In this document: piece by piece, positions 1-64,000 of the stretch
How the letters are laid out: each line of letters begins with the position of its first letter
Numbering within the stretch: the stretch's first letter is position 1
Source of the DNA: an uncultured Verrucomicrobia subdivision 3 bacterium
GTDB taxonomy: Bacteria > Verrucomicrobiota > Verrucomicrobiia > Limisphaerales > UBA11358
DNA length: 64,000 nucleotides
Assembly (NCBI GenBank): GCA_903827955.1
Contig: CAIKKJ010000075.1
Coordinates: forward strand, 32,332-96,331
Direction: 5' to 3'
Translations under genes and position numbers: made by a program
The notes under the pieces: generated by a model
Told to the model about the DNA's origin: nothing
Databases searched by the model: none
Seen by the model: the letters and a program-made list of their open reading frames with translations, nothing else

Positions 1-558
1 CCGCGTCCACTCCTTCGCTTTCGTCGGCGATTTTGTCCACGCCACGCCGAGTGAAAGCGGGTCGGTCTCGTAGCCTTGCTTCGCGCCGCCGATGTAGGTG
101 AGCCAAAACTTGCCGGCGAATTTTTCTAGTGCGTGCGTGCCGTCCCAATGGTAATCGCACAACGCAATTCCGCCGTCCGCCTGCCACGCGTCCCACTGGT
201 TCGTGGGCGTGAAGGTAAGAATTTTTCCCAGCTTCTCCCAATGCAACAGGTCGTCGCTCTTCGCAAGGAACGTCTGGTAGCCCACCTTGTTCGTGATGGC
301 AACATACAGCATGAACCAATGCTTGCCGCTGCGGAAAATGCTCGGGCAATCCACGAGCACGTTCGTGCTTTCGCCGCGCAGCACTACGCCATATTTAAAC
401 GGCGTCTTCACCTCGTCGTAAATCTGCTGCATCACGTTCGTGTCCACAAGCCGGCCTTCGGGGATGGCGGGGATGACCGTGCGATGGGAATCAGCGGCGT
501 GAACACTCTGGAGTGCCAGACCAGACAAGCACACAGATAGCAGCAACAGTAGTTTCAT
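1..558 (-). CDS. Secreted glycoside hydrolase-like protein (five-bladed beta-propeller, GH43-like), 3'-truncated by window edge
   Basis: Not in ORF track because it runs off the edge. Reverse-strand translation from ATG at 558: MKLLLLLSVCLSGLALQSVHAADSHRTVIPAIPEGRLVDTNVMQQIYDEVKTPFKYGVVLRGESTNVLVDCPSIFRSGKHWFMLYVAITNKVGYQTFLAKSDDLLHWEKLGKIL...; signal peptide plus GH43-like blade motifs. Confidence 0.7.
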   Translation of the reverse strand, partial: MKLLLLLSVCLSGLALQSVHAADSHRTVIPAIPEGRLVDTNVMQQIYDEVKTPFKYGVVLRGESTNVLVDCPSIFRSGKHWFMLYVAITNKVGYQTFLAKSDDLLHWEKLGKILTFTPTNQWDAWQADGGIALCDYHWDGTHALEKFAGKFWLTYIGGAKQGYETDPLSLGVAWTKSPTKAKEWTR

Positions 559-580
559 AATCAATTTCAGTTTGGGAATA

Positions 581-1654
581 TCAATGGCCGGAATTTTTCG
601 TCGCGCGGATGATTTCATTGCGACCGCTTTGCGCCGAACTGCAGGCGGCGGCGATGATTTCCATCGAGGCGAGGCCAAGTTCGCCCGACGAACCATTGGC
701 AGCATTGCCGAGAATCGCCTCGATAAAATTTAGCGCGGGTGATTGCGCCGGATAGATTTCTTCCGCCGCGAGCGGTTTGAATTCCGTGCGTTGGTTCGCA
801 AAATCGGTCAGCGTCATCGTGCCGCGCCACAGTTCCAGTTGCAAAATGGCTTGGCTGCCGAAAACACGAACCTCGTAATTTTTTTCCGCCAACGGCGTTG
901 CGGCCGTGCTGGCGAGCGAAACAAGCGCGCCGTTTTCCATTGTAATGGTTAGGGCGTTGTAGAGGTCGTTCGGCGAGCCGTCGCGGTCGAAGCGCGCGAA
1001 GACTTCGGCCGGGCGCAGTCCGGTGAGAAACGTCAGATACGCCGCCGCGTGCGAGACCTGACAGTAGATTTGCCCGCCGCCGGCGATGGCCGGGTCGTTG
1101 TAAGAACCGCGCCCCGGCTGGACATAGACGTTGTCCATCCCGTGTGTCGGCGAGGTGTTGATGCCGCGCAGCAACTGGTCAATCGGGTTGGTCATCAGCA
1201 CGGAAATCATTTTGACTTCGCCCAGCGCACCGGCATGAATCAAACGCCGCGCCTCGATGCCGTGCCGCGTGAAATGCCACGGGCAACTGATAAGCAATTG
1301 CAAATTTTTCTGTGCCGCCAATTCCACGAGCTCACGCGCTTCGGCGGCGGTGAAAGTCATCGGCTTTTCCACCAGCACATGCAGCCCGCGTTCGAGCGCA
1401 GCCTTGGCTTGCGCGTAGTGGACGTTCGGCGTGGAGGCCACGATGACAGCGTCGAGCGGTTGCAGCGCGAGCAAGGACTCAACTTCAGTGCAGGCGTGGG
1501 CCGCGCCAAAATCCCGCGCGATTTTTTCCGCCTGCTCGCGACCGCGTGTCTGGATGGCGACGAGTTTTGCCGCCGGATGCGATCGCACCGCCGGCAGGTG
1601 AGCGAAGGTCGCCCACCATCCCGCGCCAATCACGCCAATGGAAATTTGCTTCAT
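581..1654 (-). CDS. Gfo/Idh/MocA family oxidoreductase
   Basis: MKQISIGVIGAGWWATFAHLPAV Rossmann start and VLVEKPMT motif; start moved to internal ATG relative to ORF track. Confidence 0.85.
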   Translation of the reverse strand: MKQISIGVIGAGWWATFAHLPAVRSHPAAKLVAIQTRGREQAEKIARDFGAAHACTEVESLLALQPLDAVIVASTPNVHYAQAKAALERGLHVLVEKPMTFTAAEARELVELAAQKNLQLLISCPWHFTRHGIEARRLIHAGALGEVKMISVLMTNPIDQLLRGINTSPTHGMDNVYVQPGRGSYNDPAIAGGGQIYCQVSHAAAYLTFLTGLRPAEVFARFDRDGSPNDLYNALTITMENGALVSLASTAATPLAEKNYEVRVFGSQAILQLELWRGTMTLTDFANQRTEFKPLAAEEIYPAQSPALNFIEAILGNAANGSSGELGLASMEIIAAACSSAQSGRNEIIRATKNSGH

Positions 1655-1747
1655 GCCGGAAACAGCTGACGGCGCGCTTAACTGGTTGCCGCCAAATTTT
1701 GGTTTGCCCGACGGTGTCAAAAAAAATGCGCGTTGCCGAGAATTTTG

Positions 1748-2401
1748 TCAGAAAGCGGCGGTCTGCTGCACTGCCGCCGCGAGCAGTCCGAGGTAGCTGC
1801 TGCGCGAAATTACTTTTGCTCCGAAAGGTTCGGTCGCGGGCGTGACCATTTGGATGTCGAACAATGAAAACTTTCTTTCACGCAAATGCGCCGCGAGTTT
1901 TACGAGCGCGACCTTCGAGGCGTTGTCTGCGCGGTGGAACATGGATTCGCCCGCGAACAATCCGCCAACACTTACGCCGTAGATGCCGCCCACAAGTTTT
2001 CCGGACTGCCAGCACTCGACGCTGTGCGCGTGACCGAGTTCGTGCAGCCGCGTGTAGGCCGCGATGAACTCCGGCGAAATCCAAGTGCCGCCGCGTTTCG
2101 GATCCGGCGCGGCGCACGCGGTCATTACCTTGCGGAACGCAGTGTTCACGGTGACTTCAAACGGACAGCGGCGAATAAATTTTGCTAGGCTCGCGGAAAC
2201 ATGAAACGTATCCAGCGGCATCACGCCGCGTGGTTCCGGGGACCACCAAGAAATCGGATTCACGCTCCACGGAAAAATTCCGCTGCGATACGCGAGCAGC
2301 AGCCTTTCAGGCGAAAGGTCGCCGCCGACCGCGAGCAGGCCATCCGCGTCGGCCGCGTTTACGTCGGGAAACCAGAGTCGCTGATCCAGCATCGCGGGCA
2401 T
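1748..2401 (-). CDS. aat: Leucyl/phenylalanyl-tRNA--protein transferase
   Basis: LLAVGGDLSPERLLLAYRSGIFPWS, WWSPEPRGVMPLD, GGIYGVSVGGLFAGESMFHR motifs. Confidence 0.93.
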   Translation of the reverse strand: MPAMLDQRLWFPDVNAADADGLLAVGGDLSPERLLLAYRSGIFPWSVNPISWWSPEPRGVMPLDTFHVSASLAKFIRRCPFEVTVNTAFRKVMTACAAPDPKRGGTWISPEFIAAYTRLHELGHAHSVECWQSGKLVGGIYGVSVGGLFAGESMFHRADNASKVALVKLAAHLRERKFSLFDIQMVTPATEPFGAKVISRSSYLGLLAAAVQQTAAF

Positions 2402-2404
2402 GGT

Positions 2405-2896
2405 TCACTCCGGCAGTTCCGGCGGCACGTCGCCGTTGATGATGCCGAGGAAAAACATTTCGAACGCCCCGGCGATCTCCATAAACATCGCGCGCCGCGC
2501 GCCCTCGGAGTTTGGCGCAATTTTTTTCTTTGGTTCATAGCCCGGCGAACCCAGCGCAAGCCAGCAGCCGATGCGCACGTCGTTGACGACTTGCAGCAGC
2601 CATTCCAAATCAGTTCGGGAGAAAGCAGCCTGGCTTGCATTTTCTTTATCCGTGAACCGCCCCGGCTCGTTGATCAGCGCGAGAACTTCCTGCTGGTTTT
2701 GCTGGCGTTGCGCCTTGAGCGCGTCGTCGAGCAACTGCTGGTTTTCCTCGCGTCGCGGAAATTTTTTATCCTTCGTCAACCGGTGGTGCGCGGCTGGCAC
2801 GAGCGGATACATGGAAAGCAGATGCAGCAGCAGCAGCTTTTCCTCGGTGGCAAACTCAATCAAAAAGTTTCCACCGTCATGGCCAAGAAATTTCAT
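2405..2896 (-). CDS. DUF2017-like protein
   Basis: 163-aa alpha-helical ORF directly upstream of aat and overlapping clpS; position and size resemble DUF2017 partners of clpS. Confidence 0.5.
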   Translation of the reverse strand: MKFLGHDGGNFLIEFATEEKLLLLHLLSMYPLVPAAHHRLTKDKKFPRREENQQLLDDALKAQRQQNQQEVLALINEPGRFTDKENASQAAFSRTDLEWLLQVVNDVRIGCWLALGSPGYEPKKKIAPNSEGARRAMFMEIAGAFEMFFLGIINGDVPPELPE

Positions 2897-3198
2897 TTGC
2901 CATCGCGCTCCAGCGTGGCATTGAGCGTGTATTTCTGAAGCTGGTGAACGTAGAACTCCGCTTTCTCCAAACTCTCCCGCGTCAGCACGCTCTTGCCGTT
3001 TTTGTGAACTTCCAGCATGTGCTTCTCGGCTTTCTTGCGCTCCCAGCCGAAGACGGTTTGGAAAACATGCGTCACATAATCCATCAAATTCACCGGGTCG
3101 TCCCAGCAGATGACGAGATAGCCCGGCTCGTGTTCGCTGGCGGAATCCGCCGCATGCGAAATGTCCGGGGCGACTTCAGGAAAAGCGGTGGCGGGCAT
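2893..3198 (-). CDS. clpS: ATP-dependent Clp protease adaptor ClpS
   Basis: YLVICWDDPVNLMDYVTHVFQTVFGWERKKAEKHMLEVHKNGKSVL is typical ClpS core. Confidence 0.92.
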   Translation of the reverse strand: MPATAFPEVAPDISHAADSASEHEPGYLVICWDDPVNLMDYVTHVFQTVFGWERKKAEKHMLEVHKNGKSVLTRESLEKAEFYVHQLQKYTLNATLERDGK

Positions 3199-3230
3199 GA
3201 TTCAATTTATTTCAGTCGCACAAAAAAACT

Positions 3231-4658
3231 TTAGCACACCCGCGCCACTTCAATGCCAAGCAATTTGCCCAGCTTGTCAATTTTGTCTGCAATGTGACTC
3301 ACGCCGACCGCGCAATGATGCGCCGGGCCGTGCGCGTTCCAGTCGTTGACAAATTTCCGCGCGCCGATGGAAAATTTGTAACGACTGTTCGTATTTCCAA
3401 TTTCTAAAATTGGTCCGGAAACGGATTCACCTTCGGCCACGAGCAGTTTTAATTTTCCATCTTTCGTTTCCACGACAGACAGCAACGTCACCGCGCCGTG
3501 CTTCACGGACATTTCCACCGACAAGCCGCGTCCGACTTTGCCGTGATAAACCTTAAGCGGACGCACTTTAGTTTTTCCTTCAGCGATGGCTATGTGACCC
3601 GGCCCGTCGTGCCCCATGAGCACCACGTCAGCGGCAAAATCCAGCGCGTAATATTCCGTGAACGAGCCGCCCACGCCGAAGGTGTCCATGATCTTCATGG
3701 CCTGGGCGTTTTTCACTTCGTATTCGCCGGCGACGGGAATGCCGCGCGCGGTCAAAAGTGAATTGCCCAAAATAATCGAGCTGATGGCGTCTTCGTTTTC
3801 TGCATTGCCCGTGCCGCTGTAAAAATACGCGAGCGAGCCGAGGTCGTGTTCCTTCACCAAGCGGTCGAGCGCGACGGAAGTTTTCGCGGCGCGCTCCAAC
3901 TCCGCTTGCGAACAATCCGACTGCACGGCAAAAACTTTTTTGAACTTCGCGACGCGCTCCTTGATCTGGGCGGCAGAAACATCGCGGCGCAGCGCGGCGA
4001 GTTCGTCCACCTCCAAAATTTCCAGATGGCCGCCGAACGTCGCGCATTGCAGCGTGGTGTCGGAATAAATATCCAGCATCCCGCCGTAATAATGTCCCAT
4101 CAAACCGAGGCGATTGTGAAACATCTTGTGTGCGACGCGCGCAGCTTCGATCCACGCATCCACTTCGTTCCAGCAAACCGGATCGTCATGCAGCATTCCG
4201 GTGACTTGGTGAAAATCAATGCCGGCGCGGCTGAAAACATTGGCGATTTCCGGCACGGGACACGCGGCGCAATACGCCAGCCAGTCGCCAGTCATCGCGG
4301 TGCGATCGCCCATGCGGTTAAATTTTTCGTAATCAATCGCGGCGGCGGGCGCGAGATTCAAAATGATGACGGGAACTTTCGCGCGTTGCACCACGGGCAA
4401 AACCGTGGACGAAAGCGCATAAGTTGTGACGTGGAGAAAAATCACATCCACATCGGCCGCACGAAATTGATGTCCGGCTTCCAACGCCTTCACCGGATTG
4501 TCAATCAGGCCGAGATTCACCACTTCGACGCCGGGACGTTCCAATTTTTTCTGAACGGTGCGAACGTAGCTTTCAAGACGCGGCTTGAGTCCTTTGAACT
4601 GCGGCCAGTAAGTGTCGAGGCCAATGCCGAAGAGACCGACGCGGAGATTACGTTTCAT
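3231..4658 (-). CDS. L-fucose/L-arabinose isomerase-like protein
   Basis: 475 aa; RVGLFGIGLDTYWPQFKGL N-terminus and GHDGPGHIAIAEGK region as in arabinose/fucose isomerase-like families. Confidence 0.7.
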   Translation of the reverse strand: MKRNLRVGLFGIGLDTYWPQFKGLKPRLESYVRTVQKKLERPGVEVVNLGLIDNPVKALEAGHQFRAADVDVIFLHVTTYALSSTVLPVVQRAKVPVIILNLAPAAAIDYEKFNRMGDRTAMTGDWLAYCAACPVPEIANVFSRAGIDFHQVTGMLHDDPVCWNEVDAWIEAARVAHKMFHNRLGLMGHYYGGMLDIYSDTTLQCATFGGHLEILEVDELAALRRDVSAAQIKERVAKFKKVFAVQSDCSQAELERAAKTSVALDRLVKEHDLGSLAYFYSGTGNAENEDAISSIILGNSLLTARGIPVAGEYEVKNAQAMKIMDTFGVGGSFTEYYALDFAADVVLMGHDGPGHIAIAEGKTKVRPLKVYHGKVGRGLSVEMSVKHGAVTLLSVVETKDGKLKLLVAEGESVSGPILEIGNTNSRYKFSIGARKFVNDWNAHGPAHHCAVGVSHIADKIDKLGKLLGIEVARVC

Positions 4659-4680
4659 ATGGAAAAAGCTTCAGAGTTCA

Positions 4681-4760
4681 AACCGCGAACCACGCGAAAT
4701 ACACGAACGAATTAATTTTTGATTTCGAGTATTTCGAGTGTTTCGTGTGTTTCGCGGTCA
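4681..4760. repeat. Imperfect inverted repeat (REP/MITE-like palindrome)
   Basis: Left arm accgcgaaccacgcgaaatacacgaa; right arm reverse complement accgcgaaacacacgaaacactcgaa; intergenic. Confidence 0.7.
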
Positions 4761-4773
4761 AAATTGTTTTTGT

Positions 4774-5163
4774 TCAACCCGAAATCAAAATGGTGTTCGC
4801 ATATTGCGTCGTGTCGCCGGTGCGGATCAAGCCGATGGCGTGCGGCACGCGTTTTTTGAAATCCACATGCGGCTCGAATTTTGTCGGCACGCCGCGCAGC
4901 GCGGTGGCGAATTTTGCGCGCGTGGCGGGGGAATTGTTTCTCAGGAACTCCTTCGCCTGAAATGCCTGGGTGAAATTGTGGTTCGCGCGCACGGCGGCGA
5001 TGAGTTGCAGCACCGTCGGCAAATCGTCCACGATGGAGATGTCTACCGTTTCAATCATCGGCCAGAACGGAAAGCCGCGGTCGGCAATGACGAGCGCGTT
5101 CGTATGCCGCACGCGCGCGAGCAGCGAGAGGATTTGCGGATTGAGAATACCGTGGTTAATCAT
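4774..5163 (-). CDS. RbsD/FucU family sugar mutarotase/pyranase
   Basis: MINHGILNPQILSLLARVRHTNALVIADRGFPFWP; 129 aa. Confidence 0.8.
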   Translation of the reverse strand: MINHGILNPQILSLLARVRHTNALVIADRGFPFWPMIETVDISIVDDLPTVLQLIAAVRANHNFTQAFQAKEFLRNNSPATRAKFATALRGVPTKFEPHVDFKKRVPHAIGLIRTGDTTQYANTILISG

Positions 5164-5224
5164 GCTTGGATTATCGGAGAAACCGGCTCCCCGTCAATCC
5201 GTCAAAAACCGCCGCCGGTAATTT

Positions 5225-6202
5225 TTAAATTCTAAAATGGCTGCCCGTGAACTTTGGAAAAATCTGCATGACCCACGCTCCGATTAGCCGGCAATGCCAA
5301 TACACCAACACCACGCCCAAGGCGAGCGGCACTTCACGCCGGGCCAGGCCGGCTTTTTTTCGCTGCCAAAAAATGGCTTTGCCTCCCTCGAACATTGCGG
5401 CATACGAGCGGCGCAGCTCGCGGTAGCTTTCACGCCCAAACCAGGATTGGCCACGAAATGTCCGGCGCAGCAGCAAATCATCGCGTCCCTGGGCCAGACC
5501 ACGAATTAAAAAATGCCGTCCACCGTTAGGCGGCGGGTGGCTGACCTGTGCCCCGGTGTGCTGGTGGATTTTCATCCCGCTGTTCCGCCATACCACGGCA
5601 AGCTGCACACAGGCACCACGGGTCGCCCCCGCTGCCATCCTGGGAAATTCAAATTTCCCCAGCAAGCATCTGCGGATAGCAAAATTGTTTGCGTGAAAAA
5701 CCGGTGACTCCTTTAACACCGCTTCGGTTGCACGCAGCGGAAAAAACCAGCTCAACGCCATCGCCCGCCCCAGAAAATCTGACTGGTCGAGATAAGTATG
5801 CCCGGCCACCACGTTCACCTCCGGGTGGACGAACGATTGCAGGAGCGTGACCAGCCAGCCCGGGTCGGGAATGACGTCACTATCCAAAAAAACGATGATT
5901 TTGCCCTCCGCCGACCGTGCACCGAAATTTTTTAGCTCGTAATAGTTCAGCCCGGCCGCCGCTGCCAATCGCCATTCTATGTGCGCATCGCCCGCTTGAA
6001 ATACCTGCGCCAGTTCATTCCGGACGAGTGCCGCCGGAATGTATTCGTTCAAGGCGACAATGATTTCAAAGTCCACCGCTGGCTGGGCGGCTGCGTTCAG
6101 TTCCAAAATCTGTCGGCGAACTTCCCGCAACATCCGGCGGCAGCGGTCCATTTCTGACAGCCGCACGTTTTCCCATTCAATGACGATAGAGAATTTTTCC
6201 AT
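5225..6202 (-). CDS. Glycosyltransferase family 2
   Basis: VDFEIIVALNEYIPAALVRNEL...AEGKIIVFLDSDVIPDPGWL. Confidence 0.8.
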   Translation of the reverse strand: MEKFSIVIEWENVRLSEMDRCRRMLREVRRQILELNAAAQPAVDFEIIVALNEYIPAALVRNELAQVFQAGDAHIEWRLAAAAGLNYYELKNFGARSAEGKIIVFLDSDVIPDPGWLVTLLQSFVHPEVNVVAGHTYLDQSDFLGRAMALSWFFPLRATEAVLKESPVFHANNFAIRRCLLGKFEFPRMAAGATRGACVQLAVVWRNSGMKIHQHTGAQVSHPPPNGGRHFLIRGLAQGRDDLLLRRTFRGQSWFGRESYRELRRSYAAMFEGGKAIFWQRKKAGLARREVPLALGVVLVYWHCRLIGAWVMQIFPKFTGSHFRI

Positions 6203-6203
6203 G

Positions 6204-7631
6204 TCAGACCGTTTGCGTCAATCGTCGGCCGAGTTGTAAAAGTTTTTCCATGTCCGCAGCGGACTTGCCCTCGGCGTAAATGCGCAGCACCGGCTCGGTG
6301 CCGGAGCCACGCAGCATTAGCCACGTTGAATCCCCGGCGACAAATTTCACGCCGTCGCGCGCGTCCACTTTTGCGAGCGGCGAACGGAGAAGTTTTTTTG
6401 GCGGATTGGTTTTCAGCGATTCCATGAGCGCGGCGCGTTTCTCCAGCGGATAATGCGCGTCGTAACGGCCGTAGCGATGCGGGCCAAACTCCTTTTCCAG
6501 CCGCGCGTAAATTCTATTCACGGAAATTTTTTCCATCGCCAGCATTTCCAGCAGAAACAAACCGGCCGCCAAACCATCCCGTTCGGGAATGTGGTTGGCA
6601 AAACCGACCGAGCCGCTTTCTTCTGCGCCGAAGAGCGCGCCCGGCTTCATCATTTCCGGCGCGATGAAGCGAAAGCCGATGCCGACTTCGGTGAGCGGCA
6701 GATTCCACGCCCCGCACATTTTGTCCACCATCGCCGTGGTGTTAAAAGTTTTCGTCACCGTGCCGCGCCCGCCGCGGTTGCGCACGAGATGATGCAGCAA
6801 CAGCGCGATGACTTGCTGATTCGTCAGCGGATTGCCGCGCCCGTCCATCGCGCCGATGCGGTCGGAATCGCCATCGGTCACGAGGCAGATGGCGTGCGGA
6901 TTCTTTTTTAACTGCGCGCCGCCGAGTGCGTAATTTTTCGGCAACGGCTCCGGGCAGATGCCGCCGAATAAAACATCATGCTTGGAATTCAGCGTGGTGA
7001 CGGTGCAATTTGTCTTCGCCAGTAGTGTTTCAAAAACTCCCGCGCCGACGCCGAACAACGGATCATGCGCCACGCGCAATTTGGATTTGGCGATGAGCTT
7101 GAAATCCACGAGTTTTTTGATGGCAGCGAAATGTGCGGGGCGAATGTCTTGAACGGAAATTTTTAGTTTTGAATTTTTAGTTTTTGGTTGCGGCTGACTG
7201 CGGTCCAAAAACCTTTCAACGGCCTTGCACGTCTCCGCGTCGCTGCTGCCGCCGAAGTGCGACTTGAGCTTGAAGCCGTTGAAGATCGGTGGATTATGGC
7301 TGGCGGTGATCACCACGCCGCCGACCGCACCGAGATTTTTCACCGCAAAGGAAACGCACGGCGCCGGCGTCGGCGTGGAGGTGAGGATGACTTGAAAATT
7401 ATTCCCCGCAAAAACCTCGGCGGTGATTTGTGCAAAACGGTCGGAGAAAAAACGGCGGTCGTAGCCGACAATTACTTTTGGCTCGCGCCCAAAAATTTCA
7501 GATTGCGGATTTGAAATTTCAGATTTCCAAAAATCCGCCGTGGCTTGCGCGACGCGCGCGACGTTGGCAAAGGTAAAATCTTCCGCGATGACCGCGCGCC
7601 AGCCGTCCGTGCCGAATTTGATCTGGCTCAT
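6204..7631 (-). CDS. Phosphoglucomutase/phosphomannomutase family protein
   Basis: MSQIKFGTDGWRAVIAEDFT; GGVVITASHNPPIFNGFKLK; VTDGDSDRIGAMDGRG. ORF-track N-terminal extension overlaps rpe and is rejected. Confidence 0.9.
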   Translation of the reverse strand: MSQIKFGTDGWRAVIAEDFTFANVARVAQATADFWKSEISNPQSEIFGREPKVIVGYDRRFFSDRFAQITAEVFAGNNFQVILTSTPTPAPCVSFAVKNLGAVGGVVITASHNPPIFNGFKLKSHFGGSSDAETCKAVERFLDRSQPQPKTKNSKLKISVQDIRPAHFAAIKKLVDFKLIAKSKLRVAHDPLFGVGAGVFETLLAKTNCTVTTLNSKHDVLFGGICPEPLPKNYALGGAQLKKNPHAICLVTDGDSDRIGAMDGRGNPLTNQQVIALLLHHLVRNRGGRGTVTKTFNTTAMVDKMCGAWNLPLTEVGIGFRFIAPEMMKPGALFGAEESGSVGFANHIPERDGLAAGLFLLEMLAMEKISVNRIYARLEKEFGPHRYGRYDAHYPLEKRAALMESLKTNPPKKLLRSPLAKVDARDGVKFVAGDSTWLMLRGSGTEPVLRIYAEGKSAADMEKLLQLGRRLTQTV

Positions 7632-8344
7632 AGCGCAAACGATGGTGGCGGTAGCGAAGGCACGGCAAGGTCGGCGAGCGCCGGGTCGCTGGCGCAGGCG
7701 ATCTTCCGCATTTTTTTGACGGCCGCGCCCATGTTGCGCTGGCTGAACAGCGCGGTCCCGGCCACAAACGTATCCGCCCCGGCGCGGGCGCATTCGGCGA
7801 CAGTTTGGTTGTTGATGCCGCCGTCCACCTCGATGCGATAATTCAATTTCCGTTCGCGCCGCCAAGTTTCCGCCTGCTGGATTTTGGGCAGGCATTCGTG
7901 GATAAAACTTTGCCCGCCGAAGCCGGGATTAACAGTCATCACGAGCAGCAAATCAATTTTGTCGAGATACGGCGCGGCTTCGGCGATGGCGGTGGGCGGG
8001 TTGACGGCGAGACCGACTTTTTTGCCGAGCGATTTTATTTTCCAGAGGAGCTGCGGAACTTTGTCGCCGAGTTCTACGTGGACGATGATTTGGTCCGCGC
8101 CGGCTTTGACAAACGGCTCCAGCAAAATTTCCGGCTTGCCGCACATCAGATGCACGTCGAAGAAAAGTTTTTTGGCGTGCGGCCGAACGGCGGCGACGAC
8201 GGCGGGGCCGAAGGAAATGTTCGGCACGAACTGGCCGTCCATGATGTCGAGGTGCAGCCAGTCGGCCCCGGCGCGTTCGGCGCGTTCAGCCTCCTTGCCA
8301 AGGCGGGTGAAGTCGGCGGCGAGCAGTGACGGCGCAATTATCAT
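7628..8344 (-). CDS. rpe: Ribulose-phosphate 3-epimerase
   Basis: MIIAPSLLAADFTRLGKEAE, LHLDIMDGQFVPNISFGP, VMTVNPGFGGQSFI, VDGGIN. Confidence 0.95.
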   Translation of the reverse strand: MIIAPSLLAADFTRLGKEAERAERAGADWLHLDIMDGQFVPNISFGPAVVAAVRPHAKKLFFDVHLMCGKPEILLEPFVKAGADQIIVHVELGDKVPQLLWKIKSLGKKVGLAVNPPTAIAEAAPYLDKIDLLLVMTVNPGFGGQSFIHECLPKIQQAETWRRERKLNYRIEVDGGINNQTVAECARAGADTFVAGTALFSQRNMGAAVKKMRKIACASDPALADLAVPSLPPPSFAL

Positions 8345-8400
8345 GGCGCGAGGATAGCGGATGAAGGCTGGCGGATGGAAGATGGAAAATTTCCGCCGTG

Positions 8401-11400
8401 TTATTTTTTCTTCGCGTCGAGGCTTTTGCGGACGATCCGGGCCAGCGCATGCGGCAGATACGGCTTTTGCAAATAATTCAAATCCGGGTCAAGCTTGAAC
8501 CCCTTGCCCAGCGCATCGGCACCGTAGCCGGTGGAAAAAACGACTTTTAAATCCGGCTTCTCCGCCCACAGTTTTTCGGCCAGCTCGCGGCCGTTCATGC
8601 CGCCGGGCATGATGACATCGGTGAATACGAGCTGGATTTCGTTTTTGTAATCGCGCCAGATTTGCAGGGCGTTGTTGCCATCTACCGCCTGAAACACGCG
8701 GTAGCCGTGGCGGTTTAGCGTGCGGGTGATAATCTCGCGCAAGTCACGCTCGTCCTCGACCACGAGCACGGTCTCCGTGCCGCCGAGCGCGCGGAACTGC
8801 GTCTCGGTGGCGGCCTCAATCTCCGGTGCGAGCACGGCACTGGCGGGCAGAAAAATATTGAACGTGGTGCCCTTGCCCATTTCACTATCAATCTCAATCC
8901 AACCTTTGTGCTGTTTGACAATGCCATAGACGGTCGCCAAGCCAAGGCCTGTGCCTTTGCCAAGTTCCTTCGTGGTAAAAAACGGCTCAAAAATGCGCGG
9001 CAAATTTTCCGGCGGAATGCCATCGCCCGTGTCGGTGTGGCTCAAACAGACAAATTTTCCCGGCGTGGCCTCGACGGATTTGCGGATGTGCGCCGTGTCC
9101 ACGTCGCGCATCGAAATGCGGATTGCCAGCCGTCCGCCCCGCGGCATCGCGTCGCGCGAGTTCACGGACAGGTTCAATAAGATCTGTTCCAGCATCGTCG
9201 GGTCGGCCTCGACAATCGCCGGCTGGCCGTTGAAATGTATCTGCAACGCGATGTCCTCGCCGAGCAACCGGCTGAGCATTTCCTTCATGCCGCCAACCAC
9301 GCGATTCAAATCCAGCGGACGCGGATTGACGATTTGTTTGCGGCCGAACGCCAGCAACTGCCGGGTGAGACCAGCGGCGCGTTCGGATGCTTGCTTGATC
9401 TGGTTGGCGGAGACGAGCGCCTTCGGCTCCAGCGGCGTCATCGCCAGCAGCGATGCGTGCCCGAGGATGATGGTGAGGATGTTGTTGAAATCGTGCGCCA
9501 CGCCGCCGGCGAGCTGGCCGATGGCCTCCATCTTTTGCGACTGGCGCAATTGCTCTTCCAAGCGTTTATGCAGCGTGATGTCGCGGAATAGGCTCAACAG
9601 GAGGCGCGGCTTGCCGCCCGCGCTGACGTAGGAATCGGTGACTTCCAAAACCAGCCGGCGGCCATCTTGCAACACGGCCTGATGCTCCACATTACTACGG
9701 GCGATGCAAGCGGTGAAATTAGTGCGGTATTGAAGTAACACCTGTTCCGTGTCCGCATCTGCCGCGTAGGCCACGCTCAATGGCCGGCCTTCAAGTTTTT
9801 CCTGCGGCAGACCTACGAGGCGGCAATACGCGCCGTTCACCGCCACGATACTTCCGTTTTCATCGGTGAGCCGCATGCCGTCCACGGAATTTTCCCAGAC
9901 GGAGCGAAACAACGTTTCCGAGCTGCGCAACGCCATCTCCGCCGCATGGCGCTCGCTGACATCGCGGACATGGAACAGCAGTGCCGGGCGGCCCTCAAAT
10001 TCCACGCGCACCACGCGGCCCTCCACCGGAATGATGTTCCCGTTCGAGGCCACGCTTTCGCTCTCGAACCATTTGACTTCGCCGGCGGCGATCTTCACGA
10101 GATTTTCCCGTGCGTATTCGCGGCGCGACGGCGGGATGAGCTGCTCGATGGCGTTCTGGCCAATCAAAGCCTCACGCGGCAATCCATGCAACCGGCAGGC
10201 GGCGGCATTCACGTCCAACACATTCGCCTGCAAGTCCTCGACAAAAATTGCATCCGGCGAATTTTCAAACAGATCATGGAACCGCTGCTGGCTATGTCGC
10301 AATTCTTCCTCGGCGTGCACGCGCTGCAACGCGCCACCGCATTGATCGGCCAGTGTCTGCAACGTCTGCGCATCGTTAGCGGCAAAACTGTGCGACCGGC
10401 GGCTCTGGATGAATAGCACGCCGATGACGCGTTCGCCGTTGCGGATGGGTGCCACCATCGTGGTGCCGATTTTCTCGCCGGTTTCCTGCGCCGAAATCAC
10501 CTCCGCACCCCGGGTGACGACGCGGCGGACAATCGCATTCGCATGCTGCGGCTGGGTTGAGCCGGGGATTTCCACTCGTTTGCCGTCAATCGTCGTGATG
10601 GTCAGCAGCGAAACCACCTCGTCTTTTTCCGACGAATACAAATCCAACGCGAAATCATCCCAGCGGAACAGTTCGTCCGCCGCCTCGCAGATGAACATCG
10701 CCGCCTCGGCCGCCGTCGTGACCGCGCTCAACTGGTGGCTTAACTTTCCGAACAGCGCATTGTGGTGCGCGGCGCGACGGCGCACGGTCACATCCGTGGC
10801 CATTGTGAGCGCGGCGAGTTTGCCGTGAAAGGCGAGCGGCGACCAAACGACCTCCATGTCCATCGTCGTGCCGTCCTTGCGGCGATGACGCCAGACGAGG
10901 CCGCTGGCATTCGCGTCCGGCAACGCAGATTTGAGCTGGCCGGCAAACTCACCCGCGCGCAAATCCGCGAGGCTCATCTTCAAAAATTCATCGCGCGCGT
11001 AGCCGTAGTGCTGCACCGCCGCCTCGTTGATCTCCAAAATTTTCAATGTTTCCAGATCGAAGACCCACATCGGATGCGGGTTGCCCTGGAACAAAAGCCG
11101 GTATTGTTTCTCACTGCGCTTGAGTTCCTCCTGCGTCTCATGGCGCAAGACGCGTTCCGCCGCCTCGGCCACCGCCCGGCGCACGGCGGACGGCAGACGG
11201 TCGCGGTTTTGTTTGAGGACGTAGTCCGTCGCGCCGGCCTTGAGGCTTTCAATGGCCGCGTGTTCACCAATGGTGCCGGACATCAGGATGAATGGCAGGA
11301 GCGGAAGTTTTTCGCGGACGATTTTCAACGCGTCCAGCCCCGTGAAGTCCGGCAGCTTGTAATCCGAGATGAGCACATCCCATTTCTGCGACTCGAGCGC

Positions 11401-11532
11401 TGCGAGAAATTCCGCGCGGTTGCTGACCAGCCGGATGTCCGCCGACAGGCTGTCGTGCTCCAGCAAATCGCGCACCAGCAGCGCGTCGGCCGGGTTGTCT
11501 TCCAGATGCAGGATGCGGAGCGTTGGGTTCAT
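8401..11532 (-). CDS. Hybrid sensor histidine kinase/response regulator (REC-PAS-GAF-PAS-PAS-HisKA-HATPase-REC)
   Basis: N-terminal [18 protein letters not shown] receiver, PAS segments, [22 protein letters not shown]-box, [19 protein letters not shown]-terminal [14 protein letters not shown] receiver. Confidence 0.92.
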
Positions 11533-11702
11533 TCCGAAAAATTTCTCCAAAACGAGCAAATTTCACGCCGCACACACGGCATCACGGTAAAAGAGCAGCC
11601 GGCGACAAAAATGTAAAGAACAGACGGTTTTCCGAGCCAATCCCACGCAGAGCGCCGAAATGGGCGCGTTCAAGATTGGGACAGAATGAAAGTTTTTAGA
11701 CG

Positions 11703-11730
11703 TTGACTTCTCCAACGCATCCGCTAGATT
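11703..11730 (+). promoter_or_regulatory. Putative sigma70-type promoter of rpsT
   Basis: TTGACT-N16-TAGATT, followed by TTGCGGCCTTTTA; ATG at 11761. Confidence 0.5.
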
Positions 11731-11760
11731 TTGCGGCCTTTTACGCAACTAGAATAATTT

Positions 11761-12039
11761 ATGCCGAACACGAAGTCAGCCGAACGCCGCATGCGCGGCA
11801 GCGCCCGCAAAAACCTGCACAACCGCAGCATCGCCTCCAACCTGCGCCGCGTGGAAAAAGAATTCCGCGCCGTGGTTGCCGCCGGCAAAAAAGATGAAGC
11901 GGTCAAGCTGCTCCCCGGCGTTCATTCCGCCTACGATAAGGCCGTGAAATCCGGCGTCGTCAAGCGCCCCACCGCCAACCGCAAGAAATCACGTCTAGCG
12001 CTCACGCTAGCCGCCAAGCCAGCCGCCGCGAAGAAATAA
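11761..12039 (+). CDS. rpsT: 30S ribosomal protein S20
   Basis: MPNTKSAERRMRGSARKNLHNRSIASNLRR...KRPTANRKKSRLA. Confidence 0.95.
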   Translation: MPNTKSAERRMRGSARKNLHNRSIASNLRRVEKEFRAVVAAGKKDEAVKLLPGVHSAYDKAVKSGVVKRPTANRKKSRLALTLAAKPAAAKK

Positions 12040-12060
12040 TTTTCCGCAAACGAAAATAAA

Positions 12061-12091
12061 AAGCCGGAGCAATTTTGCTCCGGCTTTTTTG
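12061..12091. terminator. Bidirectional intrinsic terminator between rpsT and aspS
   Basis: aagccggagcaattttgctccggcttttttg; 10-bp stem, T-run on + strand, A-rich left flank. Confidence 0.85.
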
Positions 12092-12116
12092 TTTTTCAAA
12101 GTTTCGGCAATCTGCC

Positions 12117-13949
12117 TCACGCCTTGACCGGACTCGCTGCTGGAGCCGGAGCGGCGGCTGGCTTCACTTTCACTTCGATGTAAAGGTCGCGCAGCTGCTT
12201 CGGTGAAACCTGACTCGGTGAATCGGTCATCATGCAAGTGCCCTTCGCGGTTTTCGGGAAGGCGATGACGTCGCGGATACTAGACGTGCCACACAGAATC
12301 GCGATGAGTCGGTCGAAGCCCAGAGCGATGCCGCCGTGCGGGGGCGCACCATATTTGAACGCGTCCAGCATGTAGCCGAAACGCAATTTCGTTTCTTCCG
12401 GCGGAATGGCGAGCAGTTCCTCGAAGATGGTTTTCTGCACGTCGGGCTGGTGGATACGAATGGAGCCGCCACCGAGTTCCACGCCGTTCACCACGATGTC
12501 GTAGTGCTGGCCGCGAACTTTCTTCGGGTCGGTCTTGAGCAACGGAACGTCCTCGGCCACGGGCGCGGTGAACGGATGATGGCTGGAATACCAGCGGTTT
12601 TGTTCGCGGTCGAAACCAAGCAGCGGAAATTCGATGACCCAGAGAAAATTAAATTGTTTCGGATCAATCACCAGCTTGCCCTGCGTCTTCAAAACGTCGG
12701 CGCAATACAAACGGATCTTGCCGAGAATTTCGCAGGCGTTGAGCCATTGGTCGGCGGCGAACAAAATCAAATCGCCTTCCTGAATCGCCAGCTTCTGTGT
12801 GAGCGCGGCCTTCTCGGCCTCGCTGAAAAATTTCACGATGGGTGATTTCCATTCCCCGTTTTCCACTTTGATGAACGCAAGGCCTTTCGCGCCAAAACTC
12901 TTGGCGTATTCGGTCATCGTCTCGATCTGGCCTTGCGTCGCGCCGGCCATGCCTTTCGCGTTGAGCGCTTTCACCACGCCGCCGTTGGCGATGGTGCCGC
13001 TGAACACTTTGAACGTGCTCGCTTTGAAATCTTCCGTCATGTCCACCAGCTCCATGCCAAAGCGCGTGTCGGGCTTATCAATGCCGTAGCGGTTCAGCGC
13101 TTCCTCGAAAGAGATGCGCTTAAACGGCGTCGGCACGTCCATGTTCAACGCCGTTTTCCAGACGCGCTTGAGCAAGCCTTCGATGAGCGGATAAATATCT
13201 TCGCGATCAATGAAGCTCATCTCGATATCTACCTGCGTGAACTCGGGCTGGCGATCCGCGCGCAAATCTTCATCGCGATAGCAGCGGGCGAGTTGGAAAT
13301 ATTTTTCCACGCCGGCGACCATCAAGATTTGTTTGAACTGCTGCGGCGATTGCGGCAACGCATAAAACGTCCCGGCCTCGCGACGGTTCGGCACAAGAAA
13401 CTCGCGCGCACCTTCGGGCGTGGACTTGAAGAGCGTCGGCGTTTCGACTTCGAGGAAGCCTTGTTCGTCCATGTAGCTGCGCGTGGCGATGGCGACTTTG
13501 CTGCGGACTTTTAGGTTGCGCGCCATTTCCGGACGGCGCAGGTCGAGATAGCGATACTGCAAACGCAATTCCTCGTTCACCTTGCTGGCGACTTCGGGAT
13601 CGTCCACCGCGAACGGCAGCACTTCCGCCATGTTCAAGACTTCGAACGCGGTGATGCCGACTTCGATTTCGCCGGTGGGGATTTTAGAATTGTTCGTGCC
13701 TTCGGGACGGTGACGCACCTTGCCGGTGAGGCTCACGACGCATTCGCTGCGGAGCGACGCGGCTTGCGTGAAAAGTTCCGGCGTCAAATCGCTCGGATCA
13801 AAAACCGTTTGCGTGCGGCCTTCGCGGTCGCGGATGTCGATGAAGATGAGGCCGCCGAGATCGCGGCGGGAATGGACCCAACCCGAGAGCGTGACGGTTT
13901 GCCCGATGTGAGCCGGGCGCAGTTCGTTGCAATGATGCGTGCGTTTCAT
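12117..13949 (-). CDS. aspS: Aspartyl-tRNA synthetase
   Basis: MKRTHHCNELRPAHIGQTVTLSGWVHSRRDLGGLIFIDIRDREG; PQSPQQFKQILM; GFDRLIAILCG; 610 aa bacterial type. Confidence 0.96.
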   Translation of the reverse strand: MKRTHHCNELRPAHIGQTVTLSGWVHSRRDLGGLIFIDIRDREGRTQTVFDPSDLTPELFTQAASLRSECVVSLTGKVRHRPEGTNNSKIPTGEIEVGITAFEVLNMAEVLPFAVDDPEVASKVNEELRLQYRYLDLRRPEMARNLKVRSKVAIATRSYMDEQGFLEVETPTLFKSTPEGAREFLVPNRREAGTFYALPQSPQQFKQILMVAGVEKYFQLARCYRDEDLRADRQPEFTQVDIEMSFIDREDIYPLIEGLLKRVWKTALNMDVPTPFKRISFEEALNRYGIDKPDTRFGMELVDMTEDFKASTFKVFSGTIANGGVVKALNAKGMAGATQGQIETMTEYAKSFGAKGLAFIKVENGEWKSPIVKFFSEAEKAALTQKLAIQEGDLILFAADQWLNACEILGKIRLYCADVLKTQGKLVIDPKQFNFLWVIEFPLLGFDREQNRWYSSHHPFTAPVAEDVPLLKTDPKKVRGQHYDIVVNGVELGGGSIRIHQPDVQKTIFEELLAIPPEETKLRFGYMLDAFKYGAPPHGGIALGFDRLIAILCGTSSIRDVIAFPKTAKGTCMMTDSPSQVSPKQLRDLYIEVKVKPAAAPAPAASPVKA

Positions 13950-14044
13950 GAAATTATTCGCCAGAGCGAACAGGAATCTTGGCTGGAAACGCCACAGTTT
14001 TCAAAGACTTTTTGCGTTCGTCAGCGGGTGCGCGCTAGCCGGCA

Positions 14045-14647
14045 TCATTGCGCCCGGACGCGGATGAAGACATTATTGCCGGGCGGCTTGCCGCAGATGA
14101 CGTCGTTGGTGCCGTTCGGTGCGGCGTTGGTCTGGACGACGGTGAGGGCAAACCAGTTGGTCGAGGCGAGGTTGGTGTTGTATTCCGGAAAATAGGAAAA
14201 CGTGTTCGAGCCGGTAAACTTGAGATTCAAATTGGTGCCGACCGCGAACGTGAGAATTTTCGGCGGCAACGGCGTGGGCGGGTTCACCATCACGATGCTG
14301 CCGTTAAAACCATGAATGCCGCAGTAGTAGAAGCAATCGGAGGCGTTTGCCGGCACCGCGAACGTGACCGTTCCCGAACTCGTGTTCTCGCCCGTCACGC
14401 CGGCTGGAACTGTTCCAAAAACTGTCGCACCAATTCTAAACGGATGGAAACCAGCCGTGTTCACCGCGAAGGTGTAAGTTTTGCCGCGCTGCAAGGTGAT
14501 GGTGGGATTTCCGTTCACGCCATTGATCAAGAAGGCGAATTGTGAACCGGGCGTGGTGACGCTGAAATCCGCCGCCTGCGCTGCGGGCGTAACCGCCGTC
14601 AACCACAGCAGGCCAAAGGTGAATAAAATCAGGTTTTTTAATTTCAT
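14045..14647 (-). CDS. Secreted cupredoxin-like protein
   Basis: Signal peptide; GKTYTFAVNTAGFHPFRIG ... DCFYYCGIHGFNGSIVMV gives His/Cys/His/Met type-1 copper ligand pattern. Confidence 0.75.
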   Translation of the reverse strand: MKLKNLILFTFGLLWLTAVTPAAQAADFSVTTPGSQFAFLINGVNGNPTITLQRGKTYTFAVNTAGFHPFRIGATVFGTVPAGVTGENTSSGTVTFAVPANASDCFYYCGIHGFNGSIVMVNPPTPLPPKILTFAVGTNLNLKFTGSNTFSYFPEYNTNLASTNWFALTVVQTNAAPNGTNDVICGKPPGNNVFIRVRAQ

Positions 14648-14710
14648 GGTAAAGTAAGGATGCTTTCATTTCCGATTTGTTCCAGACAATTTCACCCCCA
14701 AATTCCGCGA

Positions 14711-14738
14711 TTGAGTCAGGGGATTTCTTGCGTATCAT
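14711..14738 (+). promoter_or_regulatory. Putative sigma70-type promoter of leuS
   Basis: TTGAGT-N16-TATCAT shortly before ATG at 14749. Confidence 0.45.
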
Positions 14739-14748
14739 TCAGCGCTCT

Positions 14749-17700
14749 ATGTCCAGCAGCCGCAGACAATATCCGTTTCACCTGATCGAACCCAAGTGGC
14801 AGCAAACTTGGGAGCAGCAGCAGGCTTTCCGCGCGTTTAATCCGAACGAGGAAATTCCCGCGAACCATCCTTTCGCCGTGCGCCATAAGCTTTCCGGCAA
14901 AGTTTCCGCCACGCAACTGCCTGAAAAATTTTACATCCTCGACATGTTTCCGTATCCGAGCGGCGCGGGCTTACACGTCGGGCATCCCGAAGGCTATACA
15001 GCCACGGACATTCTCGCGCGCTACCGTCGCGCGTGCGGATTCAACGTGCTGCATCCGATGGGCTGGGATTCGTTCGGTTTGCCTGCCGAGCAATACGCCG
15101 TCAAGACCGGCCAGCATCCGCGCGTGACGACCGAGGCGAACATCGCCAACTTCACGCGCCAGATCAAGAGTCTCGGCTTCAGCTACGACTGGTCGCGCGA
15201 ACTCGCCACGACGGATGTGGAATATTTCAAGTGGACGCAGTGGATTTTCCTAAAGCTTTACAATTCGTGGTTCAATCCCGAAACGAACAGGGCTGAACCG
15301 ATTGAAACGCTGAAATTTCCGGCAGAATTGGAATCAACGTCGGTGGGGCGAGCGTCCTCGCGAGCCGACGCGTGGGACGGCTCGTCAGTAGCCTCGCCCC
15401 ACCAAGACCTCGAATCGCGCCGCCGCGCTTATCGCGATTCCAAACGCCTCGCCTATGTCAGCGAAGCGCCGGTGAACTGGTGTCCTGAACTCGGCACGGT
15501 GCTGGCCAATGAGGAAGTCATAGACGGCAAGAGCGAAGTCGGCGGCTTTCCAGTCATCCGCAAGCCGATGCGCCAATGGATGCTCCGCATCACCGCCTAC
15601 GCCGAGAAATTGCTGGCCGACCTCGACACGATTGACTGGAGCGATTCGCTCAAGGAAATGCAGCGGAACTGGATTGGGGGCAGCGAAGGCGCGGAAGTAG
15701 AATTTCGAGCTGGTGGAAAATATGTTCGGCGCAGCGATAATGCCGAATCAGAATTTCAAATAGGCCCAAAAATTCCAGTGTTCACAACACGTCCAGACAC
15801 GTTGTGCGGCGCAACCTATTTGGTCATGTCGCCAGAAAATAAATTGTTGGATGAAATTGTCGAAGACAAATGGCCGTTTTGGGCATACGCAGAATTGAAA
15901 GGAACGTCATTATTTGGCAAAGAGCCGGCAACGCCAAAGGAAGCTCTGGAATTGTATCGCAAATATGCGGCTTCAAAGAGCGATTTGGAACGAACTGATC
16001 TCAATCGAGAAAAAACAGGCGTGTATATTGGCGAATCAGCGGTTGAACCCATTCGCGAAAACATAATCCCCATCTTTGTCGCAGATTATGTTTTAGCAAA
16101 CTACGGGACGGGCGCAATAATGGCTGTTCCAGCCCACGACGAGCGTGATTGGGAATTTGCGAAAAAATACCGACTGTCAATTCGCGCGGTCGTCATGCCA
16201 CCGGACGAATGGCTCATGAACGCGGTCGGTTCACCGCCGGCGGAATGGTTCACTAACGCATTCAAACTTTTGAACTTGTCAATGGATTCAATGGATTTGC
16301 TGACGGCAGCACGGAAGTTATACGAGCGAGACTGCGGTCTTTTCCCTTATCCGTTTGTTGGAACTGGCACTGCAATTAATTCCAGTGGGACTGATGATCT
16401 CCAAGTTAATGGCTTATCCACCGCCGAAGCCAAAGCGAAAATCACCGCTTGGCTCGAAGAAAAAAAACTCGGCAAGCGCACCATCAACTACAAATTGCGC
16501 GACTGGCTGTTCAGCCGCCAGCGTTACTGGGGCGAACCGTTCCCGATTGTTTGGAAAAAGGACGCCGCCGGGAATTTGCACCACGAAGCATTGCCGGAAA
16601 GTTCGTTGCCACTGTTGCCGCCGTCGCTCGAAGATTACAAGCCCACTGCCGACGGCCAGCCACCGCTCGCCCGCGCGAAGGATTGGTTGAATCTGCCCGA
16701 CGGTTCCGTGCGCGAAACGAACACCATGCCGCAGTGGGCCGGCTCGTGCTGGTATTATTTGCGTTACACCGATGCGAAGAACGTGCAGTCGTTCGTCGGC
16801 AAGGATGCGGACAATTATTGGATGGCCTCGAATGGCAAGGCGGCGGGCGTGGACCTTTACGTCGGCGGCACGGAACACGCCGTGTTGCATCTGCTTTACG
16901 CGCGGTTCTGGCACAAAGTTTTGTTCGACCTCGGCCACGTTTCGACGCCCGAACCGTTTTACAAACTCGTCAATCAAGGTCTTATCCTCGGCGAGGATAT
17001 GCAGAAGATGTCCAAGGCTCGTGGTAATGTGGTGAATCCTGACGCTGTCGTCGAAGAATACGGCGCGGATGCGCTCCGGCTTTACGAGATGTTCATGGGG
17101 CCGTTGCAGGACACCAAGCCATGGAACACCAAGGGCGTCGAAGGCGTCTATCGTTTCCTCGGCCGCGCGTGGCGTTTGTTCGTGGACGAGAAAGCGGAAA
17201 CGGCTTTTGAACAGGCTGAGACTACGACTGAACCGTCCAAGCACGCAGAGTTGCTTGATTTAATTTTACTCGATGGCGGCATTACCGACACGGACGCCAC
17301 GCCCGCGCAACTCAAGACACTCCACGCCTGCATCAAAAAAGTCACTGAGGATTTGGACGGCATGCGCTTCAACACAGCGATTTCCGCGATGATGGTGTTC
17401 ATCAACGAGGCGATGACGTGGCAGACGAAGCCGTTGTCGGTGATGAAAACTTTTCTGCAACTGCTCGCGCCGTTCGCGCCGCACATCGCGGAAGAATTGT
17501 GGGCGCGGCTGCATTCCACGTTCGGCCAAACCGCGCCGTCACTGGCTTATGCGGTGTGGCCGAAGTTTGATGCGGCTTTGCTCGTCGAAAGCGAGATCGA
17601 ACTGCCGGTGCAAGTGAATGGCAAGTTCCGTGACACGATCAAGGTGGCGGTGGACGCCGATAACACAGCCATCGAGGCGGCGGCGAAAGCTTCGGAAAAA

Positions 17701-17781
17701 GTCCAAACGTTTATCGCAGGCAAGGCCATCAAGAAAGTCATCATCGTGCCGAAGCGGATGGTGAATTTAATTGTCGGCTAA
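14749..17781 (+). CDS. leuS: Leucyl-tRNA synthetase
   Basis: MSSSRRQYPFHLIEPKWQQTWEQQQAF; MFPYPSGAGLHVGHPEGYTATDI; TTRPDTLCGATYLVMSPE; KMSKARGNVVNPD. Confidence 0.96.
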   Translation: MSSSRRQYPFHLIEPKWQQTWEQQQAFRAFNPNEEIPANHPFAVRHKLSGKVSATQLPEKFYILDMFPYPSGAGLHVGHPEGYTATDILARYRRACGFNVLHPMGWDSFGLPAEQYAVKTGQHPRVTTEANIANFTRQIKSLGFSYDWSRELATTDVEYFKWTQWIFLKLYNSWFNPETNRAEPIETLKFPAELESTSVGRASSRADAWDGSSVASPHQDLESRRRAYRDSKRLAYVSEAPVNWCPELGTVLANEEVIDGKSEVGGFPVIRKPMRQWMLRITAYAEKLLADLDTIDWSDSLKEMQRNWIGGSEGAEVEFRAGGKYVRRSDNAESEFQIGPKIPVFTTRPDTLCGATYLVMSPENKLLDEIVEDKWPFWAYAELKGTSLFGKEPATPKEALELYRKYAASKSDLERTDLNREKTGVYIGESAVEPIRENIIPIFVADYVLANYGTGAIMAVPAHDERDWEFAKKYRLSIRAVVMPPDEWLMNAVGSPPAEWFTNAFKLLNLSMDSMDLLTAARKLYERDCGLFPYPFVGTGTAINSSGTDDLQVNGLSTAEAKAKITAWLEEKKLGKRTINYKLRDWLFSRQRYWGEPFPIVWKKDAAGNLHHEALPESSLPLLPPSLEDYKPTADGQPPLARAKDWLNLPDGSVRETNTMPQWAGSCWYYLRYTDAKNVQSFVGKDADNYWMASNGKAAGVDLYVGGTEHAVLHLLYARFWHKVLFDLGHVSTPEPFYKLVNQGLILGEDMQKMSKARGNVVNPDAVVEEYGADALRLYEMFMGPLQDTKPWNTKGVEGVYRFLGRAWRLFVDEKAETAFEQAETTTEPSKHAELLDLILLDGGITDTDATPAQLKTLHACIKKVTEDLDGMRFNTAISAMMVFINEAMTWQTKPLSVMKTFLQLLAPFAPHIAEELWARLHSTFGQTAPSLAYAVWPKFDAALLVESEIELPVQVNGKFRDTIKVAVDADNTAIEAAAKASEKVQTFIAGKAIKKVIIVPKRMVNLIVG
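15342..15403. repeat. 62-bp imperfect palindrome inserted in leuS
   Basis: ggtggggcgagcgtcctcgcgagccg ... cggctcgtcagtagcctcgccccacc; arms about 21/26 complementary; encodes in-frame SVGRASSRADAWDGSSVASPHQ. Confidence 0.75.
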
Positions 17782-17858
17782 AACTTGGTTGAACGGTGAA
17801 AGTGTGGATGAAGGTTGAATTGCACCGGGCAACCTTCTAGTGTGAACTAGAAATTCCC

Positions 17859-18533
17859 ATGAGCAACCCGCCCATCATCCAAGGTTCACCAGTGCTTCAG
17901 TCCGACCCGCCGTTACGCGGGGCGGTGGCACTCGGTCTCACAGTTTTTCTGATCGTGATGATCATCAGCACCGCGATCACCTTTGTTTTGCCGGAGTCGT
18001 ATTCCAGCACGGCGCGAATCAAGGTGGAAATCACGCCGGCGAATCGCGGCCCTAATTTTCTTCAAACCGAATTTGAAGTCATCCAGTCACAAATCGTGTT
18101 GAGCAATGTGGTCCGGCAGTTGAACTTGAACGATTATTGGGGGAAGAAATATTTCAACGGCGAAACCCTCAAGACCACCGAGTCTTTGCAAATCTTGAAA
18201 GCCCGATTGAGCTTGGAAAGTGTTCGTGGCGCCGACCTCATCGCCATCACCGCTTTCAGTGACGACCGGCGGGAAGCCGCCCAAATCGCCAACGCCATTG
18301 CCACCGCCTACCAGAATTTTTGCAGCGAACGACAAAAGGCCGATGGCGCGAAGCCGCTTGATCCACGCATCATCGCTGATGCGATGGTAATCTTCGTCGA
18401 CCCCGCTGAACCGGCTTCCAAGCCGTGCAAACCAAACAAACCACTGAACCTCGCGCTCGGTGCGATAGCGGGCGCTGGTCTCGGTGCCATGGCCGGTGGT
18501 TTGCTGCTGCTGTTTCGGCGCGGACAAAGATAA
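17859..18533 (+). CDS. Wzz/chain-length-determinant-like membrane protein
   Basis: N- and C-terminal TM segments around a Wzz-like YSSTARIKVEITPANRGPNFLQTEFEVIQSQIVLSNVV domain. Confidence 0.75.
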   Translation: MSNPPIIQGSPVLQSDPPLRGAVALGLTVFLIVMIISTAITFVLPESYSSTARIKVEITPANRGPNFLQTEFEVIQSQIVLSNVVRQLNLNDYWGKKYFNGETLKTTESLQILKARLSLESVRGADLIAITAFSDDRREAAQIANAIATAYQNFCSERQKADGAKPLDPRIIADAMVIFVDPAEPASKPCKPNKPLNLALGAIAGAGLGAMAGGLLLLFRRGQR

Positions 18534-18623
18534 TTCTGCGAAGTTGCTGTTAGCTGAATTGTCAGAATTAAAAATCAGCCAACCCAATTTTGAAAACCTG
18601 GTCAACTCTGTCCAAGCCTTCGG

Positions 18624-19736
18624 TTACCGGCGCGTCTTGGCGGCGAGTTCCAGAATACCTTCCGCCGCTTCCTCGTCGCCGTTGATTTCAAATTTCGGCG
18701 GCATCGGCTTGCGGCCTACCCACGAATCTTTCGCGTGCATGTCCATCATGCGGTCGAGCAGGTCGGCTTCGGTGACGTGGTAGCCGAGGCCGAGATCTTC
18801 GGTCATGCGCGCGTTGATGAATTGCTCGGCGTGACCCGGCACAGGCAAAACAAACGTCGGCTTGCGAAACGCGAACGCCTCGGACAGCGCGGAGTAACCG
18901 CCGTTGATGACGAGCGCGTCGGCGCGGGCGAGGATCTCGGTGTTGCTCATCAGGCGACCGTGGAATTTCACGTTGCCGTGCGAGTTGCCGTCGCGCCCGA
19001 CGACGTCCACGTTGAAGGGGAATTCACGGTTGTCAAAATTCACCAGCGTCGCGTGGACGGAACCGCTCAACATGAAGACGACGTTCTTCAACTGTTTCGG
19101 CGAAAGATTTTTCACTGGCGTCTGGCCAATGATTTCACGGACGTTTTTCCGCACAATCAAACCAATGCGCTTAAACTTCGGATGCCGCGTGGGTGTTCGT
19201 AGCGGATACGGACTCAAAATCAGGTCGCAAAATTTGCGGTGGAACAGGTAGTCGGAAAATTCCACGAACCAAAAATGGCTGCGGACGCCTTTGGCATCGC
19301 GCCGATGCTTGAAGAATTCCGTGACGACGACTTCGGAATTATTGATGGCTGCGATGGGAATTCTTTTGCGGCGTAACGGCGCGGTGGCGTATTCGGAGTC
19401 CGTCACGGCGATGTCGGGCTTCACCTCGGCGATGATCTGTTCGAGCTTGGCGCGCTTGGCCTGCGCCAGTTTTGCGAGGTTGCCGACGGTCTTAATCGTG
19501 GCCCAGCCGCTCACGCCGCCGTTGCTGCCGGAATAATAAAACGACGCCATCTCATGCAGCGACGCGATGCCGGGACGGTTGGAAAAATATTTCAACCCGT
19601 TGCCGGAGGTCAGCACATGGACTTTTACGCCCGCTGCCGCAAGATTTTCGATCACCGCGTGGCATCGCGTGCTATTGCCCATGCCAAGGCCGTTGATGAG
19701 GAAAAGACAGGAAAAGGACACGCGACAGGTTGGCAT
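18624..19736 (-). CDS. Glycosyltransferase, MurG/UGT-like (GT28/GT1 fold)
   Basis: FLINGLGMGNSTRCHAVIENLAAAGVKVHVLTSGNGLKYF; ADALVINGGYSALSEAFAFRKPTFVLPVPGHAEQF. Confidence 0.75.
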   Translation of the reverse strand: MPTCRVSFSCLFLINGLGMGNSTRCHAVIENLAAAGVKVHVLTSGNGLKYFSNRPGIASLHEMASFYYSGSNGGVSGWATIKTVGNLAKLAQAKRAKLEQIIAEVKPDIAVTDSEYATAPLRRKRIPIAAINNSEVVVTEFFKHRRDAKGVRSHFWFVEFSDYLFHRKFCDLILSPYPLRTPTRHPKFKRIGLIVRKNVREIIGQTPVKNLSPKQLKNVVFMLSGSVHATLVNFDNREFPFNVDVVGRDGNSHGNVKFHGRLMSNTEILARADALVINGGYSALSEAFAFRKPTFVLPVPGHAEQFINARMTEDLGLGYHVTEADLLDRMMDMHAKDSWVGRKPMPPKFEINGDEEAAEGILELAAKTRR

Positions 19737-19778
19737 TGTCCGCTTGACAAAATCAATAAATATTCAGACAAGCCAGCG

Positions 19779-20549
19779 ATGATTATTTGCGCCGACGACT
19801 ACGGAATGCGCGCGGACATTGACCGCGCCATCCTCCAGCTCTGCGATAACGGCAAGCTCGCCGCCGTGTCGTGCATGGTCTTGTTCGAGCGTTGCGACGG
19901 CGCGCTGATGGAAAAAATCCGCGCGCACGAAAGCCGCGTGGACCTCGGCCTGCACTTTTGCCTAACGAATGAAAACCTGCCGCTCTCCGCGCCGCTGGAT
20001 AAAAACGTGCTGCCGGAGTTTGGAAAATTATTTCGGCGCGCAATATTCCGGCGATTGAAGCACGAGGAAATTTTATCACTGCTCGCGGCGCAATACGATT
20101 TGTTCGTCAAAAAATCCGGGCGCGCGCCGGACTACATTGACGGGCATTTGCATTCGCATCAACTGCCGGTGGTGGCGGGCGCGCTGGTGGATTTTGTTAG
20201 TCAGTTGCCAACGGAAAAACGGCCTTACATCCGCAACACGCGGCTTTGCACGCGCGAACTCCAGCGCAAAAATCTGCCGCCCATGAAAGCTGGTTTCATC
20301 GGCGCGTTCGGCGCGCGGCTGGAGAAAAGGCTGCGCGCGGCAGGCATCGCCACGAACGACGGCTTCTCCGGCATCTACGATTTCAAAGAGTGGCGGCGCT
20401 ACTCGGAATTTTTCCAAAAGTTCGCCGCGTGCTTGCCGGAGAAAAATGGAATCCTCGTCACGCATCCCGGCTTCGACGAAGACTGGCGGCGCAGCGAATT
20501 TGAAACATTGGAAAAATTTCCTGGCGGTGCGAATCGCTTTCAGCGCTGA
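19779..20549 (+). CDS. ChbG/HpnK family deacetylase
   Basis: MIICADDYGMRADIDRAILQL; VDLGLHFCLT; YIDGHLHSHQLP. ORF-track start at 19554 is antisense to the neighbouring gene. Confidence 0.85.
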   Translation: MIICADDYGMRADIDRAILQLCDNGKLAAVSCMVLFERCDGALMEKIRAHESRVDLGLHFCLTNENLPLSAPLDKNVLPEFGKLFRRAIFRRLKHEEILSLLAAQYDLFVKKSGRAPDYIDGHLHSHQLPVVAGALVDFVSQLPTEKRPYIRNTRLCTRELQRKNLPPMKAGFIGAFGARLEKRLRAAGIATNDGFSGIYDFKEWRRYSEFFQKFAACLPEKNGILVTHPGFDEDWRRSEFETLEKFPGGANRFQR

Positions 20550-20550
20550 A

Positions 20551-22143
20551 TCATTGCGGCACGGCGACGAGCGCGATGCCGTTGCCGTAAAATGTCACCG
20601 CCGAGTCGTTGGAATTCACCAAGGTCGCGGCGCGTAGTTCAAAAAAGTTGGTCCGCGAAAACAGCGCGCCCGCCGCCTGTAATTCCAGTTCGCGCGACTT
20701 GACGTAGTGGCTGATCAGCCGTGCGTGACGGAAAATATTATTCTTTTCGCCCGGCGGCACGGCGGCGATGTAATCCGCATCGCGCACCTCGACGCGGCCT
20801 GCCGCCCGCGCTTTCAATTGCTGATAAACCAGATTCATCTTCGCGCAGCTCGGCACGAAGATCGGGCCGTTTGCGATGCGGTCGCCCTCGAATTTGCAAA
20901 TCACCGGCATGAACCACAAATCAGCGGCGACCGTGACGAGCAGCGCCGGCAGGAAAATCTTTTTCAGCCACGGCAATTCCAGACAGCGCGCCGCGCCGAC
21001 GCCGGCGAGCGTGAACAACAGCGGCGAAATCAGCAGGCAATAGCGCGAGTGAAACGGCTTGCCCGCGACGAAGCTGAACGCCAGATACGCGAGAAAAACA
21101 AAGGCGGCGGTCAGCAGACCGGGCGGTTGCGCCAGCGTTTCGCGTAGTGTGGCGGAACGATTTTTTAACGCCGACTTCACGGCGAGGATTGCGCCCAGCA
21201 AAATCCCCAGCGCAAAAATCACCGAGACGGCGTTCACCGCAATCAGTGCCGGCACGCCGCCGAAAGCACGTTGCGCCAGAGTTTGAAAATCACCGGGCGC
21301 ATAAGTCCAGCCGGGGTTCCAAAAATTCACGAGGAAGGTGAACGGCGAGGAAAAAATTTTCAGCGCGTCCGGCGAGAAACCGCCGTTGCCGCCGGTCAGC
21401 ATCCCGCGCGTATTGGCCCAGTCGTGCCGCGCGTCGCCGAGAACGTAGGGGACGTAGCTCGCTGCCGCCGCGAGCAGGCCGATGACAAGCCAGCACCAGT
21501 TCACGCACAGCCGCGCAAACCAGCCGAACGCGATGAGCGGCAGAATCAGCGACAGCGTGCTCATGTGAAATTGCGCGCCGGCGAGCAGCAGCAGCGGCAG
21601 CAAAAAAATCGCGCGCGATTTTTGAATTCGCACGCAGCGGAACAGCGCGAGGAAAATCACCGCGCCCAGCAACGGCATCGGCGAAGGATTCCAGACAATT
21701 GAAGAATATTGCACCATCCACAGCGACACGGCCATGAACAGCGCGCCAAAACTTGCCGCTGTGACGCCAACCAATTCACGCGCCAGCCGCCACGTCAGCG
21801 CGATGGCGGCGAGGTTCACGGCGATCATGAGCAGCACCACTCCGTCGAGCGAGCCGTAGAGCTTGAGTCCGGCGACGCAAAAAAGCGTCCACAGCGGGCC
21901 GGGAAGTTTGGAGTGCGGATTGCAGTTGGGCTGGCCGATGTAGAGTGCGCGTTCGCCACCGTTCTCAAAATTCGCGGCGACCTCGTAGGCCTCGATACCG
22001 TCCACCTGATAGCCGAGCGCGTGGCTTTGCGCCCAGCCGAAATAGCCCAGGCGCAACGCCAGCGCGACGAGCAAGATGACCGGCAGATGCCAGGCGGAAT
22101 ATTTTTTCAGCCAACCAACGGCAGGATTGGATGGCGGCTGCAT
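20551..22143 (-). CDS. ArnT/PMT-like GT-C membrane glycosyltransferase
   Basis: Multiple TM helices; WHLPVILLVALALRLGYFGWAQ start; start moved to 22143 so as not to overlap the SNF2 gene. Confidence 0.65.
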   Translation of the reverse strand: MQPPSNPAVGWLKKYSAWHLPVILLVALALRLGYFGWAQSHALGYQVDGIEAYEVAANFENGGERALYIGQPNCNPHSKLPGPLWTLFCVAGLKLYGSLDGVVLLMIAVNLAAIALTWRLARELVGVTAASFGALFMAVSLWMVQYSSIVWNPSPMPLLGAVIFLALFRCVRIQKSRAIFLLPLLLLAGAQFHMSTLSLILPLIAFGWFARLCVNWCWLVIGLLAAAASYVPYVLGDARHDWANTRGMLTGGNGGFSPDALKIFSSPFTFLVNFWNPGWTYAPGDFQTLAQRAFGGVPALIAVNAVSVIFALGILLGAILAVKSALKNRSATLRETLAQPPGLLTAAFVFLAYLAFSFVAGKPFHSRYCLLISPLLFTLAGVGAARCLELPWLKKIFLPALLVTVAADLWFMPVICKFEGDRIANGPIFVPSCAKMNLVYQQLKARAAGRVEVRDADYIAAVPPGEKNNIFRHARLISHYVKSRELELQAAGALFSRTNFFELRAATLVNSNDSAVTFYGNGIALVAVPQ

Positions 22144-22147
22144 CTTC

Positions 22148-25100
22148 TTATTCTTCCGCGAACAGATATTCCAAATCTGTCGCCGTGAGGCTGCGGGCGA
22201 AGCCTTCTTCGCCAAGCACGTCGGCGATGGTCTTGGCCTTGCTCTGTTGCAGTTCCCAGATTTTTTCCTCCACCGTGCCGGGCGCGATGAGGCGATACGC
22301 GTTCACCGTCTGCGTCTGGCCAATGCGATGCGAGCGGTCAATGGCCTGCGCCTCGACTGCCGGATTCCACCAAGGATCGTAAAGCACAACGTAGCTGGCG
22401 TTCGTCAGATTCAATCCCGTTCCCGCCGCGCGCAAACTCAAGAGGAACACGCACGCGCCGGATTCTTTTTGGAAATCGTTCACGACGGACTGGCGATCTT
22501 TTGTCTGGCCGGTTAGGACGTGCGTGTGGATGTTGCGCGCTTTACATTCCTTTTGGAGGAGTTCGAGCATCTGCACAAATTGCGAGAAGACCAAAACTTT
22601 TTGGCCGTCGGCAATGAGCGGATCGAGCAATTCAAAGAGCGTATCGGTCTTGCCGCTGGCGGTGTCGCTGCCGACGAGCGCGGGATGGCAGCACACCTGG
22701 CGCAACCGCGTGAGCGCGGCGAGGACGTGCATCTTGGATTTGTTCAAGCCCTGCGTCTCGACCGCCTTCATCACCTGATCGCGGCTGCGGCGCAACTCGG
22801 CGAGATACAGTTTCCGCTGGTCTTCACCGAGCGGACAATCGCGGCGCTCCTCGATGCGGTCGGGCAAATCTTTCGCGACGTGTTTTTTCAAACGGCGCAG
22901 CAGGAGCGGGCGCAGCTTGGCGGACAGACGGCGGCGCGCGATGCGCTGCTCGGATTCGGCATTCTCGCCGCCTTTGGGTTCGTAGGTGTCGAGAAATTGA
23001 TCCTGCGTGCCGAGATAACCGGGCTGGATGAAATCCACGATGCTCCACAGATCGAGCAAGCGGTTTTCCAGCGGCGTGCCGGTGAGCGCGATTTTGTTTT
23101 CGCACTTCAATTGCTTCACCGACTGCGTGACCTGCGCGCCGGGATTTTTGATGAACTGCGCCTCGTCCAAAATCACCGCACGGAAACTGAACTTGTGAAA
23201 CTCTTCCAAGTCGCGCCGCAACAGCGCGTAGTTCGTGACGATCAAATCGTGCTGTGGAATCTGTTTCCGCAAATTGTGCCGCGCCGCGCCGCTTTCCAGC
23301 ACGAGCACTTTCATGTCGGGCGTAAACTTCTCCGCTTCGCGCCGCCAGTTGTGCAGCACGGACGCGGGGCAAATCACCAATGACGGCTTGGGATTTTTCA
23401 CATTGCGTTCCTTGAGCCAGTCGAGCCACGTCAACGTCTGCAAGGTTTTGCCGAGCCCCATGTCGTCGGCAAGAATGCCGCCGAGTTTGACCTGCACGAG
23501 GTGCGCGAGGAAATCAAAACCGTCTTTTTGATACGGGCGCAATTCCGCCTGCAAACCTTTCGGCAATTGCGCGTTCGGCACGCCTTTGAAATCACGGACT
23601 CGCTCGCGCAACGCCTGCGCCTCGGGTGAATCCACAAAACGCATCAACCCGTTTTCGTCCAGATGTGCGACGTGTTCCAGCCCGACTTTTTGCGGCACGG
23701 CAATGAGTCCAGCCACGCCCATGTCGGCCATCGCTTCGTGCGCACTCTGCACGGCGTTCGTGTCAAGCTCCACCCAGCCGGCGTTCGGCAATTTCACGAA
23801 CCGGCTGGTCGCGGCGGCGAGGCGATCCAAATCGGCCTTGGAAAGTTTCATGCCTTCCGCCTCCCATTCGGCACTCACGGACAACCAGTCAATGCCGCTG
23901 CCTTTGACAATTAATTTTGGCTTGAGTGCACGCGGCTTGAGAAACAGGTGATGGAACGCGGGGTTGCCAAGAAATTCTGCATCAGCCGGCCGGGAAGCCC
24001 AGGCTTCCGCCAGCAGGCCGAGAAAGTTTTCATTCGCATCGCCGATCCACAACCCGGGCTCCTGCATGAACCAGTCGAGTTTCCGCAGCCAATGCACGGA
24101 CGGATCGAGGCGCGGGTCATCAAGGATTTCCGGTTTGTCGCCGGCCTTGATGCTGCGGTTGTGCGGTGCCCATTCGTGGCCGTTCCAAACCCAGGTGCTT
24201 TTGTCGCGCAAACTTTTCGCGAGCAACCGCAGCTGCACGGTGTCATCCATCAGTTCAAAGACAAACTGCGGCGTGGCCTGATGCGCCACGCAAAGCTGCT
24301 CCCAGTCCACGCCGTGATTCGCCTGCGTCTTGCGCAAGTGCAGCAGCAAGCGATGGCTCAGTTTGCGCACGGGCACGGACGGTTTTTGTGAAAGATATTT
24401 CAGCACGCCGTTCGGCGGCGCGTTGCGCAGCAGGAAAAATGTGTTGCCGATGAGGGCGATGGGCGCCTGGCGGTTGAAAAATTTTGCGTCGGCGATCGCG
24501 TGGGAAGTGCCATCCTGCAACGTGATGCGATGCGTGAAGGAAAGTTCTTGCGTGCCGTTCTCCAGCTGGGGCGTGAGCGAAACCACATCGCCATGAAAAT
24601 GGATCATCTGGCCGTTGGCCGCGAGTTCGAGCCGGCCAGTGTTGCCCCAGCGCGCGAGCCACTGCAGCAGTTCCGCATCGGTCAGCAGCAGCGACGTCTC
24701 GTGGCCGGCGCGTTCGCGGTGCGTGTCGTAAATCCACTGGACGAATTCCCAGTCCCACGGGGTGAACAGCTCCTGCTCGTGCGCGGCGCGAACGACGAGA
24801 TCCACAAGGTCATGCAGCGAACGCGCTTTTTCGCCGGTGCGCGGACGGAGCAAAAGAAATTGCAGCGCGAGCCGGTGGCGCGAAGGTTCCGCCACATCCG
24901 GTTGCGGTTTGCACACGACGCGCAGCGTGGCGCGCGGCGTGTCGAGGTGCAGCGGCGCGGGCGGCGAGAGCCAGTTTTCCAATTCCTTGACGAGGCGTTG
25001 TTCCTGCTCGGCTTCCTCGGCCTTGGCAAAACGCTCCGGGCTGGCGTGCGTCTGCAATTCCGGCGGCACGGAACGCTTGGCGCGCAAAAACAAAAACGCG

Positions 25101-25417
25101 AGTTCCTCCAGCCGGTTTTTGCCGGTCGCGGCGAGCAACTTTGGCCACCAGTCCGTCGCGGGAAAATCGCGGCGCGAGAGCGAGAGTTTTTCAAAATAAT
25201 CCTCAAGCAGCAGCCACGAGCGTTGCGAATCCGGGCAGGTGGCAAAGCCTTTCAGGATGTCCTCACGCTCGCAGACGGTGTTCTTGGAGTCGGAAAGTTC
25301 GCGGCGCAAATCGGCGAAGGCACCGTAAGTCTGCGACAAAACCTTGTGGTGGGCGTCGTATTTATTCGCGCCCGTGCGGGTCGCGCCATTCCCGTTTCTG
25401 ATTGGAGTTCTCGGCAT
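22148..25417 (-). CDS. SNF2-family DEAD/DEAH-box helicase
   Basis: LRPYQKDGFDFLAHLVQVKLGGILADDMGLGKTLQTLTWLDWL; DEAQFIKNP; ALTGTPLENRLLDLWSIVDFIQPGYLG; DPWWNPAVEAQAIDRSHRIGQTQTV. Confidence 0.95.
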   Translation of the reverse strand: MPRTPIRNGNGATRTGANKYDAHHKVLSQTYGAFADLRRELSDSKNTVCEREDILKGFATCPDSQRSWLLLEDYFEKLSLSRRDFPATDWWPKLLAATGKNRLEELAFLFLRAKRSVPPELQTHASPERFAKAEEAEQEQRLVKELENWLSPPAPLHLDTPRATLRVVCKPQPDVAEPSRHRLALQFLLLRPRTGEKARSLHDLVDLVVRAAHEQELFTPWDWEFVQWIYDTHRERAGHETSLLLTDAELLQWLARWGNTGRLELAANGQMIHFHGDVVSLTPQLENGTQELSFTHRITLQDGTSHAIADAKFFNRQAPIALIGNTFFLLRNAPPNGVLKYLSQKPSVPVRKLSHRLLLHLRKTQANHGVDWEQLCVAHQATPQFVFELMDDTVQLRLLAKSLRDKSTWVWNGHEWAPHNRSIKAGDKPEILDDPRLDPSVHWLRKLDWFMQEPGLWIGDANENFLGLLAEAWASRPADAEFLGNPAFHHLFLKPRALKPKLIVKGSGIDWLSVSAEWEAEGMKLSKADLDRLAAATSRFVKLPNAGWVELDTNAVQSAHEAMADMGVAGLIAVPQKVGLEHVAHLDENGLMRFVDSPEAQALRERVRDFKGVPNAQLPKGLQAELRPYQKDGFDFLAHLVQVKLGGILADDMGLGKTLQTLTWLDWLKERNVKNPKPSLVICPASVLHNWRREAEKFTPDMKVLVLESGAARHNLRKQIPQHDLIVTNYALLRRDLEEFHKFSFRAVILDEAQFIKNPGAQVTQSVKQLKCENKIALTGTPLENRLLDLWSIVDFIQPGYLGTQDQFLDTYEPKGGENAESEQRIARRRLSAKLRPLLLRRLKKHVAKDLPDRIEERRDCPLGEDQRKLYLAELRRSRDQVMKAVETQGLNKSKMHVLAALTRLRQVCCHPALVGSDTASGKTDTLFELLDPLIADGQKVLVFSQFVQMLELLQKECKARNIHTHVLTGQTKDRQSVVNDFQKESGACVFLLSLRAAGTGLNLTNASYVVLYDPWWNPAVEAQAIDRSHRIGQTQTVNAYRLIAPGTVEEKIWELQQSKAKTIADVLGEEGFARSLTATDLEYLFAEE

Positions 25418-25513
25418 CTAAACTAAAAAATAATGTTCTATCATTTCGACAGAACCCGCGTGGCCGGTCAATCGCAAATGAAAAGTTTTTTGGTCGGGAC
25501 GTGGGCGACGCGA

Positions 25514-25541
25514 TTGACGATGGCGTTTTTTTTGATAGATT
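25514..25541 (+). promoter_or_regulatory. Putative sigma70-type promoter of asd
   Basis: TTGACG-N16-TAGATT, then GTCCGGCCTTTTA; ATG at 25554. Confidence 0.5.
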
Positions 25542-25553
25542 GTCCGGCCTTTT

Positions 25554-26558
25554 ATGAATCGCAATCCGCATGTCGCAATTGTCGGTGCCACGGGAGCCGT
25601 GGGCATCGAGATGATCAAGACCTTGGAAAAAAGAAAATTTCCCGTGGGCAAACTCACCCTGCTCGCCTCGGCGCGCTCGGCGGGGAAAAAATTAAAATTT
25701 CGCGGCAAGGCGATCACGATCAAGGAACTCACCAAGGATTCATTCGCGGGCGTGGACATCGCGCTGTTCAGCGCGGGCGGCGGCATCTCGCGGGAATTCG
25801 CACCGATCGCGGCCAAGGCCGGCTGCGTAGTCGTGGATAATTCCAGCGCGTTCCGCCAAGATCCGAACGTCCCGCTCGTCGTGCCGGAAATCAACGCGGC
25901 GGACGTCAAGAAGCACAAGGGCATCATCGCGAATCCGAATTGCACCACGGCCATCACGCTGATGGCGTTGTATCCGCTGCACAAAAAATTCGGCGTGAAA
26001 CGCATTTTTGCTTCGAGCTACCAAGCGGTTTCTGGCACGGGCGCACAGGCGATTGAAGAATTGAAGCGGCAGGTCGGCCAGGTCGTCGCCGGCAAAAAGG
26101 TGACGAAGGAAGTGTATCCCCACCAGATTGCCTTCAACGTGCTGCCCCATGTGGATTCATTTTTGCCGACCGGTTACACGAAGGAAGAGATGAAGATGGA
26201 GAACGAAGGCCGCAAAATCATGCACCACGACAAATTTCGCGCGAGCGTGACCTGCGTGCGCGTGCCGGTCTATCGTTCGCATTCGGTCGCCGTGAGCGCG
26301 GAATTTGCCAAGCCCATCACCGTGGCCGCCGCGCGGGCGGTGTTGAACAAAGCGCCCGGTCTCGACGTGGTGGATGAACCGGAAAATAAAAAATATCCGA
26401 TGCCGCTCAACACGTCCGAGCAATACAACTGCCAGGTTGGCCGGATTCGTCTGGACTGCGCGTTGGACAACGGCTTGTGCTTCTGGGTCTCGGGTGATCA
26501 GTTGCTCAAGGGCGCGGCGCTGAACGCGGTGCAGATCGCCGAGGAACTGCTGAAGTAA
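25554..26558 (+). CDS. asd: Aspartate-semialdehyde dehydrogenase
   Basis: VAIVGATGAVGIEMIKTLEKRKFPV; IANPNCTTAITLMALYPLHKKFGVKRIFASSYQAVSGTG. Confidence 0.96.
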   Translation: MNRNPHVAIVGATGAVGIEMIKTLEKRKFPVGKLTLLASARSAGKKLKFRGKAITIKELTKDSFAGVDIALFSAGGGISREFAPIAAKAGCVVVDNSSAFRQDPNVPLVVPEINAADVKKHKGIIANPNCTTAITLMALYPLHKKFGVKRIFASSYQAVSGTGAQAIEELKRQVGQVVAGKKVTKEVYPHQIAFNVLPHVDSFLPTGYTKEEMKMENEGRKIMHHDKFRASVTCVRVPVYRSHSVAVSAEFAKPITVAAARAVLNKAPGLDVVDEPENKKYPMPLNTSEQYNCQVGRIRLDCALDNGLCFWVSGDQLLKGAALNAVQIAEELLK

Positions 26559-26591
26559 CCAGCTGGTTACAAAATTAAAAGTCCATTGAGC

Positions 26592-26630
26592 GTCCGCCAA
26601 AGTGTGATAGCTTTGGCGGACTTTCATTTT
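26592..26630 (+). terminator. Perfect 11-bp hairpin plus T-rich tail after asd
   Basis: GTCCGCCAAAG tgtgatag CTTTGGCGGAC tttcatttt; directly before next ATG (26631). Confidence 0.65.
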
Positions 26631-27896
26631 ATGGCAAAACGCAGGCAGCAGCAGGAATCCGGGCAGGCGGCGAACAATTTCCAATTCACCCTCGCGGGAC
26701 TGATTATCTTTAGCCTAGCGCTGATGGGCGGCGCGTCGCTAATCACTTGGAAGCTGTCGCAGAAGAGCGCGGCGCGCACGGAGCCTTACGCGGTGGATAC
26801 CAAGGACAAGTCCGCCACCGTCCGCAGCGGGGCGTGGGGCACGCTGCTCACGCGTGACATCGAACTGGAACGGCCAGCGGAATACCTCACGGAAGAAGTC
26901 GCGTTGCCGAAGCCGGAAATCTGGTCGTTCGCTGGGATGCGCCCGGAGGCGGTGAAAAAACTGTTCGCGGCGAACGGGGTTTCCGCCGGACAGATCGCCT
27001 CAGCCTTCGCGCCGGGAAGTTATTCGGAGAAAAACTCCGGCACGGAATTAAAGCCGTCGGAGTCATTTCTGACTTCATTCACCCCGGAGCAGCGTCAGAA
27101 ACTCTACCTCGCGCTAGCCGGCGCGGGCGTGAACCTGTATCTGGATTTCCCTTACATTTTTCCGGGCAATGATTTTGCGGACATCTGCACCAGCGGACAT
27201 CTGCTGCCGGAGGAAGTGGCTTTGCTGAAGCAACTCGCCTATCCAAATGGAACGGCGCAGCAGTTGTCCGATTATTTTTTCCTGCTGGAAAAAATTCCCA
27301 CACTGGAACGGCGCACGAAGGTAACGCAGGCGCTTTCGCGGCAGTCCGCCGTGCTCGCGCGCCTCGCGGTGCAACCGGACACGGACATTGACAAGATTGC
27401 GAGCTACTGGGGCAACGTGCCGAACGTGCGCTTCACCAACATCCGCCCGCTGATGGAATCACTCAAGCAACTGCCGGAGGGTGGCAGCCTGAGCCTGCTG
27501 TATTTCCTGCCCAAGTTTGCGCGCGAACGGCTCTACACCTTTCCGCTGCCCGCGCAGACTGGCGACCCGGTGATGGACTGCCATTGGACGACGTTCAACT
27601 TTTTCAACGAGACGCCCGACAACCGTTTCAATGACGCCAACTATGCCGTGCAGTTCATCCAGAAAAATTATTATCAGATTTCCGCGCCGTCGCAGTATGG
27701 CGACATCTTGCTGTTGATGAATGAAAAACAGGAGGTGAAACATTCCGCCGTCTTCATTGCCGACGACATCGTCTTCACGAAAAACGGCAACAACTATCGC
27801 CAGCCGTGGATGCTCATGCGGATTCCTGACCTGCTCACGACCTATCCCGCCACACCGCCCATGAAGACAGTTTACATGCGGCGCAAGACCGATTGA
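26631..27896 (+). CDS. Membrane-anchored protein of unknown function with possible papain-like C-terminal domain
   Basis: One N-terminal TM helix (FTLAGLIIFSLALMGGASLITWKL); C-terminal MDCHWTTFNFF ... HSAVFIADDIVFTKNGN. Confidence 0.6.
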   Translation: MAKRRQQQESGQAANNFQFTLAGLIIFSLALMGGASLITWKLSQKSAARTEPYAVDTKDKSATVRSGAWGTLLTRDIELERPAEYLTEEVALPKPEIWSFAGMRPEAVKKLFAANGVSAGQIASAFAPGSYSEKNSGTELKPSESFLTSFTPEQRQKLYLALAGAGVNLYLDFPYIFPGNDFADICTSGHLLPEEVALLKQLAYPNGTAQQLSDYFFLLEKIPTLERRTKVTQALSRQSAVLARLAVQPDTDIDKIASYWGNVPNVRFTNIRPLMESLKQLPEGGSLSLLYFLPKFARERLYTFPLPAQTGDPVMDCHWTTFNFFNETPDNRFNDANYAVQFIQKNYYQISAPSQYGDILLLMNEKQEVKHSAVFIADDIVFTKNGNNYRQPWMLMRIPDLLTTYPATPPMKTVYMRRKTD

Positions 27897-27899
27897 AAA

Positions 27900-28337
27900 T
27901 TATTTTACGCCCGCTTCCTTCATGTAGGCGCTGGAAATCCTGATGTTCGCCGCTTTGGCGACATCCATCACCCGCACAATCTGCCCCCACGGCGCGGCCT
28001 TGTCCGCCCGCACGGCCAGCTTGGCTTCATTGCCGGTGGCACGGGCTTTTTCGGCATCCACAATCAACCGGCCGCGCAACTGGTCTGGCGTCACCACATC
28101 GCCCGCCAGGCCGTAGCGCAAAGTGCCGGAAGCCTCGATGCTCACGAGCAACGGCGGATTTTCATTCGCGCCGGATCGCAAGGCGGAATTGGATTCCGGC
28201 AACGCCAGCCGCAGCGCGGGCTGCTGCCGAAACGTCGTCGTCACCAGCAGAAAAATCACCAGCACGATCAGCACATCAATCAGGGCGACGATGATGACCG
28301 CCGGCGCGGTGCGGCGTTTGTGCAGGATGAATCTCAT
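27900..28337 (-). CDS. ExbD/TolR biopolymer transport protein
   Basis: IIVALIDVLIVLVIFLLVTTTF N-terminal TM; ATGA overlap with upstream gene. Confidence 0.85.
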   Translation of the reverse strand: MRFILHKRRTAPAVIIVALIDVLIVLVIFLLVTTTFRQQPALRLALPESNSALRSGANENPPLLVSIEASGTLRYGLAGDVVTPDQLRGRLIVDAEKARATGNEAKLAVRADKAAPWGQIVRVMDVAKAANIRISSAYMKEAGVK

Positions 28338-28933
28338 TTCTTCTCCGCAGATTGGCGGCGGATGAATTCCGCGCACAGCGTTTCCATTTCCACGGCGAGC
28401 ACTTCAACCTTTTTTGAAAAATAACTCCAGGCCACCAGCGACGGGATGGAAATCAGCAGGCCGATGAGCGTCGTCCGCAAAATCAAACTGATACCCTGCG
28501 CCAGTTTGGAAGCGTCGTTGATGTTCGTCAAACCCGTCTGCCCGATGTCGCCGAACACCGTCATCATGCCGAAAATGGTTCCGACCAGGCCGAGCAGCGG
28601 CGCGATGCCTACGATGACTTCCAGCACGACCAACCCCTGCTCCAACTTCACGACTTCATGACGCGCGGCTGTTTCCACCGCCGCCTCGGTGTCGGCTTTG
28701 GGCCAGTCACGATGCGCATCGGCAACCCGCAGCAGGCGACCGAGCGACGACGGCTGCGCTTCACAAAGCTGCCGGAGATTTTTCAAATCTTCGTCCGTGC
28801 GGCAAACCGCGACCGCAGCGGCGAGCCGCGCCGGCACGACGCTGCCCCAGCGCAATGTCCACGCGCGCCAGATGATCACACCCAGTCCCGCCACCGAGGT
28901 CAGGCCGAGTAACACATAAACAATTTTATCCAT
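28334..28933 (-). CDS. MotA/TolQ/ExbB proton channel family protein
   Basis: APLLGLVGTIFGMMTVFGDIG...LILRTTLIGLLISIPSLVAWSYFSKKVE. Confidence 0.9.
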   Translation of the reverse strand: MDKIVYVLLGLTSVAGLGVIIWRAWTLRWGSVVPARLAAAVAVCRTDEDLKNLRQLCEAQPSSLGRLLRVADAHRDWPKADTEAAVETAARHEVVKLEQGLVVLEVIVGIAPLLGLVGTIFGMMTVFGDIGQTGLTNINDASKLAQGISLILRTTLIGLLISIPSLVAWSYFSKKVEVLAVEMETLCAEFIRRQSAEKK

Positions 28934-28957
28934 AAATTTTTCGAGTCGCGAACCGGT

Positions 28958-29926
28958 TTAATAATAATAAAACGTAAAGGAAATTTCCCGATAATTCGCA
29001 TTGATCATGCGCTTCATGTCCGCCGGCCATTTGCCGAAAGGCGCAGCATCCTGCACGGCTTCCTCGCAAACGTAGCCGAGCAACTGGCCGACGGTATTCT
29101 CCAAAAATTTCACTTCCATGATTGTGCCGTCAGCCTGCAACTTGAAATGCACGATGACCTTGCCGGTGCGGTCCTCGGCGAAACGATGGCTGTCCAGCAA
29201 ATCATACCAGCGCTGCGTGACCGCCTCGACAATTGCGCGGTCGTAATCACCAAACGCCGTGGATTTCACGTCGAGCGACGACCATTGTAACTGTCGCTTC
29301 ACGCCGCCGTCCTGATGCATCGCCTGGCCGGGCAGCTGTTGCGTCTGCGCCTGTGCCTGTTTCAAAGTGCGCGGCCGCTGTTGCGCCGGTGCTGATTCGG
29401 GTTTGGGCTGGACCGGCTTGCTCAATTTCAAATCGCCCAGGCTCATCGGGTCATGCGGATGCGCTTCCTCTACCGGTTTGGTTTCTGGCGCTGCTTCCGC
29501 CGGCGGCGGGGTAGACGGCTGCAATTTCGGCAGCATCGGCACGTCCTCGGTTTTCGGCACATCCTTCTGCTTGCCGTTCACCTTTGGCTGGCTGGAATTT
29601 TTCTCCGGCTCGGGATTGGCCGCTTGGGAATTTTTGTTGGAATAATATTTCGTCTGCTTCGGCGGCTCCGGCGCGGCGTGGCTCACGTCCACAAAAATCA
29701 ACGGCGGCTCGGCCTCGTGCTTGGCCGCCAGCATGGTGGTATTTTTTTTCTCGGGTTTTTTGAACCATGAGATCGCCTGCAACCGTTTCCACCAGCCAAG
29801 CTTTTTTCCCGCTTCGTAGCCCGACCACGCGCCGAGGTGTAACATCAGCGAAATCAAAAGCGCGACGACCAGCCGGCTGGAGCCAAGCCGGCCGGGACGC
29901 AACGACTGGATTTCAGCGCGAGCCAT
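28958..29926 (-). CDS. TonB-like energy transducer
   Basis: N-terminal TM, Pro-rich linker, C-terminal TonB-like domain GKVIVHFKLQADGTIMEVKFLENT; upstream of exbB/exbD-like genes. Confidence 0.75.
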   Translation of the reverse strand: MARAEIQSLRPGRLGSSRLVVALLISLMLHLGAWSGYEAGKKLGWWKRLQAISWFKKPEKKNTTMLAAKHEAEPPLIFVDVSHAAPEPPKQTKYYSNKNSQAANPEPEKNSSQPKVNGKQKDVPKTEDVPMLPKLQPSTPPPAEAAPETKPVEEAHPHDPMSLGDLKLSKPVQPKPESAPAQQRPRTLKQAQAQTQQLPGQAMHQDGGVKRQLQWSSLDVKSTAFGDYDRAIVEAVTQRWYDLLDSHRFAEDRTGKVIVHFKLQADGTIMEVKFLENTVGQLLGYVCEEAVQDAAPFGKWPADMKRMINANYREISFTFYYY

Positions 29927-30026
29927 GAACGGAAATTTTGCCTCATGGACGCGTCTCCGGCAACAGCAGGGTTTGACGTCCGTTTTCCCGCCTTGCAGTT
30001 TCACCGCGTTTTGCTTTCATCGCGCC

Positions 30027-30788
30027 ATGCCGAAAGTTCCGCTCGCCCAAATCGTCACACACTGCGATAAAATCCTCCGCACCGCCGAAATCGGCGACTA
30101 CGACGGCGCAGTGAACGGCTTGCAGATGGAAAATTCCGGCCACGTCACGCGTATCGCCGCGACCGTGGATGCCAGCCTCGCCACGGTGAAGCTTGCCATT
30201 GCGGCGCAAGCGGATTTGCTCATTGTGCATCATGGCTTGTTTTGGTCAAAGATGCAGCCACTGACGGGCAAAAAATTTGAGCTGCTGCAATTGCTCGTTG
30301 AAAACAACCTCGCCATTTACAGCTCGCATCTGCCGCTCGACGCACACCCGAGGCTGGGTAACAATGCGCAGCTCGCCGAAGCGCTGGGCTTGAAAAATCT
30401 AAAACCATTTTTCTTCAGCCACGGGCAGAACATCGGGCTAAAAACTTTTGCCAAAATTTCCCGCGCCGAACTGGCCAAAAGGCTAGAACGTGCGACCGGC
30501 GCGAAACCAAAATTGCTTCCCGGTGGAAAAGAAGCCTGCGGGCGCATCGGCATTGTCACCGGCGGCGCGGGCGGCGAGTTGAAACAGGCGGCGGCGGAAG
30601 GCGTGGACACCTTCATCACCGGCGAAGGCCCGCACTGGACTTATGCGCTTGCCGAAGAACTGGGCGTGAATGTTTTTTACGCCGGCCATTACGCCACGGA
30701 AACATTTGGCGTGAAGGCACTGGCGGCGGAGCTGGCCAAAAAATTCCGTGTGCCGTGGGAATTTCTCGACCACCCGACGGGGTTATAG
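30027..30788 (+). CDS. Nif3-like dinuclear metal centre protein
   Basis: AEIGDYDGAVNGLQMENSG; LLIVHHGLFW; SSHLPLDAHP; GHYATETFGVKAL. Confidence 0.9.
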   Translation: MPKVPLAQIVTHCDKILRTAEIGDYDGAVNGLQMENSGHVTRIAATVDASLATVKLAIAAQADLLIVHHGLFWSKMQPLTGKKFELLQLLVENNLAIYSSHLPLDAHPRLGNNAQLAEALGLKNLKPFFFSHGQNIGLKTFAKISRAELAKRLERATGAKPKLLPGGKEACGRIGIVTGGAGGELKQAAAEGVDTFITGEGPHWTYALAEELGVNVFYAGHYATETFGVKALAAELAKKFRVPWEFLDHPTGL

Positions 30789-31760
30789 GTCGGGCTTGAT
30801 CTTCGGATCGCGCGGATTTTTTTTCTGCGCGGCGATACCGTCGCGCACGCCGCGTAAATCTTCACGAAAGACGCGGGCGAGTTCCTTTTTCCCAGTGAGC
30901 GAGTATTGCGCAATCTTGATGTAGAGTTGCACGAAACGGCCGACCTTCATGCAAAACATCAGCGGGTTGCCGGAGTTTTCGTGCATGAGCGCCGCGCCAC
31001 CAAAGCTGTAGGCGTAACGGGTTTTAAATACATCCTCGGTGGTCATGCGGTGATGATTGTGCCGCACCACGGCGCGCGGTTCGTAAATCAGGCAATGGCC
31101 GGAACGCAGCACGCGATAATTGATGTCAATGTCTTCGCCGCTGCGCAACGGCGCGCCGGCACCAAGGCGGTTGTCGAAACCGCCGAGCTGGTCGAGTGCG
31201 AGCTTACGGAACGACATGCTGCTGCCGTGGCCGACATTCCACGGTGCCATGCCTTTTCCCTTCAGATGCTTGGCGAAAACTTTCAGGACATTCCGCAAAA
31301 CTAGGCCAATGCTGAAACGCACTTCGTCCGGCATGAATTCGCGGCGCACTTCGCCCAGATCCTGCCCGGCGACTTCCTCAAACAAATCGGCGGCGGTTTC
31401 ATTGCGATGCGGCACGACCCGGCCGGAGCAGCCCCAGACTTCGGGACGGGAATAATTTTCGACGAGTAACGAAAGCCAGTTGGTCGCGGGCAGGCAGTCG
31501 TCATCGGTGAAGGCGATGATTTCGCCGGTGCAATGCGGCAGTCCGGAATTGCGGGCGAGCGACTGGCCGAGGCGCGGTTCGACAATGTATTTGGCGCGGA
31601 ACTGCTCCGCAATTTTCGCGGATTTTTCTTTTTCCTCGCCATTGCTACTGTCCACGATGACGACTTCAAAATCGGGATAATCCTGTTTGGACAACGCCGC
31701 CAGCACTTCGGCCAGATAGCCGGAATGGTTACGGGTGATGACGATGACGGAGGCGCGCAT
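30783..31760 (-). CDS. Glycosyltransferase family 2
   Basis: MRASVIVITRNHSGYLAEVLAALSKQDYPDFEVVIVDSS...IIAFTDDDCLP. Confidence 0.9.
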   Translation of the reverse strand: MRASVIVITRNHSGYLAEVLAALSKQDYPDFEVVIVDSSNGEEKEKSAKIAEQFRAKYIVEPRLGQSLARNSGLPHCTGEIIAFTDDDCLPATNWLSLLVENYSRPEVWGCSGRVVPHRNETAADLFEEVAGQDLGEVRREFMPDEVRFSIGLVLRNVLKVFAKHLKGKGMAPWNVGHGSSMSFRKLALDQLGGFDNRLGAGAPLRSGEDIDINYRVLRSGHCLIYEPRAVVRHNHHRMTTEDVFKTRYAYSFGGAALMHENSGNPLMFCMKVGRFVQLYIKIAQYSLTGKKELARVFREDLRGVRDGIAAQKKNPRDPKIKPDL

Positions 31761-31764
31761 CGGT

Positions 31765-32796
31765 TCAGACCTGACGTTTTTCAAACTTGGATTCCAGCAG
31801 GCCAACCTTGTCGCGGTGGACGGCGAAAATATTCATCGCCGTGTGCAGCAGCAAACGCTGGGCGGGCTGAAAAGGCACGAGCGCGAGCGTTTCCTTTGGC
31901 TGCGGGTGCGGGTCAAATTCATCGCCCACGAGACAAGGGCCGCCGGCCTGACGCAACCACGCGGCGTGGTAAAAAACGTAGCCCAGTTCTTCGAGCAACT
32001 GGATGGGCCGCATGATTTGGGCGAGGTCTTCGGTGTCGCGTTTATTTTCAAACGCAATCATCGGTTGGTGCTTGGCGATAGTTTTCTTGCCGCCGAGGAA
32101 GACTTCGCTTTCATTGCCTTCGACATCCACCTTCATCACGTCGGGCGGCGGGCCGTCGAACTGGTCGAGCATGGAAGTTTTGATGCCGCCGACGCCGCGA
32201 TTTTCTTTGGTCACCGTGGCACAGCCGCTGTGAATTGAATCCGGCAGGAACATCGAAGCCGTGCCCGCTTCTGCCATCAGCGCAAAATCATGAAGCTGGA
32301 TGCGGTCGCCTAAACCGGCTTGTTGCACCATGCTAGCAATGTCCTGATGCGTGGTGGGGAAAGGTTCAAACGCGTGAATCTTTCCCTGAAAGCCGGGCCG
32401 CGTCGCGGCCATGAGTGAAAACCAACCCCAGTTGCTGCCGATGTCGTAGAACACGCCGTTGTCCGGGATGACGAGATCGAAGAGCGAAGCGACCTGCGGT
32501 TCATAGCCCATCACGTATTGCTTGAAATAGAGGATGGCGTAGGTCGCGTTTTTGGTGTTGTAGGAAATATGTTTCCGCTGGCCGTTGACGGTCAGGTAAA
32601 ACGAGCCCTTCATCGTGAACGGGGAAAATTTCCGGTAGAGCAAAAACGTGAGCAGGTTGTGAGCGCCATACAATCCTTGCTTGCCCTGCGTGCTCCAGCG
32701 GTCGAACGGATAGCGGTAGCAGCGCACAATCCACGGCAGATGGTCGAGTTCAAACGGGTTTCGGCGCGTGATTTCGCGGCACAGGATTTCTTTCAT
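31765..32796 (-). CDS. FkbM family methyltransferase
   Basis: VFYDIGSNWGWFSLMAATR; IHAFEPFPTT; DVMKVDVEGNESEVFLG. Confidence 0.9.
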   Translation of the reverse strand: MKEILCREITRRNPFELDHLPWIVRCYRYPFDRWSTQGKQGLYGAHNLLTFLLYRKFSPFTMKGSFYLTVNGQRKHISYNTKNATYAILYFKQYVMGYEPQVASLFDLVIPDNGVFYDIGSNWGWFSLMAATRPGFQGKIHAFEPFPTTHQDIASMVQQAGLGDRIQLHDFALMAEAGTASMFLPDSIHSGCATVTKENRGVGGIKTSMLDQFDGPPPDVMKVDVEGNESEVFLGGKKTIAKHQPMIAFENKRDTEDLAQIMRPIQLLEELGYVFYHAAWLRQAGGPCLVGDEFDPHPQPKETLALVPFQPAQRLLLHTAMNIFAVHRDKVGLLESKFEKRQV

Positions 32797-32884
32797 CGCG
32801 TTGAGGCTATTGAGAAGTCATCGACGGGCAAGCATTTTTACGCGCTGCCCGCCGCGAAGTTGTTTTTAAAAATCCGGCCTGCGC

Positions 32885-35569
32885 CTATTTTTTTTGCGTC
32901 GCCAAAAAGAGTCCAGCCGCCAGCAACCCCGCCAGCCCGATCGCCACCAGAGTGATGTAAAGCGGCTTGCTGGGCAGGCTGTAATAAAATTCCACCGTGT
33001 GCTGGCCGGGCGCAAGTTGCACGCCGCGCATGAGGAAGTTGCAGCGCAGTAATTCGGCCGACTGTCCGTCCACGGACACGCGCCAACCGGGGTCGAACTT
33101 GTCGTTCAGCAGCAGCACAGCGGGCGCAGCGGCGTTCGCAGTGAAGGTGATGCGCTTCGTCGAATAATTTTTAAACACCACTGTGCCGGGGCTGCTATCG
33201 TTCGTTGAACTGGCGGGCAGATTTTTTGACGGCGTGGAAACGAGCACGGTTTTGGCCGGATCAAAATTCAAGTCGGCGAGCATTTTCAGATTGGCCGCGT
33301 CGTTGGTGCTGACCTGCCAGCTGGAAAATAATTTTGCGCGCGGCAGGGCGCCGGTGAATTCAAACAGCGCGTATCGGCCGTTGTCATTCAGCGTAGCAGT
33401 GAGTTCTTCCAATCGTTGCGGTTGGAGCACGCCGGGCTTGGGCACGATTTCAAAACGCTGGGCGATGCGGAAGCGGTGTTGCACCGGATCAAGCTGCTGG
33501 TTCATCACTTCCAGATAGCCGGCGGGACCGAGCAGATAGCAAGTATTGGACAATTCCCAGCGGCGCGCCATCAACGGAGCGGATTCTGCCGTGCCGCGCG
33601 GTGATAATGCTTCAAGATACATCTTCAAATCCTCCGCCATGCGCGGCATCTGGATGATGTCGAGGCACTGGATGTTGTAATACGGAAAATGATGCTGCAT
33701 CCATTCGATGCGATAAACCTGGTCGAGCAACTCCATGCCTTCCGGCGCGCGAAACGGCAGACCGGCCACGCGTTGTTCCCACGGATTTTTGGTGAGCTGC
33801 GCCACGATGGGATTGAGTGTGCCGACTTCGTATTTCTGTTTGTAATCCCAATGGATGACATACGGCAGATTGGCGCGGCCTAAATCAAACAGTAAAAATC
33901 CGCCGAGACAAATCGTGCCCAACCGCGCGCGCGAACCGCGAAAACCGCCCGCCAGCAATTGCGTGAACAAAACCAGCGCCACCGCCAGCAGCACCACAAA
34001 CCAGCCGGCCTGCGCGATGCTGAAACCGGCAATCTGCCCGGCCATGTCTTCACCCGGAAATCCGCGCTTTTGCAGCCACGCCACAAACGCCGCACGCTGG
34101 CTGGAAAAAATCATCCAGCCAAGGACGCTGGCGGCGAGCGCCGCACCACTGGCAAACACCCAGCGCCGGTCAAATTTATTGGCGCGCGTCCACCAGGCAT
34201 TGAAAGTTCCCGCCGGGGTAGCGGCGTCCAGTTGCCGGCTCAAGGCCTGCAGGCCATACGCAAACAACACCAGCAGCGCCCAACAGAAAAAAATGATAAA
34301 CTTGCACGGGTTACGGATGGTGGAAAAATACGGCAGCTGATACAGCGCGCCATAAAACATTGGCGCAAAACGTCCCCACGATAACAGCAGCGAACCGACC
34401 AGCACCACAATCCAGAACCAGATAATTTTTTTCTGCGATGAGTTGAACGGCGAGTTTTCGCGCCGGAAAGATTGAACCACCGTCCACAACGCAACCAGCA
34501 TCACCAGCACGCCGCAATAATCACCGCCGCCAGTGAACCGCATGAATGACGAAGCCGGCGGCGCACCCTGTTCGCCGCTGTCGTAATAGCGATCCAACAC
34601 CGGATCACGGCCTACGCCACCCCAATAGTTGCCGCCGTCATAAAATTTTGCGACTGCCGGCATCATGTCTTTCGGCGTATCCATTTTGTAGCCGAACAGT
34701 CCGGGCACGATGAGCCCAAGCGTTTCTGTCTTGGGCAGGCTCCATTGCGTGGCCCAGTCCCAATGCGCGGCCTTGGTTTCCGAATCTTGCGCCGTGCCGG
34801 CCACGCCGGTGATGGAATTACCCACGAGTGCCAGCACCGTTTGCAACGCCATGAAGCCGGCGAAAACAGCGATGACCGCAACGTGGCTGATGCCACGGAA
34901 AATTCTGATTGGCATGGTGCCATCGGCTTCGACCAGTGATTTGAAGAAAATAAAACCCGCCACCAGCACACTGCATAACGCGCCGACATCAGCACCTTCA
35001 ACCACATTCATGCCCACGCAAAAACCGGCCAAGACGAGTCGCAAGCAGAAAATTTTCCACGGGGTTTCCTTAGTGTTGGCGATAGCCAGCGCGAGCGCAA
35101 AAAAATTCATGCCAATGGCAATTTCCACCGAGGCAATTCCCCAGCAGGCACCTGCAAAAAACGTAGAATTCAGCACAGCGGCCAACATTCCCATGGTCGC
35201 GGCGAAACTGGTAAATTTGAGTGCGCGCAAAAATGCCCACACACCCAATCCCAGCACAAACAAGGAAACGGGCGCGTAAAATTTGGAATAGCCGACCGGG
35301 CCTATAGACCAATAAAGCAGAGCACGAATGCTAGGCGTATACGTTCCGACGGCAAAACCGACATCGTTTAAGTCATCCCACATTCCGGTCAGCGCCCCCG
35401 GCATCTGTTGCCAATTGACATTTTGCTGACCGAGCGGACCGTCGTTGGAAAAATGAACATAACCCGGTAAAAAACTGCGCCAAAACAACAGGCCGATAAC
35501 GGCCATTAATAACAACGGGGCAAAAAAACGAGCCTGATAACGCGGCAACAGTGAAGGTGTATTTTTCAT
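32885..35569 (-). CDS. YfhO-like multi-spanning membrane protein
   Basis: 894 aa, many TM helices, C-terminal LLNDKFDPGWRVSVDGQSAELLRCNFLMRGVQLAPGQHTVEFYY. Confidence 0.8.
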   Translation of the reverse strand: MKNTPSLLPRYQARFFAPLLLMAVIGLLFWRSFLPGYVHFSNDGPLGQQNVNWQQMPGALTGMWDDLNDVGFAVGTYTPSIRALLYWSIGPVGYSKFYAPVSLFVLGLGVWAFLRALKFTSFAATMGMLAAVLNSTFFAGACWGIASVEIAIGMNFFALALAIANTKETPWKIFCLRLVLAGFCVGMNVVEGADVGALCSVLVAGFIFFKSLVEADGTMPIRIFRGISHVAVIAVFAGFMALQTVLALVGNSITGVAGTAQDSETKAAHWDWATQWSLPKTETLGLIVPGLFGYKMDTPKDMMPAVAKFYDGGNYWGGVGRDPVLDRYYDSGEQGAPPASSFMRFTGGGDYCGVLVMLVALWTVVQSFRRENSPFNSSQKKIIWFWIVVLVGSLLLSWGRFAPMFYGALYQLPYFSTIRNPCKFIIFFCWALLVLFAYGLQALSRQLDAATPAGTFNAWWTRANKFDRRWVFASGAALAASVLGWMIFSSQRAAFVAWLQKRGFPGEDMAGQIAGFSIAQAGWFVVLLAVALVLFTQLLAGGFRGSRARLGTICLGGFLLFDLGRANLPYVIHWDYKQKYEVGTLNPIVAQLTKNPWEQRVAGLPFRAPEGMELLDQVYRIEWMQHHFPYYNIQCLDIIQMPRMAEDLKMYLEALSPRGTAESAPLMARRWELSNTCYLLGPAGYLEVMNQQLDPVQHRFRIAQRFEIVPKPGVLQPQRLEELTATLNDNGRYALFEFTGALPRAKLFSSWQVSTNDAANLKMLADLNFDPAKTVLVSTPSKNLPASSTNDSSPGTVVFKNYSTKRITFTANAAAPAVLLLNDKFDPGWRVSVDGQSAELLRCNFLMRGVQLAPGQHTVEFYYSLPSKPLYITLVAIGLAGLLAAGLFLATQKK

Positions 35570-35743
35570 TTAGTTACGAGCCAATTGACATTCGGCGGCA
35601 GGGTTTGTTCAACCGCGAGCGAACGTTCAGTCTTGGCGCAGACCGGGCGACTGTCAAGAATGTCTCTCGCCCGCAGAGAAAACCAGTGCTTTTGGCCGCG
35701 GTGCAGATTAACATCAACGCCCATAGGGTTTACGTTCTGATTC

Positions 35744-36814
35744 ATGAAAAATATTGTCATGCTGCAGGGGATGGGTAACAACGAGCGCGGTTGGGCGCGG
35801 CTCGTCTCCAAGTTCGGGCGCGTGACGCTGATCCAGCAGGGCCTGATTCAGCATGTCGAGGTTTGGGAGAATGAAACAAAGATTTTCGACGGTCCGGAAA
35901 CCAGCGTTAAGAGCACCCGACAGTTGGATGAAGCCACATTTTCTTCACTGACCATTTTTCGTTCTATTGCGCGTTGCGTGGAAAATGCCAAGGATGGAAA
36001 GATTGATGCGTTGATTGCAGCCAATTACAGCGGCGGGCTGGCGGCGTTGGTTTTGCGATGGTTTGGGCGCACGAAGAAGATTGTGTTGACGGTTTCAGAT
36101 TTTCTGCCACCGCGCGGTTCGCTGGCCGTGCGGCTGCATCGGCGGATTACTGCGGCTTTAACCCGTTTCGTGGCGCGGCGGGTGGACGAGGTTTGGACGG
36201 TTTCGCCCCGGATTCCAACGGCGTTGGTCAACCCTAATAATTACGTTTTCCCGATTTGCTTGGATGACAATCAAGTGTCGGCCGGCACACGAAATGAAAT
36301 CGGATACATCGGATTCCCCTCGCCCGACCACGCGCTTGAAATTCTGTTTGAAATTGCCCGGCGGCATGACCTGCGCCTCAACATTATCGGCCAGTCACCG
36401 TATCTGGAATCCATCAAACATCTGGCACCGCCGACAACCGTTTTTCATGGAACCTTGAGCGACCCAAAAAAGGTGAACGCCATCTTGTCCCGCTGCTTTT
36501 GCGGCTACGCGATTTATCGCAACACCGGCCCGCAGAGTTACAGCTACTACGGAATTCCGTCCAAAACATTTTATTATTTTGCCAGCAACACGCCGGTGGT
36601 GACGACTAACACGGCGCATTTCAGCCCGCGCATCGAAGAATTTGGCGTCGGCCGCGTCGTCGAGCCAACGTCGACAGAAATTGAACAGGCAATTTTGCAG
36701 ATACAAGCGGAGTTTTCCAAATTTTACAAGGCGATTGGCAGTTTTAGAACTGCCTGGAACGTTGACGCGGAAAATTTTCATCGAGAACGGTTCGTTAAAC
36801 TGGGGGTGTTGTAA
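35744..36814 (+). CDS. Glycosyltransferase, GT4-like
   Basis: Rossmann-like C-terminal half EIGYIGFPSPDHALEILFEIARRHDLRLNIIGQSPY...; TGPQSYSYYGIPSKTFYYFASNTPVVTTN. Confidence 0.65.
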   Translation: MKNIVMLQGMGNNERGWARLVSKFGRVTLIQQGLIQHVEVWENETKIFDGPETSVKSTRQLDEATFSSLTIFRSIARCVENAKDGKIDALIAANYSGGLAALVLRWFGRTKKIVLTVSDFLPPRGSLAVRLHRRITAALTRFVARRVDEVWTVSPRIPTALVNPNNYVFPICLDDNQVSAGTRNEIGYIGFPSPDHALEILFEIARRHDLRLNIIGQSPYLESIKHLAPPTTVFHGTLSDPKKVNAILSRCFCGYAIYRNTGPQSYSYYGIPSKTFYYFASNTPVVTTNTAHFSPRIEEFGVGRVVEPTSTEIEQAILQIQAEFSKFYKAIGSFRTAWNVDAENFHRERFVKLGVL

Positions 36815-36879
36815 TTTTGCTTTTCCGGGCAGAAAACTTTTGCTTACCGAGTCGAAATCGGCAAGCCTCTTGATTCAAC

Positions 36880-37818
36880 ATGAAGCCGCTTTGCGACGCC
36901 CTAAAAGACAATTTCACGATTGCGAACCTTGGTTGTATCGGTGATGCCGACTACCGCTTGCCCCGCAGCATTGTCAAAGCCCTGACGGTGGTGGAAGTGG
37001 ATGCCGAAGGTGGTGCCCGCACTCAAAGCGATTACCACCGCAAAATTCAAATCACCGCTCCCATCGCCGGAACGGCGGGCAAAAAACCATTTATTCGCAA
37101 CACCTTTGCCGGCACCTGTTCGCTGCTCCGCCCGCGTCCCGGCAAGGTTGAAGAATTTGCGATGCAGCAGTATTTCAACGAAGTCGCCGCAACCGAGATG
37201 GAATGTGATACCCTGCCTAACTTGCTGAAGCGGGAGAAAGTTTCCGGCCTTGATTTTTTGAAGACTGACGTGGAGGGGCTTGATTCCGCCATCATCCAAA
37301 GCTGCCAAGAATTTTTTGGCAAGACGCTGGCGTTTCAGGCGGAACTGCGATTCGATCCGTTCTACGAAACCGAGCCATGCTTTCATGAAACCGTTTCGCT
37401 ACTCGCCGCGCACGGCTACGAAGTGCTGGACATCATCCACATCGACCGCTGGAAATACGCCACGCCGAACTGGAAATGGCAGCTTGAAGGCCGTGCCGTC
37501 TGGGCGGATTTTTTGTTTGTCCTGAAGCCGGAAAAATTAGCCGCCAACTTTGGCGCAGACGCCCCGCTGGCCGTGGCCAAGCAGATTATCATCGCCGCCA
37601 TGCTGGGGAAAAAAAATTACGGCGAATTCCTTCTTCAAAGGTTCGCTGCCATTTTGCCGGAAGACTGGAAAAAAGAACTGCGCCTCGTGGTCAAACCACG
37701 CGGTTTAAGTTTGAACCAAATCCGGCAGTCGCTTCGTCGCCAATTCATGCCACTGGAATTGTTTCTCAAACACCGTATCAATCGCAGTCGGCACGTTTCC
37801 ATCCGGCTGGGTAATTGA
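36880..37818 (+). CDS. FkbM family methyltransferase
   Basis: MECDTLPNLLKREKVSGLDFLKTDVEGLDSAIIQ. Confidence 0.75.
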   Translation: MKPLCDALKDNFTIANLGCIGDADYRLPRSIVKALTVVEVDAEGGARTQSDYHRKIQITAPIAGTAGKKPFIRNTFAGTCSLLRPRPGKVEEFAMQQYFNEVAATEMECDTLPNLLKREKVSGLDFLKTDVEGLDSAIIQSCQEFFGKTLAFQAELRFDPFYETEPCFHETVSLLAAHGYEVLDIIHIDRWKYATPNWKWQLEGRAVWADFLFVLKPEKLAANFGADAPLAVAKQIIIAAMLGKKNYGEFLLQRFAAILPEDWKKELRLVVKPRGLSLNQIRQSLRRQFMPLELFLKHRINRSRHVSIRLGN

Positions 37819-37941
37819 CGGCGCGTGTTCAGATCAGATACTTAAAAATCGAAATCATACCTTGCACAGACACGGTGAAAATTCAGATTGCATTTGGATT
37901 TTTTGGTTGTCGGTTGTGCTGACAGGGTGATAATTTGACAC

Positions 37942-38652
37942 ATGAAACCTTCGGATTTTCAGAGACAATTCAGCACCGGTGGCGGATATACGCCAGATGA
38001 ACCCAAAGGCCCGCGCATCGAAAAAGTCAGGCGGATCCTCACGGCTTCCTCGGCAAAATCAATTCTCGACATCGGATGTTCGAATGGGGCGATTCTAAAG
38101 CCGCTGGCTGGCACACGCGAATTACACGGCGTGGATATTTCCGATGAATTAGTGCAACGAGCCAACGCCATGGGCATGAAGGCCGTTGTGCATGATGTGG
38201 AAAGCGGCTCACTGCCTTATTCCAAAGACACTTTTGATGCTGTGTTTTGCGGCGAAACTATTGAACATCAGGTGGACACAGACTGGTTGTTATCCGAAAT
38301 CAACCGAGTGCTCAAACCGGGAGGCGTAGTGGTCTTAACATTCCCTAACGTTCGCACGGTTCTGGGTATTCTCATGCTAACCTTCTTCAATATTCCGCCG
38401 ATGTATGCCGCACGATACCGAGCATCACACGTCCGCGACTTCACGCTCAAAACAGTGCGAATGGCATTGGAGAAAAATGGCTTCGCCTGTGAGCAAGCAG
38501 TTGGCACCGCATTCTATCTGCCAAAAATTGGTGAATTTGCTAAAAATTTAGCCGAATGGTTTCCTTCTTGGTCCCACACAACCATCGTCGTGGCGGCAAA
38601 AAAAACAGACGCCGTTTATCCGCCGACAAATTTAACAGATTTGATTTATTAA
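37942..38652 (+). CDS. Class I SAM-dependent methyltransferase
   Basis: SILDIGCSNGAILKPLAGTRELHGVDIS; FDAVFCGETIEHQVDTDWLLSEINRVLKPGGVVVLTFPN. Confidence 0.9.
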   Translation: MKPSDFQRQFSTGGGYTPDEPKGPRIEKVRRILTASSAKSILDIGCSNGAILKPLAGTRELHGVDISDELVQRANAMGMKAVVHDVESGSLPYSKDTFDAVFCGETIEHQVDTDWLLSEINRVLKPGGVVVLTFPNVRTVLGILMLTFFNIPPMYAARYRASHVRDFTLKTVRMALEKNGFACEQAVGTAFYLPKIGEFAKNLAEWFPSWSHTTIVVAAKKTDAVYPPTNLTDLIY

Positions 38653-38728
38653 ACAGTAACTTAAGTATCTGTATCAATAAGGAATGGCATTGACGTCACG
38701 ACCACATTTACACCAGCATTAATTTCTC

Positions 38729-39475
38729 ATGCAGATTGAAAGCAATTTTTACGACCGGCTCCATACCAAGGACAAGTCCTACGGCAAAAACGTCTATGAT
38801 GTTCCCCGCCTGATGTCCGCCGCCGCGTTCGGCCGCTGGCTGGAGCGCAGCCAGGGCAGCAAATCACAGCTCCGGGTGCTGGACATCGGCTGCGGCAAGG
38901 CGCAGTTTCTTTACGACCTGACCGGTGCGCTGCGCCAGAATCATCAGGCCGGTTTCAAGCGGATTGCAGTGGTGGATTTGATTCGCGCGGAGAACAGCCG
39001 CCTGCCGGAAATTTCCCCCGCCCCGGATTTTTTTCAGCAGAGCGTGGATGGCCAAAAGCTTCCGTTTGCGGACGCCAGCTTTGATTTTGTGAGCTGCAAC
39101 CATGTCCTCGAACATATTTTCCAGACGGAACAATTTGTCTGCGAAATCCGCCGCGTGCTCCAGCCCGGCGGGCTGGCCGTGATCAGCGTGCCGAACTGCG
39201 CCGCGTGGATGAACCGCGTCGCCTTTCTGTTTGGTGGCCAGCCGCTGGGCAGTGAAGTGGGCACACGATCCGTGACCTACGGGTTCTGGCCGCCGTTCAT
39301 GCAGAATCGGCTCAAGCAGTTCGATCCTTCCGGCCACATTCGAGACTTCACACCGCGTTCGCTGCGCGACTTGACTGCGGCCTGTGGTTTTCAACCGGCC
39401 GGTTGGTGGGCTCAAGACGGCGGTGTGATTGCCACCCTCCAACGGAACATCGGCATTTTGCTGGAACCGAAGTGA
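38729..39475 (+). CDS. Class I SAM-dependent methyltransferase
   Basis: LRVLDIGCGKAQFLYDLTG; FDFVSCNHVLEHIFQTEQFVCEIRRVLQPGGLAVISVPN. Confidence 0.9.
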   Translation: MQIESNFYDRLHTKDKSYGKNVYDVPRLMSAAAFGRWLERSQGSKSQLRVLDIGCGKAQFLYDLTGALRQNHQAGFKRIAVVDLIRAENSRLPEISPAPDFFQQSVDGQKLPFADASFDFVSCNHVLEHIFQTEQFVCEIRRVLQPGGLAVISVPNCAAWMNRVAFLFGGQPLGSEVGTRSVTYGFWPPFMQNRLKQFDPSGHIRDFTPRSLRDLTAACGFQPAGWWAQDGGVIATLQRNIGILLEPK

Positions 39476-39500
39476 CCCGGCGGCGGCCGATTTTCAGCCA

Positions 39501-40631
39501 ATGTCCACCAGCCCGTCGCGCATTTCCCTGATGCTGTCCATGAACGGCAGCTTGGCGAGCGAAGGTAAATCCATTGGCGGCGGTGATCTGGTTTTGTTCA
39601 AGTTCATCCGGCATTCTGAGACCCCGCCGGATATTTTAATTCCCGCCTCGGCACAGAAATTTGCCGTCACCACCGGCCGGAAAATTCTCACCCAAAAAAA
39701 CAACGACCTCTCGCTGCCAGGCATCGTCTGGTTGTTTCTGGTGCGGATCGTCCAGGGCATCTGGCTGGCGTGGAGCAACCAAAAAAAATACGACGTGGCG
39801 CTGGCGGCTTCGCCGTTCGGTGTGGATGTCATTCCCGTCTGGTTTTGGAAGGCGCGGCGCAAAGGCGCGGTGATTTATCACGTCATCCCGCCGCGGAAAG
39901 CAGTGAACTGCATGACGCGCCTTCGGTTTGGTCTGGCGGCACTAGAACAAAAAATCACCATGGCGATTTTGCGCCGGGCTTGCGATTTCATAGTGGCCGG
40001 AAATGAAATGACCCGGCGCGAGCTGGCCATCCTGCTGCCGGGAAAGGAGATTTTTATTCTGCCGGCCGGCTTTGACGCCAGCCTGTTTGACCAGATTCCG
40101 CCGCAGGAAAAAGATCCGAATCTGGCCTGTTTCATTGGCCGCATGGTTTCGCAAAAGGGAGTGTTGGACCTGCTGAAAGTCATGACGGCTTTGGCCAAGA
40201 CGCATCCCGATTTGCGGTTGGTCATGGTTGGCACCGGGCCGGAGCGGGATTTTTTCAGCTCGGAAATGATCCGGTTGAAATTGTCCAAAATCCAGCTGGC
40301 GGGATTTATTTCCGAGGAAGAAAAAATCACTCTGCTGAAAAAATCCGCGTATTTTTTCTTCCCCAGTTATGAGGAAGGCTGGGGCATTGCCTTGGCGGAG
40401 GCGCTTTACTGCGAGTGCCGTTGCTTGTGCTACGAGCTGCCGCATTACCGCTCCATCTTTGGCGAATTTCCGGCGTATGTGCGGCTGGGCGACGCGGAAG
40501 ATTTCGTGCGCGTTTTCAATCAGGGCGCGGCCCTTGTGCCGGGTCAGAAAGATTTTGTCCGTCAATACGACGATCCTAACGTCGCCCGCCAGCTCGCCGG
40601 GCATCTGGAGGCGGTCGCCGCTGCCAAATAA
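39501..40631 (+). CDS. Glycosyltransferase family 4
   Basis: [77 protein letters not shown]. Confidence 0.9.
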
Positions 40632-40693
40632 TTTTGGCGGGCATCCGGGCTTGCCGCCGCGCGGAAATTTCGGAACAATTCCCGCCATTCGCT

Positions 40694-41677
40694 ATGGTAA
40701 AAAAAGCTCTCATCACCGGCATCACCGGCCAAGACGGTTCCTACCTCACGGAACTGCTCCTGGCCAAAGGCTATGAAGTTCACGGCATCGTCCGCCGCAC
40801 CGCTGCGCCGTATCGCGGCTACCTTGCTCGTGCCGCCATGGCCGCTGACGCAAAACTTTTTCTGCACCATGGTGATCTGGCGGATGCGGGTTCAATCATC
40901 CGGCTGCTCGAAAAAATCCGGCCTGATGAAGTCTACAACCTCGGCGCGCAAAGCGACGTGCGGATCAGCTTTGATATTCCGGGCTACACGGCCGATGTCA
41001 CCGCCACCGGCGTGGCGCGTTTGCTGGAGGCGATTCATCAGCTCGGCCTGCCGGCAAAATTCTATCAGGCGTCTTCCAGCGAAATGTTTGGCAAGGTTCG
41101 GGAAATTCCGCAGACGGAAGTAACGCCTTTCCATCCGCGCAGCCCCTACGCGGTCGCCAAGGTCTATGGATTTTGGATCACCGTCAATTATCGCGAGTCC
41201 TACGGCCTGCATACCAGCAACGGAATTTTGTTCAACCACGAGTCGCCCCGGCGCGGCGAAAATTTTGTCACCCGCAAAATCACCACCGCCGTCGCCCGCA
41301 TCAAGGCCGGGCAACAAGCCAAATTATTCATGGGCAACATCGAGGCCCAACGCGACTGGGGCTATGCCAAAGAATATGTTGAGGCCATGTGGTTGATGCT
41401 GCAACAACCGCACGGCGATGATTACGTCATCGCCACCGGTGAGACCCACAGCGTCCGGGAATTTTTGCAGCTCGCCTTTGACCACGTCGGGCTGGACTGG
41501 CAGAAGCACGTTGAGATTGATCCGAAATTTTACCGCCCCGCTGAAGTCGAACAACTGATTGGCAACGCCGATAAGGCCAAAAAGAATTTGCACTGGTCGC
41601 CCAAGACAAAATTTGCCGACCTCGTCCGGCTCATGGTGGATGCGGACGTGAAACTGCTGGCCGAAAGCCGCCAGTAA
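40694..41677 (+). CDS. gmd: GDP-mannose 4,6-dehydratase-like
   Basis: [73 protein letters not shown]. Confidence 0.88.
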
Positions 41678-41688
41678 TTTCTGCTCCA

Positions 41689-42687
41689 ATGAAGCGCGCC
41701 TTCATCACTGGCATCGAAGGACAGGACGGTTCCTATTTGGCCGAACTGCTGTTGGCCAAGGGCTACGAAGTTCACGGAATTTTTCGCCGTTCCACCAACG
41801 GCCGGGCCGTGAACTTGAAGCCGCTCAAAGCGGATCCCGGAATTTTTCAAAAAACTCTTTTTCTGTATCCCGCCGAACTCGACGAGCCAGATTCCGTGCG
41901 CCAGCCGCTGCAACAATCCGCGCCGGATGAGATTTACCACCTCGCCAGCCAGAGCCATGTCGGCCAGAGTTTTGAGCAGGTCGAGGAAACCTGCCGCGTG
42001 ACCGGCCTGGGCGCGTTGCAACTTTTGGAAATGGCGCGTCAACTGCCCCAGCCGCCGCGATTTTTTCACGCGAGCTCCAGTGAAATTTTTGGCAGCCCCG
42101 CGCAATCTCCGCAGGATGAAAACACGCCGGTCAATCCCATCACGCCCTACGGCTGCGCCAAGGCGTTTGGCACCCAGATGACGCGGATTTACCGGAAAAA
42201 CTTTGGGATGTTTGCCGTCAACGGCATCCTGTTCAACCACGAGTCGCCGCGCCGTGGCGAAAATTTTGTGACCCGGAAAATCTGCCGCGCCGTGGCGGCC
42301 ATCAAGGCCGGAAAACAATCGGAGCTGGCTTTGGGCGACACCAGCGCGCAGCGCGACTGGGGCAATGCCCGTGATTATGTGCGCGGCATGTGGCTGGCCA
42401 TGCAGCACAGCACGCCGGAAGATTTCGTATTTGCGACCGGCAAGCTGCACCGCGTGCAGGATATCGTGGAACTTGCGTTTCGCGCGGCGGACTTAGACTG
42501 GCGGAAATTTGTGCGGCAGGAAAAAAACCTGTTTCGCGCCGCCGACCCGCGTCAGGTTGTTGGCAACCCAGCAAAGGCAAATTATTTTTTGGGTTGGGAG
42601 CCGGAATTTAATTTTGAAGAGACTATAAAAGAAATGACGTTGGCAGAAATTGCCAACGTCAATTTAGAAAAGCTCAAAATGCTTTAA
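41689..42687 (+). CDS. GDP-mannose 4,6-dehydratase-like paralogue
   Basis: [77 protein letters not shown]. Confidence 0.85.
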   Translation: MKRAFITGIEGQDGSYLAELLLAKGYEVHGIFRRSTNGRAVNLKPLKADPGIFQKTLFLYPAELDEPDSVRQPLQQSAPDEIYHLASQSHVGQSFEQVEETCRVTGLGALQLLEMARQLPQPPRFFHASSSEIFGSPAQSPQDENTPVNPITPYGCAKAFGTQMTRIYRKNFGMFAVNGILFNHESPRRGENFVTRKICRAVAAIKAGKQSELALGDTSAQRDWGNARDYVRGMWLAMQHSTPEDFVFATGKLHRVQDIVELAFRAADLDWRKFVRQEKNLFRAADPRQVVGNPAKANYFLGWEPEFNFEETIKEMTLAEIANVNLEKLKML

Positions 42688-42811
42688 GCTGTGAAATGTG
42701 CAGAAGGTGAATTTGCAAAACGCCTAATAAACCCTTTTGAAACACCCCAAAAACAAATAGCGCCAATTACCAATAACAGATTAAAGTTTTTTTATTTTTG
42801 CTAAAAAAGCC

Positions 42812-43423
42812 TTAAGCCATTTTTTTTCTTGAGATAAATACAACGATACTGATGGCAGAAAATGTAAGAAAAAACGTTGAAGTCCGGTCGGGCACGTTAT
42901 GAGTTACTTCAACGACTCCATATAAATTTGGTTGGCCAGCAACTGTGGCAGCTCCTGTCCAATCATTCCATTGACCTCCTCCGTCTAGGCCTTGTGCTAA
43001 AATATAGGCAAAATACTCAGCCGATCCGCCACCCCCATTGTTCGGTTCCCCTGGTCGCCAATTTCTATAAGTTGATGAATCTCCGCTGGACCACAAAAAA
43101 TCTGCCGCGTGTTGCGCACCGCTGCCGTCGCCGGTGATTGGGTCATAAAGACCGATCCAAAGGTCGCGATTATTACCCCAGAGATTCCAAATCCAATTAT
43201 TTTCAGCTAAACTACTAACTGCAACCAAATTTCCTCCCATGGCGACAGCTGCAGTTTGAGCGTCTATCCAAGAGCTACTCGAAAGCAAATAGTAGGTGTT
43301 AGAATTGTCCGGATTAACTGCTTGGTCAATTACTACGGGAACCGCAACAACGGTATAATTTATACACCAAGATAAAACGGTAAAAATTAACAGATGTTTT
43401 ATATGTTTATATTTACTCTTCAT
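42812..43423 (-). CDS. Secreted C-type-lectin-like protein with VPD-CTERM-like sorting tail
   Basis: SWIDAQTAAVAMGGNLVAVSSLAENNWIWNLWG...NRDLWIGLYD...YRNWRPGEPNNGG fold; C-terminus VPDRTSTFFLTFSAISIVVFISRKKMA. Confidence 0.8.
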   Translation of the reverse strand: MKSKYKHIKHLLIFTVLSWCINYTVVAVPVVIDQAVNPDNSNTYYLLSSSSWIDAQTAAVAMGGNLVAVSSLAENNWIWNLWGNNRDLWIGLYDPITGDGSGAQHAADFLWSSGDSSTYRNWRPGEPNNGGGGSAEYFAYILAQGLDGGGQWNDWTGAATVAGQPNLYGVVEVTHNVPDRTSTFFLTFSAISIVVFISRKKMA

Positions 43424-43542
43424 AGTATTTCTTCTGATTAATCGTGCTCTAAAACTGGGCAGACTGTTCGATGAATGATCCATTTTGTCAATAAAACAAG
43501 ATTTTATGAGTTGTTATTTATTTGTAGTAGAACAGTGCTGCT

Positions 43543-44553
43543 TTATTTTTTTAATTCCTGTTTCACCTGCAATTCGGCGATGAGCTTTTTGTCCTGGCCA
43601 CGGCGTTTGTAGGTCAGCACGCCCCACGCATTGCCCAGCACGCTCGCGGGACTCGCGAGCAGATGCCAGAGCCAGCGCGCGTCGCCGTCGCGAAAAATTC
43701 CGCGCAACGTGTGCCACAACGGGCCGAAAAAGGTGACGCAATAAACCGCCGCTAGCCACAATGGCACCGGCGGTTTTTCTTTCATCCAGTTCACCGGCAT
43801 TTCTTTCTGCACACGGAGAAAATGCACCGTGGCCCGCCGGCGTTTCTGCACAAATTTCCAGAGCGTTTGGATGTAGTAATGATGCACACCACGTCCGTGC
43901 AGCCGCAGCCATTCGCGTTTGCCGTTTTTCATTAGAAACATGGCGACATGCGTATCCTGAAATTTTTCATTCGCCGCCACGGATTGCAAATCGGCAAGGC
44001 GGTAAAAGAATCCGTTGGCACCGAGCGGGTAGGAATAAGTTCCATCCGGCAAAACCCAGCGCTCGATTTCACCATCGCGCGCGACGAGCTTGGGGTTGGA
44101 ACTCATCAGCCAGCATATCGGGTCACTGATGTGCAACCGTGCCGTGAGGTAGGCGCAGAACGAACTCATCTTCGGCGACGGCAAATAGTAAGCCTCCAGT
44201 CCGAGCGCCTGCGGATTTTTGGCGAGCGCTTCGACGGCGAGTGAAAAATAATCCGCGTGCGTCACCTCGTTGTCGGCGTCGAGAAAAACAATGACCTCAC
44301 CGGTGGCGTGGCGCAGGGCGAGGCGTTTGCCTTCCTCCATGTTTTTGCCGTTGTCATCGAGGATAATCGCGCCAAATTTTTTGGCGATCTCCCGCGTGCA
44401 GTCAGTCGAGTGCGCGTCGGCGAGAATGATTTCAATCTGCTCGCGCGGATAACTTTGCCGCACTACAGACGCCAGACAGTTCTCCAAAATCGCCGCCGCG
44501 TTCAGCGTCGGGATGATCACGCTGATGCGGACATTTTTTTCTGAAGCAGACAT
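43543..44553 (-). CDS. Glycosyltransferase family 2
   Basis: ISVIIPTLNAAAILENCLASVVRQSYPREQIEIILADAHSTDCT; VIVFLDADNEVTHADY. Confidence 0.9.
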   Translation of the reverse strand: MSASEKNVRISVIIPTLNAAAILENCLASVVRQSYPREQIEIILADAHSTDCTREIAKKFGAIILDDNGKNMEEGKRLALRHATGEVIVFLDADNEVTHADYFSLAVEALAKNPQALGLEAYYLPSPKMSSFCAYLTARLHISDPICWLMSSNPKLVARDGEIERWVLPDGTYSYPLGANGFFYRLADLQSVAANEKFQDTHVAMFLMKNGKREWLRLHGRGVHHYYIQTLWKFVQKRRRATVHFLRVQKEMPVNWMKEKPPVPLWLAAVYCVTFFGPLWHTLRGIFRDGDARWLWHLLASPASVLGNAWGVLTYKRRGQDKKLIAELQVKQELKK

Positions 44554-44561
44554 GAAATGAT

Positions 44562-45332
44562 TCAGGCGGCCTGAGCGGAGTTTTTCAACGGCTTGCGGCC
44601 CTGCAGCGCCAAATAATGCCCACGGTGTTTTATCACGCCTTCCAGCATACGGCTCAAACCATCGGGCAAAGGAAGAATGTTGATGGAGCGCGCCTCGGCT
44701 TCAAAGCCGACCAGTTGAAACAGCTCCTGCGCCTGCCGCACGGTCAGCACGCGCACATGGCCGGACACCCCGGAAAATGCCGGGTGATCCAACGGCAACG
44801 GCTCGGCTAGCGTTTCGTTGTAGTGCAGGCCTAGTGGATTACCCAAATAGCGTCCGCACGTTTGCATCAGCGAAAACGGCGTGTAACCAAGCGTGAGGGC
44901 AAACCAGTTCAGCAGACTGCACAAATTTTCCGTGGCGATGATGACTGTGCCGCCCGGTTTGAGCACGCGATGCGCCTCGATGGCGAACAGCCGACAATTG
45001 TGTATGTGTTCGATGACTTGATTGCTGAAGACCACATCAAATTTGTTGTCCTCGTAAGGCCAGCGTCCGTTTAGGTCGAAGCTGGTCATCTTCATTCCGC
45101 GCGCTTCAGCCGCCGCCTTCAAATTCGGCGCGCCTTCCACGCCATGAAATTCGCGCGGCGGATTTTTGAAGTAACGGAAAAGCATGCTGCCATCGCCGCA
45201 ACCGACATCCAAAATGCTGTCGGGCTTCAGCGAGGCGGCAAGCTGCCCCGCCCAGTCGTTGCAACGGTTGATGCCGGCGTGCCGCGATTTGGCCACCGTA
45301 TTTTGCAGCGCTTTGAGGATGAAATTCGCCAT
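44562..45332 (-). CDS. Class I SAM-dependent methyltransferase
   Basis: SILDVGCGDGSMLFRYFKNPPREFHGVE; FDVVFSNQVIEHIHNCRLFAIEAHRVLKPGGTVIIATEN; start trimmed to MANFILKALQNTVAK. Confidence 0.88.
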   Translation of the reverse strand: MANFILKALQNTVAKSRHAGINRCNDWAGQLAASLKPDSILDVGCGDGSMLFRYFKNPPREFHGVEGAPNLKAAAEARGMKMTSFDLNGRWPYEDNKFDVVFSNQVIEHIHNCRLFAIEAHRVLKPGGTVIIATENLCSLLNWFALTLGYTPFSLMQTCGRYLGNPLGLHYNETLAEPLPLDHPAFSGVSGHVRVLTVRQAQELFQLVGFEAEARSINILPLPDGLSRMLEGVIKHRGHYLALQGRKPLKNSAQAA

Positions 45333-45429
45333 GTATGCCCAATTCGTTAGCAGAAAGTCGCGGGCGCGGCAAATCCGAATCAAAAACACTGGCAGAAGCT
45401 GCGCCGTCTGATTAAATTGCCCGACTGTC

Positions 45430-46410
45430 ATGCAACAAATTTTCATCACTGGTGCCGCCGGCTTCATCGGCAGCAACCTCGCCGACCGGCTGCTCGCCGA
45501 CGGCAAAACCGTCGTTGGCTGGGATAATTTTTCCACCGGCCAGCGAAAATTCCTCGACGGCGCGCTGAAAAATAAAAACTTCAAACTCATCGAGGGTGAC
45601 AATCTGGATTTGCCCGCGTTGACGAAAGCGATGGTCGGCTGCGACACTGTTTTCCACCTCGCCGCCAATGCCGATGTGCGCTTCGGCCTCGAACATCCGT
45701 CCAAAGATTTGCAGCAGAACACCGTCGCCACCTTCAATGTCCTCGAAGCCATGCGCGCCAATGGCATCAAGCGCATCGCCTTTTCTTCGACAGGCAGCGT
45801 CTATGGCGAGTCAGCCGTGATTCCCACGCCGGAAGACGCGCCATTTCCGATCCAGACTTCGCTTTACGCCGCGTCCAAAGTTTCTGGCGAAGGAATGATT
45901 TCCAGCTACTGCGAAGGCTTCAAATTTGAAGGCTACATTTTTCGGTTCGTCTCAATTCTCGGCGAACGCTACACACACGGCCACGTTTTTGATTTCTATA
46001 AACAATTGCTTGAACATCCCGACCGCTTGAAAGTTCTCGGCGACGGCACGCAACGAAAAAGTTATTTGTATGTGCAAGATTGCGTCAGCGCCATGCTGCA
46101 CGTCATCAATCAGGGCACCGCAAAAAATGCGAAGCACGGCGTGGAAATCTACAACCTCGGCAACGACGAATATGTTCAGGTCAACGACTCCATCGGCTTT
46201 ATTTGCGGCGCGCTCGGCTTGAAGCCAAAAATGGAATACACCGGCGGCAATCGCGGCTGGGTGGGCGACAATCCGTTCATCTTTCTCGCCACCAAAAAAA
46301 TTCAAAGCACCGGCTGGAAAACGTCGCTCACGATTGAACAAGGCATCAGCCGCACGCTCCAATGGTTACAGCAAAACCAGTGGGTTTACGAATCGCGCAG
46401 CCACAAATAA
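45430..46410 (+). CDS. NAD-dependent epimerase/dehydratase (UDP-glucose 4-epimerase-like)
   Basis: IFITGAAGFIGSNLADRLLADGKTVVGWDN; FSSTGSVYGESAVIPTPEDAPFPIQTSLYAASK. Confidence 0.92.
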   Translation: MQQIFITGAAGFIGSNLADRLLADGKTVVGWDNFSTGQRKFLDGALKNKNFKLIEGDNLDLPALTKAMVGCDTVFHLAANADVRFGLEHPSKDLQQNTVATFNVLEAMRANGIKRIAFSSTGSVYGESAVIPTPEDAPFPIQTSLYAASKVSGEGMISSYCEGFKFEGYIFRFVSILGERYTHGHVFDFYKQLLEHPDRLKVLGDGTQRKSYLYVQDCVSAMLHVINQGTAKNAKHGVEIYNLGNDEYVQVNDSIGFICGALGLKPKMEYTGGNRGWVGDNPFIFLATKKIQSTGWKTSLTIEQGISRTLQWLQQNQWVYESRSHK

Positions 46411-46411
46411 G

Positions 46412-47680
46412 ATGAACGTCACCGTCCTTGGCCTCTGGCATCTCGGCAGCGTCACCGCGGCGTGCTGCGCGAAACATTTTAACGTCGTCGGACTGGATTT
46501 CGACGCAGCGAATATCGCGAAGTTAAATGCCGGCCAAGCCCCGCTGCTCGAACCGGGCTTGAACGAACTCCTCGCCGCCGCTCTTGCCGCCAAAAAACTT
46601 TCGTTCACGACTGATGCCAAAGTCGCCTGTAAAAACGCGGATATTCTCTGGCTCACCTATGACACGCCGGTCAATGACGAAGACGAATCCGACGTTGAAT
46701 TTGTTCTCGGCAATCTCCGCCGCGCCGTGCCATCATTGCCGAACGGCGCACTTGTTTTAATTTCTGCCCAGCTCCCGGTCGGCACCTGCGCGCAGTTGGA
46801 AAAAGAATTTCCGCGGTTCCACTTCGCCTGCTCGCCGGAAAATTTACGGCTGGGCAAGGCGATTGATGCGTTTGAAAAAGCCGATCGCGCCATCGTTGGC
46901 ATTCGCAACGACGCGAAGAAAAATTTGCTAGCAGAGCTATTCAAGCCCTTCGCTGCGCAGACGATTTTGATGCGCACCGAGTCGGCGGAAATGGTCAAGC
47001 ACGCGCTAAACTCGTTTCTCGCGCTCTCCATCACCTTCATCAACGAAGTCGCCCGCCTCTGCGAATACACCGGCGCGGACGCCAAGGAAGTTTCCCTCGG
47101 CTTGAAAAGCGAAGCGCGCATCGGGATGAAATCTTACCTCGGCCCCGGTGGTCCATTTGCTGGCGGCACACTGGCGCGTGATGTCGTCACGCTTTCCAAA
47201 TTGGCGACCGCGCATGGCGAAATAATCTCAGTCATCCCCGCCATCAAGCAGAGCAACGACCTGCATCGCGGCTGGGCTTTCCGCCGTTTGCAATCGCGGC
47301 TCGGTGATCTGCGCGGCAAAAAAATCGCCGTGCTCGGCCTGACTTACACGACGAACACCGACACGCTCCGCCGCAGCGCGGCTGTGGAATTGTGTCAGCA
47401 ACTTTTGGCCGCAGGCGCAAAAGTCTCTGCGTATGACCCGGCCGTAAAAAATCTTCCGTCCGAATTGAGTTCGGTTTCGCTCGGCAACGATATTTCCGTT
47501 GCGCTGGCGGGCACGGAAGCCGTGGCCGTTTGCACCGAGTGGCCGCAATTTCGGCAGGCGGACTGGGCGAAAATCATTCCGCTCATGCGCCAACCGGTCT
47601 TTGTGGACGCAAATCGTTTTCTCGAAAAGGAATTGAAAAACGTCGCTGGCGTGGAGCATCTTTCCGTTGGACGTGCCTGA
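46412..47680 (+). CDS. UDP-glucose/GDP-mannose dehydrogenase family protein
   Basis: MNVTVLGLWHLGSVTAACCAKHFNVVGLDFD; LGPGGPFAGGTLARDVVTL; IAVLGLTYTTNTDTLRRSAAVEL. Confidence 0.9.
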   Translation: MNVTVLGLWHLGSVTAACCAKHFNVVGLDFDAANIAKLNAGQAPLLEPGLNELLAAALAAKKLSFTTDAKVACKNADILWLTYDTPVNDEDESDVEFVLGNLRRAVPSLPNGALVLISAQLPVGTCAQLEKEFPRFHFACSPENLRLGKAIDAFEKADRAIVGIRNDAKKNLLAELFKPFAAQTILMRTESAEMVKHALNSFLALSITFINEVARLCEYTGADAKEVSLGLKSEARIGMKSYLGPGGPFAGGTLARDVVTLSKLATAHGEIISVIPAIKQSNDLHRGWAFRRLQSRLGDLRGKKIAVLGLTYTTNTDTLRRSAAVELCQQLLAAGAKVSAYDPAVKNLPSELSSVSLGNDISVALAGTEAVAVCTEWPQFRQADWAKIIPLMRQPVFVDANRFLEKELKNVAGVEHLSVGRA

Positions 47681-47681
47681 C

Positions 47682-48542
47682 ATGAAACTCAAAAATCTGA
47701 ACGCCCTCATCACCGGCGGCAGCCAGGGGCTCGGCAAAACCATCGCGGAGCATTTTCTGCGCGAAGGCGCAAACGTCGTGTTGTGCGCGCGTAGCGAAAA
47801 AGATTTGTCCGCCACGCGAGATGAACTGGCTAAAAAATTTACCGCGCAAAAAGTTTCCGCCCAGACCTGCGATGTCTCGCACGAGGCACAGGTCAACGAA
47901 CTCGTCGCCTTTGCGCTGCGCGAACTGGGTTCGCTTGATGCGCTCATCTTGAACGCCGGCATTTACGGGCCGATGGGGCCGACGGAATCCGTTTCGCTCG
48001 ACGAATGGCGGCGCGCAATGGACATCAATTTATTTGGCGTGCTCCTGCCGAGCCGCGCGGTGATTCCCCATTTTAAAAAGGCTGGCCGCGGTAAAATCGT
48101 TGTCTTGAGCGGCGGCGGCGCGACAAACCCGCTGCCAAACATCAGTTCTTACGCCGCGTCAAAGGCGGCGGTCGTGCGCCTGATGGAAACACTCGCGGAA
48201 GAATTAAAATGTTTTCACGTGGACGTGAACGCCATCGCTCCCGGCGCGCTCGCGACCCGGTTGGTAGACGAAGTTCTCGCCGCTGGCGCGGAAAAAGTTG
48301 GTGCGGCCTTTTTCGAGAAGAACAAAGGCTGGAAAGAAAAAGGCGCGGTGCCGCTGGAACTTGGCGCGAATCTCGCCGTGTATCTCGCCAGCGCGGAAAG
48401 CAATGGCATCACCGGCAAGCTGATCAGCGCACAATGGGATCCGTGGAAAGATTTGCAGAAACATCACGATGAACTGGCAAAATCGGACATCTATTGTCTG
48501 CGCCGCATCGTGCCGGAAGATCGCGGTAAGAAATGGAATTGA
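47682..48542 (+). CDS. Short-chain dehydrogenase/reductase
   Basis: NALITGGSQGLGKTIAEHFLREGANVVLCAR; NAGIYGPMG; SSYAASKAAVVRLMETLAEEL. Confidence 0.92.
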   Translation: MKLKNLNALITGGSQGLGKTIAEHFLREGANVVLCARSEKDLSATRDELAKKFTAQKVSAQTCDVSHEAQVNELVAFALRELGSLDALILNAGIYGPMGPTESVSLDEWRRAMDINLFGVLLPSRAVIPHFKKAGRGKIVVLSGGGATNPLPNISSYAASKAAVVRLMETLAEELKCFHVDVNAIAPGALATRLVDEVLAAGAEKVGAAFFEKNKGWKEKGAVPLELGANLAVYLASAESNGITGKLISAQWDPWKDLQKHHDELAKSDIYCLRRIVPEDRGKKWN

Positions 48543-48543
48543 T

Positions 48544-49527
48544 ATGAGCTTACGAGTTGCATTGATCGGCTGCGGCCTTATCGGACAAAAGCGTTTGAAC
48601 CTGCTGCCGCCCGGCAGCGTTACCGTCGCCTGCGACACGCAACTTGAGCGCGCTAAAAAAATCGCCGCCCAAAGTTCCGGCTGCGTCGCCACGGAATCAT
48701 TTGAGCAGGCTGTCAGTTCGACGAACGTGGACGTGGTGATGATCGCCACGATAAATTCCGCGCTCGCGCCGATTGCGCTCGCGGCGGTGAAGAACGGCAA
48801 GCACGTTCTTGTGGAAAAACCCGCTGGCATCAGCGTGGCGGAACTTGAAGCACTCGAAGCAGCCGCGCAGAAATCCGGCGCGCTCGTCCGGGTCGGCTAT
48901 AATCACCGCTATCATCCGGCGTGCTTGAAGGCGTTAGAAATTTTTCGCAGCGGCGCGCTGGGGCCGATGATGTTTGTGCGCGGACGTTACGGTCAGGGCG
49001 GACGCATCGGCTACGAAAAAGAATGGCGCGCGGACGCAAAACTTTCCGGCGGCGGCGAGTTGATTGACCAAGGCGTTCACCTGATTGACCTCGCGGGAAT
49101 TTTTCTGGGCGAATTCACGAAGGTCGAAGGTCACGCCACGACCTATTTCTGGAAGATGCCGGTGGATGACAACGCCTTTCTTTCGCTCCGCAACGCCGCC
49201 GGCAACACCGCGTGGCTGCACGTCAGTTGCAGCGAATGGAAAAATTTATTCAGCCTCGAAATCTACGGACGCGACGCCAAGCTCCACTGGGAAGGACTCG
49301 GCGGCAGCTACGGCATAGAGCGATTGACGTATTATAAAATGCTGCCGCAGATGGGGCCACCGGAGACGACAATCTATGAATTTCCGCGCGGCGATGAGTC
49401 GTGGAAAATCGAAATGGCGGAATTTTTTGAGGACATCAAACTCAAGCGCACGCCGGTGCCGGGTTTGAAGGAAGCGAAGGCGGCATTGGAAGTCGTTGAA
49501 AAAATTTACGGTATGGCGGGGAAATAA
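48544..49527 (+). CDS. Gfo/Idh/MocA family oxidoreductase
   Basis: MSLRVALIGCGLIGQKRLN; GKHVLVEKPAGISVAELEAL; GGGELIDQGVHLIDL. Confidence 0.92.
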   Translation: MSLRVALIGCGLIGQKRLNLLPPGSVTVACDTQLERAKKIAAQSSGCVATESFEQAVSSTNVDVVMIATINSALAPIALAAVKNGKHVLVEKPAGISVAELEALEAAAQKSGALVRVGYNHRYHPACLKALEIFRSGALGPMMFVRGRYGQGGRIGYEKEWRADAKLSGGGELIDQGVHLIDLAGIFLGEFTKVEGHATTYFWKMPVDDNAFLSLRNAAGNTAWLHVSCSEWKNLFSLEIYGRDAKLHWEGLGGSYGIERLTYYKMLPQMGPPETTIYEFPRGDESWKIEMAEFFEDIKLKRTPVPGLKEAKAALEVVEKIYGMAGK

Positions 49528-49569
49528 CAATTTCTCCCAACTGCTACTGACGCAAAAACGAAAAAGACC

Positions 49570-50673
49570 TTACTTCGGAGCCGGATTATTTTCGCCCAGA
49601 AACCGGCTCCAAGGCAGGTTTTCCTGCAATAGCCGGGCGAGTCGCAAGTTTCCGTTTGAATTCAGGTGGGTAGGGTCGCAGAACTCCGCACCTTGCCAGT
49701 TTGCGCCTTCGACAAAACCGCCGTAAATCACCTGATCGCCATCGGCCCGACGTTGCATGGCGGCGTTCAGCGCGACCTCGGCGTTGAAGATGCCTTGTTT
49801 GGTCAGGTAAGGCGCCCACCATTTATAATTCGTCTCGCTGATTGTCTCCGGCGATAAAGCGTGCGGCAGCAACACAACGCGGACGTGCTGTGCCCGGCAC
49901 GCCTGCAGAAGAATATCAAGATTGGTGCTGAAAGTTTCGACGATGCGCGGATCCACTGCATCCGAAACGTGGCCAGCGGGAGCGCCATGCGGGAACGGAG
50001 AATCACCAAGAACTTTGATTGTCTCCAGCAAGACCACGGTTCCTTGAATCAAAGCGCAATTGGGCAACCGATCCCGGCGGCAGGCGCCCGTCGCGGAGAA
50101 GCGGAGTGAAGGTTGATGAAAATTTTTATAGTCAACGCCGGGCTCATCAACATTCATGCTGCGCAGGTCATTTAATCCCATTTGAAAGATGACCATGTCC
50201 GGCGAATACCGAGCCAGAACCTGCGGCAGTAATTTCTTGTGCTCCACCGAGCTGTGTCCCGGAATGCCGAAATTAAGCACTTCAAAATTCGGCAGCAACA
50301 GTTGCCCCAGATAAAAAGGCCAGGTCTGGCTGTCCGCCGCACCGACACAATAAGTCGTGGAACCGCCGATGCACGCAATCCTGCGCTGCGTTTTCACCGG
50401 CGAAAATTCACTCCCGCGAAATCCATCCGAGTTATGATGATGGCTGTTTCCCTGAACGGTGATATCAACATTCTTTCTGGGCGTCAGCAGCCATTCCGGG
50501 TGCGGTTCGAACAGCAGATAGTTCGCGCTCTTCGGCCGCGAGTAAATCCATTGGCCTTCGGCCAGCCGCAGCCCGATGGCGAACAGCCCTTCTGCACAGA
50601 CGGCCAAAAGAAATATCATGGCGATCAAAAAGCCCGCTCTTTTACCGCGGCTCATCGGCATCTTGCCAGTCAT
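49570..50673 (-). CDS. SGNH/GDSL-like hydrolase, membrane anchored
   Basis: N-terminal TM; IACIGGSTTYCVGAADSQTWPFYLGQLL; FGIPGHSSVEHKKLLPQV; FQMGLNDLRSM; FCDPTHLNSNG. Confidence 0.8.
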   Translation of the reverse strand: MTGKMPMSRGKRAGFLIAMIFLLAVCAEGLFAIGLRLAEGQWIYSRPKSANYLLFEPHPEWLLTPRKNVDITVQGNSHHHNSDGFRGSEFSPVKTQRRIACIGGSTTYCVGAADSQTWPFYLGQLLLPNFEVLNFGIPGHSSVEHKKLLPQVLARYSPDMVIFQMGLNDLRSMNVDEPGVDYKNFHQPSLRFSATGACRRDRLPNCALIQGTVVLLETIKVLGDSPFPHGAPAGHVSDAVDPRIVETFSTNLDILLQACRAQHVRVVLLPHALSPETISETNYKWWAPYLTKQGIFNAEVALNAAMQRRADGDQVIYGGFVEGANWQGAEFCDPTHLNSNGNLRLARLLQENLPWSRFLGENNPAPK

Positions 50674-50863
50674 TACATCATTGGAACGATGGTTGACGGG
50701 GTTATGCCGTGCACGCTTCTTGGTCACATCGAAAATTATTTGGCACCCGCACGCCGAACGCCAGCCCGAATATTGGTCATTTCGCCATGCGCGGCGCTTT
50801 CCACGCCAGCCGCACCAAGTTTCTGCTTTCCCGCTTTCCGCATTTCGTTTTTCATTAGGCAAA

Positions 50864-51843
50864 TGATCATTGCGCGTTCACCACTTCGCATCAGCCTCGG
50901 CGGCGGCGGCACGGACTTGCCGTCGTATTACGAAAAATTCGGCGGCTTCCTCATCGCCGGCGCGATTGACCGCTACGTTTACATCACGCTGCACGAAACC
51001 TTCGTGCCGGATTTGATCGTGAAATATTCCGAGCTGGAACGCGTGCCAGCGGCGGCGCAACTCAAACACCCGATCATCCGCGAAGCCTTTGCCGCGCTGG
51101 GTATGGATGGTCATTCACTCGAACTGACTTCCATGGCGGACATACCGTCGGGAACTGGTCTCGGCTCGTCCGGCAGTTTCACCACCGCGCTGCTCAAAGC
51201 CTTGCACGCGCACAAAAAGAATCTCGTTCACCCCGCCGAACTCGCCGAACAGGCGTGCGACATCGAACTAAACCGCCTCAAAGAACCCATCGGCAAACAG
51301 GATCAATACATCGCGGCGTATGGTGGATTAACGTGCTTCAAGTTTTTGCCCGGCGGCAAAGTCGAAGCGTGGCCGTTGAAAATTTCGGACGAAACGCGCG
51401 ACAATCTCGAAGACAACCTCCTGCTCTTCTTCACCGGCTATTCCCGCAGTGCTTCGGCAATCTTGAAGGAGCAGGATGTGAAATCGAAGTCCGACGACAA
51501 GTCCATGATCGAGAATCTGCACTTCGTCAAAGACCTCGGCCTGCAAAGCCAGGCGGCGCTCGAAAGCGGCAACCTTGCCGAGTTCGCGCGGCTGATGGAC
51601 GTGCATTGGCAGCGCAAGAAACAGCGCAGCGGCGGCATGAGCAATCCCAAGATCAACGAATGGTATGACCTCGCGATGGTCAGCGGCGCACTCGGCGGCA
51701 AGCTCATCGGCGCGGGCGGCGGCGGCTTCCTGATGTTTTACGCGGAGGACAAGGCCAAGCTGCGCCACGCCATGCGCACGGCGGGCCTGAAGGAAGTGCG
51801 CTTCCGGTTTGATTTCGAAGGGACGAAACTCGTCATCTCGTGA
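50864..51843 (+). CDS. hddA: D-glycero-alpha-D-manno-heptose-7-phosphate kinase-like GHMP kinase
   Basis: MIIARSPLRISLGGGGTDLPSYYEKFGGFLIAGAIDRYVYI; IPSGTGLGSSGSFTTALLKAL; KLIGAGGGGFLMFY. Confidence 0.88.
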
Positions 51844-51943
51844 ACGCATTTGACTCGCGTTGAAATGGGAAAAATTCTTTCCGACCACGCGAAAAAGTCT
51901 GGTTCGACCGCGTCCGGCAATCCGTGAATAAGACTTGGCGCGT

Positions 51944-52279
51944 CTGCCACCGGCTGCGGCCACGCTGACAGTTGAATTGGACGCTCTGCAAGCAACATTT
52001 GCCAGTCGTGCTACGACTTTGTCGGCTCTGTCACCAGCTTTGGCGTATCTGTCAGTCAGATTGGCGATGCTGGCTGTCGGTTTGTAGCATCTGAAGATTA
52101 CTTTTGCCGTGCTGTCAGTCGCTTTATCCGCTCTGTCAGCCACATTTACCGTCCTGCCACCTGACTCCACCCGACTGTCTGCCGCCCTGACCAGACTGGC
52201 TTTTGCACCGGCCTATCTGCCTGTAGATTTTTTGCCACTGACCCCTTGATTTTCCGTTCTGTTGTGCAAAATTTCTCAC
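51944..52279. repeat. Degenerate 21-bp tandem array, 16 units
   Basis: CTG at 51944, 51965, 51986, 52028, 52049, 52070, 52091, 52112, 52133, 52154, 52175, 52196, 52217, 52238, 52259 (52007 is CGT); T-rich core at unit positions 12-15 in most units. Confidence 0.85.
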
Positions 52280-52282
52280 CGT

Positions 52283-52978
52283 ATGACTGCCAAACAAGAG
52301 AACAAGTTGTCAATGTTTCTTGCGGTCAAGGCTGTATGCGACCGCAACACAGCGACCATCCAGACGCTCCCCGCGTTTGCCGATGGCTATACGGAGTTCA
52401 CGACGCACGTCGCGAACATTCAAACCCTCGCGCAGAATCAATCCGTGGATGCCACGGGCCTTGCTGCCGACAAACAACAACTCCGCAAAAACATGGCCAC
52501 CGCTGCCGCGACCATCGCCGCTGCCGTCAACGCCTACGCCAAGAAGGTCAAAAACAACGACCTCGCCGCGCAGAGCAGCGTGACCGCCAGCGATATGACC
52601 AGCGGACGCGACACCGCTGCCGCCGACACCGCGCGCAACGTCCACGCCGCCGCGACGGCGAACCTGGCCAACCTTGCGCCCTACGGCGTGACCGCCGCCA
52701 AGCTCACCGACTTGAAGGCCAAGATAGACGCCTACGCCGCGAGCCTGTCCAAGCCGCGTGACGCCGTGGCCTCCGGTTCCACGGCCACCAAGCAATTGGC
52801 CGATGAGTTTGACGCCGCCGATGCCGCGTTGAACGACCAGATGGATGCACTCGTGCCGCAGTTCGCCGCTGCAAACGCGAAGTTTGTGGAGGACTACAAC
52901 AACGCCCGCATCATCGTGGATTCGGGCGGTGGCAAAGCGAAAGCCAAGACGCCCACGCCCAAACCCCCAAGTCCGTAA
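52283..52978 (+). CDS. Uncharacterised Ala-rich helical protein
   Basis: MTAKQENKLSMFLAVKAVCDRNTATIQTLPAFADGYTEF...; C-terminal KAKAKTPTPKPPSP tail; followed by intrinsic terminator. Confidence 0.75.
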   Translation: MTAKQENKLSMFLAVKAVCDRNTATIQTLPAFADGYTEFTTHVANIQTLAQNQSVDATGLAADKQQLRKNMATAAATIAAAVNAYAKKVKNNDLAAQSSVTASDMTSGRDTAAADTARNVHAAATANLANLAPYGVTAAKLTDLKAKIDAYAASLSKPRDAVASGSTATKQLADEFDAADAALNDQMDALVPQFAAANAKFVEDYNNARIIVDSGGGKAKAKTPTPKPPSP

Positions 52979-52998
52979 AATAAAATTCGGAAAACACG

Positions 52999-53030
52999 AC
53001 AGCCTCCAGAAATGGAGGCTGTTCTTTTTT
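52999..53030 (+). terminator. Intrinsic terminator
   Basis: acagcctcca gaaa tggaggctgt tctttttt: 10-bp perfect stem, GAAA tetraloop, T-run. Confidence 0.92.
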
Positions 53031-53078
53031 CGGCTCTTTAATCTTTAGGGGCTTTGATGCTGGCAGTATAATTCGAGC

Positions 53079-53945
53079 GTGCAAAATGGTCTGAAAGACA
53101 TTGATTTGTCGCCGCCAAGCTTCCGACTCCCACCGGATTTCAAGAAGCACGCGATTACTTTTTTGACCTTTGTAGGCAAAGAAATGCTTTCGACACAGCG
53201 AAATCTTTTTGACGCCATTCAGTCATTCGAGCGTCGGGTTGTCGTAGATAATCATATCGACTGGTTCGGCTTATCGGGGCTGCCTGAAAATTCAAACACC
53301 GCATTCATTTTGGGCACAACGACGGACAGGGAATCGTCACCGTTGAACCTGCTTCTTGAAGATTTATCCGGGAAGCCAAAAGTTCGCAAAAACGTATTCA
53401 TGTTTGGAATGAAGAGTCCTACACACGAAGACATTCTTGCCGGACATCGAACGCCACTCCTTGTGATCTCCCAGTTTGACGAATATGCCACGACGATTTT
53501 GGACATGGATGGCATCCGTAAATTTGACCAGCCTGGCGGGGAAAAGAGTAAATGGGATTCCTCCCGATCAATAAACGATGAGAAGCAAAAGATTTTGGAT
53601 TTGCTGGAAATAAAAAATGTCGGAGAAACCGCACGGCTGAAAGATATAAAACCTTTGGACGGAAAATTGCGTTTGTCCATTGAGCAACAAAGGTCAAAAT
53701 GCTTTAAACGCTTTTGGGAGAGCAACGATGTGGCACGTTTGGCATACTGCCGCTTACTTTTAGGCAAAGATCGTGAGTCACGCAAAGCACGAAAGGAATT
53801 TGAAGCAGAACATTATCCAAATGTGTTCGGCGATCTACACCTCATGCAGAACGCATTGTTTTTTAACGCTGGGTGCGCTAGCGATGACAAAGCGGTGCGG
53901 AAAATGGCAGCTTTTTGTGGAATAGAAAGACTTGAAATGCCATGA
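53079..53945 (+). CDS. Hypothetical cytoplasmic protein
   Basis: 288-aa ORF (GTG start) in a low-GC block; ATGA overlap with next gene; no family recognised. Confidence 0.65.
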   Translation: MQNGLKDIDLSPPSFRLPPDFKKHAITFLTFVGKEMLSTQRNLFDAIQSFERRVVVDNHIDWFGLSGLPENSNTAFILGTTTDRESSPLNLLLEDLSGKPKVRKNVFMFGMKSPTHEDILAGHRTPLLVISQFDEYATTILDMDGIRKFDQPGGEKSKWDSSRSINDEKQKILDLLEIKNVGETARLKDIKPLDGKLRLSIEQQRSKCFKRFWESNDVARLAYCRLLLGKDRESRKARKEFEAEHYPNVFGDLHLMQNALFFNAGCASDDKAVRKMAAFCGIERLEMP

Positions 53946-56821
53946 AAATAATCCCTTTTATTTTTGCGCTCATGCTATCCATTGCGCTACAAAAAGCAGC
54001 GGGCCAAGTTCCATTTGCTTCCACTGTTAACTATACAGTGGACACTACGGCAATTACGCTTGCGACAGCAGATGTTAATGGGGATGGTTCTTTGGATCTT
54101 ATATGCGGCGACTATGATTCTAATGCGATTACCGTTTTGACCAACAACGGCAGTGGGCATTTTATTTTCTCTGGTAAGTATACCGTGGGACGGCAGCCCG
54201 TATGCGTGATAACGCCTGATGTAAACGGTGATGGAAAGCCTGACATCGTTTGTTCTAGCGAGGGCACAAACAGGGTTACAGTTTTAACTAACAACAGCAG
54301 CGGGCAATTTTCATTATCATCCACATTAACAGTTGGGGCGTTTCCAGAGTCGGTAGCTGATTCGGATTTTAATGGAGACGGTTGGATAGATTTAGTATGT
54401 GCAAATTATACAGCCAAAACACTGTCATTGTTTACAAATAATGGCGCAGGAGGATTTGTGTTGTCCGCCACCTTGAATGTGCCGAATTCTCCAATCACAG
54501 TAAAAACGGCAGATTTTAATGGAGATGGATGGCCTGATATAATTTGTTCGGATGGCATTCAGACTCTTTTTATAAATAATGGACACGGCGGCTTTAACAC
54601 CAGCACTATCAATGTAAGCGGTAGAGTAAGCACGGCTGACGTCAACAGCGATGGAGCGATAGACCTAATATGCGTCGGCTCACAAATTTCTGTTTTAACA
54701 AACAATGGAACAGGGACGTTTTTGCAATCAAGCTCTTTGCCGAATACACTTGGTGCTGTATACGCTGTTGCGGCAGATGTTGATGGCAATGGTTTTCCTG
54801 ATTTAATGTGGGGAAATGAAAATGGCGGCAACGGAACGACCATTTTCATTTACACGAATAATCTAAATGGAGGTTTCGGATCAAATACAGCTTTAACCGT
54901 CGGATCAGGCCCTTTTCAAGTTATTGCCGCAGATTTTAACAACGATGGGAGATTGGATTTAGCATCAGCAAATGCGGGCACGGGGACAATTTCTGTTTTA
55001 ATCAACAATTCAACCTATACCCCATCTGGTGGACTTCGTGTAAATATTTTACCTTCGAGCGCAGTCAATGTTGGTGCGCAGTGGCAGGTGGATGGTGGCT
55101 CGTGGTTAAATAGTGGTGCATTTGATTATGGATTGCCTGCTGGAAATCATACCGTGACATTTTCGACATTGGCAGGCTGGACTACACCAACGAGCCAGAC
55201 TGTTAATGTTAATCTGAATCAGACGACAAATATATCAGCCTTATATGTTCAACAATTTGGCTCATTGCAGATAAGTCTTTCTCCGACTGATGCGGTGAGT
55301 GCTGGGGCGCTTTGGCAGATAGATGGTGGCAGTTGGCAAAATAGCGGGACAACTTTGGCCGGTTTGCCAGTTGGAAATCATACCGTTACATTTAATACAA
55401 TTAACAGTTGGGTTAAACCGAGCAATCAGTCTTTGGCGATCAGCAATAATCAAACGACATTTTCAACGGGGACATATATCCTGCAAGGCTCATTGCAAGT
55501 GACTCTTTCGCCAGCCGGCGCGGTCAGTGCAGGGGCGCAATGGCAAATAGACGGCGGTGCATGGCAAAACAGCGGGATGACCATTGCCGGGCTTACTGCC
55601 GGTGATCATACGGTATCATTTTCAACGGTGGCAGGATGGGCGACCCCCACGGCACAGACGGTTACGATAAGCAACGGTCAAACCAATACGGCAAATGGAA
55701 TTTATGTTCAGCAGTTCGGGTCTTTGCAGGTTGGTCTTTCACCGTCGGGTGCAGTAAGTGCCGGTGCGCAGTGGCAAGTGGATGGTGTAGCTTGGCAGAA
55801 CAGTGGAGCGACGGTAGGAGGTTTGACGTTGGGAAGTCATCAAATAAATTTTTCGCCAGTGCCGGGTTGGGGGCTGCCAGCGAGCCAAAATGTGACGGTT
55901 TATTACAACCAGACAACCACTGCCGCTGGTAATTATTTGCCGCCTCATCCCGCCACCGCAACGGCCATAACCAACAATGGTTTTGTGGTTGCCGTCACGA
56001 TTGTAGATGGTGGCGTGGGTTACACAAATACCCCTCACGTTTATCTCGTGGGTGGCGGCGGAGCTGGTGCTCAAGGCACAGCCATCGTTAGCAATGGTTT
56101 TGTGATTGGCGTTACCATAACCAATGCCGGTTTCGGCTACACCAATCCGCCGACTGTGGCCATTGCCCCTCCGTTTCCGCTGTGGCTTGGAATCGCACCA
56201 GCAACCAGTCTCGCTTTTACAAATCTCAAAGTCGGCACGAACTACCAGCTTCAAATCTCGCAATCAGCGACGTGGGTAAATCTCGGTTCGTCCTTTGCGG
56301 CTGATGCCACCAACTACACGCAATATTTTGATGGAGCGATTGATGGTTCGATTTATCGGCTGATGGCCCTGCCGCTTCCGTATGGCGCAACCGCCACGCC
56401 GATTTTGGCCTACGGATTTGTTGTCGCGGCCACGGTGAATGATGGCGGTTCTGGCTATGTTTCAACTCCCGGCGTGCAAATCATCGGTGGTGACGGCATC
56501 GGTGCGGTAGCCAAAGCCACTGTCAGCAACGGCATGGTAACGGCAATCACGCTGACCAATGCGGGTTTTGGTTATACCAGTCTGCCCACCATTCAAATTG
56601 ATCCACCCCCCATTTTCGCTTTGCTACCCAGCGTAGTGAAAGCGTTCCGGCTGGATTACAGTGGCTTGACTCCCGCCCTGACGTATCAGCCTCAAGCCTC
56701 ACCGGATTTGTCGGGCTGGATTAATTACGGAACGAACTTCACCGCCACGGATTACACCAACTCGCAATACTTCATCAGCGGGACAAACGGACAGTTCTTC
56801 CGTTTGCTTCTGCTTCCGTAG
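53942..56821 (+). CDS. Secreted FG-GAP/VCBS-repeat protein with four PEGA-like repeats
   Basis: Signal peptide; repeated DVNGDGSLDLICGDY/DFNGDGWPDIICSD motifs; four GSLQVxLSPxGAVSAGAQWQIDGGAWQNSG...GLxxGxHTVxFSTVxGWxxPxxQxVxI units. Confidence 0.88.
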   Translation: MKIIPFIFALMLSIALQKAAGQVPFASTVNYTVDTTAITLATADVNGDGSLDLICGDYDSNAITVLTNNGSGHFIFSGKYTVGRQPVCVITPDVNGDGKPDIVCSSEGTNRVTVLTNNSSGQFSLSSTLTVGAFPESVADSDFNGDGWIDLVCANYTAKTLSLFTNNGAGGFVLSATLNVPNSPITVKTADFNGDGWPDIICSDGIQTLFINNGHGGFNTSTINVSGRVSTADVNSDGAIDLICVGSQISVLTNNGTGTFLQSSSLPNTLGAVYAVAADVDGNGFPDLMWGNENGGNGTTIFIYTNNLNGGFGSNTALTVGSGPFQVIAADFNNDGRLDLASANAGTGTISVLINNSTYTPSGGLRVNILPSSAVNVGAQWQVDGGSWLNSGAFDYGLPAGNHTVTFSTLAGWTTPTSQTVNVNLNQTTNISALYVQQFGSLQISLSPTDAVSAGALWQIDGGSWQNSGTTLAGLPVGNHTVTFNTINSWVKPSNQSLAISNNQTTFSTGTYILQGSLQVTLSPAGAVSAGAQWQIDGGAWQNSGMTIAGLTAGDHTVSFSTVAGWATPTAQTVTISNGQTNTANGIYVQQFGSLQVGLSPSGAVSAGAQWQVDGVAWQNSGATVGGLTLGSHQINFSPVPGWGLPASQNVTVYYNQTTTAAGNYLPPHPATATAITNNGFVVAVTIVDGGVGYTNTPHVYLVGGGGAGAQGTAIVSNGFVIGVTITNAGFGYTNPPTVAIAPPFPLWLGIAPATSLAFTNLKVGTNYQLQISQSATWVNLGSSFAADATNYTQYFDGAIDGSIYRLMALPLPYGATATPILAYGFVVAATVNDGGSGYVSTPGVQIIGGDGIGAVAKATVSNGMVTAITLTNAGFGYTSLPTIQIDPPPIFALLPSVVKAFRLDYSGLTPALTYQPQASPDLSGWINYGTNFTATDYTNSQYFISGTNGQFFRLLLLP
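55028..55941 (+). repeat. Four tandem repeats of about 230 bp encoding PEGA-like domains
   Basis: Units at about 55028, 55259, 55487 and 55718 inside the FG-GAP gene. Confidence 0.85.
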
Positions 56822-56846
56822 CCGTAGTTCCAAAGTTTGAGATTGT

Positions 56847-57017
56847 ATGAGCCTTCCGCTTTCCCAAATTCCCGTCGCCATTCTCGCGGGTGGACTCGCC
56901 ACGCGGCTGCGGCCCATCACGGAAAAAATTCCCAAGTCGCTCGTGCCCGTCGCAGGTCACCCGGCTTCACGCTTGTCAAAATTAACCATGTGCGCGAGAC
57001 TTCTCCCATGCCAATAA
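56847..57017 (+). pseudogene. Truncated 5' fragment of hddC-like nucleotidyltransferase
   Basis: MSLPLSQIPVAILAGGLATRLRPITEKIPKSLVPVAGHP matches start of 57549 CDS, then diverges (ASRLSKLTMCARLLPCQ*). Confidence 0.85.
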
Positions 57018-57241
57018 CCTTGGATCAAATCGTTGAGGAAACCCGCGAGATGCCGAGTGACACGGTGGCGGAATTGATTGACCGCATCATGGCCGCACGG
57101 CATGGCGGGATTGAGCCATCGGTGGCAGCGGCATGGAAAACCGAGACTGACCGGCGGGTTGCGGAAATCGAATCGGGCAAGGTCAAAGGCGTGTCTCCTG
57201 CCGAGAACGCCGCGCGCATCCAAAAAATCCTTCAGCGGTGA
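57008..57241 (+). CDS. Addiction-module antitoxin component (TIGR02574-like)
   Basis: MPITLDQIVEETREMPSDTVAELIDRIMAARHGGIEPSVAAAWKTETDRRVAEIESGKVKGVSPAENAARIQKIL. Confidence 0.82.
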   Translation: MPITLDQIVEETREMPSDTVAELIDRIMAARHGGIEPSVAAAWKTETDRRVAEIESGKVKGVSPAENAARIQKILQR

Positions 57242-57534
57242 AGCCGCATATTTTTCATCCCGAAGCCGATGAAGAATACGTCCAAGCGGTGCAATACTAC
57301 GCGGACATCGCCCTCGAACTCGGCCACCGCTTTCACGACGAAATAGAGCATCTCATCGGTGAGGTGTGCGCACAGCCAGAGCGATTTTGGAAATTTGATC
57401 CTCCCGTCCGTCGGCATTTAAGCGATGATTTTCCTTACGCTGTCATCTTCCTAGAGAAGCCAGAACACATCTGGATTGTAGCCGTGATGCACATGAAACG
57501 GCGTCCGGGCTATTGGCGCGATCGGTTGGATTGA
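57238..57534 (+). CDS. RelE/ParE-family toxin
   Basis: GTG start overlapping antitoxin stop; FHPEADEEYVQAVQYYADIALELGHRFHDEIEHLIGEVCAQPERFWKF...PYAVIFLEKPEHIWIVAVMHMKRRPGYWRDRL. Confidence 0.88.
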   Translation: MKPHIFHPEADEEYVQAVQYYADIALELGHRFHDEIEHLIGEVCAQPERFWKFDPPVRRHLSDDFPYAVIFLEKPEHIWIVAVMHMKRRPGYWRDRLD

Positions 57535-57548
57535 TTTTCAGAAATTAC

Positions 57549-58265
57549 ATGTGCCTTTCACTTTCCCAAATTCCCGTCGCCATTCTCGCGGGCGGACTTG
57601 CCACGCGGCTGCGGCCCATCACGGAAAAAATTCCCAAGTCGCTCGTGCCCGTCGCGGGCCGACCGATTCTCGCGCATCAACTGGAGATGCTCCACGCGCA
57701 GGGTATCCGCAAGGCGGTGCTGTGCATCGGCTTTCTTGGCGAGATGATCCAGCGCGAATTCGGCAATGAGGCTTACGGCATCCAACTGGAGTATTCCTTC
57801 GACGGCGAGAAATTGCTCGGCACCGGCGGCGCGATCAAACGCGCGTTGCCCAAGCTCGGCGAGGAATTTTTCATCCTCTACGGCGATTCGTATCTGCCGA
57901 TTCCCTACGCGCCCGTCTCGGAATTTTTTCATCGCAGCGGCAAGCCCGGCCTGATGACGGTCTATCGCAACGAAGGACTTTACGACACGAGCAACGTGGT
58001 TTTCGCCGATGGCGAGATCAAGGTTTACGACAAGAAAGTCCGTCTGCCGGAGATGCGGCATATTGATTACGGCTTGAGTTTGTTCAAGTCGTCGGTGTTC
58101 GATGCGTATGCCGCCGACCAGGTTTTTGATCTGGCCGAAGTGATGGGCAAACTCGTCCGCGAAAAACAACTTGCGGGCTACGAAGTGCCGGAGCGATTTT
58201 ATGAAATGGGCTCACCTGCGGGCTTGGCAGAGTTGGAGGCGTTGCTACAATCCAAACAATCATGA
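57549..58265 (+). CDS. hddC: Sugar-1-phosphate nucleotidyltransferase (HddC-like)
   Basis: IPVAILAGGLATRLRPITEKIPKSLVPVAGRPILAHQLEML; GTGGAIKRALPKLGEEFFILYGDSYL. Confidence 0.82.
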   Translation: MCLSLSQIPVAILAGGLATRLRPITEKIPKSLVPVAGRPILAHQLEMLHAQGIRKAVLCIGFLGEMIQREFGNEAYGIQLEYSFDGEKLLGTGGAIKRALPKLGEEFFILYGDSYLPIPYAPVSEFFHRSGKPGLMTVYRNEGLYDTSNVVFADGEIKVYDKKVRLPEMRHIDYGLSLFKSSVFDAYAADQVFDLAEVMGKLVREKQLAGYEVPERFYEMGSPAGLAELEALLQSKQS

Positions 58266-58858
58266 GCTTTACGAAACAATTTCTCGCCGAAGTCCAGCAG
58301 GTCACGGCGCAACTGAACGAAGCCGCCATTGAAAAATGCGCGGACGAACTCGCGGCCATCCGTGCGCGTGGCGGGCGCTTATTTATCCTCGGCGTCGGCG
58401 GCAGCGCGGGCAACGCCGGTCATGCCGTGAATGATTTCCGCAAAATCTGCGGCTTCGAAGCCTACGCGCCGACGGACAATGTTTCCGAGCTCACCGCCCG
58501 AACCAACGACGAAGGTTGGGCGACAGTTTTCTCCGAATGGCTGAAAGGCTCGCGCATCAATGCGAAAGACGGGTTGCTGATTTTTTCCGTCGGCGGCGGC
58601 AATCTGGAAAAAAATGTTAGCCCGAATCTCGTCAGTGCGATTCAAGTGGCGAAGTCGGTCGGCGCTTCAGTCGTCGGTATCGTTGGCCGCGACGGCGGTT
58701 ACACTGCACAGCAGGCTACGGCTTGTGTCATTGTTCCGACGGTGAATCCCACGCATGTCACGCCGCATAGCGAGGCGTTTCAGGGCATCGTGTGGCACTT
58801 GCTTGTGTCGCATCCCAAGCTCAAAGTCGCGCAGACCAAGTGGGAATCTACGAAGTGA
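58262..58858 (+). CDS. gmhA: SIS-domain phosphoheptose isomerase-like
   Basis: GGRLFILGVGGSAGNAGHAVNDFRKICGFEAYAPTDNVSELTARTNDEGWATVFSEWL. Confidence 0.82.
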   Translation: MSFTKQFLAEVQQVTAQLNEAAIEKCADELAAIRARGGRLFILGVGGSAGNAGHAVNDFRKICGFEAYAPTDNVSELTARTNDEGWATVFSEWLKGSRINAKDGLLIFSVGGGNLEKNVSPNLVSAIQVAKSVGASVVGIVGRDGGYTAQQATACVIVPTVNPTHVTPHSEAFQGIVWHLLVSHPKLKVAQTKWESTK

Positions 58859-59394
58859 AGCGCGCCGTTTTTCTCGACCGCGATGGCGTTATCAACCGTT
58901 CTATTACACGGGATGGGCTACCGTTCCCGCCGATGAGCATGGCGGATTTTGAAATTCTTCCGGGCGTTCCCGAAGCGTGTGCGAAGTTGAAAGCCGCTGG
59001 TTTTCTGCTCGTCCTCACCACCAATCAACCAGATGTGGGGCGTGGCATCGTTCCGCGTGAACTCGTCGAAGCGATGAATGCCGAGGTGTCAAAAGTTGTC
59101 GAGTTGGATCGCATCGAGATTTGTTTTCACCCCGGTCGCGGCGCTTCGGATTGCGATTGTCGCAAGCCCAAGCCGGGGATGTTACTCAACGCGGCGAAAG
59201 CGCTCGGCATTGACCTCGCACAGAGCTGGATGGTCGGTGACCGCTGGCGCGATGTGGATTGCGGCCACGCAGCGGGCTGCAAGACTGTTTTCATCGAAGG
59301 CAACTACGTCGAGCAGTTGAAGCAGAAACCTGATTTTTCCGCTCGCAATCTGGCCAAGGCTGCTGACATCATTCTCGCCCAAACTAAGAAATAA
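58855..59394 (+). CDS. gmhB: HAD-family D-glycero-D-manno-heptose bisphosphate phosphatase-like
   Basis: VKRAVFLDRDGVINRSI; LVLTTNQPDVGRG; HPGRGASDCDCRKPKPGMLL; MVGDRWRDVDCGHAAG; GTGA overlap with upstream gene. Confidence 0.88.
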   Translation: MKRAVFLDRDGVINRSITRDGLPFPPMSMADFEILPGVPEACAKLKAAGFLLVLTTNQPDVGRGIVPRELVEAMNAEVSKVVELDRIEICFHPGRGASDCDCRKPKPGMLLNAAKALGIDLAQSWMVGDRWRDVDCGHAAGCKTVFIEGNYVEQLKQKPDFSARNLAKAADIILAQTKK

Positions 59395-59397
59395 TTT

Positions 59398-60120
59398 ATG
59401 AAGCGCACCCTGAAAGATTTGACGGTAAAAATTTACGCCGACGGCGCGGACAAGGCCGGAATGCTCAAGCTCAACGCCGACCCGCTCATCCAAGGCCTCA
59501 CCACGAACCCCACGCTGATGCGCAAGGCTGGCCTGACGGATTTTGAGGCGTTCGCGCGCGACATCTTGCAGACCATCACGGTCAAGCCGCTCTCGCTCGA
59601 AGTTTTTTCTGACGAATTCTCCGAGATGAAGCGCCAAGGTTTGAAGATCAACGGCTGGGGAAAAAATGTCTACGTCAAGATTCCCATCACCAACTCGCGC
59701 GGTGAATCGGCGTTGCCGCTCATCAAGGAACTCGCCGCGGAAGGCGTGAAACTGAACGTCACCGCGCTGCTCACCGTCGAGCAAGTGAAGGGCGTGGCGG
59801 CGGCATTGAATCCGAAAGTGCCCGCCGTGGTTTCGGTTTTTGCCGGACGCATTGCGGATACGGGCGTTGACCCGGTTGGCATTATGGCGGAGAGCAAAAA
59901 CATTCTCATCGGCCTCCCGCAAGCGGAACTGCTTTGGGCGAGCGTGCGCGAAGTGCTGAATATTTTTCAGTCAAACGATTGCGGCTGTCACATCGTGACC
60001 GTGCCGCACGACATTCTCGGCAAGGCGCAGAAGATGACGGGGATGGATTTGACGGAGCTTTCGCTCGATACCGTGAAGATGTTTGCGAACGACGCGGCGG
60101 CAGCGGGTTTCAAACTCTGA
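59398..60120 (+). CDS. Transaldolase family protein
   Basis: LKLNADPLIQGLTTNPTLMRKAGL; VYVKIPITNSRGES; LNVTALLTVEQV; SVFAGRIADTGVDP. Confidence 0.9.
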   Translation: MKRTLKDLTVKIYADGADKAGMLKLNADPLIQGLTTNPTLMRKAGLTDFEAFARDILQTITVKPLSLEVFSDEFSEMKRQGLKINGWGKNVYVKIPITNSRGESALPLIKELAAEGVKLNVTALLTVEQVKGVAAALNPKVPAVVSVFAGRIADTGVDPVGIMAESKNILIGLPQAELLWASVREVLNIFQSNDCGCHIVTVPHDILGKAQKMTGMDLTELSLDTVKMFANDAAAAGFKL

Positions 60121-60133
60121 TTTGCTTTCAAAC

Positions 60134-60165
60134 AAAAAGGCCGCGCATGTTTGCGCGGCCTTTTT
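60134..60165. terminator. Bidirectional intrinsic terminator
   Basis: aaaaaggccgcgca tgtt tgcgcggccttttt between convergent transaldolase and GT9 genes. Confidence 0.9.
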
Positions 60166-60181
60166 GTGTTGATAGCGTAGT

Positions 60182-61249
60182 TCAAATCAACTTCGTCACC
60201 GCCGCAAAAACGTCCGCGACTTTCACCGACTCCATCGCGGCGACAAGTTCCTCGCGTGTGCCTTTGATGTCGCCGCCGTCGTAGCGGTAATAATCCAAGT
60301 TGCGCCCGTTTACCACGGGATTTTTTATGAGCGTGAATTGATTTCCGTAAGGCCAGTTCGTCACGTTCAACGTCGGCGCCTCAATCACGATCTGGTTCGG
60401 CACCTTCATCGCCGCCGCGATGTGCATCAGCGACGTGTCCACGCTCAAGAACGCGCTGCACCGCTTCATCAACGCCGCCGTTTCGCGCAGATTTTTTGTC
60501 TTCGCCTCGCGTGTCAGGTCGGCGTTCGCCTGCGCCAGCACCACGGCGTGATCCTTCGCCTCGTCCGGCCCGCCGAATAGTAGCACATGAATATCCGGCC
60601 GCTGCTTGTTCAACTGCCGCACCAATCCGGCATGATTCTTCAACGGCCAGCGCTTCAACGGCAAATTCTTCGTGCCGCCGGAACCGACATGAAGGCCGAG
60701 AATTATTTTGCCGAACAATTTGTGCTTCGTCAGGAAATCATCCGCAAACCGCTCGTCGCCCGGCTCGAGAAAAAATTCCATCTCATGCGCCGGAAGTTTC
60801 TTCTGCGCGCCGATCATCGGCAGCACGTCGAAATTATTATCAATCGAATGCCGCGCGTAATCCTGCGGCAGCGAACCGGTGACGAGCCAGTTATCCAACC
60901 AATGGAAGCATTCGTATTCGTGGCTGATGCGCACCTGCGCGCCCGCCAGCCACGCCGCGACGCGGTAGTGGATGCGGCTCTGCGGATGCGTGTTCACGGA
61001 AAGCTGATAACGCTCGCGGCGCAGCGACCATAGGAAACGCGTGGCTTCGAACTTGCCACACTTCATCAGATTTTTCTGAAACACGCGGTTCACGTTCGGA
61101 TTGTGCTCCAGCAAATCCTTCGCGCCCGGCCACATCACCAGCGCGTCAATCACTGCATCGGGGAAATTCTCGCGCAGCTCGCGGATGAACGGCGTGGCGA
61201 TCAGCGTGTCGCCGATGCCGGCGAGAGAGATGACGAGAATCTTTTTCAC
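60182..61249 (-). CDS. Glycosyltransferase family 9 (heptosyltransferase-like)
   Basis: GTG start; KKILVISLAGIGDTLIATPFIRELRENFPDAVIDALV; LGLHVGSGGTKNLPLKRWP; CSAFLSVDTSLMHIAAAMKVP. Confidence 0.9.
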   Translation of the reverse strand: MKKILVISLAGIGDTLIATPFIRELRENFPDAVIDALVMWPGAKDLLEHNPNVNRVFQKNLMKCGKFEATRFLWSLRRERYQLSVNTHPQSRIHYRVAAWLAGAQVRISHEYECFHWLDNWLVTGSLPQDYARHSIDNNFDVLPMIGAQKKLPAHEMEFFLEPGDERFADDFLTKHKLFGKIILGLHVGSGGTKNLPLKRWPLKNHAGLVRQLNKQRPDIHVLLFGGPDEAKDHAVVLAQANADLTREAKTKNLRETAALMKRCSAFLSVDTSLMHIAAAMKVPNQIVIEAPTLNVTNWPYGNQFTLIKNPVVNGRNLDYYRYDGGDIKGTREELVAAMESVKVADVFAAVTKLI

Positions 61250-61731
61250 AACCGCGAAATCTTTTCCAGCAAGCCCGTCGTAGATTTTCCGGAAACGAAA
61301 GGAACGAGAACAATCTTTCCGCCCGCCGACTCGACCGCGCGACGCTCGTCCTGGTTCAACGTTTCCAAGGTGTAATCGCCGCCCTTGACGTAAATATCCG
61401 GCTGCGCGGCGGCGAGAAATTTGGTTGCGGTTGCGTCGGTGAAAATGCAGACGCCATCCACGCTTTGCAACGCGGCCAAAACCGACTCGCGATCCGTTTC
61501 GGAATTCACCGGACGCCCCGCGCCTTTCAAGCCGCGCACCGCCGCGTCGCTGTTCACGCCGATAAGCAGTGCATCGCCGAAATTGCGGGCGTGCTCCAGA
61601 TAGGTGACATGGCCGAGGTGCAGGATGTCGAAGCAGCCGTTCGTGACGACGAGTTTTTTGCCCGTCGCGCGAAATTGGTTTCGCCACGCCGGTAAATCGT
61701 CCCACGCGATGATTTTGTCGCGGAAATTCAC
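61246..61731 (-). CDS. rfaE2: D-glycero-beta-D-manno-heptose 1-phosphate adenylyltransferase-like (RfaE2)
   Basis: KKLVVTNGCFDILHLGHVTYLEHARNFGDALLIGVNSDAAVRGLKGAGRPVNSETDRESVLAAL; KGGDYTLETL. Confidence 0.9.
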   Translation of the reverse strand: MNFRDKIIAWDDLPAWRNQFRATGKKLVVTNGCFDILHLGHVTYLEHARNFGDALLIGVNSDAAVRGLKGAGRPVNSETDRESVLAALQSVDGVCIFTDATATKFLAAAQPDIYVKGGDYTLETLNQDERRAVESAGGKIVLVPFVSGKSTTGLLEKISRL

Positions 61732-61848
61732 GCCGTCATTTTGCCCGCGCGCCGCCGGTTGGCAACGATTTTACAACGCCCGGCAAAAAGGCACCGCCAG
61801 TCCACACTTGCAGCCCCCGCGCCGACCCCGTAGTTTGCGCCCGCTGCC

Positions 61849-62472
61849 ATGTCATATCTCGTCTGTTTTGCGCTGAAAGAAGAAGCCGCGCCGCTCAAAA
61901 AAATTGCGGCGGCAAATCCCGCCATAACCATCCTGATTGTTGGCATCGGCCGGCAAAATGCGGAAAAATCCATCCGCAAATTTCTCGCCAACCATTCGCC
62001 GGAAAAGGTTTTTACCTGCGGTTTTGCCGGCGGACTGAACCCGGATTTGAAAATTGGCGAGGTCGTTTTTGAAAGCGGACATCACGCGGCACAACTGGTC
62101 GCCGCCGGCGGAAAACCGGCGACATTTTTTTGCGCCGACCGCATCGCCACCACCGTGGCGGAAAAGCAAAAGCTGCGCGCGGAAACCCGCGCCGATGTGG
62201 TCGAAATGGAATCGGCAGCCATTCACGCCGTCTGCCGCGAGCACGGCCTCCCCTGCTCCACCGTCCGCGTGATTTCCGACACGGCGAATGAGAATTTGCC
62301 ACTGGATTTCAATGCGCTGGCCAACGCGGACAAAAGTTTGAACTTCGGAAAATTATTTCTGGCCATCGCCAAGTCGCCAGGAAAAATCGGCGCACTGATG
62401 GATCTGCAAAAGAAAACCAGCTTCGCCGCGAAGCAACTGGCGGCGGTCTTGGAAAAAATCACCGCGCGCTGA
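61849..62472 (+). CDS. Nucleoside phosphorylase-like protein (MTA/SAH nucleosidase or HpnG-like)
   Basis: CFALKEEAAPLKK; VFTCGFAGGLNPDLKIGEVV; DVVEMESAAIHAVCREHGLPCSTVRVISDTANE. Confidence 0.75.
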   Translation: MSYLVCFALKEEAAPLKKIAAANPAITILIVGIGRQNAEKSIRKFLANHSPEKVFTCGFAGGLNPDLKIGEVVFESGHHAAQLVAAGGKPATFFCADRIATTVAEKQKLRAETRADVVEMESAAIHAVCREHGLPCSTVRVISDTANENLPLDFNALANADKSLNFGKLFLAIAKSPGKIGALMDLQKKTSFAAKQLAAVLEKITAR

Positions 62473-62477
62473 CGACG

Positions 62478-64000
62478 TTAACCCGCCGCCGAAATGACCG
62501 GCAGCGACACGCGAATCACGCCGTTGGGTGACGGGATGATTTCCAGTTTGCCGTGGTGGTTCTGGATGATTTTTTGCGAGACCGATAGGCCGAGACCGAG
62601 GCCAACGTTGCGCGTGGTATAGAACGGCGCGGGAACTTTCTTCGCAGCGTCGGCGGTGAAGCCACTACCGGTGTCCTGCACTTCGATGGTCACGGCGCGT
62701 TCGCCGGGTTGGAAATTCACAGCGATCTTCGCCGCTTTGGGATTCGCTTGAATGGCGTTCAACATGATTTCCGAAAAGGCGTGCTTCAACGCCGCGCGGT
62801 CGCCGGTGACGACGTAGGGCAGGCCGCTATTTTCTAAATTCAACTGCGCGCCCTCGGCAGGCTGCTGGCGCATGGCTTCCTGAAATGCGTCTTGCACCAG
62901 TGTTTCCACGGGGCAAATATCCTTGGCAACATGACCTTCGCGCGCGAGAAAACGCATTTGGCTCACGAGCCGGGAAACGCGCTTTACGCCTTCGCCCATC
63001 GCAATACCGAGTGATTCGCGGAATTCTGCGTCGTCAAATTTTTCGGCGAGCAACTGCTGGTGCGTGGAGAGCGGAACCATCGCGTTGCCGATTTCGTGCG
63101 CCATGCGGTCGGCCATCGAGCGGACGAGGCGCAGGTTCGCGGCCTCGATTTCGAGATTGCGCAACTGCTCGCTCTGCGTGAGGTCATCGGCCGTGAGCAG
63201 CGCGGAGGCCGGCGTCGCGGAATTGCCGCGTTGAAACGGCACGATGCTCACGCTGTAAGTGGTGCCGGGCGAACTTTCCGGCGCGTAGCGGAACGGTTCG
63301 AGCGCGGAACCGGTCTTGAGCACCTGATAAATTTTTGCGCCGAGCGACTGCGGCAAATCGCTGAAGTCCAGGCCGCCGGTGCGCTCGTTCTTGCGCCCGA
63401 AATGGCGGCGCGCGGCCTTGTTCGCGTGCAGCACTTTCAGGTCGCGCCCGACGACGATGCACGCGCTGCTCAATTCTTTCAGCACGTCAGACATCAGCGC
63501 GTGGTTGCCGGACAATTGTTCGTGCAACCAGATGTTGCGCAGGCCGAGGCCGACCTGTTCGAGCAGCCGGAAAATCATTTCCAGCTCCACGTTCACCAGC
63601 GGTTCGCCGGTGATGCGGCCATCAAACACGGCCACGCCGATGACGGCATCGCGATCCAAAATCGGCACGGCCACTTGCGCGCCGAGCAGTTCAAATTCCT
63701 TTTGCGTCTCATTGTCGAAGCGGACCTCGTCGCTGTCGCGGCGCAAAATCCGGCCGAGCCGCGACACTTGCGCGCCGATGCCGGAGTCGAGCGAGAGTTC
63801 GATGTGCTCCAGCAATCCCGCCGGGATGCCGGTGGCCGAGGCCGCGTGCAAACGACGCGCGGTTTCGCGCGGCGAAACTTCCGTCAGCGGCGCGCACGGG
63901 CGGTTGAGAAAAATCGCCGCGCGGTTCACGCTCAAAGTTTCGCGCAGGAAGCGGAGAAATTGTTTCAGCATCGCCTCGGCGTCGAGCGAGTGCGTGAGGA
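62478..64000 (-). CDS. Sensor histidine kinase (GAF-PAS-HisKA-HATPase), 5'-truncated by window edge
   Basis: ADRMAHEIGNAMVPLSTHQQLL; NVGLGLGLSVSQKIIQNHHGKLEI; reverse frame is open upstream of the ORF-track Met (LTHSLDAEAMLKQFL...). Confidence 0.9.
   Translation of the reverse strand, partial: LTHSLDAEAMLKQFLRFLRETLSVNRAAIFLNRPCAPLTEVSPRETARRLHAASATGIPAGLLEHIELSLDSGIGAQVSRLGRILRRDSDEVRFDNETQKEFELLGAQVAVPILDRDAVIGVAVFDGRITGEPLVNVELEMIFRLLEQVGLGLRNIWLHEQLSGNHALMSDVLKELSSACIVVGRDLKVLHANKAARRHFGRKNERTGGLDFSDLPQSLGAKIYQVLKTGSALEPFRYAPESSPGTTYSVSIVPFQRGNSATPASALLTADDLTQSEQLRNLEIEAANLRLVRSMADRMAHEIGNAMVPLSTHQQLLAEKFDDAEFRESLGIAMGEGVKRVSRLVSQMRFLAREGHVAKDICPVETLVQDAFQEAMRQQPAEGAQLNLENSGLPYVVTGDRAALKHAFSEIMLNAIQANPKAAKIAVNFQPGERAVTIEVQDTGSGFTADAAKKVPAPFYTTRNVGLGLGLSVSQKIIQNHHGKLEIIPSPNGVIRVSLPVISAAG

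Follow-up and report, generated by a model that had tools for sequence, protein, structure and literature searches.

Here we describe a non-coding array of sixteen 21-bp units that lies immediately upstream of an uncharacterised gene in the window, by which we mean the whole 64-kb stretch of DNA analysed here. Arrays that nearly always have this period, close to two turns of the double helix, precede uncharacterised genes from several unrelated families in two bacterial phyla. A search of the literature for 21-bp arrays found no description of such arrays, and these apparently form a class that is undescribed so far. The array, its gene and their surroundings in the window comprise the following features:

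51877-51943, + strand: left flank shared with genomes G028 and G069, traceable to the 3'-terminal part of a truncated copy of thrS (blastn and alignment).
51944-52279, + strand: non-coding array of 16 x 21 bp, consensus tCTGtCAgc.GctTTggCc, strongest at 51975-52192.
52283-52978, + strand: family-A gene, 231 aa, predicted all-helical with a Pro-rich tail, under purifying selection.
52998-53023, + strand: Rho-independent terminator, GACAGCCTCCAGAAATGGAGGCTGTT plus a T run, closing the array-gene unit.

The period and phase of the array were observed directly. CTG opens 15 of the 16 units, the exception being CGT at 52007, and the exact 21-bp period claimed by an earlier, sequence-only reading is borne out both by the unit layout from 51944 and by autocorrelation. 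Within 51944-52279 the autocorrelation reaches 0.483 (lag 21) and 0.490 (lag 42), with approximately 0.26 at other lags, and this combined signal is the highest anywhere in the window. The comparison with randomised sequence that had been suggested as a check gave a 21-bp score of 0.503 for the intergenic region 51841-52282, against 0.269 ± 0.015 (maximum 0.333) for 2000 dinucleotide-preserving shuffles (z ~15); all other periods from 10 to 40 scored 0.35 or less. The 21-bp array is genuine. Tandem Repeats Finder did not detect it in the window because the units are too diverged. The T-rich core noted earlier is visible, but the final three units (52217-52279) are weak. As had been proposed, this is not a CRISPR, which would have near-identical repeats and unique spacers, since the units are contiguous and diverged and have no spacers between them.

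The array sits between hddA and the 231-aa gene, whose ATG at 52283 follows the final unit by 3 nt. Structure prediction gives the protein an all-helical bundle (pLDDT 85, pTM 0.52) followed by a proline-rich tail that is disordered. It has no convincing assignment in Pfam, NCBIfam, PHROGs or PADLOC, it lies outside Rfam as well as Pfam, and a fold search with the model returned no PDB or viral match at E<0.001 and no recognised DNA-binding fold. The N-terminal domain of the family, here called family A, likewise has no convincing counterpart in Pfam, NCBIfam or PHROGs. The gene is under purifying selection, with dN 0.15 and dS 0.53 between the window and locus L035 (dN/dS ~0.28) and dN 0.011 and dS 0.278 between L035 and L036 (dN/dS 0.04). 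A near-identical terminator (GACAGCCTCCAGAAATGGAGGCTGTTTTT) is found behind divergent family-A genes, namely in the window (52998-53023) and at L035, L039, L040, L043 and L053. An integron-like attC site 3' of the gene was considered and rejected, the conserved 40-bp element being a plain terminator.

The two nearest relatives, G028 and G069, carry a truncated thrS followed by the same array and gene. At both loci (L035 in G028, L036 in G069) thrS is split, its N-terminal half ending right before the array and gene and its C-terminal half lying kilobases away; the intervening genes differ between the two genomes. The window retains approximately 67 bp of this thrS flank behind hddA, and the array and gene were therefore relocated together from another context.

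Family-A homologues are sporadic across Verrucomicrobiota and Bacteroidota. They are present in 23 of 97 related genomes, in other verrucomicrobial groups, and in metagenome-assembled and other genomes titled Opitutaceae, Phragmitibacter, Carboxylicivirga, Chitinophaga and other Bacteroidota, with as many as 11 matches per genome. Searches of plasmids, phages and viruses gave no family-A matches, and an origin from any of these was rejected on that ground. The earlier reading was to stand or fall by comparable arrays at homologous loci, and most of these have a 21-bp array, upstream of the gene wherever its position was checked. We identified 42 such loci in the two phyla (approximately 40 of them independent, L074 and L090 being one locus), with a mean self-match of 0.62 at lags 21 and 42 and 0.24-0.28 elsewhere. 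Family-A loci without an array are L046, L047, L051, L073 and L076. The distance from array end to start codon is 73-210 bp at the 16 family-A loci measured and is larger at some Bacteroidota loci. A 7-bp sub-period, with three heptamers per unit, was seen in a few arrays (L037, L038, L048) and is not significant over the 42.

The unit sequence mostly differs from locus to locus, and unit similarity tracks the identity of the family-A proteins (Mantel r 0.63, p 0.0002). For example, the array unit is still recognisable across phyla between L038 (CTGCCGGTTGNAAAATGACNT) and L075 in Bacteroidota (the same locus as L086; CTGTCGGTTGAGAAATGACGT): protein identity is only 28%, yet unit similarity is 0.58, the 99th-percentile baseline being 0.41. 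The window and L035 arrays align over approximately 340 bp at 58% identity, the only indel being precisely one 21-bp unit long. Between L035 and L036 the arrays diverge by 9% and the synonymous sites of the gene by 23%. Array length is constrained, and sequence less so. The proteins themselves vary in predicted pI from 4.7 to 10.2 and are not uniformly basic. Those of Bacteroidota (L076, L078, L104, L111 and others) often have a C-terminal carboxypeptidase-regulatory-like domain and a further beta-like domain; those of Verrucomicrobiota mostly have a proline-rich tail at the C-terminal end instead.

Arrays of this type extend beyond family A. A scan of 800 kb of the Bacteroidota genome G485 found 22 intergenic 21-bp arrays (L112-L151). 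Many adjoin ordinary genes (guaA, dnaK, a helicase), several face small hypothetical genes other than family A, and one separates a Cas9-like gene from a gene of a second family, B. The window's own genome, scanned over 846 kb, yielded just two arrays above threshold, and the periods seen were 21 bp and its harmonic 42, save for one 30-bp case. The second strong array there (L188:3838-4068, contig C37) has GCGTCGAAA-type units and lies upstream of a rhodanese-like gene that belongs to none of families A, B and F. Arrays were called at a peak self-match of at least 0.5-0.55, and most of the genomes sampled are metagenome-assembled and incomplete.

Family B proteins are 228 aa long with a weak fibronectin-III match, and are found in 17 of 149 genomes of G485's class and in 30 of 94 genomes related to that of the window; the window's own genome has two copies. 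Plasmid and phage searches for family B gave no matches. Its loci include 29 clear arrays, 23 with a period of 21 bp, three of 20 and three of 22. Two alternating unit types are common among them (L267, L249, L261, L247), giving a 42- or 44-bp super-period. Family F, counted so as to take in distant members, was found in 24 of 94 and in 11 of 119 genomes, the window's own included, and all 37 of its arrays have a 21-bp period. Neither B nor F is recognisably related to family A; a profile comparison of B with A detected no homology between the two. Genomes with one of the three families have the others more often than expected (B-F p 1e-9, A-F 1e-4, A-B 0.003), also within the genus (B-F 3e-4, A-F 0.008, A-B 0.05). 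Since 20 and 22 bp are not multiples of three, the constraint on the period looks like one of two helical turns rather than of seven codons. That the period is nearly fixed over two phyla despite sequence change is strong evidence of selection on helical phase.

The units of families B and F, but not of A, are palindromic. Against column-shuffled controls, dyad symmetry at p<0.05 was found in 18 of 29 family-B arrays (Fisher 9e-18) and 25 of 37 family-F arrays (4e-23), compared with 3 of 42 in family A. Dyad mismatches comprise 66 GT and 57 AC, with no G-U excess, and the symmetry is therefore at the DNA level or strand-neutral. One unit common to several family-B loci, TTCCCAANNTTGGGAA, served as a test of privacy: 8 of its 8 sites in G048 and 4 of 6 in G014 are within the array. 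It is therefore unlike the operator of a dispersed regulon, and in this one case the array motif appears to be private to its locus.

Helical phase, DNA-level dyads, motif privacy and co-divergence with the gene together argue for an array that is bound by protein along one face of the DNA. We tentatively favour a helically phased, private array that would be bound by the product of the adjacent gene or by a shared partner. Together with one gene and a terminator, the phased, non-coding array would form a self-contained chromosomal unit, offering a row of protein sites every two helical turns, all on the same face of the DNA. Such a private array could nucleate a cooperative protein filament or cluster. 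The likeliest ligand would be the adjacent gene's product, or a partner common to families A, B and F, acting as an autoregulator or as a centromere-like anchor. The analysis shows the period and phase of the array, that it is non-coding, that it recurs throughout the family and diverges along with the gene, and in one test case that its motif is private; binding, ligand and outcome alike we infer. Our confidence is held at this tentative level because arrays also lie by ordinary genes, because units turn over in family B, and because no DNA-binding fold was recognised. A strict pairing of arrays with families A, B and F does not hold, since arrays adjoin ordinary genes both in G485 and in the window's own genome, and the co-divergence of unit and protein is also expected under simple co-inheritance. 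A broader version, possible but doubtful, is an unrecognised bacterial system with many private phased arrays per genome, each paired with a member of one of several unrelated protein families and sharing a common reading mechanism. Each array might then serve as a landing strip with its own address on the chromosome, its sequence diverging so that cross-talk is avoided, and the paired families would be helical, some with fibronectin-III-like or carboxypeptidase-regulatory domains. As the arrays precede widespread uncharacterised accessory proteins, binding to the array would be a concrete clue to the role of those proteins.

The main rival, which we consider unlikely, is a phased DNA element indifferent to sequence: a mechanical or topological spacer that governs how the DNA bends, is supercoiled or insulates a promoter, and that grows and shrinks by whole units so that only period and symmetry are retained. 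It would account for units that are almost wholly different among many loci while the period is unchanged, for a whole unit being the sole indel between the window and L035, and for arrays beside unrelated genes. Unit turnover between close orthologues also fits, as in family B, where L213, L214 and G485 have quite different units at 74-78% protein identity. However, part of family A keeps a recognisable unit sequence across phyla, and dyad symmetry is specific to particular families (B and F, not A). Nor do the units show a 10-bp recurrence of A-tracts or of A/T content. Phased A/T-tract curvature was rejected on the same lack of signal, several arrays being G+C-rich, and the intrinsic curvature suggested by the earlier reading is not a common feature of the arrays.

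It is improbable that the arrays are neutral or selfish minisatellites, in which slippage or another repeat-making process produces 21-bp units near dispensable accessory genes. The 22 arrays in 800 kb of G485 and the sporadic occurrence of family-A genes (23 of 97 genomes) are as such a process would have it, and clean, recently expanded arrays do exist (L099, L221, L321). Slippage, however, would not set a single unit length for unrelated sequences, and the window's own genome shows, over 846 kb, little besides 21 bp and the 42 harmonic (the 30-bp case aside). Nor would it lead one to expect upstream placement, family-specific symmetry, the absence of sub-unit indels at 42% divergence (window versus L035), or array divergence below synonymous divergence (9% and 23%, L035 and L036).

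There is a similarly small chance that the array is transcribed and acts as RNA, like the repeat antitoxin upstream of the toxin gene in type III toxin-antitoxin loci. A repeat array does precede a small single gene, as in toxI-toxN, and some arrays fold well (L099, L102, L061). However, the mean folding z-score is weak and about equal on the two strands (-0.9 sense, -1.1 antisense), the dyads lack a G-U bias, a terminator separates array and gene at 0 of 16 family-A loci, and the all-helical protein model has no significant fold match. Rfam gives no match to the array. Its DUF805 motif (L099:149-216, - strand, above the gathering score) and DUF805b motif (L102:1161-1195, - strand, below it), in the same genome, both lie 3' of genes, downstream of family-A paralogues.

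A coding origin, whether a decayed coiled-coil gene or an antisense heptad-repeat protein, has next to no probability: 21 bp does equal seven codons and the minus frame is open from 52170 leftwards in the window, as had been claimed, but in the two nearest relatives that share this unit type (L035, L036) each of the six frames of the array contains two to four stops, variation between units is unbiased by codon position (3 of 42 arrays at p<0.05, 0 of 42 at p<0.01), and family B has periods of 20 and 22 bp as well. Among the 42 arrays, just 8 have every one of the six frames closed, and open frames are weak evidence because a clean 21-bp unit may happen to have no stop. The coding model can be regarded as already refuted for practical purposes. 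Among the three candidates of the sequence-only reading, the phased regulatory or protein-binding array survives and both coding models fail.

Like bacterial intergenic VNTRs and minisatellites, the arrays are tandem, with locus-specific units and recent expansion at some loci; they differ in having a period that is almost constant in two phyla, a place upstream of the gene, palindromy confined to certain families, and indels of whole units only. With type III toxin-antitoxin loci of the ToxIN type they share short tandem repeats directly before a small single gene. Type III repeats are approximately 35-45 nt long, whereas those here are 20-22 bp, and the terminator between array and gene is absent. 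There is no RNA-structure or G-U signal, as folding is weak and strand-neutral without an Rfam match, and the protein lies outside known toxin families, its all-helical model having no PDB match at E<0.001 and thus no ToxN-fold endoribonuclease. The resemblance is one of layout only.

Iteron arrays and partition sites (RepA iterons, parC/ParR, R388 StbA) are phased direct repeats with a period of approximately two helical turns or half of that, and they adjoin one gene and are private to their element. The arrays described here are likewise phased at approximately two helical turns (21 bp, range 20-22, in three families), lie next to one gene and appear private to their locus. They differ in being chromosomal, with families A and B giving no plasmid or phage matches in the searches run, and in having no recognised Rep, ParA or HTH protein, whereas such sites on a replicon adjoin an initiator or partition gene. 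They also reach up to 31 units, with several unlike arrays per genome before unrelated gene families. By analogy, and with protein binding putative, the arrays would work most like iteron and partition-site arrays.
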